A DNA stretch of 64,000 bases from Kiritimatiellia bacterium (GTDB taxonomy: Bacteria; Verrucomicrobiota; Kiritimatiellia; RFP12; UBA1067): assembly GCA_028686345.1 (NCBI GenBank), contig JAQUCE010000001.1:39626-103625 (forward strand), read 5' to 3'. Below, piece after piece: positions 1 through 64,000 of the stretch. How positions within the stretch are numbered: the first letter of the stretch is position 1; each line of letters opens with the position of its first letter. The position numbers were made by a program, and so were the translations under genes. A model generated the notes under the pieces. It saw only the letters and a program-made list of their open reading frames with translations. It was not told the origin of the DNA and did no database searches.

Positions 1-79
1 CATGCTGTGAACATTGACCATCCGCGGCCCAGTCGTTTAAACCGCATATTTCAAAGAGTAAAGCCTAAAGACTCAAACG

Positions 80-694
80 ATGACAGGTGAACAACATAGC
101 TTGAGAGAGAGCTTCAGTGGCTCTGTGATGCTGGAGTTTGTGCTCGCGTTTCCTGTGATCCTGACTCTGATACTGGCCTGTATGCAGTTCGCGCATATCT
201 GGATGGCCAAGCAGGTGGTTCACTACTCTGCCTACTGCGCGGCACGGGCTGCCTTGGTCTGCCAGAAGAGTGAGTATCACGGCCCGGACAAAGCGCCGCA
301 GCAGGCAGCCGAGCAGGTCTGTGCCTGGGTTAGCCGCGGTATGCTTGCTGGCGAGAACGATAAGCGAATTCCCGGCTGGGGCCAGATCCCCGGCTCGGGC
401 GGCGTTCACCGTAAAACCAGAGTCACAATAAAGGAGGAGGGCCAGTGGAATATCAAAGCAACGGTGGAGAGCGATTTCGCGCTGGTCTTTCCTTTAGTTG
501 GCCCGATGATCGGCTGGGGCGTCAATCCCTGGCAGAGTGGTAGTGAGTACCTTGAACAACATGCTGATGACACCGGCGATATCGGCCGAGCCGATCTGGT
601 GCAGTATCCCCACATCCGTTTCATCGAGAGTGTTGTTCTGCCAAAACCCTATGTGATGCTGCCGGAGAGCGGGTTACCCGTGTCAGGTTGGTAG
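80..694 (+). CDS. TadE/TadG-like pilus assembly protein
   Basis: N-terminal GSVMLEFVLAFPVILTLILACMQFAHIWMAKQ is a TadE-type hydrophobic segment; neighbours CpaB/CpaC/CpaF. Confidence 0.75.
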   Translation: MTGEQHSLRESFSGSVMLEFVLAFPVILTLILACMQFAHIWMAKQVVHYSAYCAARAALVCQKSEYHGPDKAPQQAAEQVCAWVSRGMLAGENDKRIPGWGQIPGSGGVHRKTRVTIKEEGQWNIKATVESDFALVFPLVGPMIGWGVNPWQSGSEYLEQHADDTGDIGRADLVQYPHIRFIESVVLPKPYVMLPESGLPVSGW

Positions 695-759
695 GGGCGA
701 AAAACATTTCGCCCAAAACTGAAATTTTTTGCCCTTTTTGCCCTAAAAGAAGTGGAAAC

Positions 760-2319
760 ATGTTAAACGCCATAAATAAATCAGCCCTGCGGCTTTGGAG
801 AGACGAAAGCGGCGTGGTACTGGCCGTGACCGTGATCGTCTTTCTCTCGCTGTTTATGATGGCGTGCGCGGTCTATGCTGTGGGTGAGACCGTGCGCCAG
901 CGCATTGAGCTGCAGAACGCCGCGGATGCGGGTGCTTACTCTGGCGCCATTGTCGAGGCCGACTGCCTGAGCCGCGTGGCGGCTGTCAATCGGGCAATGT
1001 CCTGGACCTATGTGCAGATGTGTCGGATGGAGATGGATTACATTGTTGACAAGTGGCTGATGCTGACACTTCAACGCTGGGATATCGACAATCTGAAGAT
1101 GCAGATGTTCAACATGCCTAGCACCTGTAACCGCGGGCTGCCCTGGTACTGTACCGGTAAAGGCGCCTCAGTCGGCAATGCGTTCTCCCATAAAAGAATT
1201 CTCCTGAACAAGCATCATTTAACAACCACTGATGAGATCAAATCTGTGCGTCAGCAGGCTGCTGGACAGGGAAAGAGCTACACCGCCCTGGCACCTAAAA
1301 TTGACAAGTGTCGCGAGCAGATCAAGCAGATGAACGAGAAGGAGAAGCAGCTGATCAACAAGCTGCCGGGGCGCATTAAAACTTGCGTGAAAGAGGTCTT
1401 GAAAAAAAATCTGAAAGACACCTGGAATGACGGTTTTGCCGGTGGCGGCAATATCATGTATGCCTTGAAGCAGGAGGAGCAGCCGCTGGATAATAATTTC
1501 AGGGTGCTGGAGCATAGCGAGGAGGATGATTTTCTGCGCCACTCCGACTACATTCCTGAGCAGGGAAATAACGCCAAGCAGGTTTTGGAGCGTGGTACTG
1601 ACGATTGGTTTATCCAGCAGTATGAGAGCGGCGGTCCCGGTATTCAGCGCCAGTATAAGCGGGGTCACCCCATTTTAATCTCTGAGTGGGAGTGGGCCAG
1701 CTCTATTTGGGAGATCGTTGAAGGTGTCTGCGTTATTGTGGCTCAGACCTCCGGCAGCTCTGAGGTCAAAGGCGATGACTCCCAGATCTATTCATCGCGC
1801 TACTATATCACCGAAAAGGCGGAACCACAGGTTTTAAAGGAGCGATATTTTGCCAAGGGCGGGGCGATTGTGGTGGGTGCAACGCGTAGGCTCAACAACC
1901 CCTTTCAGTTTATGGCGGTTGGCAGTGACGTGGGGATTATGAAGCCCTTTAACGTCAGCGGGGGCAATCGTTATATGTGGAGCGCCTCGGCCGCGATTGC
2001 GGGCTACAATCCCAAGCCCCTTGATGACGCCCGCGGCAAATATGAGGTCACCTACGAAAATAACAGCGGTGACAAGCTGTGGAATCTGAAAACCAGCGAC
2101 TGGGATGCAGTACTGCTGCCGCTGCACCGGGCCTGGGCGCAGGGCAAAGACCGTAAGTGGAACGGCGCGACTGCCGGCCAGATTTTAAATGCGGTTAAAG
2201 GAGCGTGGGAACCGCTTTACGGCGGCGGCGGAGCACCCGGCGATCAGGGTGCCCCTAAGTTGATGGGCGGCGGCGGAGAGCCCTCCTACAACGGCGCCGA
2301 AGGCTGGGTGGTGCACTAG
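760..2319 (+). CDS. TadG-like Flp pilus assembly protein
   Basis: MLNAINKSALRLWRDESGVVLAVTVIVFLSLFMMACAVYAVGETVRQRIELQNAADAGAYSGA is TadG-like; start chosen at 760 rather than 688. Confidence 0.7.
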   Translation: MLNAINKSALRLWRDESGVVLAVTVIVFLSLFMMACAVYAVGETVRQRIELQNAADAGAYSGAIVEADCLSRVAAVNRAMSWTYVQMCRMEMDYIVDKWLMLTLQRWDIDNLKMQMFNMPSTCNRGLPWYCTGKGASVGNAFSHKRILLNKHHLTTTDEIKSVRQQAAGQGKSYTALAPKIDKCREQIKQMNEKEKQLINKLPGRIKTCVKEVLKKNLKDTWNDGFAGGGNIMYALKQEEQPLDNNFRVLEHSEEDDFLRHSDYIPEQGNNAKQVLERGTDDWFIQQYESGGPGIQRQYKRGHPILISEWEWASSIWEIVEGVCVIVAQTSGSSEVKGDDSQIYSSRYYITEKAEPQVLKERYFAKGGAIVVGATRRLNNPFQFMAVGSDVGIMKPFNVSGGNRYMWSASAAIAGYNPKPLDDARGKYEVTYENNSGDKLWNLKTSDWDAVLLPLHRAWAQGKDRKWNGATAGQILNAVKGAWEPLYGGGGAPGDQGAPKLMGGGGEPSYNGAEGWVVH

Positions 2320-2426
2320 TAGGGGCGACACTTGTGTCGCCCATCGTGAAACACCTGTGCCGCCCATCGTGAAACACCTGTGCCGCCCGTTGCGGGAGAG
2401 GTATGATACAAATTTGCGAGTGAATT

Positions 2427-2585
2427 ATGAACAACAACAAACAGAAACCTTTAAAACACACGGCTGGTCTCTGGATGGCCGTCACGCTGATCACCGTTGT
2501 TCTGGCCCGGCTTGGGCTCAGTGAACAAGATCTGCGCAACGATGAGTATAAGAGATTCAACAGGTTTGTGAGCTGGAGTGCTTAA
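2427..2585 (+). CDS. Small (52 aa) predicted single-TM protein in Tad locus
   Basis: ATG at 2427, TAA at 2583-2585; MNNNKQKPLKHTAGLWMAVTLITVVLARLGLSEQDLRNDEYKRFNRFVSWSA; below the cutoff of the supplied ORF track. Confidence 0.5.
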   Translation: MNNNKQKPLKHTAGLWMAVTLITVVLARLGLSEQDLRNDEYKRFNRFVSWSA

Positions 2586-2806
2586 AAAGTATAGCGGGTG
2601 CTATGGCTCCGTTGAATCAAAGTCCGGGTCAGTATGCAATGCCACCAGGTCACCCGGCCACTCGGCCCCAAGCCACCAGGCCACCCGGTCACCCGGCCAC
2701 CCGGTCACCAGGTCAAAGCAGTTTTAGCCTGGATTGCGGAGCAACTTGCAAGAGATAAAAAATACGCGAAAAACACCTAACCCATGCGAAGTTACAGTCA
2801 AGCATT

Positions 2807-3403
2807 ATGACAGCGATCACTCCATATAACCCCCCTGACCGGCAGCGCGGCTCCATCCTGATGGAGACGGTTCTGGCAATCCCCCTGTTTATGATTCTGC
2901 TGGGCGGGATCTTCTGGATCGGGGAGCTGATGATTGCCCGTCAGAAGCTGGTAATCGCTGACCGCTATATTGCCTGGAACAAGGGTTTGCGCTACCCTGA
3001 CAAAGGGCCGATCAACCCAGGCGCCATTACCCGGCTCTATTTTTCCGAACCGGGCGGCGCGCCGCTGCAAAGTCATACGCTGACATCCGCCAGCGGACAG
3101 ATTGAAAAGGTGTTTGACTGGAGCCATGCCTCCGGCGGGCAGGCTAAGCTGGATTTAAAAATGCCTGATTGGACGCGTTTTATGTTCAATACCGCCGAAG
3201 TTATGTATAATAGCGGCGTGCCTGAAGAGCAGGCTGTTGGTATGCAGGGCCGCGACAAGCCGGATCAGCGCCATGTGGTGGTGATGCGAACCAAGGAAAA
3301 GGCGGAAAAGAGCTATATCCGCAACAAGTACAGGGTAAAAGGCGCGGGCGAGGTTGCAGAGCAGTGGGAGAAGATCACCGATGAGGGCTGGCCTTATGAA
3401 TAG
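2807..3403 (+). CDS. TadE-like pilus assembly protein
   Basis: RQRGSILMETVLAIPLFMILLGGIFWIGELMIARQKLV N-terminal TadE-like segment. Confidence 0.7.
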   Translation: MTAITPYNPPDRQRGSILMETVLAIPLFMILLGGIFWIGELMIARQKLVIADRYIAWNKGLRYPDKGPINPGAITRLYFSEPGGAPLQSHTLTSASGQIEKVFDWSHASGGQAKLDLKMPDWTRFMFNTAEVMYNSGVPEEQAVGMQGRDKPDQRHVVVMRTKEKAEKSYIRNKYRVKGAGEVAEQWEKITDEGWPYE

Positions 3404-3782
3404 AGCTTGCCATAAATTCAGCTGCCTGCTGGGCGCGGCACTCTGGTTGACAGCGCATGCGGCTGTTGCCGCGCCAGTGCCTTTGCCGCCGCTGGCGAGA
3501 GTGACTGCGGTGGACTCCACCGGCGAGAGCTGGCACCAGAGCGGCGAGATCAGCGGTACGGTTGCTTTGTGCCATGGTGATTTTTCAGCGGCCCTGGCGC
3601 GCAAGGGCTGGGTGTTGCAAAAGACGATTGTTCTTGGCCGAGTTCCACAGCGCAGCCAGCTGATGATGTGGAAGCAAGGGTCGACCAGGATTTTAATCAT
3701 GATCTGGGAGAAGAGCGCGGGAGTTTGCGGCTTCTCCTGGGGCTATGATTTAACAACAGTGAAAGGGAAAAAAAGGGTATGA
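3396..3782 (+). CDS. Secreted hypothetical protein of Tad locus
   Basis: Signal-peptide-like N-terminus MNRACHKFSCLLGAALWLTAHAAVAA; overlaps preceding gene and cpaB (ATGA at 3779). Confidence 0.6.
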   Translation: MNRACHKFSCLLGAALWLTAHAAVAAPVPLPPLARVTAVDSTGESWHQSGEISGTVALCHGDFSAALARKGWVLQKTIVLGRVPQRSQLMMWKQGSTRILIMIWEKSAGVCGFSWGYDLTTVKGKKRV

Positions 3783-4564
3783 AAAATTTTATTCCATTGA
3801 TTTTGGCGGTTCTGCTGGGGCTGGCCGCTGTGCTGGCAGTGGGGCGTTTGCTGCAGTCACGCAACAAGGCGGTTGAGAAAGAGACCACCGTGGTGGCGGT
3901 CACACGCGACATTGAGGCAGGTGAGGTTTTCACGGTTGATTCGATTATGGCTAAAAAAATTCCTGTCTCCGCCCGCCCCGCGCAATCGCTTTTCTGGGCC
4001 CGCTCGGAGATGGTGGTTGGCCAGAAAGCACTGCGCGCGATCACGCAGGGCGACTATGTCTTGATGGCGGATGTGGGGCTCTCGGGCAGCATGGCCGATA
4101 TTGTGGGTCAGGGTGAGTGGGCTGTTGCACTGACAGTGCCGCCGGGCGGTATTGCACGTATTGTCCAACCCGGCGACGAGGTGGCAGTACTGGGCACCTT
4201 TAAGGTGAAGAGCACGGTGGAGTCAGCAGATCTGGCCCGCGCCCCGGAGGAGGTTGACCGCGAGGCCACACTGGTACTCTTCCCCCGGGTGCGGGTGCTC
4301 GATGTGGGTACGCTCTCCAGTGGCGGCGAGGCGAGCGCTGGCGAGCTGATTCTGGCCCTGCCGCCGAGCGAGGCGCAGGTGCTGGTGGCAGCTCAACGCA
4401 AAGCAACGCTGACCCTTGCGCTGCGCCGGCCAGGCGATGATGTGGCGATCAGCCGCCTGGACACCGGCAAGGTGGATGAGGAGACCTTTGATAAGTTGAT
4501 GAATGGTTTGAAGTCGTTTGAGATGCCCGAGGTTCCCGGCATGATCAAGGTGGTTACACCGTAA
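3779..4564 (+). CDS. cpaB: Flp pilus assembly protein CpaB/RcpC (SAF domain)
   Basis: KNFIPLILAVLLGLAAVLAVGRLL...VAVTRDIEAGEVFTVDSIMAKKIPVSA is CpaB-like; followed by secretin. Confidence 0.85.
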   Translation: MKNFIPLILAVLLGLAAVLAVGRLLQSRNKAVEKETTVVAVTRDIEAGEVFTVDSIMAKKIPVSARPAQSLFWARSEMVVGQKALRAITQGDYVLMADVGLSGSMADIVGQGEWAVALTVPPGGIARIVQPGDEVAVLGTFKVKSTVESADLARAPEEVDREATLVLFPRVRVLDVGTLSSGGEASAGELILALPPSEAQVLVAAQRKATLTLALRRPGDDVAISRLDTGKVDEETFDKLMNGLKSFEMPEVPGMIKVVTP

Positions 4565-4903
4565 AAGTGATAGTGGAGTAGAGCAAGCACCCTGCTTGCT
4601 ATGAAATTTCATAAAGATTGGAGTAACGTAGGTCCGATTTCCAATCGGACATGTCCGGTTGGAAACCGGACTTACTGAGGTTGGCTGTGCCAGCGGTTGA
4701 CAATAGCGGCGGCGATGCTGGTGGATGAGCCCCCGCATGATCCCAATCGTCGGTCAGCATCGTCGCAGATCATCGAAGACCGATGTCGCTCATAGAGCGA
4801 CTACGATACTAGAGTTGGACCGTTTTACAAATAGACAACTTTTTGCAAAGAACAATAATTGTTTTTTAGCCGCATCAGCGGCCAAGGTTAAGGAGAGAAG
4901 ATC

Positions 4904-6496
4904 ATGAAAAATAAAAATCATACCGTCACCCGCCTGACAGTGGGTGCTATAGTGCTGTCGCTCACGCTGTTGGGAACATCTGTCCTGCAGGCGGCTGACA
5001 ACGATCAGGTTTCAGTCAGTGTTGGCCAAATGGCATTGATTGATACGCCGTTTGCGATCAAGAATTATCGGGTGGCAAACCCTAATTTGGTCAAAATCGA
5101 GACGCAGGGCAACCAGCAGTTGCGTGTGGTGGGGCTGGCCTCCGGCACAACCGATCTGCATGTCACTGGCGATGGCAGCCTCTCCGTGCTTTACACGGTT
5201 GTGGTGGTTGAGAACATCAATGCCGTGCTGGCGGCAATAAAACGCGATCTCGACTCAGTGCCGGAGGTGGATGTTTCCATTAACCTGAACCGGGTTGTGC
5301 TGAAAGGCGAGGTCAACAGTGTTCAACACTGGCAGTATCTGTGTAAAGTGATTGAGCTGTATAAGGGCTCGGTTGCCAATCTGACCTCCTTTCACCCAAC
5401 CCCGGAGGTGATGCTCTCGCTGAAAGACGCGCTTGAAAAGGTGGGTTACACAGTGGTGACAGATGCCAAACAGGGGGGGGAGGCAGTGCCGGGCGAGGTC
5501 TCGCTCAAGTTTGCGGGTAACAATATTTTTGTGACCGGCTCGGTGTACAGCCAGAGAGATGTTGATCGCATCACCCAGGTGATCGATGCGCAGGAGTGGC
5601 TGAAGGTCTCTAACAGAGCTGTCAAAGAGGGTGCGCCCGCTGAGCAGCAGGCACAGCCGATGAGTACGTTTGATGCCAGGGTTAAGGCAGTCCTGAATCT
5701 GATGATTATCCCCACCATGCTGGAGGTGGATGTGGTCTTTGTCAGTGTGACGGATGTTGAGGAGAAGCAGATCGGTGTTAACCTGGCCAAGGCCGGCTTG
5801 ATCACGCTGGACTCTGTCTCAGCCGGATTCCAGGGAAACCTGGCAAGCGGCTCCTCTGGCATGGCTGGAAATTACGCGATTAACAGCGGGTTGCAGGGCG
5901 CATTGAAGTTCTTTGCCGGCAGTGGTCCTGGACGTATCCGCACGGCAGGTCACATGACCTTCAAGAATGATGCGCCGGAGTGGCGCAGCTACCACAGCGG
6001 TGGCACATTGAAGGTGCGCGTTTCCAGCCAGAACGCCACTTCATTGGAGGATGTGGATTACGGTCTGATCATGCGTGTGCGCGGCGGGCTGATGGATTCA
6101 AAAAACACTGCACTGGATGTCAATCTGGAGCTGAGCTACCCTGTTCCAATTGGGAGCGACTATGATTTGAAGCGCAATCACATTGACACCACCGTCAACT
6201 GCCCGATCGGCCATACGCTGGTGTTGGGCGGCATGAAAAATCTGGTGGAGCAGACCAGCGAGGAGGGGGTTCCCTTCCTGCGCTCGATTCCCGCGATCTC
6301 CTGGTTTTTCTCAGAAAAAAACAACCGCAAAGAGGATAGCAAGATCCTGATCATGATCAGCCCGCAGATCGCCGGCGCGCCTCGCGAAGCCGCACCTGTC
6401 TCATTGGAGACCGCCCCGGCTGTGCAGGAGGTTGAGATGGAGAACAAAGAACGCTTGAAAGAGAAGCGCAAAGGCAAAAGGTTTTTCTTCTTCTAA
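4904..6496 (+). CDS. cpaC: Type II/III secretion-type secretin CpaC/RcpA
   Basis: BON-like region and C-terminal secretin (LELSYPVPIGSD...NCPIGHTLVLGGMKN...VPFLRSIPAISWFFSEKNNRKEDSKILIMISPQI). Confidence 0.9.
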   Translation: MKNKNHTVTRLTVGAIVLSLTLLGTSVLQAADNDQVSVSVGQMALIDTPFAIKNYRVANPNLVKIETQGNQQLRVVGLASGTTDLHVTGDGSLSVLYTVVVVENINAVLAAIKRDLDSVPEVDVSINLNRVVLKGEVNSVQHWQYLCKVIELYKGSVANLTSFHPTPEVMLSLKDALEKVGYTVVTDAKQGGEAVPGEVSLKFAGNNIFVTGSVYSQRDVDRITQVIDAQEWLKVSNRAVKEGAPAEQQAQPMSTFDARVKAVLNLMIIPTMLEVDVVFVSVTDVEEKQIGVNLAKAGLITLDSVSAGFQGNLASGSSGMAGNYAINSGLQGALKFFAGSGPGRIRTAGHMTFKNDAPEWRSYHSGGTLKVRVSSQNATSLEDVDYGLIMRVRGGLMDSKNTALDVNLELSYPVPIGSDYDLKRNHIDTTVNCPIGHTLVLGGMKNLVEQTSEEGVPFLRSIPAISWFFSEKNNRKEDSKILIMISPQIAGAPREAAPVSLETAPAVQEVEMENKERLKEKRKGKRFFFF

Positions 6497-6640
6497 AGCA
6501 GCTGCTTGCCGTAACCAATTGATATTGTGTAATGTGCGGACGTCCTGCGCCCTTCTTGAAGCTTGTATGGTTGAGAGCCCGCTGCTACAGCAACAAACGC
6601 TGCGCGTGTGGGGAGGTGCGTGCATTTCTGATTGAAACTG

Positions 6641-6982
6641 TAGGGCGCGGGCCTTGACCGCGCCAGCGAATGCTTTGCAAATTGAAAGGCATCGAGCGGC
6701 GGGCCATTGGCGCAACCCCGCGGTCACGGCCCGCGGCTACAGTGCTTCGCAAGCTGCAAGGCACACGTCAACCGAGTGATATGCGAACCGCAGCTGTAGG
6801 GCGCGGGCCTTGACCGCGCCGCGCGTGTGCCATTGTGGTGCATTTCCGGCTGAAACTGTAGGGCGCGGGCCATGACCGCGCCGCGCGTGTGCCATTGTGG
6901 TGCATTTCCGGCTGAAACTGTAGGGCGCGGGCCTTGACCGCGCCGCCACGTCGATGGGTGTCGATGGGCGTCGAAAAAAGCC
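6641..6982. repeat. 62-bp tandem/dispersed repeat between cpaC and cpaF
   Basis: tagggcgcgggcc starts at 6641, 6797, 6859, 6921; the last three exactly 62 bp apart. Confidence 0.93.
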
Positions 6983-7031
6983 GCAGGTTTTGAATGCGCG
7001 TAAATTTCCGGTTGAAACTGAAAGGGAAACC

Positions 7032-8723
7032 ATGTCCACTTTAACCATCAGAGATAACAGCAATGCAGAGCAGGAGCGCATCATAACCCTTGACCCGCAG
7101 AGTGAGTGTTTGATCGGCAGGTCACCGAACTGCAAAATTGTTCTGAACGACACCAAGGTCTCCCGTTCGCATCTGCTGATCAGCTGCCGCGACGGAAATT
7201 TTGTGGCAGAGGATCAGGGTAGCAAGTTCGGGAGCTCCCTTAATGGGCGCGCGCTGGATAAAGCCAGCGAACTTGCCCCGGGCGACACCCTGAGCCTTGG
7301 CAATTACACCCTGATTTTCAGTGATGGGAGGGCTCCTGCCGTGAAACCGCAGCCTGCACCATCCGCTGGTCAGAGGGGCTCCCCAGCGCCGGCATCGCCG
7401 GAGATCGCGCAGGATCCGGTGCTGGCCACGCTGGCGGTTCTCTATACAAACGATATGATGATCATGAAGAAGCGCATCCACGAGAAGGTTCTGGCAAAGC
7501 TGAATCTGCCCGAGATCGCCACCAAGCAACTCGAAGATGATGAGCTGCGAGATCGACTGGAGGATGCCTTGGATCAGGTGCTGCGTGAGGTGCGCCATGA
7601 ACTGCCGGTGGAATTGGAGGGCGATCTTTTCCGTCAGGCGCTGCTCGATGAGCTGACCGGCTACGGCCCGATCACGCCCATGCTGCGCGATCTGTCGGTG
7701 GACGAGATTATGATCAACGGTCCAGACCGTATCTTTGTTGAGCGCAGCGGACGGCTCTATGAGAGTGGTGCCCGGTTTTTTAACGACCGCCATCTGATCA
7801 CAATCATCCAGCGCATTGTGGAGCCGCTCGGCAGGCATGTGGATGAAGCCAGCCCCATGGTGGATGCCCGTCTGCCGGATGGCTCGCGTGTAAATGCGAT
7901 TATTCCGCCGCTGGCCCTTGATGGCTCTTCAGTCACTATCCGCAAGTTTTCCAAGCGAAAGCTAACAACCAAGGATCTGATCAACTTTGGCAGCATGACA
8001 GCGGATATCGCGTTGTTTTTGGAGGAGGCTGTGCGCGCCCGTCAGAACATGGTGGTTTCAGGCGGCACCGGCTCTGGCAAAACAACCCTGCTGAATGTGC
8101 TTTCGCAGTTTATCCCCCACAGCGAACGCCTGGTCACAATTGAGGATTCGGCGGAGCTCAAGCTCAGCCACCGCAATATTGTGCGGCTTGAAGCGCGGCC
8201 CGCCAATATTGAGGGGCGCGGGCGGATTGCGATCCGTGATCTGGTGATCAACTCCCTGCGCATGCGCCCGGATCGGATAGTGGTTGGTGAGTGTCGCGGA
8301 CCCGAGGCACTGGACATGCTGCAGGCCATGAACACCGGCCATGACGGCTCCTTGACCACAGTGCACGCCAACACTGCCCGCGACGCGCTCTCACGCCTTG
8401 AAAATATGGTGATGATGGCTGGATATGATCTGCCCTCAGCCGCCATCCGGGAGCAGATCGCCTCTGCTGTGAACCTGATTGTGCAGCAGAACCGCATGCC
8501 TGACGGCAGCCGCAAGATTGTGCAGATTGCCGAGGTGACCGGGCGCGAAGGGGCCACGATTCTGATGCAGGATATTTTTGTCTTTGAACAGAGCGGTTTT
8601 TCCGATGACGGCAAGGTGATCGGAAAGATGGTGGCCACCGGCAACATACCAACCTTTGTTGAACATCTGAAGATCAAAGGTGATCTGAGGCTGGACATGA
8701 GCGTCTTTGTGCCAAAAGCGTAA
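7032..8723 (+). CDS. cpaF: FHA domain fused to CpaF/TadA secretion ATPase
   Basis: FHA motif IGRSPNCKIVLNDTKVSRSHLLI; Walker A SGGTGSGKTTLLN; GECRGPEALDMLQAMNTGHDGSLTTVHAN; start set at 7032. Confidence 0.9.
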   Translation: MSTLTIRDNSNAEQERIITLDPQSECLIGRSPNCKIVLNDTKVSRSHLLISCRDGNFVAEDQGSKFGSSLNGRALDKASELAPGDTLSLGNYTLIFSDGRAPAVKPQPAPSAGQRGSPAPASPEIAQDPVLATLAVLYTNDMMIMKKRIHEKVLAKLNLPEIATKQLEDDELRDRLEDALDQVLREVRHELPVELEGDLFRQALLDELTGYGPITPMLRDLSVDEIMINGPDRIFVERSGRLYESGARFFNDRHLITIIQRIVEPLGRHVDEASPMVDARLPDGSRVNAIIPPLALDGSSVTIRKFSKRKLTTKDLINFGSMTADIALFLEEAVRARQNMVVSGGTGSGKTTLLNVLSQFIPHSERLVTIEDSAELKLSHRNIVRLEARPANIEGRGRIAIRDLVINSLRMRPDRIVVGECRGPEALDMLQAMNTGHDGSLTTVHANTARDALSRLENMVMMAGYDLPSAAIREQIASAVNLIVQQNRMPDGSRKIVQIAEVTGREGATILMQDIFVFEQSGFSDDGKVIGKMVATGNIPTFVEHLKIKGDLRLDMSVFVPKA

Positions 8724-9053
8724 GTTCTCAAGCAGCTAGTCGCCGCCTGTCTTATAGTAGGTCTGAAGTTATAAACAGGCTGGAGCGGCGGGCCACCAAA
8801 AGAGTTTATGTGATGTGCGGGAGGTAGTCGCTCTCATTCAGAAGTTTGTGATTAAGAGCTGCTACAGTAACAAACGCTTCGCATTTGGGGAAACAAAGGT
8901 AACTTCTCAATAGCCGGCCAGATAACAACGAGCACGCTGAAGCGTGAACAACAAACGGCTGCCATGTAAGGTTTGTTGAGACGTTGCTGTAAAAGTGATA
9001 ATGGAGTAGTGCAAGCATCCTGCTTGCAGCTGGTTACTTCCAGGAGCTGGGCT

Positions 9054-9545
9054 ATGAATAAATCTGACGGCTTTATCCCGCCGCATGGCGGCTATCAGGA
9101 TCTGCTTTCCTACCAGCGTTCGGTGGTGGTCTACGATGCCACCGTTGTCTTTTGTCGCGATTTTTTGCGCACCCGGCGGGCGCAAGAGTGGGACAAAAAC
9201 AGTAAAGAGGCCCTTTTCGTGCGCGGTTTGGCCATGGGACGCATTCGGCTGAAGCAAGGGACAAACGGAACAAAGGCAACCGATGCGAGGAACGTTAAAG
9301 CGCAGGATATGTCACGTGTGTCCCATACGTCCCCTGTCTCCTACGACACCTTCCGGCCCTTTGAAAACCGCCCGCCGGAAATCCGGGCCAATCTGATTAT
9401 CTGCCTGATTCACCAGACCAACTATCTGCTCGACCAACAGCTGCGCAAGCTGGAGCAGGATTTTATGAAAGAGGGCGGCCTGCGCGAGCGCATGTCCTGC
9501 GCCCGCATAGCCGTCCGTGATCAGCAACGCCGGAGAATGCTATGA
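9054..9545 (+). CDS. Four-helix-bundle (S23-like) protein with internal deletion
   Basis: GGYQDLLSYQRSVVVYDATVVFCRDFL and ANLIICLIHQTNYLLDQQLRKLEQDFMKEGGLRERM match the 45846-46478 paralogue, but the central ~60 aa core is missing. Confidence 0.65.
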   Translation: MNKSDGFIPPHGGYQDLLSYQRSVVVYDATVVFCRDFLRTRRAQEWDKNSKEALFVRGLAMGRIRLKQGTNGTKATDARNVKAQDMSRVSHTSPVSYDTFRPFENRPPEIRANLIICLIHQTNYLLDQQLRKLEQDFMKEGGLRERMSCARIAVRDQQRRRML

Positions 9546-10007
9546 TTCAGCTGTTCCATGTGGCTGACAGGTTGTGACGTGCCGAGCTGGGAGCGCCGAC
9601 ATCCTCGTCGGCATTGCTGAGCAAAGAGGTAGGTCCATTCGCGCTGAAAAAAGGGTGCGCCAACCGGCTGTCGCGTCCCGCGGCTTCAGTGCTTCGCAAA
9701 AACGTAGGTCCGATTTCCAATCGGACATGTCCGGTTGGAAACCGAACCTACTGGCAGACCACTGGACATAGACGTGGAAAACTTAGTATTTTGCCGTTTT
9801 TTCTGAATAATCGTTCGTTTTGTATTTGCACTGCGAATAACGTGACTTTACACGAATGGGACGTAGCAGGTTTTTTTCCTCAAAAATAACGCTGCCCAGA
9901 TTTTTCTACCCCTCTATTTTTCTACCCCTCCAAAACAACGCAGCAACATTTTCTTACCCCAAATATTCTTACCTTAATGTTTTTACTCGCAGAGCAGCAG
10001 AGCTCGC

Positions 10008-10052
10008 GATTTACGATGCCACCGTGTTTTCTTTCGCGATTTTCAACCTTTT
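10008..10052 (+). pseudogene. Short relic of an S23-like gene
   Basis: tttacgatgccaccgtgttttctttcgcgatttt closely matches tctacgatgccaccgttgtcttttgtcgcgatttt within the S23 gene at 9132-9167. Confidence 0.5.
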
Positions 10053-10123
10053 ATGTTTAACTCCTGCTAGGTTTCGGTTAATATACATTTGTTGCTATTT
10101 TTTATTTTCTACAGGGGGATTTA

Positions 10124-12655
10124 ATGTCCAGCAAGGAAGCTACGGCACGCATAAAAATTAACAGGTTGCTTGAAGAGGCAGGTTGGCGGTTCTTTGCTAA
10201 TGCAGGTGGGCCAGCCAATATCCAGCTTGAACCCAGTGTCACTCTGACAAAGCAGGCCATTGATGGGCTGGGTAATGATTTCGAGAAAGCCTCAAAGGGA
10301 TTTATTGATTTTCTCCTGCTTAATGAAAAGGGATTCCCTTTCATCGTGCTTGAAGCAAAGGCGGAGAGCAAGAACCCGCTTGCCGGTAAAGAGCAGGCCC
10401 GCAAATACGCAAAATCTCAGAGCTGCCGCTTTGTGATTCTTTCCAATGGCAACCTGCACTATTTCTGGGATCTGGAACGCGGTAATCCGTATGTCATTAC
10501 ATCGTTTCCGAATCCAAAATCAGTCATGGGCTACCAGAGAAGCATACCTGACCCTAAACGCCTGATTGCGGAGGTTGTGGATGATGACTATATTGCGCTG
10601 ACCCAGCGTCCAAATTATGCCTCAGAAGCTGCCTGGAAGAATATAGATGAGCGCCCGCATTACATAATGACGAACGCTCTTCGCTTTCTGCGACCGTATC
10701 AGAAGAAGGCCGTTTTCGCTATTCAGCAGGCTGTCAAGGATGGTAAAGACCGTTTTCTGCTCGAAATGGCAACCGGCACTGGCAAGACTCTTATCTCTGC
10801 CGCTCTGATTAAACTTTTCCTGCGCACTGTCAATGCCCGGCGTGTGCTCTTTCTTGTTGACCGTCTGGAACTTGAGGATCAAGCCTGGAAAGCCTTTGCC
10901 AAGTATTTGGCAAATGATTATAAGTGCGTTATCTACAAAGAAAACCGCGATGAATGGCGGCACGCAGAGATTGTTGTTACAACTGTTCAGTCGCTCCTTT
11001 TCAACAATAAATACCAGCAACTCTTTTCACCAACCGATTTTGACCTTGTTATCTCAGATGAAGCCCACCGCTCTATCGGCGGCAATGCCCGGGCTGTATT
11101 CGACTACTTCATTGGCTATAAGCTCGGTCTCACCGCTACGCCCCGGGATTATTTGAAGAAGTTTAAAAAAGACAAACCAACCACCAAAGACCCGCGCGAG
11201 TTTGAGCGTCGTCTGTTACTGGACACCTACCGCACCTTCGGTTGCGATGACGGACAGCCGACCTATCGCTACTCTCTGCTCGATGGAGTCAAAGAGGGCT
11301 TTCTGATCAGCCCCATTGTGGTTGATGCCCGTAGCGAAGTGACCGCGGAGCTGCTCTCAGAACAGGGTTTTATTGTTGAGTTCAAGGATGATGACGGCGA
11401 GGACAAAAAAGAGTCCTACAAACAGCGTGAGTTTGAAAAACGTTTCTTTTCGCCTGCCACTAACCAGCTCTTTTGTAAGATCTTTCTTGAAAATGCCCTG
11501 CGTGATCCAATCAGCAAAGAGATCGGCAAATCCATTATCTTTGCCGTCAGTCAGAATCACGCTGCCAAGCTGGCCCAGATCCTGAATGAGATGGCTGACC
11601 GCATGTTCCCAGGCAAATACAACTCTGACTTTGCAGTGCAGGTTACCTCAGTGATACCCGATGCGAAGCAGCTCACGATCAACTTCACCAACAATATACT
11701 GCTTGGCTCAGCTAACTGTATCAACACCTATAAAACCAGCAAGGCCCGCATCTGTGTCACTGTCGGCATGATGACCACCGGCTACGACTGCCCAGACCTG
11801 CTGAACCTCGGCCTCTTCCGTCCGATCTTTTCACCTACGGATTTTATACAGATCAAAGGGCGCGGCACCCGCAAACATGATTTCAGCGAGCAGCTCTTCG
11901 ATGATGCAATCAAAGAGGGCATTAAGGAGCCTGAGAAGAGCGCCTACAAGATCTTTGATTTTTTTGCAAACTGTGAATATTTCGAGGAGGAGTATGACTA
12001 TGATCAGGTCATAAAGCTTCCAAAGCCAACCGTTAAGAGCGGCGGTGGTGGCGAAGCTCCCCCAAGCATTGGCGAATATGAGTTTACCGGCGATGATATC
12101 CTTGCCTCTATGGATGTTGAAGTCATTGGTTATGAAGGAATGCGGATTGACCGTGAGTTCTACGCAAAGTTTGAAGATACGGTTAGGGAGAATCCGTTTA
12201 TTGCGACAAGTGTCGAGTCTGGTCAATGGGACCGCGTGATTGACTACGTAAACAAAGAGGTCTTTGATAAACCCGAAGAGTTCTACTCGCTTGATAAACT
12301 GCGCCGGGCCGCCGGGGTTGACCGCCGTCTGACGCTGCGTGAAATCCTTGAAAAGATCTTTGGCCTGATCCCGCGCTTTAAATCCAAGGATGAACTGCTG
12401 GAAGAGGAGTTTTCAAAGTTTGTCGCTGATTTCAAGCCCACCGAAGCAGCGGCTATTCCAGCGCTCAAAAACTACTTCAAGGCCTATGCTTCAAGCGGTC
12501 AGCTGCGGCAGATCATTGAATCCGGTCATCTGACCGACCTTGCCACCAATCCCGAGTTCTCCACCAGTGACTTTAGAGCAGTGCCAAAAAAATACCGCAC
12601 CTTGATCCCCAACTATATCAAAGATTATGTTTCCTTAAACCAGTTTGTGGCCTGA
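10124..12655 (+). CDS. hsdR: Type I restriction enzyme R subunit
   Basis: PD-(D/E)XK region GFIDFLLLNEKGFPFIVLEAKAE; Walker A EMATGTGKTL; DEAH (ISDEAHRS); GRGTR helicase motif. Confidence 0.93.
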   Translation: MSSKEATARIKINRLLEEAGWRFFANAGGPANIQLEPSVTLTKQAIDGLGNDFEKASKGFIDFLLLNEKGFPFIVLEAKAESKNPLAGKEQARKYAKSQSCRFVILSNGNLHYFWDLERGNPYVITSFPNPKSVMGYQRSIPDPKRLIAEVVDDDYIALTQRPNYASEAAWKNIDERPHYIMTNALRFLRPYQKKAVFAIQQAVKDGKDRFLLEMATGTGKTLISAALIKLFLRTVNARRVLFLVDRLELEDQAWKAFAKYLANDYKCVIYKENRDEWRHAEIVVTTVQSLLFNNKYQQLFSPTDFDLVISDEAHRSIGGNARAVFDYFIGYKLGLTATPRDYLKKFKKDKPTTKDPREFERRLLLDTYRTFGCDDGQPTYRYSLLDGVKEGFLISPIVVDARSEVTAELLSEQGFIVEFKDDDGEDKKESYKQREFEKRFFSPATNQLFCKIFLENALRDPISKEIGKSIIFAVSQNHAAKLAQILNEMADRMFPGKYNSDFAVQVTSVIPDAKQLTINFTNNILLGSANCINTYKTSKARICVTVGMMTTGYDCPDLLNLGLFRPIFSPTDFIQIKGRGTRKHDFSEQLFDDAIKEGIKEPEKSAYKIFDFFANCEYFEEEYDYDQVIKLPKPTVKSGGGGEAPPSIGEYEFTGDDILASMDVEVIGYEGMRIDREFYAKFEDTVRENPFIATSVESGQWDRVIDYVNKEVFDKPEEFYSLDKLRRAAGVDRRLTLREILEKIFGLIPRFKSKDELLEEEFSKFVADFKPTEAAAIPALKNYFKAYASSGQLRQIIESGHLTDLATNPEFSTSDFRAVPKKYRTLIPNYIKDYVSLNQFVA

Positions 12656-12689
12656 CCACGATACAACAATTTATTTGAAAGAATTTTAA

Positions 12690-15623
12690 ATGCTAGACAC
12701 CGAGACTAAACGCCGAATTGATACTGCCCGTGACATTCTTGTTGGAAAAGTTCCTGACCCCAAATCCCAGGTTGAGCAGATCACCATTGCTTTGATCTAT
12801 AAATTTATGGACGATATGGATGCCGAGTCCGAGGAGCTCGGCGGTAAACGTAAATTTTTCACCGATTCCTTTGCCCGTTACGGTTGGGCCAAACTCATGG
12901 CACCTTCGCTCGGCGGCCATGAGATGCTCGGCCTCTATGGCGAAGGCATTACCAAGATGCCCGAAAATCCCGGCATACCGCCGCTCTTCCGCGACATCTT
13001 CAAAAACGCCTACCTGCCATATCGCGACCCTGAAACACTCAAGGCCTTTCTCAAGGTCATCGACGAATTCAGCTATGATCACAGCGAGCGGCTCGGCGAT
13101 GCCTTTGAGTATCTCCTCAGTGTCCTCGGCAGCCAGGGCGATGCCGGTCAGTTCCGCACCCCGCGCCATATCATTGATTTTATGGTCGAAATCCTTGCCC
13201 CGCAGAAACACGAGACCATCCTCGACCCTGCCTGCGGCACCGCCGGCTTTCTCATTTCGGCTTGGAAGTATGTGCTTGCGCACAATACTTCCAAGCCGAA
13301 ACCCTCACCCCCGGCCCCTCTCCCAGAGGGAGAGGGGAGAAGGCATCATCATCGTGGTGGTTATGATTTCGCTGGATTAAAACGCAGGGCCAGAGAGATG
13401 CGAGGAAAACAGACGGATGCAGAGGCTTTGTTGTGGGAGTTGCTGCGCGACCGGCAGCTCGTGGGGGCCAAGTTTCGCCGCCAGCACCAGTTTGGCGATT
13501 ACATTTGCGACTTTTACTGCAACGATGCCAACCTTGTACTCGAATGTGACGGTGAAATCCACAATTCGCCCAAGCGGCAGACTCTCGATGCCAGCAGGGA
13601 CTCTTATCTCGGATCCCAGGGCCTGACTGTTCTCAGATTCCAGAATCAAGACATCTTACATGATCCAACCGTTGTCCTGGAAAAAATCGCCTCTCATCTT
13701 GAATCACAACTCCCCTCTCCCTTTGGGAGAGGGGTCGGGGGTGAGGGTGAGGTCGTCGCCATGCCCGGCGACCTCTTGAGCCCGGATGAGCGTGGCCGGC
13801 TTGCTAAAAACTTTATTGGGTATGATATTTCACCTGACATGGTGCGTTTGTCATTGGTGAATTTGTATCTGCATGGCTTTGTTGATCCGCACATCTTTGA
13901 ATACGACACCCTCACATCTGAAGAGCGCTGGAACGAATGCGCTGATATCATCCTCGCCAACCCGCCCTTCATGTCGCCGAAAGGCGGGATCAAACCCCAT
14001 AAGCGATTCTCGATTCAGGCCAAGCGCAGCGAGGTTCTCTTTGTTGACTACATGGCCGAGCATCTGACGCCCAATGGCCGCGCAGCTATTATTGTGCCGG
14101 AGGGTATTATCTTCCAGAGTCAGACAGCCTATAAATCATTGCGCAAGATGCTGGTGGAAAACAGCCTTGTGGCAGTGGTCTCCCTGCCGGCAGGAGTTTT
14201 TCAGCCATACTCCGGTGTAAAAACCAGCATCCTGATTCTCGATAAATCGCTTGCCAAGCAGACACTGGATATCGCCTTCTTCAGGGTGGAGAACGACGGC
14301 TTCGGCCTGGGTGCTCAGCGCCGCGCCATTGAAAAGAACGACCTGCCGCAAGTCCAGGCCGAACTCGCCGCCTATCTTCAAGCCCTGCGCGCCCAAGAAC
14401 CGATTGATACCATCCTTGCCCATGCATCTACGGCCCAGATAGTGCCAAAAGAAAAGATCGCCGCAAATGGCGACTACAACCTCAGCGGCGAGCGGTATCG
14501 GGAGAGTGCAGTTCATTCCACCCACTTTCCATGGAAAACCATCGAATCCCTTGTTAAGACCATCACACCTCCCGCCAAAATACATAAAACAGCATTCGGT
14601 ATTGCCGGGCGATTTCCAATCATCGACCAATCACAGGAGGCCATCGCGGGTTGGACTGACGACGAGAAAACATTGATTTATCCTATCAAGCCACTCGTCA
14701 TTTTCGGCGACCACACCTGCGCAATCAAACTCGTTGAGACTCCGTTTGCGCAAGGAGCTGACGGCATTAAAATTCTACAAACCATAGACGCGCTGGACCC
14801 ACGGTTCCTATTCTACGTTCTTCGCGCCAGACCTTTGGAGAGTAGCGGCTATCAGCGTCACTATTCGAAACTCAAGGAGCATCAGATCCCCCTGCCACCA
14901 CTGAAGGTGCAGCAAGCGATCGTGGCGGAGATCGAGGGCTACCAAAAAGTCATCAACGGTGCCCGCGCTGTACTCGACAACTACCGTCCCCAAATCCCTA
15001 TTCATCCCGACTGGCCGATGGTAGCGCTTGGGCAAGTTTGCATTGTGAATCCGCGCAAGTCTGAATTAGCTGACCTGGAAGGTTCCACAGTCGTGTCGTT
15101 CGTTCCAATGTCTGACATTGGCGAGCACGAGATGTTCTTTTCGCCAAAAGGCACGAAGCGACTAGACGAGGTGACTACGAGTTACACCTATTTCAAAGAC
15201 AATGATGTGCTTTTGGCGAAGGTGACACCATGTTTCGAGAACGGAAAGGCTGGCGTTGCCAACGATCTTGTAAATGGGATTGGTTTCGGGTCGAGCGAAT
15301 TATATGTACTGAGACCGACGGGCGATCTCCTCCCGCAGTGGGTATTTATGTTTGTCGCAACGCCTACATTTCGGGCGTGGGCTAAACCGCAGATGACGGG
15401 AACAGGAGGATTGCAAAGAGTTCCAAGAGTAGTGGTTGAAAAATATAAAATCCCCCTCCCGCCCCTCGCCACACAGCAAGCCATTGTAGCCGAGATCGAA
15501 GCCGAGCAAGCGTTAGTGGCCGCCAACCGCGAACTGATCACCCGCTTTGAAAAGAAGATTCAAGCCACCCTCGCCCGTGTTTGGGGTGAGGAAGATGTGA
15601 ATTCGATTATATCAACCGAGTAA
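12690..15623 (+). CDS. Type I DNA methyltransferase-specificity fusion (HsdM-HsdS) with inserted DUF559-like domain
   Basis: Motif I DPACGTAGFL, motif IV ILANPPFMSPKGG, two HsdS-type TRD/coiled segments (IPLPPLKVQQAIVAEIE; IPLPPLATQQAIVAEIEAEQ); one uninterrupted ORF. Confidence 0.92.
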   Translation: MLDTETKRRIDTARDILVGKVPDPKSQVEQITIALIYKFMDDMDAESEELGGKRKFFTDSFARYGWAKLMAPSLGGHEMLGLYGEGITKMPENPGIPPLFRDIFKNAYLPYRDPETLKAFLKVIDEFSYDHSERLGDAFEYLLSVLGSQGDAGQFRTPRHIIDFMVEILAPQKHETILDPACGTAGFLISAWKYVLAHNTSKPKPSPPAPLPEGEGRRHHHRGGYDFAGLKRRAREMRGKQTDAEALLWELLRDRQLVGAKFRRQHQFGDYICDFYCNDANLVLECDGEIHNSPKRQTLDASRDSYLGSQGLTVLRFQNQDILHDPTVVLEKIASHLESQLPSPFGRGVGGEGEVVAMPGDLLSPDERGRLAKNFIGYDISPDMVRLSLVNLYLHGFVDPHIFEYDTLTSEERWNECADIILANPPFMSPKGGIKPHKRFSIQAKRSEVLFVDYMAEHLTPNGRAAIIVPEGIIFQSQTAYKSLRKMLVENSLVAVVSLPAGVFQPYSGVKTSILILDKSLAKQTLDIAFFRVENDGFGLGAQRRAIEKNDLPQVQAELAAYLQALRAQEPIDTILAHASTAQIVPKEKIAANGDYNLSGERYRESAVHSTHFPWKTIESLVKTITPPAKIHKTAFGIAGRFPIIDQSQEAIAGWTDDEKTLIYPIKPLVIFGDHTCAIKLVETPFAQGADGIKILQTIDALDPRFLFYVLRARPLESSGYQRHYSKLKEHQIPLPPLKVQQAIVAEIEGYQKVINGARAVLDNYRPQIPIHPDWPMVALGQVCIVNPRKSELADLEGSTVVSFVPMSDIGEHEMFFSPKGTKRLDEVTTSYTYFKDNDVLLAKVTPCFENGKAGVANDLVNGIGFGSSELYVLRPTGDLLPQWVFMFVATPTFRAWAKPQMTGTGGLQRVPRVVVEKYKIPLPPLATQQAIVAEIEAEQALVAANRELITRFEKKIQATLARVWGEEDVNSIISTE
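13301..13749 (+). mobile_element. In-frame insertion encoding a DUF559-like PD-(D/E)XK domain, bounded by ~39-bp inverted repeats
   Basis: Left end accctcacccccggcccctctcccagagggagaggggag (13301-13339) vs reverse complement of right end (13710-13748), about 2 mismatches in 39; interior protein GDYICDFYCNDANLVLECDGEIH...LTVLRFQNQDIL. Confidence 0.75.
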
Positions 15624-15628
15624 TTATT

Positions 15629-17054
15629 ATGACTGCAAACCAAGCTTTAATCCAAGGTAGTTTTTTTGAAGATGAGTATCTTGTTCGGACGCTGGGGGCA
15701 CTAGCGCACAATCCGGTTTATGCATGATCCAAGTTTTAAGGTTATAATAAATGGCAAAACGATACCTCTTGATGAACATAAAGGATTATTAGACTCCAAA
15801 GAAATTTTCACAAAAGATGGCATAAAATTAAAAATGTATTTTCTAGACTCACTGATTGCGGGTAAAAAAACCTTATATCAGGGGGTTGCTTTTTGGCAGA
15901 GTGGCCGTCTCGTCGGCGAACCGTCATGGATTTTAGGGGATGAAAATTTGATAGATGGTCGGACGAGACTTGCCAAGCGATATACACTTGTAGTGTCATC
16001 CGATGATTTGGCCGAATATATCAACGAAGACTGGACGGGCTTTCGAAAAAACTGCAATCTAAAATCGCTATATGCGGCAGTAGAAGAGTACGCTGAATCA
16101 GAGTTTTCGAAGTTGATAGCCGGACAGTTGGACTCAATAAAAGCAGATGTTCATGAAGAGTTTAAATCTGAAATTGCTACACTTTCTCAGTTGGGGCGTT
16201 TTGAGGTTGATGAGGCTATACAGATAATAGCCTGCAAGCACCCTACCGCACGACCTGAATCAATGAGCATTGCAGTGGATGCTGTCATCAATATGCAAAA
16301 AACTCGTGCCGGAATTGAACTGCTCCATAAGTTAGCTACATTTTCTCGGGATGATATAGAAGGACTAAATAAATTATTGGCCCAATGGTCGGTTAAAGAT
16401 GCCCTTTGCGTTTTAGAGGAAATTGACCGGCGGATTTCAACGATTGAAGCTATTCGTAAGCTTTCAGGGGATACCTTTGTTGATGAACTTAGAGTTCTTC
16501 ATCCTTTGGTCACAGCTTCAAGATGGTTGTTCGGTCCTGAATTTGACTCTCCTGAATATGTATCCAACCGACAATTACAAACTGTCGCAAAAGAATTATT
16601 TAAGCGTAAAGACGGGAAGGATATTTTTTTGAATCCCAAAAAGCGTCCTGACTTGGTCGTGCTTGAAAAACATACGGTTGGTCTTACAGGAACCGAGTCT
16701 TTTGGTTCTGATAAAGGACTTTCAGCTGTTACGAATGTGCTGTTGGTTGAACTAAAGCGCGGTGGTTCCGAACTTTCAAGGAGTGAACGTAATCAATTGC
16801 AGGGCTATCTTGAGGATTTACGCGGTTCAGGGGTCGTTGGAGGAGACCCATATATTAACGCATATCTAGTTTGGATGAAGGTTGAAAAAGGTGGCCTATC
16901 TGGATCAAGAGTAACTGACCCTAATGATGATAAAAAAGAAATCGGTAAAATCTCAATTGTTTCTTTTGCGCAACTCGTGGATACAGCGGAAAAAAGATCT
17001 CAAGAAATCCGCTTGCCATATAGGGACGGTTGTTGTATCTTATTATTCACTTAA
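15629..17054 (+). pseudogene. GHKL-type ATPase gene with internal deletion and frameshift
   Basis: 15629-15727 encodes MTANQALIQGSFFEDEYLVRTLGALAHNPVYA* (N-terminus of GHKL-like ATPases); the C-terminal 444-aa portion continues in another frame from 15720; ATPase core absent. Confidence 0.6.
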
Positions 17055-17086
17055 ATAAATGTATCTTATTTGAAATTGGATGCCTT

Positions 17087-17416
17087 ATGATTGCGAAGTC
17101 GCAAGAAAACTGGGAAGTCGGAGAAAGGTGTTTGTTGAATGGCGAGTTGAATGCTGCGGCAAATCGGTTGTATTATGCCGTGTTTCAGGCAGTTCTAGGA
17201 TGGGCTCGTTTTGCGAATAAGAGTTTTGATGAAAAGAATGGTATTCATTCGGCCATGTATAGATTCGTTGCTAATGAGGGTAAGAGTAAAGTCGTTTACG
17301 GAAAAAATCTGATTAAACTAAGGACTTTAAGAGAAACGGCGGATTATGCGCCAGAATCGCCTCACAGACATAAAATAGAAGAAGTTCTGAATACGTCTAA
17401 AGAAATGATGGAGTAG
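17087..17416 (+). CDS. HEPN domain-like protein
   Basis: MIAKSQENWEVGERCLLNGELNAAANRLYYAVFQAVLGWA is HEPN-like; start chosen at internal ATG 17087. Confidence 0.65.
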   Translation: MIAKSQENWEVGERCLLNGELNAAANRLYYAVFQAVLGWARFANKSFDEKNGIHSAMYRFVANEGKSKVVYGKNLIKLRTLRETADYAPESPHRHKIEEVLNTSKEMME

Positions 17417-17453
17417 TATTTAAAAAAGGGCCAACACCGGAAGGAACAATAAG

Positions 17454-17870
17454 ATGGGTACAACAATTGACATAACGAAGGAGATCACAAAGTATCTAAG
17501 TTGTGAATTACCTCAGTTCCCGGTAATGGTTAGTGAATCGCCTGAAGACTCTATGGCATTATGGGTTCAAGTTTTTTGTGTAACGTCAGACCAAGAAGAG
17601 CTAGTGGAAGAGACGATTTTTAATGCGCAAGAAAAGTTTTATCCAACTGGGGAGATAATGTTTCTCCCTATGGTTAAGAGTCTGGCAATCACAAAACAAT
17701 ACTATCCTGAACATTTGCCAACGAAGTCGGTTGCCAGCCAGATAGCAACACCTATTGATTTGTTAAAAATAACATCGGCAATCTCCGCAGAATGGTCAAT
17801 GCTAAATTCTGCAACACAAAGTGAGGCGATCGTTACAGATAAAGACGGAAACTTCAAGTTTGCAGCCTAG
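17454..17870 (+). CDS. Hypothetical protein (138 aa)
   Basis: Intact ORF following HEPN gene in same direction. Confidence 0.5.
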   Translation: MGTTIDITKEITKYLSCELPQFPVMVSESPEDSMALWVQVFCVTSDQEELVEETIFNAQEKFYPTGEIMFLPMVKSLAITKQYYPEHLPTKSVASQIATPIDLLKITSAISAEWSMLNSATQSEAIVTDKDGNFKFAA

Positions 17871-17929
17871 CTAGCGGCGAGAAAGGTCAAATCATGAAAA
17901 TCGCTTAACTTTCCGAAGATGATCTATGA

Positions 17930-18049
17930 CATCCCTTTGGGAACTCGGCATCGCTTTGGATGGGATTGCAGATGGACTATGATCTTGATATTGCAGAAGA
18001 CAACCTTGCCGTTGTCCACAGAGAAAGTTATAGTTGCAATCTGAAATAA
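17930..18049 (+). pseudogene. C-terminal relic of HigA-type (XRE) antitoxin
   Basis: Frame ending TAA 18047-18049 reads HPFGNSASLWMGLQMDYDLDIAEDNLAVVHRESYSCNLK, resembling the HigA FGNSaefWlnLQxdYDL motif; no intact start. Confidence 0.5.
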
Positions 18050-18102
18050 ATAATTGTAAAATGTTTTACAAATTAGCTGGACAGTCTAGACAGGGGATTA
18101 TT

Positions 18103-18345
18103 ATGACATGGCAAATTCAGGAAGCAAAAAATAAGTTGAGCGAGGTTGTTGATAAAACTTTGCATGATGGTCCGCAGGTAATTACCCGTCGCGGTCAGAA
18201 GGTGGTTATTATGATGTCCATTCAGGATTACGAAAGTATGTTTCCACAACAGAAGAAACTCGGTGATTTTTTGCGGGATTCTCCGTTGAGTGAACTAAAA
18301 ATAGAGCGCGATAAAGATACAACTTTACGGGAGGTTGACCTATGA
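18103..18345 (+). CDS. Phd/YefM-family antitoxin
   Basis: MTWQIQEAKNKLSEVVDKTLHDGPQVITRRGQKVVIMMSIQDYE; overlaps PIN toxin by ATGA. Confidence 0.85.
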   Translation: MTWQIQEAKNKLSEVVDKTLHDGPQVITRRGQKVVIMMSIQDYESMFPQQKKLGDFLRDSPLSELKIERDKDTTLREVDL

Positions 18346-18761
18346 CATATCTTATTGATACATGTGTCATATCGGAGTTCACGAAAAAGTCACCCAGCCA
18401 GAAGGTGATCCGCTTTCTAAATAACATGAATGACATTGATGTTGCAATAAGCGTTATTACAATAGGTGAAATAAAGAGTGGAGTTGTGTGTGTCAGTGAT
18501 GAAAGAAAAAGAGATAGGCTTGAGAGATGGTTTAACGAAGAACTGTTGCTCAGGTTCAAAGGCCGGACAATCTCAATTGATGCGGAGACAATGCTTACCT
18601 GGGGGGGGATGGTATCGAAACTCAAGACCAGAGGTATAACTCTGCCTGTTATGGGCTCTCTTCTTGCTGCTCAATGCAAGCAACACAAGCTTTGTATAAT
18701 CACACGCAACGTCAAGGATTTTGAGAAGACGGAGATATCCGTGGTGAATCCATGGCTGTAG
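18342..18761 (+). CDS. PIN-domain toxin (VapC/FitB type)
   Basis: MTYLIDTCVISEFTKKSP...ISVITIGEIKSGV...; PIN acidic residues; downstream of Phd antitoxin. Confidence 0.88.
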   Translation: MTYLIDTCVISEFTKKSPSQKVIRFLNNMNDIDVAISVITIGEIKSGVVCVSDERKRDRLERWFNEELLLRFKGRTISIDAETMLTWGGMVSKLKTRGITLPVMGSLLAAQCKQHKLCIITRNVKDFEKTEISVVNPWL

Positions 18762-18993
18762 GACGGTTGCAGGAATGCTTCGCGACGTCAAACCTAACAA
18801 TAGAATATAGTGGTTGGCGGTGCTTGTCCGGCGTAGCCCCGCTAGCGGGACGACTTGTCCGGGCGTACCTTTGGCGAACAAACACCCCGGTGCTCACAAA
18901 TTGCTTCTAAGAAGCAACTCTACACCCCAGGGCGCGCCTTTCATGGACTAAACCCGAATCCTCGTCGGCCTTGTTTTCAGCACTGCCGACGGG

Positions 18994-19039
18994 GACGTGT
19001 GCGCTCCCAGCGACGTGTGCGCTCCCAGGGACGTGTGCG
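18994..19039. repeat. 18-bp tandem repeat (about 2.5 copies)
   Basis: gacgtgtgcgctcccag(c/g) at 18994, 19012, 19030. Confidence 0.8.
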
Positions 19040-19227
19040 TTATTCGGCACATTCGTATCTTGCCTGGCTTTGGATTAAGGAAGTGTAAAATTGGCTTCAA
19101 AAGCTCGAATCGCTTTTAATCTGTAAAATTTATTCAATTTACGCATAATCAGCTTGGTTTACATCGTAAAATGACATACAATAAAGCATTAAAAGTTTTA
19201 ATTTTTTAACAGCTAGGATGTTGACAT

Positions 19228-20454
19228 ATGATAAAAAAAATATTGATTTTAGTGCCAGCTCTTGCTCTGGCAGTTGTGGCGGGCGCAGGTGACTGGACGC
19301 AGTGGCGAGGCTCCAACCGCGATCTGTTGATTAAAGATGAGGCGGTTGCTGCAAGCTGGCCAATTGATGGCCCTAAACAGCTCTGGCAGATTGATCTGGA
19401 GGGTGATGGTTATGCTGCGCCGATTGTTGTGGCAGGTAAGATCTATATCACCGGGTGTGTTGGCGACAAGAAAGAGCGCAAGGGGATGATTTACTCTCTG
19501 AATGCGCGTGACGGGTCGATTATCTGGGAGAGAGAGTATGGTCCGGAGTGGGGGCAAAGCTATGAACGGGCCCGCACAACTCCGACCTATCTGGATGGCA
19601 AGCTCTATATCATCAGCGGTCTTGGCGGGGTGGTCTGCCTGGATGCTGCGAAGGGCTCGATTCTCTGGTCAGTTGATTCACACAAGGAATTTGGCGGCAA
19701 GAACATTACCTGGGGCATTGCCGAGAATCCGCTGATCTATGACGGAAAATTGATCTGCCAGCCCGGCGGTGACGGGGCTGCGGTTGTGGCGCTTGATATC
19801 AAAACAGGTAAGACGATCTGGAAAAGTACGGAGCTGAGTGAAAAGAGCGCGTACTGCTCACCTGACCTGCTGACCATTAACGGGCGCAAGCAACTGGTCA
19901 CCATGCTTGAGGATCATGTGGTTGGCTTGGAGCCTGCCACCGGCAAAGTGCTCTGGAAACATGCCCATCGCAATAAGCACGCGGTTCACCCCAACACGCC
20001 GGTTTCCGCTGGCAAGGATCGGGTGTTCGTCTCATCGGGCTACAAATATGGCGCTGAGGTGCTGGAGATCAACGGGGGCGAGGTCAAGCAGCTCTGGCAG
20101 GATAAGTCGGTTGACAACCATTTTCAGGGGGTCGCCTTTTACAAAGGTCGTATCTTCACCTCTGGCGGCAACAAGTTCTGGTGTTTGGACCCTGCGAGCG
20201 GCAAAGCGGTCTACACAGTGAATGAGGCCAGGAAAACCTCGTTTTGCATCCTGAAAGATGACATGATGATCACCTACGATGAACATGGCGGTCAGGTTTT
20301 GCTGCTCAAGGCCGATGAAAACAAATATGAGATTAAAGGCTCTTTCAAGATCACTTACGGTAATGACGCGCATTGGTCATCCCCGGTGGTTTCCGGCGGC
20401 GTTATGTATCTGCGCCGCGGCAAGGGGCTGGCGGCGTTCGCAGTGGGAGGTTGA
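19228..20454 (+). CDS. PQQ-like beta-propeller repeat protein
   Basis: Signal peptide; repeated motifs GDWTQWRG, LNARDGSIIWE, LDIKTGKTIWKS, LEPATGKVLWKH. Confidence 0.85.
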   Translation: MIKKILILVPALALAVVAGAGDWTQWRGSNRDLLIKDEAVAASWPIDGPKQLWQIDLEGDGYAAPIVVAGKIYITGCVGDKKERKGMIYSLNARDGSIIWEREYGPEWGQSYERARTTPTYLDGKLYIISGLGGVVCLDAAKGSILWSVDSHKEFGGKNITWGIAENPLIYDGKLICQPGGDGAAVVALDIKTGKTIWKSTELSEKSAYCSPDLLTINGRKQLVTMLEDHVVGLEPATGKVLWKHAHRNKHAVHPNTPVSAGKDRVFVSSGYKYGAEVLEINGGEVKQLWQDKSVDNHFQGVAFYKGRIFTSGGNKFWCLDPASGKAVYTVNEARKTSFCILKDDMMITYDEHGGQVLLLKADENKYEIKGSFKITYGNDAHWSSPVVSGGVMYLRRGKGLAAFAVGG

Positions 20455-20511
20455 AGCCGGGATTACTTTGGGCTGTGTTTTGCTTTGTTAACAAAAGATA
20501 AGGAGTGAGGA

Positions 20512-22317
20512 ATGGGAGTTATCGACATTGTTGTGTTTGTCGCATTTGTGGCATCGGTGCTGTTTGTTGGTTTATGGAAGTCCAAGGGCGAGGATACACA
20601 CGGCGACCAGGGGGCTTCGGACTACTTCCTGGCTGGTCGTGGTCTGACTTGGTGGCTGATCGGATTTTCGCTGATTGCCGCCAATATTTCGGCGGAGCAG
20701 TTTGTCGGCATGTCAGGACAGGGTGCTGGCTTTGAAGGTTTGTCAGTTTCCAGCTGGGAGTGGATTGCCGCGATATCGCTGGTTGTGGTCGCGTTTGTTC
20801 TACTGCCCTATTTTCTGCGCGCGGGAATAACCACTATCCCTGAGTTTCTTGAGGTCCGCTATAACCATTGGGCCCGTTTGTTCATGACTCTTTCAATGAT
20901 GCTGATTCTTATTGGCGTGAGCCTTATCGGTGTTATTTATGCCGGTGCTCTCACGTTAAAAGAGTTAATGGTCTCTTATGATGTGAAACTGTCTCTGGCT
21001 GGCTGCTGCTGGGCTTTAGGGGCTATGGCAGCTTTATATGTGGCTGTCGGCGGTTTGAGAGCCTGCGCATGGGCTGACCTGCTTCAGGGTTCTGCCCTTA
21101 TTCTCGGTGGCGGAGTGATAACCTATTTCGCAGTCAGCGCTCTTGGAGGGGCGGATGTCTCTGAGCTGGTTACTTCAACGGGTGCTGCTGCAACGGTGGC
21201 GCAAGAGGCAGGCGTGATGGCTAAATTCAGTGTGCTTAACGAAAAAGCGATGCATATGGGCAGTAACCCGGCTATGCCATGGCCTATTCTGCTTCTTGGT
21301 ATCTGGATTCCAAACTTCTATTACTGGGGGTTGAATCAGTATATAACCCAGCGTATTCTTGGTTCTGCGTCTCTGGCTGAAGGACAGAAGGGGCTAGTTT
21401 TTGCCGGCGCACTCAAACTTATTATTCCCTTTATCATTGTGATTCCCGGTATCATTGCATTTAATCTGTTTAGCAAGGATATGGAAAAAAATGCCGGTGA
21501 TCATCTGGCAGTGTATGAGCAGGCTGTAGTTGAAAAATCATCAACAAAAGTTTTTAAGCTGGACGAGAAGTGGGCTGTGGCTAATCCGGAGAAGGCCCAG
21601 GAGATTACTTCTTTCAACAAAGCAGTTAAAGCAGGTGCGGGGGATAAACCTCTTGAGACCGTTGAGCTTAAATCGTATAAGTATGATTCAGCACTGGGAG
21701 TTCTGATCACACGGCTTATTCCACGTAACAGGGGTATCCTCGGTTTTGTGATAGCCGCTCTTTTAGGTGCGATTGTCTCCTCGCTTGCAGCGGTTCTTAA
21801 TGCGGCATCCACACTCTTGACCATGGATGTCTATCAGCGTTACGTGAATCGCCAGGCAACTCAGTTCAAGCTTGTTACTATGGGACGTATTTTTATCGGT
21901 GTCTTTGTTGTTATAGGCTGCCTGGTTGCCCCGATGCTGGCAAACAATAAGAGTGTTTTTGAGTTCATTCAGAAATTTCAAGGTTTTGTCTCCACCGGTA
22001 TCCTGGCGGTCTTTATCTATGGATTGCTTAATCGTACATCAGGTGAGTGGGCCGGTGTGATTGGACTTATTGCCAACCCGATCATCTATGGTGCTCTGAC
22101 GATCTACCTCTTCCCTGAAATGCACTATCTTTATAGCATGTCCTATTCACTGATTGCTGTGCTTGCGATCATGGGTGTTTATGGCGTTATCAGCAAGCGG
22201 GAGAAGGTTGTGTTTGAAACCCAAACAACTATGGATCTAACCTCCTCAAAAAGTGCGCTGTGGTGGGGTGTTGGTGTTTGCGCCATGACAGTGACGTTGT
22301 ACGTTGTTTTTTGGTAA
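20512..22317 (+). CDS. Sodium:solute symporter (SSS family)
   Basis: GASDYFLAGRGLTWWLIGFSLIAANISAEQFVGMSGQGAG; multiple TM segments. Confidence 0.93.
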   Translation: MGVIDIVVFVAFVASVLFVGLWKSKGEDTHGDQGASDYFLAGRGLTWWLIGFSLIAANISAEQFVGMSGQGAGFEGLSVSSWEWIAAISLVVVAFVLLPYFLRAGITTIPEFLEVRYNHWARLFMTLSMMLILIGVSLIGVIYAGALTLKELMVSYDVKLSLAGCCWALGAMAALYVAVGGLRACAWADLLQGSALILGGGVITYFAVSALGGADVSELVTSTGAAATVAQEAGVMAKFSVLNEKAMHMGSNPAMPWPILLLGIWIPNFYYWGLNQYITQRILGSASLAEGQKGLVFAGALKLIIPFIIVIPGIIAFNLFSKDMEKNAGDHLAVYEQAVVEKSSTKVFKLDEKWAVANPEKAQEITSFNKAVKAGAGDKPLETVELKSYKYDSALGVLITRLIPRNRGILGFVIAALLGAIVSSLAAVLNAASTLLTMDVYQRYVNRQATQFKLVTMGRIFIGVFVVIGCLVAPMLANNKSVFEFIQKFQGFVSTGILAVFIYGLLNRTSGEWAGVIGLIANPIIYGALTIYLFPEMHYLYSMSYSLIAVLAIMGVYGVISKREKVVFETQTTMDLTSSKSALWWGVGVCAMTVTLYVVFW

Positions 22318-22335
22318 CCTAATTAAAAAATAATG

Positions 22336-22365
22336 AAAAAGGCGGGGATAACTCCGCCTTTTTTT
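22336..22365 (+). terminator. Rho-independent terminator after symporter
   Basis: aaaaaggcgggg-ataa-ctccgccttttttt hairpin plus T-tract. Confidence 0.85.
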
Positions 22366-22536
22366 GTAATCAAAAAAGCATAATAAGGCTATTGTTTGAT
22401 ATAAATTATAGAAATTTGCATAACGCAAGCGAAAACCATTGCAAAACTCCCCTAATTGTGGTTTAATAGAGTCATTGAACGAGCATTTCAGCTATGTAAC
22501 ATGTAGCTTTTAAATTTTCAAACTCGTCCAAGGTAG

Positions 22537-23889
<1,353 letters not shown>

Positions 23890-24269
23890 AATCGATCGTC
23901 AACCAAAGGCGGGTTGACCAGAGTGCGCAACTTGATCACTCGCATGCCACCCGCCGTCGTCCGCATAGCGAACGACTTCCTTGCTTCGCGCCTTACCTCA
24001 CACCTTGCCAAGCCAGACAAAGCTTGCGACCAGAGTTACGCTATACATTCGCTTCGCGCGGCGCGTTCATGGCTGCGCCCTACAGCTTCGGCTTGCATGT
24101 CACCCAGCTGGCATGCACTCAAAACTTATGGAGCCCCTCTTAATCCTGACGTGGCACGGCGCGCCTTTGGCGGAGTAGTTAAAAATTGGTTGCCTGCCCG
24201 TTGGCGATCGGCGGTTGCGGAGGCTACGGTTAATTGATAAAATATAATTGTTTTCAATGGAGATTTATT

Positions 24270-25253
24270 ATGAGGGCTAAAATCAGACAATTTGTCAGTT
24301 TTGACTGGGCCATGAAGAAGCTGTTGCGCAGTAAGGCGAATTTTGGTGTGCTGAATGGCTTTCTGTCGGAGTTGCTGGAGGATGATATAACAATTACGGA
24401 GCTGCTGGAGAGTGAGGGTGGACGCGAATATGCCCTTGATAAAGCGAACCGGGTGGATTTTTTAGTCAAGGATTCGAGCGGTAAACGGATCATCATCGAG
24501 ATTCAGTATAAAGATGAGGCCGATTACTTCCATCGGATGGCCTTTGGTGTCAGTAAATTGATTGCCTCGTCAATAAAAAAGGGGGAGATTTACGCGGACA
24601 TTGATCAGGTCATCTCAGTAAACCTGGTGTATTTTGAGTTAGGTCAGGGAACTGATTATGTCTACTGTGGCCAGACCTCCTTCCGTGGGCGGCATGACAA
24701 CGATTTGCTGGGTTTAAATGATAACCAGAAAAAGGGGCTTGGACTTGAATCCATCAATGAAATATTTCCGACCTTTTATATTCTGCGCATCAATGAATTT
24801 AATGATTTGGCTAAGACTGGCTTGGATCAGTGGATCTACTTTCTGAAAAACGAGGCCTTGCCGAGCGAAATCACGGCCAAAGGTTTGTATGAAGCCAAAG
24901 AAAAGCTGGATATCATGAAACTCAGCGGAGCGGAACGGGCGGCGTATGACGAGTATCAGGAGCAGCTGCGGATCGAAGCCAGCGAGATAGAGTTCAGTAT
25001 CAAGCGGGCTGAAAAAGCTGAGAATAAATTGAAAGAGGCACAACGGCATGAAGGCGAGGAACGCCGTCAGAAGGAGGAGTCTCTCGCAAGAGAAGCAGAG
25101 GAACGCCGCCAGAAGGAGGAGTCTCTCGCAAGAGAAGCAGAGGAATGCCGCCAAAAAGAGGAGTCTCTAAAACGGGAAGCAGAGGAACGCCGCCAGAAGG
25201 AAGAGGCTTTTAAGCGGATTGCGGAACTTGAAGCGCAGTTGAAGAAAACCTAA
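24270..25253 (+). CDS. Rpn/PD-(D/E)XK nuclease-family (transposase-related) protein with C-terminal coiled-coil repeats
   Basis: FDWAMKKLLRSKANFGVLNGFLSELL...VDFLVKDSSGKRIIIEIQYKDEADYFHRM (D-ExQ nuclease motif). Confidence 0.85.
   Translation: MRAKIRQFVSFDWAMKKLLRSKANFGVLNGFLSELLEDDITITELLESEGGREYALDKANRVDFLVKDSSGKRIIIEIQYKDEADYFHRMAFGVSKLIASSIKKGEIYADIDQVISVNLVYFELGQGTDYVYCGQTSFRGRHDNDLLGLNDNQKKGLGLESINEIFPTFYILRINEFNDLAKTGLDQWIYFLKNEALPSEITAKGLYEAKEKLDIMKLSGAERAAYDEYQEQLRIEASEIEFSIKRAEKAENKLKEAQRHEGEERRQKEESLAREAEERRQKEESLAREAEECRQKEESLKREAEERRQKEEAFKRIAELEAQLKKT
25056..25223 (+). repeat. 42-bp (14-aa) coding tandem repeat x4
   Basis: EERRQKEESLAREA units beginning 25056, 25098, 25140, 25182. 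Confidence 0.9.
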
Positions 25254-25257
25254 ACTC

Positions 25258-25644
25258 CTAGCTTCTGCGCAAGGCAAACGCGCTCCACGCAAAGAGGACA
25301 AAAAAGAGGAGGTCGCAGATGCCGAATGGCTTCCACATATCAGGTATACCAGCTGTTAGCCAGTGAAATAAAACCACACCGCAATAGGAAACCTTGAGCA
25401 ACATGGCGTAGGGTATCAGGTTACGATTTTTAGCAGGGTTTCTGGCAATCGCTAAGAACATGATCGCAAAGACGATCAGCAGCGCCGCTGGAAAGTGCAG
25501 GTATCCGAGGTGGTTGGGTGGAGTCACTTTAAACCAGGCAAAGAGACGCTCACCCGCAAAAAGAAAGGCACCGCCGAGCAGTCCGTCGTAAAGTGCCGCA
25601 ATCACGTACAATAGTTTGATGTAACCTCTGGATTTCATTTTCAT
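25258..25644 (-). CDS. Small integral membrane protein (128 aa)
   Basis: Several hydrophobic segments; 4-nt overlap with 25641-26963 gene. Confidence 0.7.
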   Translation of the reverse strand: MKMKSRGYIKLLYVIAALYDGLLGGAFLFAGERLFAWFKVTPPNHLGYLHFPAALLIVFAIMFLAIARNPAKNRNLIPYAMLLKVSYCGVVLFHWLTAGIPDMWKPFGICDLLFFVLFAWSAFALRRS

Positions 25645-26963
25645 GCTCCTTTCTTAGAAAGCAGTTCTTTCATGGCCCGTTTGTAGCGCTGCCGCCGCGC
25701 GCTGGTGATCTCCTGGCTGTAGAGATCAACGGCCAGCTTGCGAAATCCGTTGTGCAGCTCTGTGATCGACATTTCGGCTGGTTGAAAGGTGAGATCGAAC
25801 AGGGTGCGTTTTTTCCAGTTATGTGGTTCGATCAAGCGGCCTTCGCGCTCTAGTCGGGCGTAAAGCGGGGTGCCAGGAAAGGGCGTCAGCAACGTGATCT
25901 GGACTTCATAGAGTTCAGAGTCTTTGACAAAGGCGAAAACTTGATCAAAAATATCGGTTGTGTGTCCATCAAGGCCGATCGCAAAGCAGCCGTTGACTGT
26001 AATGCCGCGTGACTGAATGGCGCAAATGGCCTGACGGTATTGCGGAAATTTCTTCAGCTTCCAATTGTTGTACAGTTCCACTCCTTGCAGCCCCTCCGCA
26101 ACCGGGCTCTCCAGTCCGATCAGCACCTGCGCGCAACCGCTCTCGCGCATCAGATCAAGGAGTTCAGCGTCATCAGCCACCGAGATATCGGTCTCTGTGA
26201 ACCACTTGATTTTCCGTTCCTTGAGCTGCGGCAGCAGCTCTTTCCAGTAGGCGTGGTTGACAAAGCTGTTATCATCGGCAAACTCGATGAAGGGGTGTGG
26301 CCAGATGGTGAGAATTTTATCGATCTCCGCCACCACTTTAGCAGTGGGTTTCTGTTTATATTTCTCTGTCAGCAAAACTGAGCCGGCGCAGAATTCGCAG
26401 TGGTGGGGGCATCCGCGGCTGGTCTGGACAGTTAGTCGGTTGTATTTGGAGATGTCCAGCATTTCAAAGGCCGGCATGGGGGCATTTGCCAGGTCGTACT
26501 GGTCGGAGTCTTGGCGGTAGAACTGTTGCAGGGTGCCGCGTTCGGCATCTTCCAGCACCTGTAACCAGGAGGGTTCGCCTTCGCCAATCACAACCGCATC
26601 GCAGTGCTGAGCCGCCTCCTCAGGGAGGGCCGTGACATGCGGGCCGCCGATGACAGTCAGCACCCCGATCGCTTTGAATCGCTCGGCGAGCGCGTAAGCT
26701 TCGTCAATCTGGGCGCTGTACGAGGAGATTGCCGCCAGATCAAGATTGGAGGGCAGCTCTGTCAGCAGTTTTTCATCCGGCACCTCGATGTACTGTATGC
26801 GATGGCGTGTTGGGGTCATGCCGGCCAGTGTCAGCAAACCGAGGCTTGGAAGCGATGCAATCGTTTTACTCCGCTCAACAAAACCAGGGAGGGTAAGCCC
26901 CAACCGCAGCAGCTCTGTGTCACAAACCCGGATTCCGCTCATAGGGAACATTCCGATATTCAT
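25641..26963 (-). CDS. B12-binding-domain radical SAM protein
   Basis: TSRGCPHHCEFCAGS (CxxxCxxC); N-terminal B12-binding-like region with VIGGPHVTALPEEAAQHCDAVVIGEGE. Confidence 0.92.
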   Translation of the reverse strand: MNIGMFPMSGIRVCDTELLRLGLTLPGFVERSKTIASLPSLGLLTLAGMTPTRHRIQYIEVPDEKLLTELPSNLDLAAISSYSAQIDEAYALAERFKAIGVLTVIGGPHVTALPEEAAQHCDAVVIGEGEPSWLQVLEDAERGTLQQFYRQDSDQYDLANAPMPAFEMLDISKYNRLTVQTSRGCPHHCEFCAGSVLLTEKYKQKPTAKVVAEIDKILTIWPHPFIEFADDNSFVNHAYWKELLPQLKERKIKWFTETDISVADDAELLDLMRESGCAQVLIGLESPVAEGLQGVELYNNWKLKKFPQYRQAICAIQSRGITVNGCFAIGLDGHTTDIFDQVFAFVKDSELYEVQITLLTPFPGTPLYARLEREGRLIEPHNWKKRTLFDLTFQPAEMSITELHNGFRKLAVDLYSQEITSARRQRYKRAMKELLSKKGA

Positions 26964-27334
26964 ATTAGCCTCCAAGTAAAGAGCGCAATGCCGATGCTGA
27001 CCGAGAGCGCTGGAATAAAGAAAAAATGACGGAAGATCGGCTTCCATGCGGATAGGTAGCAGACCGCTGGCATGGCAATGGCTCCAACAAGCAGCAGTGT
27101 AGAGCAGAGTTGAACTTTGCTTTCAATCTTCATTGTGCTGGCTGTCAGGGCGAAGAAAAGATTGATCAGACCAATACCGAAGAAAGAGATATGTCCTAGC
27201 CTGAGCATTCTGCGCTGCCAGGAGGAGTAGCCGCCCAGCCAATCCTTGTTGTAGAAAAAAAGCCCTGGCACTGCCCCTGCAATGCACCCGATCAGAAAAC
27301 CGATCCAGCCCGCATGCATATTAATAACCATCAT
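26960..27334 (-). CDS. Small integral membrane protein (124 aa)
   Basis: Several hydrophobic segments; ATGA overlaps with both neighbours. Confidence 0.7.
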   Translation of the reverse strand: MMVINMHAGWIGFLIGCIAGAVPGLFFYNKDWLGGYSSWQRRMLRLGHISFFGIGLINLFFALTASTMKIESKVQLCSTLLLVGAIAMPAVCYLSAWKPIFRHFFFIPALSVSIGIALFTWRLI

Positions 27335-30300
27335 ATAACTCCTGTTTTTTGTGACTTTATGTTGACGCGCAAAGGAGACGCAGGGTCGTAAGGTGAGTTG
27401 ATCTTAATGGCAAATGAATCTTTGTTCTGTATGTCATTGTCGGTAACATAATGAATATCCAGCAGGCCGGCGGAGCGGTACCCTGTGCGCAGAAAATTGA
27501 TCTCAGCGAGCGCCATGCTCCAGCCGTTCAGCCAGGTATCCAACCTCTGTTTCTGGTCGGCTGTTCCATCAAAATGGATCAACAGGTCAATGTCACTGTT
27601 ATGTTGCGCAGTGCAATTATTCGTGCTGCCAAACAGGTAGATGCCCTTGATGGAGTATTCGTCCAAATCGAGCCTCTGCGCGATCTGCTCTGCCATAAAA
27701 TGGCGCCACTTCCAGCCATTCTCTCCCTGTTCCTCGCCGCGCTTTTGACCGGTGCTGAGTTCCACGATTGCATCTGCCTGCAAAGGCGTGTCCAGGTATG
27801 CAACGCCTTTTTCCAAATCCGCATTCATCAACACGTAAAGCTGCCTGTTGCAATAGTTTTCGGCAATGTCAATGACCTTGACAACCTCTTGCAGATGGGC
27901 GTATGCGGGTAAGATACGCGCCAGCGAGTTGGTGGAGCTGAAAAACGCACGGTTGAAGGTAACGCCTGCATCGTCAGGGTAAAGGGGTAGGTATTTGATA
28001 TTCTCCTCGACCAGATCCTGGAAAAAGTGGGTGCCGAATGACAGGTCAGGCTGATGCTTTGATCCCTTTTGCGCGATTTCAATCAGCATGGCGGTGTTGT
28101 TTATGTTTGAATAAACGATCGGCACTCCCAGCTTCACATCACCGCGGCTGCCCCAACGCCCCGGCCCCATTAAGATAAAGGTGCGGCGCGGCAAGCTCTT
28201 GTTCAGTTCATTGATGGCGCTTGCCACCTCTGTGATCGCCTCATAGCTCTCCAGTTGGCTGTAGGCAACTGGATCAACATAGACCACGCTCTTGATGCCA
28301 GTCACGCGCCCGTTGGAGATATATTTATGCGCCGTGAAAACCGTGTTGATCGGAGGGATGTTGGCCGGTATGGGGGTCGGCGCGCAATCCCGGCTTTGGG
28401 ATTGCGAGCGGCACTGTAACAAGTAAAAATACTCGCCATCGCTGGCAAACTCAATGTCCACCGGATGGCCCAAAGTCTTGCACAGCAAAGATAAGGTTGC
28501 CTGCATCTGCTTGATAAAAGGAGTCTTTTGAATCAAGCCGTTGAGCGTGATTAAAATATCCTCGGTTTTGAAGTCAGTCGTGATGGCGTGGGTGTCGCTG
28601 ATGATATCATCTTTTATCACTGAGGCAACTTGACTGATGTGAGGTATCCCGGCACCGCAAGTTTTGATGAGCGCGGCAATGGGCACGGTGACAAACTGGT
28701 GCTGCTCCAGATCAATCAAATCAATCATCTGGGGCGAGTATTTACGTATCTCTGAAGGGGCGCAGTTCACCGCGAGATTGGGCTGCCCCGGCGAAATCAG
28801 GATCGGATAGTCCTCGCCCACGCGGTCAACCGCCCGGGTGCCAAGCCCCATCACCATGCGTAACAAACCATCCTCGCGTTTAATGCGCGGCGACCAGCGC
28901 AGCTCATTGTGGCTGAATGCCACACCCGCATACAGGGGGAAATAATACTGACCCACCCTGCGTCCCACCACCTCCTGGATCATGATCCCCATCTGCTCGA
29001 CACTGTCGAGCAAATTACGCTGCTTTCGATATTGGATGGATTCGGGATTAAAAACCGAGGCGTATATCTCAAGGATACCCTCCATCAACTGTGTGCGGCG
29101 CACCATCTTGGAGCCCGAATTTGCTAAAAACAGACTCTTGTATTTGCCGGAAAAAGATGAATTGAGCTGATCCTCCAGCACGCTTGAGGATCTGACAATC
29201 AGAGGTGTCTCTGCGCATTCATCAAGAATTTGATCAAGCTGATGTAACAAATAAGGTGAGAGCTGGCAGCTTTTCAGCATTTGAATGATACGCGGGTAAT
29301 TGATGCGGATATCTAAAATGTCTCTGTACTTGTGCTCGTTCAGCTCGTCGAAGCCATGTCTCTCAATTAGATTGTCCAGCTCGTCTGATGCAATGTACCA
29401 TGTGCGTGGGATTTTAAAGTTTTTGAATAAAGGGTTGTGCTCAGCCTCAGCGGCGATGATTTGATTCGCCAGAAAAAAGCCCGCTCCTTTGCCGCCGATC
29501 GTGCCGCAGCTCTGCGGTGAACAGATGAATCTGTCCAACAACTCACCAAAGGCATCCAGCGTAATGTGCTTTTGAATGCCGGCAATCGCCTGTGGGTTAT
29601 GGGTGATAAAGCGGCGGATCAGTTCGACTGTCAACCAGGTCTTTGTGGGCTCACTTGAGACTTTGTTTTTAGCAACAGCCTGTTTATATTGTTGAATCGC
29701 CCTGGCAACGCTTTTGACATCAGTGCTCTTTTTGTTGACAATTTTTACCAGCTGCGAGGTCTTCTTTTGGTAAATCCACAGGCAGATATAATCATAGATC
29801 TTGGAGTCGTTTAAGCAGTTGCGGGCCGCGCTGAGTAGCACTGTGCTCAAATAAACCACATCAATCTCAGGCAGCGCCTCAAGGGGGGTGTTGACTTCGC
29901 CCTGCTCTTTAAACTTGCTCCAGTTCATCTCATCAAAGACGCCGACCAGTAAGTTGGGGCTTATCTTTGCCAGAATTGCCAGCAGTTTTTCGCAGACATG
30001 CAAGAGCATTTCATGGTCGGTGTTCTTAAGCAGCTCAATGATCGACTCCCATTCGGCGGCTTGATGTGTGGAGAGCTGGGGCTGTTTTTTATATATACTG
30101 TCGGAGATGATATTGGCGATGATTTCAAGCAGCTTGATCTCCTGCGGCAAAAACTCAAGCTCAGCGCCCTGGGATGCGCCTTTTTCATATTTGACTTTGA
30201 TACAGCCGCGCACGCTGTTGTTGATTACGATGTCACTTCGCAGTTCATCACCGCACTCAGCCGCCGCGCGCGTATAATAGTGCTGGCCATCAAAAACAAG

Positions 30301-30471
30301 CTCCGCAACACAGGCCTGCACATTGCGAAAACCGATCGGTATGATCTCCGCGACTTTTTGCGGCATATCGGGTGCGCCGCCCCTTAAAACTTCGTCAATG
30401 GCGTAGAGACATTCAAGCTCTTTGGCGCGTTCTGCCAGCACCTCGCTCGGAGTGTCTTTAAAACGGCTCAC
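27331..30471 (-). CDS. GAF-like + PEP synthase/PPDK-type ATP-grasp + nucleotidyltransferase multidomain protein
   Basis: GTIGGKGAGFFLA, TPLIVRSSSVLEDQLNSSFSGKYKSLF, DIEFASDGEYFYLLQCRSQ (PPDK_N-like); C-terminal FGSTNNCTAQHNSDIDLLIHF (NTase GS...DxD). Confidence 0.85.
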   Translation of the reverse strand: MSRFKDTPSEVLAERAKELECLYAIDEVLRGGAPDMPQKVAEIIPIGFRNVQACVAELVFDGQHYYTRAAAECGDELRSDIVINNSVRGCIKVKYEKGASQGAELEFLPQEIKLLEIIANIISDSIYKKQPQLSTHQAAEWESIIELLKNTDHEMLLHVCEKLLAILAKISPNLLVGVFDEMNWSKFKEQGEVNTPLEALPEIDVVYLSTVLLSAARNCLNDSKIYDYICLWIYQKKTSQLVKIVNKKSTDVKSVARAIQQYKQAVAKNKVSSEPTKTWLTVELIRRFITHNPQAIAGIQKHITLDAFGELLDRFICSPQSCGTIGGKGAGFFLANQIIAAEAEHNPLFKNFKIPRTWYIASDELDNLIERHGFDELNEHKYRDILDIRINYPRIIQMLKSCQLSPYLLHQLDQILDECAETPLIVRSSSVLEDQLNSSFSGKYKSLFLANSGSKMVRRTQLMEGILEIYASVFNPESIQYRKQRNLLDSVEQMGIMIQEVVGRRVGQYYFPLYAGVAFSHNELRWSPRIKREDGLLRMVMGLGTRAVDRVGEDYPILISPGQPNLAVNCAPSEIRKYSPQMIDLIDLEQHQFVTVPIAALIKTCGAGIPHISQVASVIKDDIISDTHAITTDFKTEDILITLNGLIQKTPFIKQMQATLSLLCKTLGHPVDIEFASDGEYFYLLQCRSQSQSRDCAPTPIPANIPPINTVFTAHKYISNGRVTGIKSVVYVDPVAYSQLESYEAITEVASAINELNKSLPRRTFILMGPGRWGSRGDVKLGVPIVYSNINNTAMLIEIAQKGSKHQPDLSFGTHFFQDLVEENIKYLPLYPDDAGVTFNRAFFSSTNSLARILPAYAHLQEVVKVIDIAENYCNRQLYVLMNADLEKGVAYLDTPLQADAIVELSTGQKRGEEQGENGWKWRHFMAEQIAQRLDLDEYSIKGIYLFGSTNNCTAQHNSDIDLLIHFDGTADQKQRLDTWLNGWSMALAEINFLRTGYRSAGLLDIHYVTDNDIQNKDSFAIKINSPYDPASPLRVNIKSQKTGVI

Positions 30472-30496
30472 ATGACTTCCTTTCTAAGCTCTATTG

Positions 30497-31087
30497 TTAT
30501 TCAGCAGCTTTGGCCTCTGGCTGATCCAGCTCCAGGATAGTGATGTTTCTGAACAGGAACTGGCCACCGCCGGGAACCTCGGCCTGCAGACAGAGGTCGC
30601 CTTTGGCAGGTGTGATGTTGCCGCGGCTCCAGGCCTGCTCGCCATTGAATACCAGTTCGGCTGTCTCGCCTTTAACTGTGAGCTTGAAGTGATTCCACTC
30701 GCCTGGTTTGTAGAGGCTGGCCGCTTTTTTGGGGTCAGCACCGTTGATAGCACCCTCTTGACCCTTACGCAAGTTGACCTGATACTGTTTTGGCCAGGGA
30801 AATTTGCCCTCCGGCTTGCCGGCGCGAAAGTAGATCCCCGAGTCCCACATCTCTTTGTGCAGTGCCTTCCACTCGCACTCCAGCACAAAGTCGCCGTACT
30901 GTTTATCAGCCAGCAGAAAGCCGTTGCCGGATTTCAGTAAAATTGCTCCGTCAACCACCTCGGCTTCGCAGGTCACCATCTTCCAGCGATCGAGCGTTTT
31001 GCCGTCGAACAGTGATTCCGGTTTTGCGGCCAAAGCAATGTGGCAGGCGGCGAGTGTCAACAGGGCAGTGAACATAATTTTTTTCAT
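30497..31087 (-). CDS. DUF1080 / 3-keto-disaccharide hydrolase-family secreted protein
   Basis: Signal peptide; SLFDGKTLDRWKM...VLECEWKALHKEMWDSGIYFRA. Confidence 0.88.
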   Translation of the reverse strand: MKKIMFTALLTLAACHIALAAKPESLFDGKTLDRWKMVTCEAEVVDGAILLKSGNGFLLADKQYGDFVLECEWKALHKEMWDSGIYFRAGKPEGKFPWPKQYQVNLRKGQEGAINGADPKKAASLYKPGEWNHFKLTVKGETAELVFNGEQAWSRGNITPAKGDLCLQAEVPGGGQFLFRNITILELDQPEAKAAE

Positions 31088-31201
31088 AATGTTTCCTTAG
31101 TGGTTGGTTGGATTAATATAGTCTCAACTCCTGTTAAAAAAAACAAGAAAGTTCGGTAACCATTTTCGTAAGCGTTGCAGGCATTTAAAGTGGCATTTTT
31201 G

Positions 31202-34093
31202 CTATTCAATCACAATGCGGTAGAAGGCCGAGGGGTGGAGTTCAAAACTCGGGTCAGTGAATTCAAAGATGCCGTTGATGCCGGGTATGCCGCTCCGGAG
31301 TGGCTGAAAGGGCGGAGTGTCAAGCAGGTTCGTGCTTCTTTCAACCCGATAAAAACGCCCGGTCAGGGTGTTCCATCTCAGTTTAAAGCCGTTTGCAACC
31401 GGCTCAGCAGGCACGTTGCTGACTAGAAAGCGCGAATTGCTGTCGCGCGGATCAGTGCCTGCTTTCCACTCAGAGTAGTTGTCCATTCCATCGCCATCGC
31501 TGTCCAAAAAATCAGCGGAGCCGTCGATCGGCAGATTATGAGCGCTCAGCCATGCCGCTGGCGCACGCAGCACAACAGCAATGCTGCCCGCTGAGTAGAG
31601 TGTGGAGGTGTCCCAGCCAAGTCCATCCGGCAGGGCTGGCAGTACAACGCTGTTAAAGGTTCCGGAGAGTGCGCCTGAGAACTCCAGCAGATGGAATGTG
31701 TTACCAGCGGACGGCGCAAAACCAACTGGCGCGTAACACTCAAGCGTGCCGTTGTAATCAACCACATTGCGGTTGATTGTGACGGTTGACCCAGCCTCAA
31801 TCGCCAGTTTACCGCTGCTCATGGTGAAGCTGTTGACAATCACCAAGCCATGGCCGGAAGCAGAGAGCGTGTTGCCTGCCAGATCAAGCCCGGCACTGAA
31901 TTGCAGTGTTGCGCCGGGCGCAGAGATGAAATCACTCTCATTTGCCAGCGCAACCGGGATGTTGACCGCATGTTGACCAAGCTGCACTTCAACCAGGCTG
32001 CGTCCCTGATCAGCCTTCAGCTCGATGCACCCGCTACCAGCCAGTGTGTATGCAAGGTTGTGGTTGAAACGCAGACCTTTGAGCCGTGTCGGAATTTTCT
32101 GAACTGTGATTGAATCGATTTCAAAGGGGGTGGTGGTTCCGTTGATCGGGTCGATTCTGATGCTGGTGATCAGCTGGCCATCCCAGAGAGCATGACCGGC
32201 AGGGCGGAAGACAACATCCTGAAACTGTCCGTTACCGCTGTAGTTTGCAGTAACAACTTTTGTCCCGGTAAACCCCGCATGCGCCGCAGTGATCCAGTAA
32301 AACTGCAGGTTGAAAGCGGTTGTGTTAGCCCGCATGCGCACACGAATTTCGGGCGACTCTTCCGCAAAAAAGGACTGACCAGCACGCACAATGTATGGAT
32401 CAACGGTGGTTGGCTGGCCGCTCAGAGTGCCGTTCGCGACACTCAAAGCGTCGATGTTAGTTCCAGTCCACCCTTCCAGGTCGCCATTGGTGTTGAAGAG
32501 CCACTCGTGCGAGCGCGTTGGCACCGTGACTGTGGCGGGGGAGGCGGCAGCACTGCCAAAGACCGCGATGTCTTCGTCGGTTCCCGGTCGTCCCCAGTAG
32601 TGCCAGTTGAGTGGGTCTGACCACTCGCCTGAGCCTGAGCGCACCCAGCCGCACTCTCCGCGGGCCGGTGGATCAATGCTCAGTGCCGAACTTTGCCAAG
32701 TAACCGGCGCAGATGAGACGGTTTCAATAAAGTTGCCGAGGGCATCGAAGCGCAGCATGCGTCCAGCGGATTCGCGCACATAAACATCGCCATTGGCGGC
32801 TTTACCAAAGCCGTTCGGCGAGGTGAGCGGAGCGCTGGCAAAGCTGTTGCCCTGCGCGAAGTTGCCGTGCGGTAGGTCATGATCTCTCGGGTCAGCGGTG
32901 CGTTCAAAGCGCTTGATGGCTCCTGAGCTGATGGTCAGATAAAAATCGGGGGCAATGGTGCGGAAATTGGCTAGGCGGTGAAAGGTCAGCAGGTTGGAGT
33001 CGTGGCCGCGTTTAGGGTTGTAAGAGGTGCCGGTGACTGGCCAGGCAGTGCGGGCCACCAGCACCATGTCGTTGCCGTCAATGTCGAAATTCATATAGCC
33101 AAAGCCATCAGTGTCAATCCTGCTTGAGTAGACGATAAAGCTTTCGACCTTCCAGTTGAACAGATCTTTTGAACTGAGGATGGCGGCGCTGTTGCGGATC
33201 ATGTCCGTGGCAATGCTCGAACCAGAGTGGGCGGGCAGAATCGGCTGAGTCAGGGCATAGAAGCGTCCTGAGACAGGGTCATAGCCAGCACCGATCTTTT
33301 TCTCGCCGCCCGGCAATGAGATAAAGTCGCGGGCAGGATCAAAGGCAACCGCTCCGGTGGTGGAGTCAACCCGGGCCAGGGCGGTCAGCGGCACGAACTT
33401 GACTTTGGGCAGGATATAGAGTCCGTGCTCTGGTGAGGCGACAATCTGGCCCTCGCCGACAAAACTATTCTTACCGCCGGGCCAGTTAGGATCAAGGGCG
33501 GGAAAGCCGCCTTTATTGGTCCAGGCTGAATCCTGCAGGAGATCAGGTGCAGTCGCCAACGCGGAAAAGCTCGAAGTAGTGGCAGCATTCCAGATACGAC
33601 CTTTAAAGACCACCGGGTTGTTTGGTGTGGCGCTGCCGCCCTTGCTGAACACGGCTGACTTGGTCCAGGTTGCGCCATAGTCGTTCGAGCGCGCAATCAC
33701 CGCCTTGCTGCCGCTAGCATCATGATTGCTGCCAATCAGGTAGACCGCGCCATTATGTTCAAGTAGGCTGGCGCGCAGGAGACCAGTGATCTCTGTCACC
33801 TTGCTCCAGGAGAGGCCGCTGTTGGTGGAGCGGTAAACGGTGGTCTTGCCGGAGGTACCTGATTCGGAAGAGCGCCCAGCCAGGGCATGCGAAGCGAGAT
33901 AATCTCCATTCGAGAGGATCAGAATCTCCGGATCAGAGATGAATACACGCGGCGTGGTATAGAACAAATCATACCTTGTATCCTGGTGGGCGATCGCCAC
34001 ACCAGGGGCGCTGCTGGTGTCCACCGCAGCGATCAGAGCCGCTGGCAGCAGCAATAGGCTGAAGCTTAAAGTTCCAAGTTTTTTAATGGTCAT
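31202..34093 (-). CDS. Large secreted sialidase-like (BNR/Asp-box) protein with C-terminal Ca-binding-like motif
   Basis: Signal peptide; RSTNSGLSWSKV and RSNDYGATWTKS (Asp-box-like); C-term DSDGDGMDNYSEWKAGTDPRD. Confidence 0.75.
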   Translation of the reverse strand: MTIKKLGTLSFSLLLLPAALIAAVDTSSAPGVAIAHQDTRYDLFYTTPRVFISDPEILILSNGDYLASHALAGRSSESGTSGKTTVYRSTNSGLSWSKVTEITGLLRASLLEHNGAVYLIGSNHDASGSKAVIARSNDYGATWTKSAVFSKGGSATPNNPVVFKGRIWNAATTSSFSALATAPDLLQDSAWTNKGGFPALDPNWPGGKNSFVGEGQIVASPEHGLYILPKVKFVPLTALARVDSTTGAVAFDPARDFISLPGGEKKIGAGYDPVSGRFYALTQPILPAHSGSSIATDMIRNSAAILSSKDLFNWKVESFIVYSSRIDTDGFGYMNFDIDGNDMVLVARTAWPVTGTSYNPKRGHDSNLLTFHRLANFRTIAPDFYLTISSGAIKRFERTADPRDHDLPHGNFAQGNSFASAPLTSPNGFGKAANGDVYVRESAGRMLRFDALGNFIETVSSAPVTWQSSALSIDPPARGECGWVRSGSGEWSDPLNWHYWGRPGTDEDIAVFGSAAASPATVTVPTRSHEWLFNTNGDLEGWTGTNIDALSVANGTLSGQPTTVDPYIVRAGQSFFAEESPEIRVRMRANTTAFNLQFYWITAAHAGFTGTKVVTANYSGNGQFQDVVFRPAGHALWDGQLITSIRIDPINGTTTPFEIDSITVQKIPTRLKGLRFNHNLAYTLAGSGCIELKADQGRSLVEVQLGQHAVNIPVALANESDFISAPGATLQFSAGLDLAGNTLSASGHGLVIVNSFTMSSGKLAIEAGSTVTINRNVVDYNGTLECYAPVGFAPSAGNTFHLLEFSGALSGTFNSVVLPALPDGLGWDTSTLYSAGSIAVVLRAPAAWLSAHNLPIDGSADFLDSDGDGMDNYSEWKAGTDPRDSNSRFLVSNVPAEPVANGFKLRWNTLTGRFYRVERSTNLLDTPPFQPLRSGIPGINGIFEFTDPSFELHPSAFYRIVIE

Positions 34094-34205
34094 ACATCCT
34101 TTTTTTGATTTATCAATATCTCTTTTGACCAAGAGATTAACAAAATACAGGTGTATTCACAAGTCGAAGTTGAAGCAGAGCAAGCATGCTTGTCATGGAA
34201 TGTCA

Positions 34206-35474
34206 TCAGCCATAGAGTGGCACCACAACACCTTCCAGCCGCGCCTGTTCAGCGGCAAAGACCATCGCGTGGGTCTCTAGGCTTTCGCTTGCTCCTGAGA
34301 GTAGCAGGCTTTGGTTGTTATGATGCACGGCATCGACAAAAGCGCGCATCAGCGCGTAGTCGCCTCCGCCATGTCCGCCGCGGATGGAGCTGTCGCCGCT
34401 GGCTGTTGAGAGCACGCTCCAGGTATCAGTCAGGAAATCAAAGTGACGGATTGTCCTCCCATCGCTGATTAGCTCGCCCAGGGTGCCGAAAATTCGGACC
34501 TGCCGGTGGTTGGCCTCGGTGAAGGCGGTCATTGTCAGCGATGCGGTGCTGCCGCTCTCGAACTGCATGTTCACCACTTGGTGATCAACCACATCATTGT
34601 CGCACGCGTAGACACAGCGGCCATAGGGGCCGGTTTGCAGCGCTTCCATAACTCGCTCCTTGCTGACGTCGGGTGTCAGGACATCCAGCGGCCAGCCCCG
34701 CTCGCCCCGCTCCACACGGGGGAGGTAAATTTTCAGAGCGGAGTAGGGGCATTGCGGTTCGCAGGGGCACTCCAGACAGCGATCAGCGGCATCCGCCGGC
34801 TGCTCTGTACTGCGGAAGTGCTTGAGGGAGCCAAAGGAGTGAACAGCTCTGCAGGGTTGACCCATGATATAGCGAATCCAGTCGAGATCGTGGCAGCACT
34901 TGGCCAGCAGCATGGAGGATGATTCATCGGTACGCCGCCAGTTGCCGCGGACAAAGGAGTGCGCTTGATGCCAGTAGCCGACCGGCTCAAGGCTTTGCAG
35001 ATTAATGACCTCGCCGATCAGATTGCTTGTGATGAGTTGCTTGAGTCTCTGGGTGTGTGCTGTGTAGCGCAGAACATGGCAGACAGCGAAGATCACGCCG
35101 GCCGCTTGCGCTGCCTCCACAATGCTACGGCAATCCGCTGGATTGGGAGCCATTGGCTTTTCAAGCAGAATGTGATAACCCATCCGGGCCAGCGCCACGG
35201 TTGGCTCAAGGTGCAGCTTGTCCTGAGTGGCAATCACAACTGCGTCGGCGCATTTTGGCTTGTTCAGAAATTCGCGCCAGTCCAAGGCAATGTTGCATCC
35301 AGGAATTCCATGTGCTTGGACAAGCTTGTTTCTCCATGCGTCGCGCGGTTCGGCAACTCCGACAATGGTAGCGCGTTCCGGGTGCGCTTTGGCGTATGAG
35401 GCGTAAACGCTGCCACGAGAACCGCCGCCAATAATAATTATTTCCACTGGTGTCTTTGCTTTTAAATGATTCAT
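34206..35474 (-). CDS. Gfo/Idh/MocA-family oxidoreductase
   Basis: VEIIIIGGGSRGSVYASYAKAHPERATIVGVAEPRD Rossmann N-terminus; LLEKPMA motif. Confidence 0.92.
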   Translation of the reverse strand: MNHLKAKTPVEIIIIGGGSRGSVYASYAKAHPERATIVGVAEPRDAWRNKLVQAHGIPGCNIALDWREFLNKPKCADAVVIATQDKLHLEPTVALARMGYHILLEKPMAPNPADCRSIVEAAQAAGVIFAVCHVLRYTAHTQRLKQLITSNLIGEVINLQSLEPVGYWHQAHSFVRGNWRRTDESSSMLLAKCCHDLDWIRYIMGQPCRAVHSFGSLKHFRSTEQPADAADRCLECPCEPQCPYSALKIYLPRVERGERGWPLDVLTPDVSKERVMEALQTGPYGRCVYACDNDVVDHQVVNMQFESGSTASLTMTAFTEANHRQVRIFGTLGELISDGRTIRHFDFLTDTWSVLSTASGDSSIRGGHGGGDYALMRAFVDAVHHNNQSLLLSGASESLETHAMVFAAEQARLEGVVVPLYG

Positions 35475-35522
35475 CCTGATTCTCCGTTTACGCAGCTCGC
35501 AAAAAACAATCAATTGTGCTTT

Positions 35523-35690
35523 CAGTATGTCCGCCGCTATGCGGTGGACACCTGTTTTTCACCTATATGGTTTTCACCTCAAAAAAACGCAGCGCGTTCG
35601 CGCCAGTCGTGCGACATACAAGCTTCACTCAAGTTGAAACTGTAGGGTTGGCTCTCTGAGCCAAACAAAGATCATGAAACCCCTTGACGC
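35523..35690. repeat. Composite ~160-bp dispersed repeat, copy 1
   Basis: gtccgccgctatgcggtgga...tttttcacc...acgcagcgcgttcgc...gtgcgacatacaagcttcac...ggctctctgagccaaacaaagatcatgaaaccc; matches 42134-42300. Confidence 0.9.
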
Positions 35691-36123
35691 GCCTTTGGCG
35701 AACAAACGCCCGGCAGCCGCTAATTGCTTCATCCTCCTTCGCCAAGGCTACGGCGGACATGCTGGAAGCAACCCTACACCCCGGGACGCACTTTCATGAG
35801 CCTGCTGCAGTATGCCGCTCGCAGAGCGGCTACTACACCCCGGGACGCGCTTTTCACGAGCCTGTTGCAAAATGCCGCTCGTAGAGCGACATGGTTGACG
35901 ATGTTGTGCGACGATGTTGGTGGACGATTGGGGACATGCGTGAAATCGTCAACCAGCATCGTCGCCGCCATCGTTAGCCAAAGGCGCAGCCGGCCTCAGT
36001 AGCTCCGGTTTCCAACCGGACAGTCCGCTTGGAAATCGGAGCTACGTTGCTCCCGCACACACACACCAACTCTTTTGGTTGCCTGTCTGTGCGTAGCACG
36101 CAGACAGGCGGTGACTGGCTGCT

Positions 36124-36831
36124 TTAGCGTTTAAAAAATGTCTCAAAATAAACCGGCATCTTGGCTTCAAAGGTCATCGGCTCATGTGTATAGGGATGCG
36201 TGATGGTCATTGAGGTTGAGTGCAGGGTGAGCCGCTTGATAAACTTGTCTTTGCTCCCGTACATTCTATCGCCCGCCACAGGGTAGCCTTTTTCCGCAAA
36301 GTGAACGCGGATCTGATTTTTTTTGCCGGTATGCAGATCAACCTCCAGCAGGGAGTAGCCTTTGGACTCTTTCACGACTCTGTATCCGGTCTTGGCGAAC
36401 TTGCCCTTTTCAGGGTCAGTGACCGAGTACATTCGGTGAATACTGTTTTCAGCCAGATAGGATGTGATGATCCCCTCTTTTTCGGGCAGTATCCCGTGCA
36501 CAATGGCATAGTATTTTTTGGTGAAATTTTTCCACTCCTCCATCAGGTAGGCTTTGGCCTCCTCGGTTTTGGCGAAGAGCAGTACCCCGGAGGTCTCGCG
36601 GTCCAGGCGGTGCACCACAAACACCTGGGCCGTTGATTTTGGGTTGCCTTTCCGCACATATAGATTTAAGAGGTGCAGCGCAGTGTTTTCTTTGACGGTC
36701 TCAGTGCGCACTGTCAAAAGCCCCTCTCTTTTGTCAACCACGATGAGATCGTGATCTTCATAGATAACAGGCAGCCCTTTGGGTTGAAATTTCTTAGGCG
36801 GAGCTTTAAAGTGCTTGACGATTTTTTTCAT
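36124..36831 (-). CDS. RluA-family pseudouridine synthase
   Basis: VVHRLDRETSGVLLFAKTEEAK catalytic motif. Confidence 0.93.
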   Translation of the reverse strand: MKKIVKHFKAPPKKFQPKGLPVIYEDHDLIVVDKREGLLTVRTETVKENTALHLLNLYVRKGNPKSTAQVFVVHRLDRETSGVLLFAKTEEAKAYLMEEWKNFTKKYYAIVHGILPEKEGIITSYLAENSIHRMYSVTDPEKGKFAKTGYRVVKESKGYSLLEVDLHTGKKNQIRVHFAEKGYPVAGDRMYGSKDKFIKRLTLHSTSMTITHPYTHEPMTFEAKMPVYFETFFKR

Positions 36832-36942
36832 GAGAGTATTATAACTCTTTAGCCGAATGGTTTCACAGCACTAAAACTGAATGTTGTTCGCGATTCACTG
36901 GTTAAAAAAATATTCAAACATGGGCTGATATGCGATAATCGT

Positions 36943-38214
36943 ATGAATATTAACGCAGTATTAGACAAACAAGGATTGAATCATATGCAGAAATTATTGC
37001 ACCCATTGAGTATTGTTTATTTTTGTGTATCAGCTCTGGTGTTTTTTACCGAATCCACGATTGCTCAAACTATAGGGCATACGAAGATAATTGAAATTCC
37101 AGAGCTTAGCAGGCCAGGATATCTGGAGCCGTATCTTGATCCGGTTTTCGGCTCCAAGGTAACGCGTATCACTGGAGATCCCGGTACGCCAATTTTGAAT
37201 ACAGAGGGGACATGGTATGAGGTTGCTAGACACTCCTACTCAAAGGAATCGGCGTGGAATTGCGATCAGACACTGCTTCTTCTAGCAAAGCATCACGGAT
37301 TTCCCTCAAAAATGTTTCTGGACGGGAGCACATTTAAGCCGCTCTTTGGACGCAATAGCATACCAGGTACTGATATGCGCTGGCATCCTGTGATAGCCTC
37401 CGTAATGGTGTATGTTATGGATAATGTGATTGGATTCTGGGATGTGCGCAGAGAGAGTACGAAGATTATTATGGAGTTTGAGGGCTACTCTAAGTTCAGC
37501 ATCGGTCCATGGGAGGGGAATCTCTCGCTTGATGGCAGGTATATTGCGATTGAGGGCTGGAAAGACCAGGATCATGTTGCCTTTGTCTATGATATAAAAA
37601 ACAGGAAGAAGTATCCTGATTTGATTCTAAATAATGTGACTGTTGACTGGGTGTCAGTCTCTGCCTCGGGACGTTTTTTAGTTCTTAACGGAAAGATTGA
37701 AGGCGAGGGAGGGGATCAGACACAGGTCTATGATCTTGAAGGAAAAAAGGTTGGTGGGCTTTGGGCAGAATATGGTCGTCCGAGTCATTATGACCTGACG
37801 GCTGATCTTAATGGTGATGATGTGGCTGTTGGGGTCTCAAAATCAAAACCTGATGACGGGCGGGTGATTAAGCGCCGTTTGAGTGATGGCAAGGTAACTG
37901 TTTTGACTTCGGGCGGGTATGCTTCACATACGTCAACCAGGAGCGTAAAGCGTCCGGGATGGGCCTATGTGACCTACCAATACAGAGGTGATGCGTGGCC
38001 ACCTTATCGTGATGAGGTGGTTGCGGTTAAGCTGGATGGCAGCATGACTGTTGAGCGCATTGCACATATGCACACCAAGAGCGTTGATTATATGACAGAA
38101 GCGCATGCGGTGCCATCTCCAGATGGGAAAATGGTTTTGTGGGCAGGTGCCTGGGACTCTGAAAATGGTCGCCCTCTGGGCGCATATGTTGCCGAGTATA
38201 AAGTGACCAATTAA
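36943..38214 (+). CDS. Secreted beta-propeller-like hypothetical protein
   Basis: Signal-peptide-like N-terminus (start possibly 36985); repeated W/D-containing strands. Confidence 0.6.
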   Translation: MNINAVLDKQGLNHMQKLLHPLSIVYFCVSALVFFTESTIAQTIGHTKIIEIPELSRPGYLEPYLDPVFGSKVTRITGDPGTPILNTEGTWYEVARHSYSKESAWNCDQTLLLLAKHHGFPSKMFLDGSTFKPLFGRNSIPGTDMRWHPVIASVMVYVMDNVIGFWDVRRESTKIIMEFEGYSKFSIGPWEGNLSLDGRYIAIEGWKDQDHVAFVYDIKNRKKYPDLILNNVTVDWVSVSASGRFLVLNGKIEGEGGDQTQVYDLEGKKVGGLWAEYGRPSHYDLTADLNGDDVAVGVSKSKPDDGRVIKRRLSDGKVTVLTSGGYASHTSTRSVKRPGWAYVTYQYRGDAWPPYRDEVVAVKLDGSMTVERIAHMHTKSVDYMTEAHAVPSPDGKMVLWAGAWDSENGRPLGAYVAEYKVTN

Positions 38215-38432
38215 CCTAAAGCAGCTAGTCGCCGCCTGCGTGCTACGCACAGGCAGGCAATCAAACGATTTGTTAAAGCAGTTTTTAATCGTAATCCGCT
38301 ATCGTCGCACATCGTCGTTAACCGATGCCGCTCAATGAGCTGCCAGCAAAGGGATAGTCAAAATAGACCAGGTTCGAGACAAGGTTTGAGATATGGGCGG
38401 GTCCCCGATATTCATGTTTGTCTTGCCCTTTG

Positions 38433-39779
38433 TTATGCATATGGCTGGGTCCAGGCCACTTCCACAATCGGGTGAAAATTGCTTTTGTAGCGACTGGGCA
38501 CGCTGGACTCGATCTTGGCGCGCACATACAGGTCATCCGGTGCCATGCGGTAGGCGGCTTCGCTGCCTTCGACGCGCTTGACGGTCTTGCCGATCTCGTT
38601 GGAGTAGACCGGGATAGTGCGATCACCGCGCCCTTTGACTGCCGGGCAATGCACTGTGCGTACGCTCTGGTCAAACCCGCGTTTGGTTGTGATGAAACTG
38701 ATTCGGTATTTGACCTCCGGCGCGGCTTTGACCCGCACGCTCAGGGTGCGTGAGGAGCGCTTGAAAGCGACATCCTCCAGCGTAACCCCGGTGGTGGCGT
38801 AGAAATCGCCGGCAAGCATCGCGGATATGAGGCTCTCAGGTGTCAGCCCTGTGCAACGCACCATCACCCAGGCATCTGCCAAACGTTGGTTAGCCGTGCG
38901 GTTGATATAATTGTGGGTGTCGTCCGTACCTATGCCGAACAGCAGCGGGGCCCCGTGCAGGCTGCGAAAGGCGTTGATCGTATCCCAGAACGAATCTGTG
39001 CTCACGTTCGCCGCCTCCGGGTGAGGCTCAAAGGCCGAACCGCCGTTGCAAACCTCGAAGAAACGCACCTCCGGGTTATCGATCAGGTTTTGCGGCAGGA
39101 TGTCCCAGTAGATCCACTGTGGATGGTTGAGTGTCAGCAGCGACGGACGCCGCATCTTGGCCGACATGGCCTGCACCTCCTCGGCGTCTTTGCGGATGAT
39201 GTTGCTCGCGTCCATACCTTCTTCGGTAACCAGCTTGTTCAACGGGCCGCCTTTGACAAAAGGGATGACATCCGGTAGATTCACATAGTTCATGTGTACC
39301 TGCACGTTGTGCGGGGGTATGTGCTGTGTGATCTCCACACCCGGTAGCAGCAGAAACTTCCCGCTCTCGTTGAAACGCCGCGCCATCTCCTTGTAGGTCT
39401 TCAATCGCACCAGAGCCCGGCCATCTTCCTGCCTGGTCTCTACCTCGCCGCCGAATTCCTTGCGATACTCTTCGAAAATCTCTTTGCCAACCGGCGGAGG
39501 CCACCCCTTGAGCTTGTCCCCAACAGGTCTCCAGCAGCCCGGATCATCCGCGAACACATTATGGTCGCTGAGGCAGATAAAGTCATAGCCAAGGTTTTTG
39601 TAGATGCTGATGGCCTGTTCGGGGAAGGCCTTGCCATCAGACCAGTAGGTGTGCATGTGCAGGTTGCCACGATACCAGCCCGCGGCAGCGGCTGGCCTCT
39701 GTGTGCGACATCCGGCCAGCATCCCCATGCCACTGTAACCAATTGCTCGTAACAAATCCCTGCGTGTCAAATGCGCCAT
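38433..39779 (-). CDS. PHP-domain (CehA/McbA-like) metallohydrolase with Tat-like lipoprotein signal
   Basis: MAHLTRRDLLRAIGYSGMGMLAGC; NLHMHTYWSDGKAFPEQAISIYKNLGYDFICLSDHN. Confidence 0.85.
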   Translation of the reverse strand: MAHLTRRDLLRAIGYSGMGMLAGCRTQRPAAAAGWYRGNLHMHTYWSDGKAFPEQAISIYKNLGYDFICLSDHNVFADDPGCWRPVGDKLKGWPPPVGKEIFEEYRKEFGGEVETRQEDGRALVRLKTYKEMARRFNESGKFLLLPGVEITQHIPPHNVQVHMNYVNLPDVIPFVKGGPLNKLVTEEGMDASNIIRKDAEEVQAMSAKMRRPSLLTLNHPQWIYWDILPQNLIDNPEVRFFEVCNGGSAFEPHPEAANVSTDSFWDTINAFRSLHGAPLLFGIGTDDTHNYINRTANQRLADAWVMVRCTGLTPESLISAMLAGDFYATTGVTLEDVAFKRSSRTLSVRVKAAPEVKYRISFITTKRGFDQSVRTVHCPAVKGRGDRTIPVYSNEIGKTVKRVEGSEAAYRMAPDDLYVRAKIESSVPSRYKSNFHPIVEVAWTQPYA

Positions 39780-39871
39780 AATATCTCCCTGTTTCTTGTA
39801 CTCTAGAAAAACAATTGACTGTTCTCTCAAAAAGTTGTCTGTCGGACCTTATTGCAGTTTGATTCGCAACC

Positions 39872-40135
39872 ATCCACCGCATAGCGGCGGATATACTTCG
39901 CAACCATCCACCGCATAGCGGCGGATATACTTCGCGATCATCCACCGCATAGCGGCGGATATACTTCGCGATCATCCACCGCATAGCGGCGGACATAATT
40001 CGCAATCATCCACCGCATAGCGGCGGATATACTTCGCGATCATCCACCGCATAGCGGCGGACATACTTCGCAATTATCCACCGCATAGCGGCGGATATAC
40101 TTCGCGATCATCCACCGCATAGCGGCGGATATACT
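39872..40135. repeat. 34-bp tandem hairpin array, 8 units
   Basis: Unit atccaccgcatagcggcggatatacttcgc(gatc/aacc) starting at 39872, 39906, 39940, 39974, 40008, 40042, 40076, 40110 (constant 34-bp period). Confidence 0.97.
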
Positions 40136-40452
40136 GTGTTGCTTTCAGTATGTCCGCCGCTATGCGGTGGACGGAAGTTTTTCGCCTCTAAGATCTTTCA
40201 CCTCAAAACCAACGTAGCGCGTTCATTCCACTCCGACGAAGTTTGCGACAAAGTTTGCGACAAAGTTTACGCTTGCGCCGGGAGGTCCTTCGGACGGCGC
40301 GGTGGAGGCGGTACCCTACCGTTGCGGCTGACGATGCTGTGCGACGATGTTGGTGGACGATTGGGATGCGTGAAATCGTCCGCCAACATCGTCGCCGCAG
40401 TTATCGTAAACCGATCTCCAAAACCCAAAATCAAAAATCAAAAATCAAAAAT

Positions 40453-41835
40453 CTAAATGTCCAGCCGCCACGGACCGCGCATGTGCGGTGCGAGCAGCTT
40501 GTCCGCCTCTGGGTCACCCTCGAAACGTGTCTTCGATGCCTGCCATTTGAGCGAGGTGCGTTCCAGCCGCATCCCGATATGTGCCAGCACCGCGGGTGTC
40601 AAAGAGGAGAACCCGGCGGCTACCGGCGAGATCGGTACGCCGCCACTGTAGATGTTTTCTATAAAGTTTTTCTCCTGCTGTCCGCTGCGTATTAGCTGGA
40701 TCTCGTCATCCTTGATCTTCTCGCGCACCAGCTCAGCCGGGTTGGTCTCAAGCTTGCCGTTGGTAACATAGATTTTCTTGTTGTTTTCGCCATAAAAGTG
40801 GCAGCCGTAAGGGTATTCGGTGGAGACAAAGACGCGCACACCGTCGTTGTAGACGATCTCAAAGGAGAAGGGCTCCGCAATGGTGTTGTAGAGATCGGTC
40901 GGGGGCGGCAGGCGGCCCTTGATGTTCTCAAGCGCGACCGGCTCTTCGCCGTCTTTGTTCAAGGCCCACTGCATGATGTCGAGCTGATGGGCCGCAAAGT
41001 CCGTGAGCATGCCGCACGAATACTCCAGGTTATAGCGCCACTGCATTGGATGATGGATTTTCGGCGTGAAGCTGCGCTCCGGGGCCGGCCCGAGCCACAG
41101 GTCGAAATCCACGTAGGCGGGCGGTTTGGCGAGCGGTCTCTCGCTCAACTGTTCCGGTGTCTTGCCAAAGGTGCTGTGTCCCTTATTCAGCCCCACCTCG
41201 ATGCGTTGCACCTTGCCGATCCGGTTGTTGCGCACCATCTCGCAGGCCATGCGAAAATAGTCGTTTGAACGTGACTGGGCGCCAGTCTGGAAGGTGATGC
41301 CGCTGCGCTGCACGGCCCGCACCATGGCACGCCCCTCAAGCAGCGTCAGGTAGAGCGGTTTCTGGCCATAGATGTGCTTGCCCTTCTTGGCTGCCCAGAT
41401 GGTGTGCAGTGCGTGCCAGTGGTCGGGCGTGCTGATGCAGACCGCGTCGAGTGAGGGATCGTCAAGCATCTCGCGGAAATCGTTGAACACCTTGCAGCCG
41501 TCATAGCCCGGCTTTTCGTTTTTTGCGGCATAAAACTCGTTGACCTTGCGACGGCCCGGCTCGCGCCCGCCCATACGCTCGGCTCTGTAACCGTACAGCG
41601 GCCCTTCAGAGACTGGATCGCAGATTGATATCACCTGCACGCTGTCATTGTGCAGAAAGTTGCCGATATTATCCTGCGCCATTGTGCCATACCCTAGCAT
41701 GCCGACATTGATGCGCTCCGAAGGCAGCGGGCGGCGGGATTTACAGGCACTGACGCACCCTGAAGGCACTAACATTGGCATTGCCAGCAACGTGCCGGCC
41801 CCGGAGATAAAACGGCGGCGTGAGATCTTTGTCAT
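40453..41835 (-). CDS. Gfo/Idh/MocA-family oxidoreductase with Tat signal
   Basis: MTKISRRRFISGAGTLLAMPMLVPSGC; INVGMLGYGTMAQDNIGNF. Confidence 0.92.
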   Translation of the reverse strand: MTKISRRRFISGAGTLLAMPMLVPSGCVSACKSRRPLPSERINVGMLGYGTMAQDNIGNFLHNDSVQVISICDPVSEGPLYGYRAERMGGREPGRRKVNEFYAAKNEKPGYDGCKVFNDFREMLDDPSLDAVCISTPDHWHALHTIWAAKKGKHIYGQKPLYLTLLEGRAMVRAVQRSGITFQTGAQSRSNDYFRMACEMVRNNRIGKVQRIEVGLNKGHSTFGKTPEQLSERPLAKPPAYVDFDLWLGPAPERSFTPKIHHPMQWRYNLEYSCGMLTDFAAHQLDIMQWALNKDGEEPVALENIKGRLPPPTDLYNTIAEPFSFEIVYNDGVRVFVSTEYPYGCHFYGENNKKIYVTNGKLETNPAELVREKIKDDEIQLIRSGQQEKNFIENIYSGGVPISPVAAGFSSLTPAVLAHIGMRLERTSLKWQASKTRFEGDPEADKLLAPHMRGPWRLDI

Positions 41836-42133
41836 ACTGCTCCTCTAGTTGCTATTCTTGCAACTCCTGCCGAAAAAAACAAGAAGTTCAGATAGCCATC
41901 TTCATAAGTTGTTGAGTGAAAATGTTTTCTGCAAACAAGATGCTTGCACTACCCCATTATCACTTTTTACATTAACACCTTACTAGCCGGCTTTGGAGCA
42001 GGCTAAAGCCTGTACAACAAACTTTAAAATCCTGACTTCCGGTTAGCAAGGAGTTTTATTATGCGGGGGGGCGCGAAGAAAGTCAACCTGCAATCATGCT
42101 TTCTTGAACTGTTGGATGAAGATATTGCGGTTT

Positions 42134-42300
42134 ATGTGTCCGCCGCTATGCGGTGGATGCCCATTTTTCACCTCTAAGGGTTTTCACCTCAAAAACAACG
42201 CAGCGCGTTTGCATCAGCCGTGCGACATGCAAGCTTCACGAAAAGTGAGATGTGTAGGATTGGCTCTCTGAGCCAAACAAAGATAATGAAACCCCCTTTG
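42134..42300. repeat. Composite ~160-bp dispersed repeat, copy 2
   Basis: Matches 35523-35690 along its length. Confidence 0.9.
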
Positions 42301-42334
42301 ACCTTACCGTGATAAAGAATAGTTTCTCTCTCGC

Positions 42335-42364
42335 TTGCGTAACAGTCTCTTTTTTTTGTATAAT
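42335..42364 (+). promoter_or_regulatory. Candidate sigma70-type promoter upstream of ileS
   Basis: ttgcgt - 18 bp - tataat, 42335-42340 and 42359-42364. Confidence 0.45.
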
Positions 42365-42411
42365 GAATAATTCAATTTAGATAAATCGCGCTTAAAAGAG
42401 AGATCGTTACT

Positions 42412-45400
42412 ATGTATCAGCCAGTTTCAAATAAAACCAATTTTCCCGCCATGGAATTAGATGTTCTGAATTTCTGGGAGAAGAGTGACACTTTTAAGAA
42501 AAGCCTGGAGCGCAATGCGGATGCTAAACCGTATGTTTTCTACGATGGCCCTCCCTTCGCCACCGGCCTGCCGCACTATGGCCATTTGCTGGCCGGCACG
42601 ATCAAGGATATTGTTCCGCGCTTCGAAACCATGCGCGGACACCACGTTGAACGCCGCTTCGGCTGGGACTGCCATGGCCTGCCAATTGAAGCGCTGGCCC
42701 AGGAGGCGCTGGGCATCAGCGGCGCCTATGAGATCAATGAGCTGGGAATCGATAAATTTAACGAGCAGTGCCGCTCAATGGTGCTGACCTATGTCGCTGA
42801 ATGGCGCAAAACCGTTACCCGCATGGGACGCTGGGTGGATTTTGATAACGACTATAAAACCATGGATGCTGACTACATGGAGAGCATCTGGTGGGTCTTC
42901 AAACAGCTCTGGAACCAGGGGCGCGTCTATAAATCCTATCGGATCATGCCCTACAGCTGGATGCTTAGCACGCCCCTGAGTAATTTTGAGGCAGGCAATA
43001 ACTATAAGGATGTGCAGGACCCCGCGATCACAGTCGGGGCTAAGGTGCTGAGCGGTGCTGACCCGGCCTGGGGCGAGACCTCGCTCCTGATCTGGACCAC
43101 TACGCCCTGGACCCTGCCCGGCAACCTGGGGATTTGCGTTGGCCCGGAGATCGACTATGTGGTGGCCCGCGACCTGGAGGAGGGCCGCTGCTATGTGATC
43201 GCCGCTGACCGGCTGGAGGTCTATTATAAGGATGGCGCGGGCTGCGAGGTCGTGGCGCGTCTCAAAGGCGTTGACCTGAAGGGGTGGCGCTATGAGCCGA
43301 TCTTCCCGCATTTTGCTGACCATGCAAAAGACGGCGCGTTTCAGGTTCTGAATGACGCATTTGTCACTACCGAAGATGGCACAGGCCTGGTGCATATGGC
43401 CCCCGCTTATGGCGAGGATGATTTCAGGGTCTGCCGCGAGAGCGGGCTGGAGCTGATTATTGACCCGCTCGACTCCTCCTGTAACTTCACTGCTCAGCTG
43501 CCGGAGTATGCCGGGCGCTTCTGCAAGGATTGCGATAAGGATCTGATCCGCGCGCTGAAGGATGAGAAGAAGCTGATCCATCAATCGACGATTGTGCATA
43601 GTTATCCCTTCTGCGACCGCACTGACACGCCGTTGATCTACCGCGCCATTGAGGCCTGGTATGTGAAGGTGGAGGACCTGCGCGACCGCTTGGTGACGAA
43701 CAACGCGAGCGTACACTGGATGCCGGAGTATGTGGGCGAAAAGCGCTTTGGCAACTGGCTCAAGGATGCGCGCGACTGGAATATCAGCCGCAACCGCTTC
43801 TGGGGCTCCTGTATTCCGATCTGGGTCAACCCGGATGACCCATCTGATATGATCTGTGTTGGTTCCATCGAGGAGCTGGAGCAGCTTTCAGGTGTGCGCG
43901 CCACGGATTTACATAAACACTTTATGGATAAGATTGTGATCCAGCGCGATAACAAGCACTACTACCGCACTCCGGAGGTGCTGGACTGCTGGTTTGAGTC
44001 AGGTGCCATGCCCTATGCCCAGCAACACTACCCCTTCAAGCGCGCGGGCGATGAAGCGAGTTTCTTCCCCGCTGATTTTATTGCCGAGGGGCTTGATCAG
44101 ACCCGCGGCTGGTTCTACACCCTGATGATTCTGGGAACCTGTCTCTTTGACAAGTCGCCCTTTAAAAACGTGGTTGTCAACGGCATGGTTCTGGCGGAGG
44201 ATGGCAAGAAGATGTCCAAACGCCTCAAGAACTACCCTGATCCCATGCATATTCTGGATGAGTACGGTGCAGATGCCCTGCGCCTGTATATGATCTACTC
44301 GCCCGTGGTGCGCGCGGAAAATCTGCGTTTCTCGGAGAGCGGGGTCAAGCAGATTCTGCGCGAGCTCCTGATTCCGTGGTGGAATGCCTACAGCTTCTTT
44401 GTGACCTATGCCAATGTGGACGGCTTTGAAGAGAGCACTCTCTCGCGCCCCTCGGGAGATAATGTGCTGGACCGCTGGATTGTCAGCTCGCTGGAGACTC
44501 TGATTGCCGAGGTCACCGATGCCATGGATCTCTATGATTTGCAGCGTTCAGTGCGCCCCTTTGTCAATTTTGTCGAGGATCTGACCAACTGGTATATCCG
44601 CCGCAGTCGCCGCCGCTTCTGGAAATCGCAGAATGACGACGACAAAATGCACGCCTACCGCACCCTGCGCTATGTGCTGGTGCAGCTGAGCAAGGTGGCC
44701 GCGCCTTTCACCCCCTTTATCAGCGAGAGCATCTACCGCAATCTCAAGGGCGACGGGGTGCCGGAATCAGTGCATCTCTGTGATTTTCCGCTGCCCAACA
44801 GCGCGGCGCGCGATGAAAAGCTGGAGCGCAGTATGGAGCTGGTGCAGAGCGTTGTGCGCTTGGGGCGTCAGCTGCGGCTGGAGAACGACCTCAAGGTGCG
44901 TCAGCCGCTTGCGGCCATGCATGTGGTCTCCGCCAATCCGGAGATCAAAGCGCTGCTGGATGGCTACGAGGATCTGATCACAGATGAACTCAACATCAAG
45001 CAGGTGGTTTATGGCAGCGATGAGACCGCTATGGCCGAGGTTTCGGTTAAGGCCGATTTCCGCGCCTTGGGGCCGCGTTTTGGCAAAGGGATGAAGCAGG
45101 TGGCCGCCGCGATTGCCGCGCTCGCCTCGCAGGATGCCGCCATGCTGGCTGCCGGTAATTCGATAACCTTCATGGCAGGTGATCAAAGCGTTGAGCTGGC
45201 GCCGCACGAGGTGGTGGTGCAGCGCTCGCCCAAGGCCGGCATGGTGGTCGCCTCCTACGGGGATGTGTTGGTGGGGATTGAGACTGCCCTGACACCCGCG
45301 CTGGTGGAAGAGGGGTTGGCGCGCGAGTTTATCAGTCGGGTGCAGGCTCTGCGTAAAGACGCCGGGTTTGAGGTGACGCAGCGGATCGCGCTGACAATTC

Positions 45401-45561
45401 ATGGCGATGCGGATGTGGTTGCCGCTGTGCAAGCGCATCAGGAGTATATCCAAGCTGAGACGCTCTGCAATAGACTGGAGTTTGCCGTAGTTGAAAACGA
45501 GCCGATTGATCTCAATGGACATGCGGTTAAGATCAATGTGGGCAAGATGGAATCGCGGTAA
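42412..45561 (+). CDS. ileS: Isoleucyl-tRNA synthetase
   Basis: PPFATGLPHYGHLLAGTIKDIVPR; VLAEDGKKMSKRLKNYPDP. Confidence 0.97.
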   Translation: MYQPVSNKTNFPAMELDVLNFWEKSDTFKKSLERNADAKPYVFYDGPPFATGLPHYGHLLAGTIKDIVPRFETMRGHHVERRFGWDCHGLPIEALAQEALGISGAYEINELGIDKFNEQCRSMVLTYVAEWRKTVTRMGRWVDFDNDYKTMDADYMESIWWVFKQLWNQGRVYKSYRIMPYSWMLSTPLSNFEAGNNYKDVQDPAITVGAKVLSGADPAWGETSLLIWTTTPWTLPGNLGICVGPEIDYVVARDLEEGRCYVIAADRLEVYYKDGAGCEVVARLKGVDLKGWRYEPIFPHFADHAKDGAFQVLNDAFVTTEDGTGLVHMAPAYGEDDFRVCRESGLELIIDPLDSSCNFTAQLPEYAGRFCKDCDKDLIRALKDEKKLIHQSTIVHSYPFCDRTDTPLIYRAIEAWYVKVEDLRDRLVTNNASVHWMPEYVGEKRFGNWLKDARDWNISRNRFWGSCIPIWVNPDDPSDMICVGSIEELEQLSGVRATDLHKHFMDKIVIQRDNKHYYRTPEVLDCWFESGAMPYAQQHYPFKRAGDEASFFPADFIAEGLDQTRGWFYTLMILGTCLFDKSPFKNVVVNGMVLAEDGKKMSKRLKNYPDPMHILDEYGADALRLYMIYSPVVRAENLRFSESGVKQILRELLIPWWNAYSFFVTYANVDGFEESTLSRPSGDNVLDRWIVSSLETLIAEVTDAMDLYDLQRSVRPFVNFVEDLTNWYIRRSRRRFWKSQNDDDKMHAYRTLRYVLVQLSKVAAPFTPFISESIYRNLKGDGVPESVHLCDFPLPNSAARDEKLERSMELVQSVVRLGRQLRLENDLKVRQPLAAMHVVSANPEIKALLDGYEDLITDELNIKQVVYGSDETAMAEVSVKADFRALGPRFGKGMKQVAAAIAALASQDAAMLAAGNSITFMAGDQSVELAPHEVVVQRSPKAGMVVASYGDVLVGIETALTPALVEEGLAREFISRVQALRKDAGFEVTQRIALTIHGDADVVAAVQAHQEYIQAETLCNRLEFAVVENEPIDLNGHAVKINVGKMESR

Positions 45562-45842
45562 GCTATGGGCCGGATGGGCCTGATGGGCCTGATGGGCCTG
45601 ATGGGCCTGATGGGCCTGATGGGCCTGATGGGCTGCCGGCGCATGTGGCGTTGTTGGCTGGTGCTGCATGGGCTTTGCCCGTGTGGCGGCGCTATGGGCC
45701 TGATGGGCCTGATGGGCCTGATGTGCGGCCGCCACATGTGGCCCATGTGGCCCATGTGGCCCATGTGGCCCATGTGGCCCATGTGGCCCATGTGGCCCAT
45801 TCGGCCCATTCGGCCCATTCGGCCCATCCGGCCCATCCGGCC
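45562..45842. repeat. 9-bp tandem array, left of S23 gene: (atgggcctg)n then (NNggcccat)n blocks
   Basis: 6 then 3 atgggcctg units, then atgtggccc x7, attcggccc x3, atccggccc x2. Confidence 0.95.
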
Positions 45843-45845
45843 CCA

Positions 45846-46478
45846 CTACCGCCCCTTGCGCCGATAATCAGACCTGGCGTTGTACATCATCTCACGCAAG
45901 CCGCCATGTTTAACAAAGTCCTCCTCTAGTTGCTCAATTTGACGATCAAGCAGATAATTTGCCTGGTGGGTCAGACAAATCATGATGTTGGCGCAAACAT
46001 CTGGCGGACGAGTTTCAATGAGATACACAAAGACACGACGGATTTTCTCGAACAAATCGACATCCTGGCTCAGTTCGCGACCATTCCACCCGGCATCTTT
46101 GCCAGGAACTTTCGGCAATGCAGTTTTTCCACAGCTCAATTTCCGCACATAGCTTGCCTCTGAACTCTGCTTGTCCCATAGATCAAACTTGCGCACTCTT
46201 AGAAAGTCACAGTAATCCTCCAGCAATTCCTCTAAACTCGCACGAGCCACATTGGTCAGCTTTAACTCTGTCTCACTGGAGGTAACAGCGGCTTTAGCTC
46301 CCTCAATAATGTTCTGTTTACCTGAACGTGCTGCCTGTACCATCTGATCAACCGTACGATCGAACTTACTCAGGAACCGATGGCAGAAAACATAAGTGCA
46401 ATCATAGACAATCACTGTCTTCTGATAAGAGAGGAGCGCCTTATAGCCGCCCTTTTTTGGAAGAAAATTGTGGCTCAT
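45846..46478 (-). CDS. Four-helix-bundle S23-like protein
   Basis: [56 protein letters not shown]23/IVS-type core; start at [11 protein letters not shown] (46478). Confidence 0.85.
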
Positions 46479-46495
46479 GTGCGTACTCCATTTCG

Positions 46496-46780
46496 TTGTT
46501 GTTGGCTGGCGCTGCGCGGGCTTTACCCGTGTGGCGGCGCTATGGGCCTGATGGGCCTGATGGGCCTGATGGGCCTGATGTGCTGCCCCCACAGCACCGT
46601 TGTTGGCTGGTGGTGCACGGGCTCCGGCTCTGTGGCGGCGCTATGGGCCTGATGGGCCACATGGGCCTAATGTGCTGCCCCCACATTCGGCCCATCCGGC
46701 CCATCCGGCCCATCCGGCCCATCCGGCCCATCCGGCCCATCCGGCCCATCCGGCCCATCAGGCCCATGCGGCGGCGTGTA
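46496..46780. repeat. 9-bp tandem array, right of S23 gene, same layout as left array
   Basis: atgggcctg x4, spacer, atgggcctg/atgggccac/atgggccta, then atccggccc x7, atcaggccc. Confidence 0.95.
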
Positions 46781-47069
46781 ATCAGGTTATTCTTTCATGG
46801 GATGCGAGAGCAATAAATTACCTCAGGATGATAATACTATTTACAATACAAATTTTGAACTACTATTTTGCTCAGCGTGCTCTTTGCTTTCCGTCGGGTA
46901 ATTGAGAAGTTACTTTGTTGAACAGTTTCCCAGTAAATCTATTGTGATTCTGGCACAAACCGCCTCTTTTTCTTATCCAAATTTCCGTCTTGCTTCCAAA
47001 CGTAGATTAGACTACGCTTTTTAACGGTCAAGCGAAGCGGGCGGATATGAAAATAAGTGGAGATAATAG

Positions 47070-48074
47070 ATGATTAAATGGAACCCTGAACTTTATGGGC
47101 GTTCACTCCTGTGTCTGATGGATTTTACGGATACAGAGATGTTGGAGCTGGTTGATTTGGCTGTGGCATTGAAAGCGCGGCGGCGCGCTGGCATTCGCGG
47201 CGATCTCTTGCAGCGCCGGCATATCGCGCTGATCTTTGAGAAGGGTTCAACCCGCACCCGCACCGCGGCCTCAATCGCGGTGCGCGACGAGGGCGGCACG
47301 GCCGAGTATCTCTCGCAGAACGATATCCACCTGGGTGCCAAGGAGTCGGTCAAGGACACCGCGCGGGTTCTGGGCCGCACCTTTGACGGCATCCTTTTCC
47401 GGGGTTTCTCCCAGCAGCGGGTGGCGGATTTAGCGCAACACGCGGGCGTGCCAGTCTGGAATGGCCTGACCGACGCTTTTCATCCCACGCAAATTCTGGC
47501 TGACCTGATGACCATCAAGGAGAACTTCGGCAGGCTTAAAGGGCTGAAGGTCGCCTATGTGGGCGATGGACGCAACAATGTGGCCAACTCACTGATGATC
47601 GGCTGCATGAAGGCTGGCATCAACTTTGCCAACTGCACGCCAGCTGAGCTTCTGCCGGACGCAGAGCTGGTTAAGGGGGCGCGTGCAACGGGCGCGCGCA
47701 AGGGCGCGACAATCGAGGTCTGCACTGATCCGCTGCAGGGTGTCAAAGGCGCGAATGTGATTTATACTGATGTGTGGGTCTCCATGGGCGAGGAGAGCGA
47801 GCGTGAGAATCGTATCCGGCTGCTGCGCCCCTATCAGGTTAACCGAGCGCTGGTTGAGGCCACCGGGACGCCGGAGGATCAGTTCATCTTCCTGCACTGT
47901 CTGCCCGCTTTTCATGACCGGGAGACAACCATGACCGCTGAATCCGGCGCGCTGGAGGTGACCGATGATGTTTTTGAGGCGCCGTACTCCAAGGTTTTTG
48001 ATGAGGCTGAGAACCGCATGCACACCATTAAAGCGCTCTATGTCTCGGCCTTAGCCGATGGCTCCGCGCTTTAG
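47070..48074 (+). CDS. argF: Ornithine carbamoyltransferase
   Basis: FEKGSTRTRTAASIAVRDEGG; HPTQILADLMTI; FLHCLPAFHD. Confidence 0.93.
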   Translation: MIKWNPELYGRSLLCLMDFTDTEMLELVDLAVALKARRRAGIRGDLLQRRHIALIFEKGSTRTRTAASIAVRDEGGTAEYLSQNDIHLGAKESVKDTARVLGRTFDGILFRGFSQQRVADLAQHAGVPVWNGLTDAFHPTQILADLMTIKENFGRLKGLKVAYVGDGRNNVANSLMIGCMKAGINFANCTPAELLPDAELVKGARATGARKGATIEVCTDPLQGVKGANVIYTDVWVSMGEESERENRIRLLRPYQVNRALVEATGTPEDQFIFLHCLPAFHDRETTMTAESGALEVTDDVFEAPYSKVFDEAENRMHTIKALYVSALADGSAL

Positions 48075-48228
48075 CCCCGGCGCGCCGGGGCTGGCGGCTG
48101 GTGTCGAGCAGCTTGCGGAAAAAACGATGGGTAACTCGGGTGTCCCGTTGAATCGGAGTTTGGGTTAGCAGGCAATGCCACCAAGTCACCAGGTCACCAA
48201 GTCACCAGGTCAAAATAAAGGAGTTGTT

Positions 48229-49308
48229 ATGTCAAATAGAATGCATGATATTGCGTGGGTGGATTTTCAAAAGCTTTCGATTCGGGAGAAGATTCCCTAT
48301 CTTATCCAAGAGGGCGGCGAGCCTTTTCATACGCTTTTTGCGCAGCAGTTCGGGTGGGCTGAGGTGGAGCGCCTCACCGCGCTTACCAACGCGATCCGCA
48401 AGATCGCCAAAACGCGCGAAGGCACCCTGTTTCTGCGCTCGCTGATCTCGGACAAGCGGGCGATGCTCTATTTTTCGCAGCCCAGCTCGCGCACCTTTCT
48501 TTCGTTTCTCTCGGCCTGCCAGATCTTAGGCATTCAGACCGGCGAGGTGCGCGACACCTCGATTTCATCGGAGTTTAAAGGGGAGTCGCATGAGGATTCA
48601 ATCCGCACCTTCAGCTCCTACTTTGATATGATCATCATGCGTTCGCCGGAGCGGGGTTTGGCGGAGCACATGTCATGCGTGCTCTCCAACTCCGAGCGCC
48701 CAATCCCGATCATCAACGCCGGTTCCGGTAAGGATCAACATCCCACCCAGGCGCTGCTCGACATCTACACGCTGATCCGCAGCTTTGAAAACTCAGGGGG
48801 ATTGCAGAACCGCACGGTGATCTTTTGCGGGGATCTGCTGCGCGGACGCACGGTGCGCTCACTCTCTTATCTGCTGACCAACTACACCAACATACGGCAG
48901 ATCTTTGTGGCACCCGCGCAACTGCAGGTGGCGCAGGATGTGGTGGATCATCTGGCGCAGAGCAATGTTGTCTTTGAGTTGACAGAAGATTTCAAGTCAG
49001 TGATTCCGCTGGCGGACGCGATTTACATGACCCGCATTCAGGATGAGTGGGACAACATTGATGGTGAGAGCGCCAAGATTGACACCACTGCTTTCAAGTT
49101 TGAGGAGCCGGAGTTTAAGCTGCTCCCCCCTGAGGCGGTGATCCTGCACCCGCTGCCGCGACGCGACGAGATCTCGACCGTCGTGGACGATGACCCGCGC
49201 GCCATGTACTGGCGGCAGATGCGTAACGGCATGTGGATAAGATGCGCTTTGATTGCCTGGACCTTTGGCTGCGAGGGGGCAATTTACGACCATTTTTGCG
49301 GCCGCTAA
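48229..49308 (+). CDS. pyrB: Aspartate carbamoyltransferase-like protein
   Basis: FSQPSSRTFLSFLSACQILG; GSGKDQHPTQALLDIYTL; VILHPLPRRDEIS. Confidence 0.85.
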   Translation: MSNRMHDIAWVDFQKLSIREKIPYLIQEGGEPFHTLFAQQFGWAEVERLTALTNAIRKIAKTREGTLFLRSLISDKRAMLYFSQPSSRTFLSFLSACQILGIQTGEVRDTSISSEFKGESHEDSIRTFSSYFDMIIMRSPERGLAEHMSCVLSNSERPIPIINAGSGKDQHPTQALLDIYTLIRSFENSGGLQNRTVIFCGDLLRGRTVRSLSYLLTNYTNIRQIFVAPAQLQVAQDVVDHLAQSNVVFELTEDFKSVIPLADAIYMTRIQDEWDNIDGESAKIDTTAFKFEEPEFKLLPPEAVILHPLPRRDEISTVVDDDPRAMYWRQMRNGMWIRCALIAWTFGCEGAIYDHFCGR

Positions 49309-49312
49309 GTGG

Positions 49313-49344
49313 TTTTTGCGACCACTTAGTGGTCGCAAAAATTT
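49313..49344 (+). terminator. Long-stem terminator just past pyrB
   Basis: tttttgcgaccac-tta-gtggtcgcaaaaattt; stem symmetric, could act on both strands. Confidence 0.8.
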
Positions 49345-49492
49345 TATATTTATCTGCTTGACTAAAATGGCAGGCATCTTTAAGCTACTTTCAACACTGG
49401 CAGTCTACACATTGCTAAATGTAGGGACACTAAGGGGCCACTCTTACCCTGAAATTCGTACTGCCTTACTAACTTAAAACGGAGAAATACCC

Positions 49493-49942
49493 ATGAAAAT
49501 GCATACCCCGGTTGGCCAGTTGCTCAAAAAAAAAGGTGGCGAGGTTTTAACGATTGCGCAGGATGTCACGGTTTATGACGCTGTTAAAACTATGGATGAA
49601 AAGGGGATGGGATCGTTGCTGATACTCGATGATCAGGGCCGCCTAGCCGGTATTTTCACGGAGCGGGATTGCCTGCGCAAGGTGGTGCTGGCCGGACTCC
49701 AGCCAGAGAGCGTGCAGGTGGGGCAGGTGATGACAACTAAGGTGATCTATGTTACCCCGGAGACCACGGTGGATGAGTGCATGGCATTGGTGACAGAGAA
49801 ACGTTTTCGCCACCTGCCGGTCATTGACTCTAAAGAGAAGATTCTGGGGGTTATTTCAAGTGGCGATCTGGTCAAGTTTGTCGCCTCTGAAAAGGCTTTC
49901 TTAATTGAAAATCTCGAAAAATATATTCAGGGTTCCTTTTAA
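49493..49942 (+). CDS. CBS-domain pair protein
   Basis: Two CBS repeats (VTVYDAVKTMDEKGMGSLLILDDQGRLAGIFTERD; TTVDECMALVTEKRFRHLPVIDSKEKILGVISSGD). Confidence 0.92.
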   Translation: MKMHTPVGQLLKKKGGEVLTIAQDVTVYDAVKTMDEKGMGSLLILDDQGRLAGIFTERDCLRKVVLAGLQPESVQVGQVMTTKVIYVTPETTVDECMALVTEKRFRHLPVIDSKEKILGVISSGDLVKFVASEKAFLIENLEKYIQGSF

Positions 49943-49962
49943 CTCGCAGCTGGGAGTTTTAT

Positions 49963-50523
49963 ATGTCGCATGAATCTACTGCTGAGGCTCCCTGTGCATG
50001 TGCGTGCGCATGCGGGGAGCAGCCATCCGAGGCGGAGTTGATGGCCCGTCTGGAAGATCTGATTGAGGAGTATCACTCAAAAAAAGGGGGGTTGATCCCT
50101 GTCCTGCAAGTGGCGCAGACCATTTTCGGGTATCTGCCTGATGCTGCTATCAACCGTATTGCCGAGGGGTTTAACAAAACCGTGAGCGAGGTTGCCAGCG
50201 TGGTCTCGTTCTACTCATTCTTCACCCGCTATCCCCGGGGAAAATATCTTGTGCGGGTCTGCCTTGGAACCGCCTGCTATGTGCGCGGCGGCAAAGAGGT
50301 GCTGGAGGCTATTAAGAAACGGTTGGAAATCGATGTGGGGGAGACAACTGCGGATCGTCTGTTCTCGCTGGAGGTGGGGCGCTGTTTTGGCGCCTGCGGC
50401 ATGGCACCGGTCGTGATGGTCAATGATGACACCTATCAACGCGTCAAACCAGCGCGTATCCAAGAGCTGCTGGCGCAATTCACTGCGGATGAAGTTCCGG
50501 TCGCGGAAGGAGAGAGCAAATGA
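49963..50523 (+). CDS. NuoE/HydC-like [2Fe-2S] subunit
   Basis: VCLGTACYVRGG...GRCFGACGMAPVVMVNDDTY thioredoxin-like 2Fe-2S cysteines; overlaps next gene ATGA. Confidence 0.93.
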   Translation: MSHESTAEAPCACACACGEQPSEAELMARLEDLIEEYHSKKGGLIPVLQVAQTIFGYLPDAAINRIAEGFNKTVSEVASVVSFYSFFTRYPRGKYLVRVCLGTACYVRGGKEVLEAIKKRLEIDVGETTADRLFSLEVGRCFGACGMAPVVMVNDDTYQRVKPARIQELLAQFTADEVPVAEGESK

Positions 50524-53500
50524 GTTTGTGCGCAATTCCTAAAATTACTTCAGCGGCGGATTTAACCGCGCTGCGTGAAAAACTGCAGGCCGAGAGTCAA
50601 CGAGCCGCTGATGGTGACACGCAGCAGATCCTGGTCTGCTTTGGCGGCAGTTGTCTGGCATCCGGCGCCAAAGCAGTGCGCGATGCCTTGCGAGACGAGC
50701 TGAAGGCGGCGGGTCTCTCCGACAAGGTGCAGTTGGTTGAGACAGGCTGCATGGGGCCCTGTGTGGCAGGACCGGTGGCACTGGTGGGAAAAGACCGCAC
50801 CTTTTACCAGAGCCTTAAACCTGAGGATGCGGCTGAGATTGTCAGCTCACATATTGTTGGGGGTCAACGTGTGGCGCGTTTGATGATTGCTGATGCGGAT
50901 GGCAAGGTGCCGGCGCCTTGCCGCCAGGACATGGAGTTTTTCAAACGTCAGACCCAGATCGTGCTGCGCAACTGCGGCTGGATTGATCCAACCCAGATCG
51001 CCGACACGATTGCCAGCCACGGATACGCCGCGCTGGCGGAGGCTTTGACCACGCTGGGGCCGGATGGTGTTCTGGAGCAGATGAAAATTTCCGGTTTACG
51101 CGGGCGCGGCGGCGCGGGCTTTCCAACCTGGCTGAAGTGGAACTTCGCCAAGGCCGAGGCGGTTGAGACGCGTTATGTGCTGTGCAATGCCGATGAGGGC
51201 GACCCCGGTGCCTATATGGACCGCAGTGTGCTGGAGGGTGATCCGCACGCTATTATAGAGGGTATGGCAATCGCTGCCTTTGCGGTTGGGGCCAGGCAGG
51301 GCTATGTCTATGTGCGCGCCGAATACCCGTTGGCAGTGCAGCGGCTGAATATTGCCTTGGAGCAGGCGCGCAGCTGCGGTTTGCTGGGTGAGAACATTTT
51401 GGGCACGGATTTTTCGTTTGATCTGGAGATCCGCATGGGCTCAGGCGCGTTTGTCTGCGGCGAGGAGACGGCGCTGATTGCCTCGATCGAAGGTAAACGC
51501 GGCGAGCCGCGTCCGCGCCCGCCCTTCCCGGCCAGCAAAGGGCTGTGGGGTATGCCAACTGTTTTGAACAACGTTGAAACCTATGCCAACGTGCCCGCCA
51601 TCATTCGGAACGGGGGCGAGTGGTATGCATCGATCGGCACAGCCAAGAGCAATGGCACAAAGGTTTTCGCGCTGGCTGGCGCTGTGTGCAATACCGGTTT
51701 GGTTGAGGTTCCGATCGGGACCTCGCTCGGAGAGCTGGTCTATGATATTGGCGGTGGCATCCCCAACAACAAACGGTTCAAGGCCGCGCAGATTGGCGGA
51801 CCATCAGGCGGTTGTGTACCCTGTCAAAACCTGAACGTGGCGCTGGACTATGAATCGCTAGCCGAGCTGGGCGCGATTATGGGCTCTGGCGGTCTGATTG
51901 TCATGGATGAAGACACCTGCATGGTGGATGTGGCCCGCTTCTTTATCGAGTTTATCCAGGAGGAGTCCTGCGGCAAGTGCGTGCCCTGTCGCACGGGAAC
52001 GCGCCGCATGCTTGAAATCCTGCAGCGCATCTGTACCGGGCAAGGCGAGCTGGAGGATATCGACCGGCTGGAGCAACTCGGCGAGTTTATCAAGACAGCT
52101 TCGCTCTGCGGTCTGGGACAGACCGCGCCTAATCCGGTGCTGTCCACGATCCGGCATTTCAGGCAGGAGTATGAGCAGCACATTATTGATAAGCATTGTG
52201 AGGCAGGGGTCTGCGCAGATTTGGTGCGCGCGCCTTGTCTGACCGCCTGCCCCTGCGGGGTGGATGTGCCAGGTTTTGTCAGCATGGTGGGCGACAAGCG
52301 CTACGCAGAGGCTCTCAAATTGCATCGCGAGCGCAACCCCTTTGCCTCGGTCTGCGCGCGGGTTTGTTTCCATACCTGTGAGGATAAGTGCCGGCGTGCA
52401 CAGCTTGATTCGCCGGTCTCCATCCGCTCGATCAAGCGTTTTATGGTGGATCAGGAGGTGACGATTCAGGTGCCGGAGGTGCTGGAAGACGCGCGCAACG
52501 CTGCACGCAAAATTGCGATTGTCGGCGCTGGCCCGGCTGGTCTCTCGTGCGCGTATTTCCTTGCCCGGCTCGGTTACAAACCCGTGGTGCTGGAGGCTGA
52601 GCCGCGTCCGGGCGGCATGCTGGTGCAGGCGATTCCCGCCTACCGCCTGCCGCGCGAGGAGCTGGCGCGCGAGATCCGTATGATTGAGCAGATCGGTGTG
52701 ACGATCGAGACCGAGAAGATGCTTGGCCGCGACTTTACCTTGAGTTCGCTCAAGGAGGAGGGCTACGAGCTGGTTTATCTGGCGATTGGCGCGCCGCTGG
52801 GCGTTGAGCTGGATGTGCCCGGCAAGGATGCCAAGGGCGTGACCGAGGCGATGAGCTTCCTGCGTCAGTACAATATCCGCGGCTCGGTGCCGGTTGGCAA
52901 GCGCGTGGCTGTGATCGGCGGCGGCAACGCCGCAATTGACGCCGCGCGCACTGCCCTGCGCCTGGGCTCCGAGGAGGTGACCGTGATCTACCGCCGCACG
53001 CGCGAGCAGATGCCCGCGTACGCGGAGGAGATTGAGGACGCGCTGAGCGAGGGAGTTCAGCTGCGCACCCTGCTCAACCCGGAGGAGTTTGTGGTTGAGA
53101 ACGGGGCTGTCACAGGTGTGAGCTGCCGCCCCATGAAACTGGGTGAATTCGACCGTTCAGGGCGTCGCCGGCCACGCGATGACGAGGAGGTGCTGCCTGA
53201 GGTGATCGTTGCGGATCAGGTGATTGTAGCGGTGGGGCAGGCCATTGACAAGGAGGTTGTCTGCGGCGGCCTGGAGTTGGAGTTTAACCACCGTGGGTGG
53301 GTGAAGGCTGATCCGCGGAGCGGCGCAACCTCAATCCCCTGGCTCTTTGCCGGTGGCGACGCTGTCTCCGGCCCCTCATCAGTGGCCGAGGCCATTGGCG
53401 CCGGCGAGCGGGCGGCGGTGATCATGGATGCGCAGCTCAGCGGCGAGCAGCACGGTTTCTGGAGGGGCTACCACGATCAGGGTGCGATCTTTGACCCAGA

Positions 53501-53663
53501 TGCCGAACCGTTGAATTATGCGCGTGAAAAGCTGCCGACGATCCCGGTGCACAAACGCAAACACAATTTCAACGAGGTGGAACAGCCCTGGAGCGAGGCT
53601 GTTGCCCTGCGGCAGGCCAAACGCTGCCTGCGCTGCGATTACGGCAAACAACCCAGCCATTAA
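50520..53663 (+). CDS. NuoF/HydB-like flavoprotein fused to GltD/NfnB-like oxidoreductase
   Basis: NuoF motifs (GLRGRGGAGFPTWLKW, CNADEGDPGAYMDRS, ESCGKCVPCRTG) then Fer4_20-like cysteines and GltD dinucleotide folds (IAIVGAGPAGLSCAYFLA; VAVIGGGNAAIDAARTA). Confidence 0.93.
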   Translation: MSLCAIPKITSAADLTALREKLQAESQRAADGDTQQILVCFGGSCLASGAKAVRDALRDELKAAGLSDKVQLVETGCMGPCVAGPVALVGKDRTFYQSLKPEDAAEIVSSHIVGGQRVARLMIADADGKVPAPCRQDMEFFKRQTQIVLRNCGWIDPTQIADTIASHGYAALAEALTTLGPDGVLEQMKISGLRGRGGAGFPTWLKWNFAKAEAVETRYVLCNADEGDPGAYMDRSVLEGDPHAIIEGMAIAAFAVGARQGYVYVRAEYPLAVQRLNIALEQARSCGLLGENILGTDFSFDLEIRMGSGAFVCGEETALIASIEGKRGEPRPRPPFPASKGLWGMPTVLNNVETYANVPAIIRNGGEWYASIGTAKSNGTKVFALAGAVCNTGLVEVPIGTSLGELVYDIGGGIPNNKRFKAAQIGGPSGGCVPCQNLNVALDYESLAELGAIMGSGGLIVMDEDTCMVDVARFFIEFIQEESCGKCVPCRTGTRRMLEILQRICTGQGELEDIDRLEQLGEFIKTASLCGLGQTAPNPVLSTIRHFRQEYEQHIIDKHCEAGVCADLVRAPCLTACPCGVDVPGFVSMVGDKRYAEALKLHRERNPFASVCARVCFHTCEDKCRRAQLDSPVSIRSIKRFMVDQEVTIQVPEVLEDARNAARKIAIVGAGPAGLSCAYFLARLGYKPVVLEAEPRPGGMLVQAIPAYRLPREELAREIRMIEQIGVTIETEKMLGRDFTLSSLKEEGYELVYLAIGAPLGVELDVPGKDAKGVTEAMSFLRQYNIRGSVPVGKRVAVIGGGNAAIDAARTALRLGSEEVTVIYRRTREQMPAYAEEIEDALSEGVQLRTLLNPEEFVVENGAVTGVSCRPMKLGEFDRSGRRRPRDDEEVLPEVIVADQVIVAVGQAIDKEVVCGGLELEFNHRGWVKADPRSGATSIPWLFAGGDAVSGPSSVAEAIGAGERAAVIMDAQLSGEQHGFWRGYHDQGAIFDPDAEPLNYAREKLPTIPVHKRKHNFNEVEQPWSEAVALRQAKRCLRCDYGKQPSH

Positions 53664-54110
53664 AGCGGTTGAAGAGGTTGAAGTGGCGCAAGCATCTTGC
53701 TTGCGGATGAAGTTTTTAGTGACGTTTGAGTTATTTTAAATGCCGCCTCCGGTTTACTATAGCGGCGGCGATGCTGGTCGACGATTAAAAGTTCTCTTTT
53801 GTTAACAATCGTCCACCAACATCGTCGTACAGCATCGTCAACCGATGTCGCTCATAGATCTTTGACTCGAACTTACTCGGGCTTAACAAGGTGCGAAGCA
53901 AGGAAGTCGTTCGCTATGCGGGCGATGGCGGGTGGCATGCGAATGACCAGGTTACGCAAAAACGCAGCTCCAATTTCCAATCGGACATCTCCGGTTGGAA
54001 ACCGGAGCGACTGAGGTCGGCTTTGTCGTTCAAAATCGCTCTACGAGCGGCATGTGTCGCTCATCGGGCGACTACTACACTAAACGCCTATAAACAATGG
54101 AAACCATGAG

Positions 54111-55904
54111 ATGATTAACTTAACAGTCAATTCGCAACAAGTGCATGTGCCGAAAGGGACAACCATCCTTGAGGCCGCGCGTAAGATTAATGTGCAGATT
54201 CCAACGCTCTGCCATATGGAGAATCGCGAGCCAATTGGCGCGTGCCGGGTCTGTCTGGTGGAGGTGGCAGGGGCCAAAACATTGGCGGCATCATGCTCCA
54301 CTCCGGTGAGCGAGGGCATGGTGGTGCACACCAACAGCAAGAAGGCGCGCATGGCGCGGCGCCTTGTGGTTGAACTGCTGCTCTCTGAGCATGACGGCAA
54401 CTGTCAGACCTGCGATCGCGGCACTGACTGTGAGTTGCGCGCCCTGGCCGAAGAGATGGGGGTTAAAACTCTGCCTTATGAGGGCTCCAAGTTGAAGTCG
54501 CATATTGATGACTCCACACCCGCGCTGATACGCGACAGCGCCAAGTGTATCAAGTGTCGTCGCTGTGTCACCATCTGCAACGAGATTCAGGGCGTGGGCG
54601 CCTTACATCCACAGGGCCGCGGCTTTGACACCGAGATTGGACCTGCCTTCACACGTGACCTTAGCGAGGTTGCCTGTGTGCAGTGCGGCCAGTGCGCCGC
54701 AGTCTGTCCGGTTGGCGCCATTATCGAGAAAAGCAGCATCCCCGCAATCTGGGCGGCGATCGAGAATCCAAAGCTGCATGTGGTTGTTCAGACCGCCCCC
54801 GCGATCCGTGCGGCCTTGGGCGAGGAGTTCGGCTACGAGCCGGGCACACGCGTCACAGGTAAGATGGTCGCTGCCCTGCGCCGCCTTGGTTTCAACAGCG
54901 TTTTTGACACCAACTTCTCGGCTGATCTCACGATCATGGAGGAGGGCACTGAGTTGCTGACACGTCTGAAGAGCGCGCTGGTCGATAAAAAAGAGGTGGC
55001 GCTGCCCATGTTCACCAGCTGCTCGCCAGGGTGGATTAACTTTGCGGAGTTTTACTTCCCGCAGTATCTGCCCAACATCTCGACCTGCAAATCGCCGCAG
55101 CAGATGTTCGGCGCGGTTGCCAAGAGCTTTTACGCGCGCAAGATCGGGGTTGATCCCAAAAACATGGTCGTGGTCTCGGTCATGCCCTGCACTGCGAAAA
55201 AGTTCGAGGCTCAGCGCCCGGAGATGAACGCCGACGGTGTTGCGGATGTTGACTATGTGCTCACAACGCGCGAGCTGGGGCGCATGATCAAAGAGGCGGG
55301 GCTGGAGTTCCGTTCGCTGCCGGATGAGGTCATGGACGCGCCGCTCGGACTCTCCTCCGGCGCGGCTGATATCTTTGCCAACACCGGCGGCGTGATGGAG
55401 GCGGCGCTGCGCACGGCCTACGAGATTGTCACAGGGCGCGAGCTGCCGGCAGAGAACCTGCATGTGGCTGCCATCACCGGTCTGGAGGGCATCAAAGAGG
55501 CCTCGGTGAAAATCAGCGACACGGTTTATGATTGGAGGTTCCTGGAGGGGGTTGAGCTCAAGGTGGCGGTCTCACACGGCCTGGGGAACACCAGACGATT
55601 GTTGGAGCACATCAAGACCCATGGCTCGCCCTACCACTTCATTGAGGTCATGGCCTGCCCGGGCGGATGTATCGGCGGCGGCGGTCAGCCGCGCTACACT
55701 GATGACAGCGTGCGTCTGAAACGCATTGCCGGAATCTATGCTGAAGACGAGAGCAAACCGCTGCGCAAATCGCATGAAAATCCTGACATACAGAAGCTGT
55801 ACGAGGAGTTTCTCGGCGTGCCGCTGGGTGACAAATCCCACCATCTGCTGCACACCCATTATACGCCGAAGCAGCAGACCTGCCCAGGCGCCTGGCAGGG
55901 TTGA
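54111..55904 (+). CDS. [FeFe] hydrogenase large subunit (HydA/HndD-like)
   Basis: H-cluster motifs TSCSPGW, MPCTAKKFEAQR, EVMACPGGCIGGGGQP; N-terminal 2Fe-2S and 4Fe-4S cysteines. Confidence 0.95.
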   Translation: MINLTVNSQQVHVPKGTTILEAARKINVQIPTLCHMENREPIGACRVCLVEVAGAKTLAASCSTPVSEGMVVHTNSKKARMARRLVVELLLSEHDGNCQTCDRGTDCELRALAEEMGVKTLPYEGSKLKSHIDDSTPALIRDSAKCIKCRRCVTICNEIQGVGALHPQGRGFDTEIGPAFTRDLSEVACVQCGQCAAVCPVGAIIEKSSIPAIWAAIENPKLHVVVQTAPAIRAALGEEFGYEPGTRVTGKMVAALRRLGFNSVFDTNFSADLTIMEEGTELLTRLKSALVDKKEVALPMFTSCSPGWINFAEFYFPQYLPNISTCKSPQQMFGAVAKSFYARKIGVDPKNMVVVSVMPCTAKKFEAQRPEMNADGVADVDYVLTTRELGRMIKEAGLEFRSLPDEVMDAPLGLSSGAADIFANTGGVMEAALRTAYEIVTGRELPAENLHVAAITGLEGIKEASVKISDTVYDWRFLEGVELKVAVSHGLGNTRRLLEHIKTHGSPYHFIEVMACPGGCIGGGGQPRYTDDSVRLKRIAGIYAEDESKPLRKSHENPDIQKLYEEFLGVPLGDKSHHLLHTHYTPKQQTCPGAWQG

Positions 55905-56235
55905 CCGCAGCGCCTCCATGGGTTGTAGGGCGTGGAGGTCGGTTTCGACAGTCAAGTGAATGTGGAATGCAAATGTAGCCGCCGCTCTATGAGCGGCGTT
56001 TTGCTCCAGGCTCGTGAAAGGTGCACGCTGCATATTTCAACTTTAGTGAAGTTTGCAAGTCGCGCACTTTATTGCAAGCTTTGTCACAAGCTTTGCCGCG
56101 AACTTTGCCCGGTTGAGGATAGCGGCGACGATGCTGGCGGACGATTTTAGACCACTCGTCCACCAACCTCGCCGCACAGCATGGTTCACCGCTGCTTGAT
56201 TGGGATTAGGATTGGTCGCTGATGACATATTGCCA

Positions 56236-57855
56236 TCACTCGCCTGTGATCTCATATTCGTAGGGGGTGCGGTCATCTGCAGGGGCGTCGCCGTGATACA
56301 GATACATAGCGCCGTAGCTCCAGTTGCTTCCCTGCATGCCGGGGAAGTTGAGTCGATCCATCATCAAGGCAATGTAGCGTGAGGGATAACCCTCTGGCAG
56401 GGGTATCACATTGGGCCAGACGCGTGTGCCGCTCTTTTTAGTCCAGGGGGGTAGGTGCATCTTCAATTCACCGGCGGGTTTTAAATCCGGGTAGCTGTGG
56501 ATATAGATCTTACGGTCAGCACTGCCGAAGATCGCATAACGTTTTGACCCTATTTTTTGAATCATAGTGCCGGTGCTATCCATCGTGACCGGCCCGCTGA
56601 GCCGTTGGTAACCTCTGTCCCAGTGATCAGACTCCCACATACCCGCCTTGTATTTGCCGAAGTGTTCTGAGAGCAATAAGCGCCATTTACCGGCCTCTTT
56701 GTCGAAAACGCCATGCGGATCCTCATGCTCGCCTTTCAGTCCCATTGGATATGCGCGCATAATTGAGAAGCCGCGACGCGGATCGCGTTTACTCGCGACA
56801 GCCAGGATGGCCTTCTCCTCTTTACGGGAGTCGCTGCCAAAGGCGCTGAATCCAGTGGTCCAGCCACGCCACTCTTTTGCCGCGTCATCATAGAATATAT
56901 GCGAGGCCAGTTCATTGCGCAACAGGCCATCGCCCATATCAAAAACGATAATTCCCTCAAACCGGACATCAAACACCGATGGGTTGAGGGAGAAGACACC
57001 CTGGAGCTGTTGCGGCAGGGTTCGGCCGCGAACACTCATTGTAATCCAAAGACGACCTTCATCCAATAGTGGTTCGCCGTTGGGGTGAGTCATTGCCCGA
57101 ATATCCGCCTGACCGCAGCCCGGGGTCAGTGCGGCGGTTGCTTCACTGATCACAACCCTCGCATCGGCGTTGAGTTCATTGTGAACAGCGAAGTCGAAGC
57201 TGCGCATCAAATCTTTGCGCCTCAGGTCAAAATGTTTTGATAGATCGGTTTGCCCAATCAGCTGCGATTCACCTGATTTTTCTACAAACAGGGTTGCGCC
57301 CATCGCCAACATCTGCACCCGCAGGCGAATTGGCAGATCCGGGGTAAAGCCGGACGGTAATTTAAATTCCTGTGTTTCAACACTTGATCCATCCTTGATA
57401 ACGCTCCATCGCACGGCAGAACACGCCGAGTTTGCAACAACCAGTGATGCGACCACCTTGTTGCTCTGATTGCGATCGCAGAAGATCATGCCAGTGCTGC
57501 CGGAGCCGCTGAATTGATCGACTGCCAGATCATAGGTGGCAAAGGGGTTGAATCCACCGACCCAGTGCGAGACGGTTGACTCCTCTTTGGCTGAAACAAC
57601 CAATTTACCGTCCTTGATAGAGGCTGTTGCTTTGCCGCTCTGCGCTCCAACGGATGGGTGCATCAGCTCAAGCCCAATCACTTTGGATGGATTGAGTGCG
57701 GCCAGGGGAATGTTTTGCGAGCGGTCAAAGATCATGCGTTGAACCGCGGTTCGGCGGAATTCAATTGCGTCCGGGGTAATATCTGCAATAGCCGGGTGAA
57801 GTGATAACACAGCCAATGCGGCCAACAAGTTTTTAACAGTGCTGTTTTTATACAT
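56236..57855 (-). CDS. Secreted glycoside-hydrolase-like beta-propeller protein
   Basis: Signal peptide at MYKNSTVKNLLAALAVLSLHPAIA; repeats such as EDPHGVFDKEAGKWRLLLSEHFGKYKAGMWESDHWDRGY. Confidence 0.6.
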   Translation of the reverse strand: MYKNSTVKNLLAALAVLSLHPAIADITPDAIEFRRTAVQRMIFDRSQNIPLAALNPSKVIGLELMHPSVGAQSGKATASIKDGKLVVSAKEESTVSHWVGGFNPFATYDLAVDQFSGSGSTGMIFCDRNQSNKVVASLVVANSACSAVRWSVIKDGSSVETQEFKLPSGFTPDLPIRLRVQMLAMGATLFVEKSGESQLIGQTDLSKHFDLRRKDLMRSFDFAVHNELNADARVVISEATAALTPGCGQADIRAMTHPNGEPLLDEGRLWITMSVRGRTLPQQLQGVFSLNPSVFDVRFEGIIVFDMGDGLLRNELASHIFYDDAAKEWRGWTTGFSAFGSDSRKEEKAILAVASKRDPRRGFSIMRAYPMGLKGEHEDPHGVFDKEAGKWRLLLSEHFGKYKAGMWESDHWDRGYQRLSGPVTMDSTGTMIQKIGSKRYAIFGSADRKIYIHSYPDLKPAGELKMHLPPWTKKSGTRVWPNVIPLPEGYPSRYIALMMDRLNFPGMQGSNWSYGAMYLYHGDAPADDRTPYEYEITGE

Positions 57856-58170
57856 TATTTCCTTTTTTTGTCTTTTAAAAAACAACATTATATATGTAAT
57901 GTAAAAATTTTGCAAACATGCGTTAATATGCCCCGGCCTGCTTCCATCACCTGCGACGAGCATTGCAGCCGATTGGCACGCGCTTTTCACCCGATGCCCA
58001 AGCGCTAACATTTATGGCTCCGGAACTGTGAATCCCTGATTTACACATCAATCAGCTTGCGCTATAGTGTAAGGGAGTTTGGAAAAGTAAGAGTAAGGTT
58101 AAGATCACTGCGACAAAAACAAGGGAGGGGCAGGTTACAACACCTAAAAGCCTTTGGAGATTAAACCTTC

Positions 58171-58203
58171 ATGATTGCAGTGGACACAAATGTGATTGTC
58201 CGT
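58171..58203 (+). pseudogene. 33-nt 5' remnant of a VapC-type PIN toxin gene
   Basis: MIAVDTNVIVR is the canonical VapC N-terminus, directly fused in frame to the ATG of the hydrolase at 58204. Confidence 0.45.
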
Positions 58204-59424
58204 ATGAAAACAACTAAACTGCTAGCTATGATGATGGCCTTGACGCTCAGCGCTCTGGCGCAGAGCTATGATGCCGGCAAGGAGTATGATACGCGCCTGC
58301 CAGGTTCGGGCGCGCACCTTAAGGTTTATATTCCCGCGAATTACACCCCTGATTATAAATGGCCGTTGATTCTCTTTTATCACGGTATGGACGGATCTCC
58401 CACCACTGACTGCATGGTGCGACACTGTGAGGGAGCGGACTTTATAATTATCGGCATGTCGTACTGCGAGACACAGCCGACCCAGATGACACCCGAGCAG
58501 CAGACGCTCTATATAGAAAAAGAGCGCAAGAACTTTGCCGAGGCTGTCGCGTGGGTGCAAGCGAACCTCTCGCTGGATCCGGAGCGAGTGTTTTTAGGGG
58601 GCATCAGCAAGGGTGGCTGGACCACTTCGTTTGTCGGGGAGCGCGAGCTGAAAAGGTTGGCGGGCCTGATCATTCTGCTGGCAGGCCGCCAGCGGGGGGC
58701 GGTGCCGGCTGCGCAGGCCATGGATGGGCTGTTGGTTTATATCGGCGTGGGCGAAAGTGATCCGAATCTATTGCCAGGCGCGCAAGCCGCGGGGTTTTAT
58801 CGTCGCTGCGGAGCGAATGTCAGCTTTGAGGAGTTTGAGGGCATTGGACATCAGGCGCCCTCCAAGGCGGCGCGTTTGATGCAGTGGCTGGAAGCGCACG
58901 GTGCATTGAGCCATCCCTGGCTGGATGTTGCGGTGAAAGAGGCACGCAAAGCAGAGTATAAAGGAGCGTACGAAAACGCCCTGGCCATGACAGATAAAAC
59001 CGCGACCTGCCGTGCACTTCGTGCGCTGCTGGATGACCCGCGGCTGATGGTCGCCTGCGGTGCCACAACAGCCAAGGCCATTGAGCAAAAACTGATTGCG
59101 CTGTCCAAGGACGATCCTCTCTCTGCCAGGGCATTGGCAGCTGAACAGATGTTTTATGACTTGGTCTGGAAGGAGTGGAACATGAAAACCTTTGAGGACA
59201 GCCGGGTCATTGTGGAGGGCTACAGCCGTCTATCCCGGGCCGGGTCGCAAACTCGCTATGACGATTATGCTGCCAAGGGTTATGAGCGTCTGCGTCCTGT
59301 GTATGAGTCAGCTCAGAAGCAGATGGAGCAGATGAAAGCCGCGCAGCAAAAGGAGCGCTCCAAGCCGGCGGCCCGTCCACAGATGCGCAACTCTTCCGGC
59401 ACCGGGGGCATGAGTGTTTTTTAG
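58204..59424 (+). CDS. Secreted alpha/beta hydrolase (esterase-like)
   Basis: Signal peptide; PLILFYHGMDGSP; nucleophile elbow GGISKGGW. Confidence 0.75.
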   Translation: MKTTKLLAMMMALTLSALAQSYDAGKEYDTRLPGSGAHLKVYIPANYTPDYKWPLILFYHGMDGSPTTDCMVRHCEGADFIIIGMSYCETQPTQMTPEQQTLYIEKERKNFAEAVAWVQANLSLDPERVFLGGISKGGWTTSFVGERELKRLAGLIILLAGRQRGAVPAAQAMDGLLVYIGVGESDPNLLPGAQAAGFYRRCGANVSFEEFEGIGHQAPSKAARLMQWLEAHGALSHPWLDVAVKEARKAEYKGAYENALAMTDKTATCRALRALLDDPRLMVACGATTAKAIEQKLIALSKDDPLSARALAAEQMFYDLVWKEWNMKTFEDSRVIVEGYSRLSRAGSQTRYDDYAAKGYERLRPVYESAQKQMEQMKAAQQKERSKPAARPQMRNSSGTGGMSVF

Positions 59425-59653
59425 CAGCGGCACGTAGGCCGCTGAGGCCCTTAAACCAAGGGCGAGGCAGACAAGACAGTCGTTGAAAACATGTTGTCGG
59501 GGAGCAAACGCCTACAGCCTTAAAACCTCAAAAACACACTCCAAATCGCCTTCTAAGGGCCAGAAACAGCCTTTTTTTACAGCTAACTACATGATACGCA
59601 ATAACATACAGAGGCGTAGCGTCAAAATCATCCAAAACCGGAAATAAAAGCTG

Positions 59654-59682
59654 TTGATAAAGCATGAGATTTTTTGTATAAG
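59654..59682 (+). promoter_or_regulatory. Candidate sigma70-type promoter
   Basis: ttgata - 17 bp - tataag upstream of mscS-like gene. Confidence 0.45.
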
Positions 59683-59811
59683 TGTGCCATGCGCTGTGTC
59701 TCTCAATGCGAGCGGCCAGCTTCGCATGTCGCGTCGTCGCAATCCGGTTACCTGACTGTGCGTGGCACGCAGCCAGGCGGTTGGAAGCTGCTTTAGATCC
59801 GAGAGTTATTA

Positions 59812-61597
59812 TGCGAACTTATGTATCCAAAATATTAATCCTCCTGTTATTGGTGTCTATCTCACTGAAGCCGTGTAGCTCTGCGGCTGTTGATGTGCTT
59901 CCAGACCCTGTGCCCGAAACTGTCCTTGCGGCAAAGCCTCAGATCAAGGCCCCCTCTCTGGAGGAAATTATTCCTCTGGCAACCCAACTGACCGAACAAC
60001 AGGCGGCACTGGAAAACCAGATCAAGGGACTCCCTGATATTACAGCAATGGAAAAACAGTATGCCGAGATTGATTCAAACCTCAGTGAGCCCACCCGGCG
60101 TCTGGAAACCATCAGAGCCGCAGAGAGATACTCAAGCGTCCAGGTGGAAGGGCTGCTTGAGGTTATCAGGCAACAGAGTCTTTTGTGTGAAGATGTCAAC
60201 AAAGACAATGCCGCAGCCATCCGGGAGCTGGAGAGATGGAGAGGGGAGTGGCTGGAGCAGAAGAACAACTGGTCGCAATGGAGAAAGTTGTTTGTAACAG
60301 AGGATACTCCGGCCCCGCTAACCGCGGCCTTTGATCAGGCCGGTGAGACGATTGAAGCAGCTCTAAACCTCATCCGTCCCAGGCTGAACGCCATGCTGAC
60401 CGCCCAGCAGAACGCCGCATCCGTCAAACGCAGGATTCTGGCTTTAAGCACAGCCGCCGGTAATATGGTCATCACCGAGCGGCGCGACGTTTTTCTGACC
60501 ACATCCCCTCCGATCCTCTCTGAGGAATATTACTTACAGTTTAGCGACCGGTCAATGTGGCAAGGGATAGTTACAGAGTGGAGTTCCATCTATAAGCAGG
60601 AGAATCAGTTAATGCGCCAGCAGGGGTGGATCATTATGATTGATATCTCTATCTGCCTGTTTTTCATGATGGTCTTTTATCAGAAGCGGAAAATTTTAAT
60701 CGAATCTAAACGCTGGTCTTTTCTCGCCAAAAGACCCTTTGCTTCGGGGTGGTTTTTTGGAACCCTCACATCCTTGTTAAGCTATAATTACATGCCTGCT
60801 CCCGCTGTTTGGGCGTTAGTCAATGTCATAACCGGCGGAATCAGCTTTGCCAGGATCTGCAATATACAGCAGCAGAGTATCTGGAAAAATCAGCTGGTGA
60901 ATGGGTTGGTCACTGTTCTGGTTATCACCAAAGCCATGGAGTTTCTTAATGTTTCTATCCCGATATTCCGGCTCTTCACTTTTTTGACAGCCCTGACAGG
61001 GTTTATCTTCTGCCTAAGACAGGCCGTCTTTAATGCGCGAAAAGCCCGCCGCAATATCTATGCCGCACTGTTTTATGCAGGTGCGTTTGCTTTTTTTGTT
61101 ATCCTGATTGTAGAGCTGTGGGGCGGCAAAAACGCAACCTCGCATGTTTTTATTGCGTTGGTTGATTCTGTTATCATTGTTTTAATCTTTCGGCTGTTCA
61201 TCAATATTATCAATGGCGGGATGGAATGGGCTTTTCAGAACTCTGCTCTGAAATGGAAGGGGGCTTTTACTAAATCGGAGACACATTCTTTTGTGCGCAC
61301 CTTTTCACACTTGATTGAATTTCTCGTCTGGGGGATACTCGTTGTCCCTGCAATATTGATTATCTGGGGCGTTTACCCCAACCTCAAGCATGCAACCAGC
61401 CATCTGTTGCAATTCGGTGTGACGTTCGGATCTCGCCGCATCAGATCATTGATCAACGTTTCCGCGAAAACAACATTGTGATCGCATTTCCGCAGATGGA
61501 CCTGCATCTCTGCGCCGGTTCAGATGATAGCAAGGCTGCGCCGACTGTCGCCTCTCCTACAAGGGCTGCTGACATTAAAGATGAGCAGGGGAGCTGA
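59812..61597 (+). pseudogene. MscS/KefA-family mechanosensitive channel with core deleted and frameshifted
   Basis: ORF to 61481 has periplasmic coiled region and TM helices but ends ...LLQFGVTFGSRRIRSLINVSAKTTL*; the frame ending 61597 reads HQIIDQRFRENNIVIAFPQMDLHL, the MscS C-terminal consensus; pore helix and beta domain missing. Confidence 0.65.
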
Positions 61598-61613
61598 ATT
61601 TAAGGGCCATTAA

Positions 61614-63284
61614 ATGAAAAAAAAATTATTTACTATAACGCTCGCTTTGAGTATCGCTGTTGCAATGCCGCTAAAATTATTTGGCTGGGGCGACGGACAT
61701 GACCACGTCAATCGCCTGGCTCTGACGGTAATGCCGCCTGAGATAAAAGCTTTTCTGGGCGAAGCGAATGCGCAGAAGTTTGTGAGGTGGTCACATGTTC
61801 CTGATGACTTCACCCCTTGGACTGAGCTTAAGAATGTGACTCTTTGCGCGGAAGATCTGGAGGTTTTGAAGCAGCAGGGCATGAATAGCCCATATGCACT
61901 GCACAGCCATAAAGGCCACGCCATCAACTTTATCCTTTTAGTGAAGGCCTTCCATGCGCAGGAACCGGAGCGGGCGGCCTTCTGGATGTCCACGCTGATG
62001 CACACAATTGCCGATGAGCTGGCTTGTAACCATGATCCATTGATTCACATCATGACCTACGGGTTTAAAGCCTACGGCATGGATATGGGCGAGGGTATTG
62101 GCGTTGATTTTGCTGATGTTGCCAAGACGGAAGCGGGCGACGCTGTTATACAGGAAATCCTAAAAGATGCTAAGCTCCGCGTTACTGCCAACGACGGGCA
62201 GTCAGCTCTGCTTAAACTGATGATGTCGGCCATTGAGGGCAATGCCTATATGACCCAGCGCGGCAGCCGTATAGCGGCATCGTACGCGGCAGGGGCATCG
62301 GATGCTGTGCGACGCGACAGCATTCACGCCATGGCCGAGCTGGGGGTGCAGGGGATTCAGGAGTCGCTGAATGTTATTCTGACTGCCTGGGAGCTTGCCA
62401 AAAAGAATCAAATACCTGAGTTCAACGATGCGCTGGAGAGGGAGTACCAACTGGCTGCAGCGGAATTCGGTAAAAAGAGAGCGCTGCGGCACGACTCGCT
62501 TTTCACAAAACTGCTTGACGAAGAGACAGAGATCGAGCCCTACGTCGGTGCGCTGGTTGAGCCCTCAATCTCAATGAATCAGGCTAAGCTCGGGTTCAGC
62601 TCAAAATTAATCACAGCCTCGATTGTGCGCACCATGCGCAAGCACGGCAAACCTTGCCGCTTCGTTGATCTCAGGGTGGCGGAGCAGGAGGGATTTCCTG
62701 TACCGTCAAAAATGCCGCTGCTTGTCATCTGTGCGGGCAGCTTTCATGTGTCAAAAGAGGTTAAGAGCCATTTGGCTGCATACACTGCAAGCGGTGGAAA
62801 GTTGCTGTGGATCGGCGGCGGCCATGGGGAGCAGCTGGGCGAGCTCTCAAAGGCGATGCAGCAGGCTGATCCAGAGATTATGCCGGTTTCAAATAAATAC
62901 GGTGAGGATTCGCTGACCCTGACGCAGGCTGTGATCGGATTTTGCCCGGAGTTTGAGCAGGCTCTCGGTGCACGCGAGTATCGATTTACACACAACCCGA
63001 ACACCCCGGCAGGGTGGCAGAAACCGGTCTGTAACTATTATATTAAGCGTGAAAGTGATAACATTGTTCCCTTGGCTGAGCTGACTGTGGATGGGCACAG
63101 GATGATCGTCGCGGCTGCGTATAAGAGCAGCGCAGGGGCAGCTCAATATCTTTTCCTGCCGGAGTATCTTGTCTCGCCCTATTTATTGTCGCATGAAACA
63201 GCGATCAAAGATCCATCACAGCCGATACTTGACAGTTTCGGCACAAAGATTTTACAGGCATCAGTAAAAGTGCTGCTGCCTTAA
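61614..63284 (+). CDS. Secreted protein with zinc-dependent phospholipase C/S1-P1 nuclease-like N-terminal region
   Basis: Signal peptide; GWGDGHDHVNRLAL...WSHVPDDFT...HKGHAINFILLVKAF...LMHTIADELACNHDPLIHIM (His/Asp-rich). Confidence 0.6.
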   Translation: MKKKLFTITLALSIAVAMPLKLFGWGDGHDHVNRLALTVMPPEIKAFLGEANAQKFVRWSHVPDDFTPWTELKNVTLCAEDLEVLKQQGMNSPYALHSHKGHAINFILLVKAFHAQEPERAAFWMSTLMHTIADELACNHDPLIHIMTYGFKAYGMDMGEGIGVDFADVAKTEAGDAVIQEILKDAKLRVTANDGQSALLKLMMSAIEGNAYMTQRGSRIAASYAAGASDAVRRDSIHAMAELGVQGIQESLNVILTAWELAKKNQIPEFNDALEREYQLAAAEFGKKRALRHDSLFTKLLDEETEIEPYVGALVEPSISMNQAKLGFSSKLITASIVRTMRKHGKPCRFVDLRVAEQEGFPVPSKMPLLVICAGSFHVSKEVKSHLAAYTASGGKLLWIGGGHGEQLGELSKAMQQADPEIMPVSNKYGEDSLTLTQAVIGFCPEFEQALGAREYRFTHNPNTPAGWQKPVCNYYIKRESDNIVPLAELTVDGHRMIVAAAYKSSAGAAQYLFLPEYLVSPYLLSHETAIKDPSQPILDSFGTKILQASVKVLLP

Positions 63285-63310
63285 CAATGGCTGACAGAGG
63301 AACCTGGATT

Positions 63311-63817
63311 ATGTTTGATATACGCAGAGTTGTCACTGAGCAGGATGTGGCCGAGGTCGCGCTTTTAGCGCGCGAGATATGGAGCCAGCACTACCTGCCG
63401 ATTATTGGTCAGGCGCAGGTTGATTACATGCTGGATAAATACCAGAGCGTACCTGCCATCACCGGGCAGATGGCTGAAGGTTATGAGTATTATCTGGCAG
63501 TGAATCAAGGAGCATCCGCCGGGTATCTGGCGCTGGTGCCTGATGTTGCGGCATCGACGCTGATGATCAGCAAGATCTATGTGAAGCACGGCTTGCGCGG
63601 TCAGTGCATTGGGCGCAAGATGCTGGCCCTGGCGGAAAGACGCTGCAGTGAACGCGGGTTGAGATCCATTTGGTTGACAGTCAACAAGCACAACCGCCAA
63701 TCGATCCAGTGGTATGAGCGCAACGGGTTTGTGAATGCCGGCGCGCTGGTGGCCGATATTGGCGGCGGATTTGTGATGGATGACCTTAAGATGGTGAAAG
63801 AGCACGCTGAAGCGTGA
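63311..63817 (+). CDS. GNAT-family N-acetyltransferase
   Basis: ISKIYVKHGLRGQCIGRKMLALAERRCSERGLRSIWLTVNKHNRQSIQWYERNGF. Confidence 0.92.
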   Translation: MFDIRRVVTEQDVAEVALLAREIWSQHYLPIIGQAQVDYMLDKYQSVPAITGQMAEGYEYYLAVNQGASAGYLALVPDVAASTLMISKIYVKHGLRGQCIGRKMLALAERRCSERGLRSIWLTVNKHNRQSIQWYERNGFVNAGALVADIGGGFVMDDLKMVKEHAEA

Positions 63818-64000
63818 ACAACGAACGGTTGCTGCGCAAGGTTTGTTGTCCAGCCTTTAGGCTGCCTGGCAACAAAGAGCACGCTGAAGCGTGAACAACG
63901 AACGGTTGCTGCGTAAGGTTTGTTGTCCAGCCTTTAGGCTGCCTGGCAATAAAGAGCACGCTGAATCGTGAACAACGAACGGTTGCTGCGTAAGGTTTGT
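63801..64000. repeat. 77-bp tandem repeat running off window edge
   Basis: agcacgctga at 63801, 63878, 63955; overlaps GNAT stop codon. Confidence 0.95.

What the first reader, a model, noticed from the sequence alone, without database searches (positions are those of the whole stretch)
13260..13800. In-frame DUF559-like nuclease cassette bounded by inverted repeats inside the HsdM methyltransferase domain
Between methyltransferase motif I (DPACGTAGFLISAWKYVLAHN) and the HsdM block SPDERGRLAKNFIGYDISPDMVRLS lies an extra ~150-aa stretch with a DUF559/Vsr-like PD-(D/E)XK core (GDYICDFYCNDANLVLECDGEIH...VLRFQNQDIL). Its DNA ends are ~39-bp near-perfect inverted repeats, each with its own hairpin (cccctctccc-aga-gggagagggg). 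The hsdM-hsdS frame stays open. That looks like a palindrome-bounded nuclease element that enters coding DNA without breaking the frame. By analogy with REP/RAYT pairs, the nuclease might mobilise its own flanking palindrome (inference). The product would be a methyltransferase carrying an internal second nuclease domain.
Basis: partly seen in the sequence, partly recalled or inferred. Interest (0 to 1): 0.88.

Follow-up and report, generated by a model that had tools for sequence, protein, structure and literature searches.

The report
Nuclease element inside restriction-modification genes
A small DNA element bounded by palindromes carries a nuclease domain and sits, in frame, inside a bacterial restriction-modification gene; its relatives occupy the same kind of genes in many other bacteria and bear an unusual junction scar that hints at how they got in.

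Summary
An hsdM-hsdS fusion gene (12690-15623) holds an in-frame insert: a DUF559 nuclease domain between 39-nt inverted repeats. Eleven close HsdM homologues lack it. The insert is one of a family: 30 DUF559 domains from several phyla form one supported clade, and every one lies in frame inside a type I R-M subunit (12 HsdM, 18 HsdR), at about eleven loop sites. None is free-standing. The nuclease domain is under strong purifying selection and resembles homing endonuclease I-Bth0305I and Vsr. Free-standing DUF559 genes form a separate class with oppositely oriented palindromes. The unexpected find lies at the junctions: at both ends of the nested elements the host DNA continues into a short inverted copy of itself that stops exactly at the element's first base (36 of 59 ends score at least 8, against 5% at random positions). 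The hairpin loop is 65-75 nt at 13 of 21 site-sides. Free-standing elements lack this. The likely history is entry at a DNA break whose two ends folded back and self-primed, followed by in-frame retention. The break, the cutter and any benefit to the host are inferred.

The parts
10124..12655 (+). hsdR of the same operon (843 aa), no insert
   Evidence: R subunit by reading of the sequence, not by a family search
12690..15623 (+). hsdM-hsdS fusion gene (977 aa) carrying the in-frame insert
   Evidence: the M-S fusion without insert occurs in relative G018 (830 aa)
13255..13271 (+). host sequence X (left fold-back donor)
   Evidence: inverted pair I2, 17/17
13285..13301 (+). X', inverted copy of X, ending exactly at the element's CCCTC
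13301..13339 (+). left arm of the element: tail ACCCTCACCCC outside, hairpin 13315-13337 inside
13340..13364 (+). linker; related cassettes carry RGG[FY] here; no conserved internal start codon
13365..13709 (+). DUF559 Vsr/EDxHD-like PD-(D/E)XK nuclease domain
13710..13748 (+). right arm: hairpin 13712-13734 inside, tail GGGGGTGAGGGT outside
13749..13755 (+). right fold-back copy GAGGTCG
   Evidence: WIN R, score 7, loop 13
13769..13775 (+). host donor of the right fold-back copy, CGACCTC

Best explanation
This is a member of a family of palindrome-bounded, nuclease-coding elements that live in frame inside type I restriction-modification genes. Shown: the insert is absent from homologues; its relatives form one clade found only inside hsdM or hsdR at recurrent loops; the nuclease is conserved and lies in the host reading frame; the palindrome leaves the used frame open; host DNA at both ends carries a short inverted self-copy that stops at the element's first base. 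Inferred: the element entered at a double-strand break in an empty hsd gene, plausibly cut by its own homing-endonuclease-like domain. Each broken 3' end folded back and copied 7-19 nt of itself, either as a tight hairpin or with a loop of about 70 nt (near the 65 nt that an SSB tetramer wraps), and was then joined to the element. In-frame products persist as an extra nuclease domain in the R-M enzyme. Later loss of the nuclease leaves an in-frame palindromic remnant. Template switching keeps the arms matched.
For: Empty sites: 11 HsdM homologues with a native loop of about 6 aa in most; three HsdR sites, each empty in the other HsdRs. Clade of 30 nested domains, support 95/93, none free. Hosts by Pfam in nine further proteins. 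Omega 0.03-0.10 in most pairs that are not saturated. Fold-back: nested left p 3e-11, right p 4e-11, free elements p > 0.6; 36/59 ends score >= 8 against 4.9% null; 65-75 nt loop at 13 of 21 site-sides; X begins with T in 31/36. The yeast analogue makes inverted insertions of mostly 5-34 bp at breaks through a hairpin with a 41-nt loop (PMC11724301). I-Bth0305I fold match E 2.6e-4. Remnant L161 shares site and fold-back with L070.
Against: No break, cut site or transposition was observed. Cassette synonymous divergence mostly exceeds the host's, so there is no sign of recent homing. Fold-back stems covary between same-site copies (3 of 12 pairs in four sequences), so they may arise or be rewritten after insertion. 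Solo palindromes elsewhere lack the fold-back. Omega this low would also fit a function useful to the host. Most genomes are MAGs.
Confidence: 0.55

Rival explanations
1. Domesticated accessory nuclease: the DUF559 domain is kept because it adds a useful cutting activity to type I R-M enzymes. Mobility is ancient, and the palindromes are remnants or expression hairpins.
For: Omega mostly 0.03-0.10, one or two copies per genome, same-site copies that are sisters over large synonymous distances. DUF559 protein VsrA is functionally tied to a DNA methyltransferase in Caulobacter (PMC12907096). A free DUF559 gene sits beside a BREX pglX gene on a Synechocystis plasmid.
Against: About eleven different sites in two subunits, two copies in one HsdR, and nuclease-less palindromes in the same genes look like repeated invasion. 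Palindrome DNA stays conserved (WIN and L066 left arms 38/39) where synonymous sites are saturated.
Confidence: 0.35
2. REP/RAYT-like system: the nuclease acts on its own palindrome and spreads solo copies.
For: Most full-length DUF559 genes, nested or free, lie between related palindromes; solo copies exist.
Against: Few solo copies in nested-type genomes; free and nested types differ in orientation or hairpin; solos in hsd genes look like remnants (tail-hairpin-tail, L161); no HUH domain.
Confidence: 0.2
3. The fold-back copies say nothing about entry: they are later template-switch mutations at the base of a cruciform formed by the arms.
For: Covariation within a site, differing donors at one site (M_f left loops 13, 23, 3); template switching creates and maintains hairpins (PMC8794818).
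Against: Free DUF559 elements with comparably long arms show none; the stem is nearly always exact to the element's first base.
Confidence: 0.35
4. Assembly artefact or frameshifted pseudogene.
For: Many of the genomes are MAGs.
Against: Same arrangement in independent assemblies at the same sites, open frames, low omega.
Confidence: 0.01

Closest known systems
Rickettsia palindromic elements (RPE)
   Same: Palindromic repeats inserted in frame in protein genes and translated (PMC10969869)
   Different: RPEs are about 150 bp and no nuclease is described for them in the review read; their hosts are unrelated genes, not one functional class; no fold-back junctions are mentioned in the passages read
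EDxHD / Vsr-like homing endonucleases (I-Bth0305I)
   Same: Fold and sequence relatives; low copy number, recurrent sites
   Different: Here the nuclease is fused in frame with the host protein, with no intron, intein or own start; recent homing not seen
REP/RAYT (REPtrons) and REPs inside repair genes
   Same: Gene flanked by inverted palindromes, solo copies, some intragenic (PMC3733652)
   Different: Vsr-like nuclease instead of a HUH tyrosine transposase; R-M genes; no GTAG tag noted
Local foldback inverted insertions at double-strand breaks (yeast)
   Same: Short inverted self-copies beside a break, via a hairpin (PMC11724301)
   Different: Bacterial, seen in evolution and not in an assay, at both ends of an inserted element, loop lengths clustered near 70 nt

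Membership tests
DUF559 (PF04480) | Profile match above the curated cut-off | tested here: met
   112.6 bits against 20.6
DUF559 (PF04480) | Conserved PD-(D/E)XK/Vsr core residues | tested here: met
   Invariant KFRR-H, DF-C, E-DG-H across 20 nested copies; nuclease activity itself not tested
Type I R-M M subunit | N6 methylase domain with motifs | tested here: met
   N6_Mtase E 3e-47; DPACG and NPPF present
Rickettsia palindromic elements | In-frame palindromic insertion in a coding gene with empty orthologues | tested here: met
Rickettsia palindromic elements | Sequence similarity to RPE families | not tested
   No RPE sequence was at hand
REP/RAYT | HUH tyrosine transposase beside the repeat | tested here: not met
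   The ORF is a Vsr/EDxHD-like nuclease
REP/RAYT | Many solo copies in the genome | tested here: not met
   Exact hairpin matches only inside this element in G000; a few degenerate solos
Homing endonuclease element | Nuclease of a homing family | tested here: met
   I-Bth0305I, E 0.0013 by sequence, 2.6e-4 by fold; closer still to a DUF559 protein of unknown role (3hrl)
Homing endonuclease element | Cassette younger than host allele (recent homing) | tested here: not met
   pS of the cassette mostly exceeds that of the host
Homing endonuclease element | Cuts the empty site | not testable with these tools
   Needs biochemistry
Intein / self-splicing intron | Splicing domains or ribozyme | tested here: not met
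   No intein domain in Pfam, no Rfam hit at gathering score, frame open throughout

The most novel reading that the evidence does not exclude
A new class of mobile element: an unspliced, in-frame nuclease element that homes into restriction-modification genes. It enters by fold-back priming of both ends of the break it makes, with a loop set by SSB-wrapped single-stranded DNA, and adds a second nuclease to the enzyme it invades.
Probability: 0.25. Interest if true: 0.92.

Novelty: new variant of a known kind. Interest (0 to 1): 0.8.

Why it matters
Mobile DNA usually destroys the gene it enters or is spliced out. Here a nuclease-coding element is read as part of a defence enzyme, at about eleven loop sites and in several phyla, so R-M enzymes appear to have gained nuclease domains by invasion. 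The junction signature (inverted host copies at both ends, loops clustered at 65-75 nt) would make bacterial fold-back repair at insertion sites visible in genome data and directly testable. It also flags R-M proteins whose architecture automated annotation would misread.

Tried and rejected
Structure of HsdM + insert (aa 1-640): low confidence (pLDDT 41), so the fit of the domain in the methyltransferase was not judged. Viral contigs hold no close relative of the cassette. Rfam: no match near a gathering score. Fold-back as a general property of the palindrome: rejected, 113 palindromes from a wide sample show no significant excess. Fold-back in free DUF559 elements: rejected. 'Open in all six frames': rejected, five of six. 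Recent homing between same-site alleles: no support. Intein or intron: no domain found. Searching other phyla by genome group was not possible, so an independent replication outside the sampled loci is missing. Literature: no held paper combines DUF559 with 'inverted repeat'; 14 mention DUF559. Subscription papers are mostly not held; one original RPE report was tried and could not be read.

Full report
OBSERVATION. The window carries hsdR (10124-12655) followed by an hsdM-hsdS fusion (12690-15623). Inside the methyltransferase, after motif I, lies a DUF559 domain (Pfam E 1e-32) between inverted arms 13301-13339 and 13710-13748 (39 nt, 95% complementary), and the frame stays open. The palindromes are not chance: the same IR test is positive in 24/32 nested and 17/21 free DUF559 domains and in 2/229 random windows. 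The genome has one DUF559 and a handful of degenerate solo palindromes, one of them in frame in a second hsdM on contig C34.

EMPTY SITES. Among HsdM relatives, eleven have a short native loop at this point (NTDAKGHS-LTPDDRG type in most), one (G400) holds a nuclease-less palindrome, and two hold other small in-frame inserts. The loop therefore tolerates insertions. Homologues L066 and L070 carry the domain with arms at the same site.

FAMILY. A search with the nuclease domain alone and a PF04480 survey of 388 genomes of the phylum gave 50 usable domains. Thirty of them form one clade (95/93), all in frame inside type I R-M subunits: 12 HsdM and 18 HsdR, at about eleven sites (hosts not scanned with Pfam were assigned by alignment to those that were). 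One of the 30, L142, is truncated. The query held no host sequence, so the restriction to R-M genes is not an artefact of the search. Same-site copies tend to be sisters, and HsdM and HsdR hosts interleave. An HsdR alignment shows three sites, each empty in the others; one HsdR (L067) carries two nuclease cassettes and three solo palindromes. Copies number 1-2 per genome. Free DUF559 genes (elsewhere in the tree) are also flanked by palindromes, but with the hairpin outside and the tail inside (read by eye on part of them).

NUCLEASE. The core residues are invariant across 20 nested copies. The model (pLDDT 85) matches the DUF559 structure 3hrl (E 3e-8), homing endonuclease I-Bth0305I (E 2.6e-4) and, weakly, Vsr. 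Omega is 0.03-0.10 in most pairs that are not saturated, and synonymous divergence of the cassette mostly exceeds that of the host, so there is no sign of recent homing. No internal start codon is conserved, so the nuclease is probably made only as a fusion (inference from the alignments).

JUNCTIONS. In the nested elements the host DNA reads X - loop - X' | ACCCTC..., where X' is the reverse complement of X, a host sequence nearby. X' ends exactly before CCCTC in 36 of 43 cases with score >= 7, and X begins with T in 31 of those 36, as if the element's first A closes the stem. Both ends show it (p 3e-11 and 4e-11); free elements do not (p > 0.6). With donors allowed up to 600 nt away, 36/59 ends score >= 8 against 4.9% of random positions, p 1.5e-17. 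Loop lengths cluster: 2-6, 12-36 and above all 65-75 nt, the last at 13 of 21 site-sides where 1.9% would be expected per end (that binomial test ignores that some site-sides hold several copies, so its p value is too small, but the excess is large). The bins were drawn after seeing the data, so the 65-75 nt peak needs a fresh sample. The empty HsdM alleles lack X'. Yeast makes such short inverted insertions at breaks by fold-back priming, with a 41-nt loop and 0-5 bp of microhomology at the join (PMC11724301). The SSB wrap of about 65 nt is from general knowledge; its link to these loops is speculation.

DYNAMICS. At HsdR site a, three of twelve stem pairs changed on both sides among four sequences, and copies at one site use different donors. 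The stems are therefore rewritten or were made more than once. Template switching is known to create and repair such stems (PMC8794818). Short-loop solo palindromes lie inside hsd genes in 9 of about 16 cases, the longer-loop type (CTGAA and the like) in none of about 14 (small numbers, hand-classified). L161 has the form tail-hairpin-tail and shares site and fold-back with L070, as expected of a remnant that lost its nuclease.

CONCLUSION. The most likely account is entry at breaks with fold-back at both ends, followed by in-frame retention in R-M enzymes. Whether the nuclease makes the break, and whether the fusion helps the host, is not decided.

Noticed in passing
G000:C34:18600-18850 (L024:600-850): A second hsdM of the same genome carries a nuclease-less palindrome in frame (QLWFIDRGKPDQ-PSPPAPLPKGEGSCLQH-DRGKPDQ), with a fold-back stem and a direct repeat of about 21 nt on the other side.
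   Followed up: partly
G210:C36 about 111840-111900 (L313): The same HsdM loop holds an unrelated palindromic insert (AATCCACAATC type) in frame: a second family using the same hotspot.
   Followed up: no
L170:3-1985: Palindromes in frame inside what reads as PriA, a replication restart helicase.
   Followed up: no
L007 (own C156), L156, L162, L174: Solos there share a further hairpin TAATGCGGGC...GCCCGCAA directly before CCCTCACCCC; a larger composite repeat.
   Followed up: no
L344:2402-5090 (Synechocystis plasmid CP101716): A free DUF559 gene beside a BREX pglX methyltransferase gene; another DUF559/methyltransferase link.
   Followed up: no
L084:1886-6673: A DUF559 insert outside the clade lies inside a large methyltransferase-like protein of a Chloroflexota MAG.
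   Followed up: partly
L069:3848-3980: Tandem duplication of about 66 bp of fold-back plus left arm inside hsdR, still in frame.
   Followed up: no
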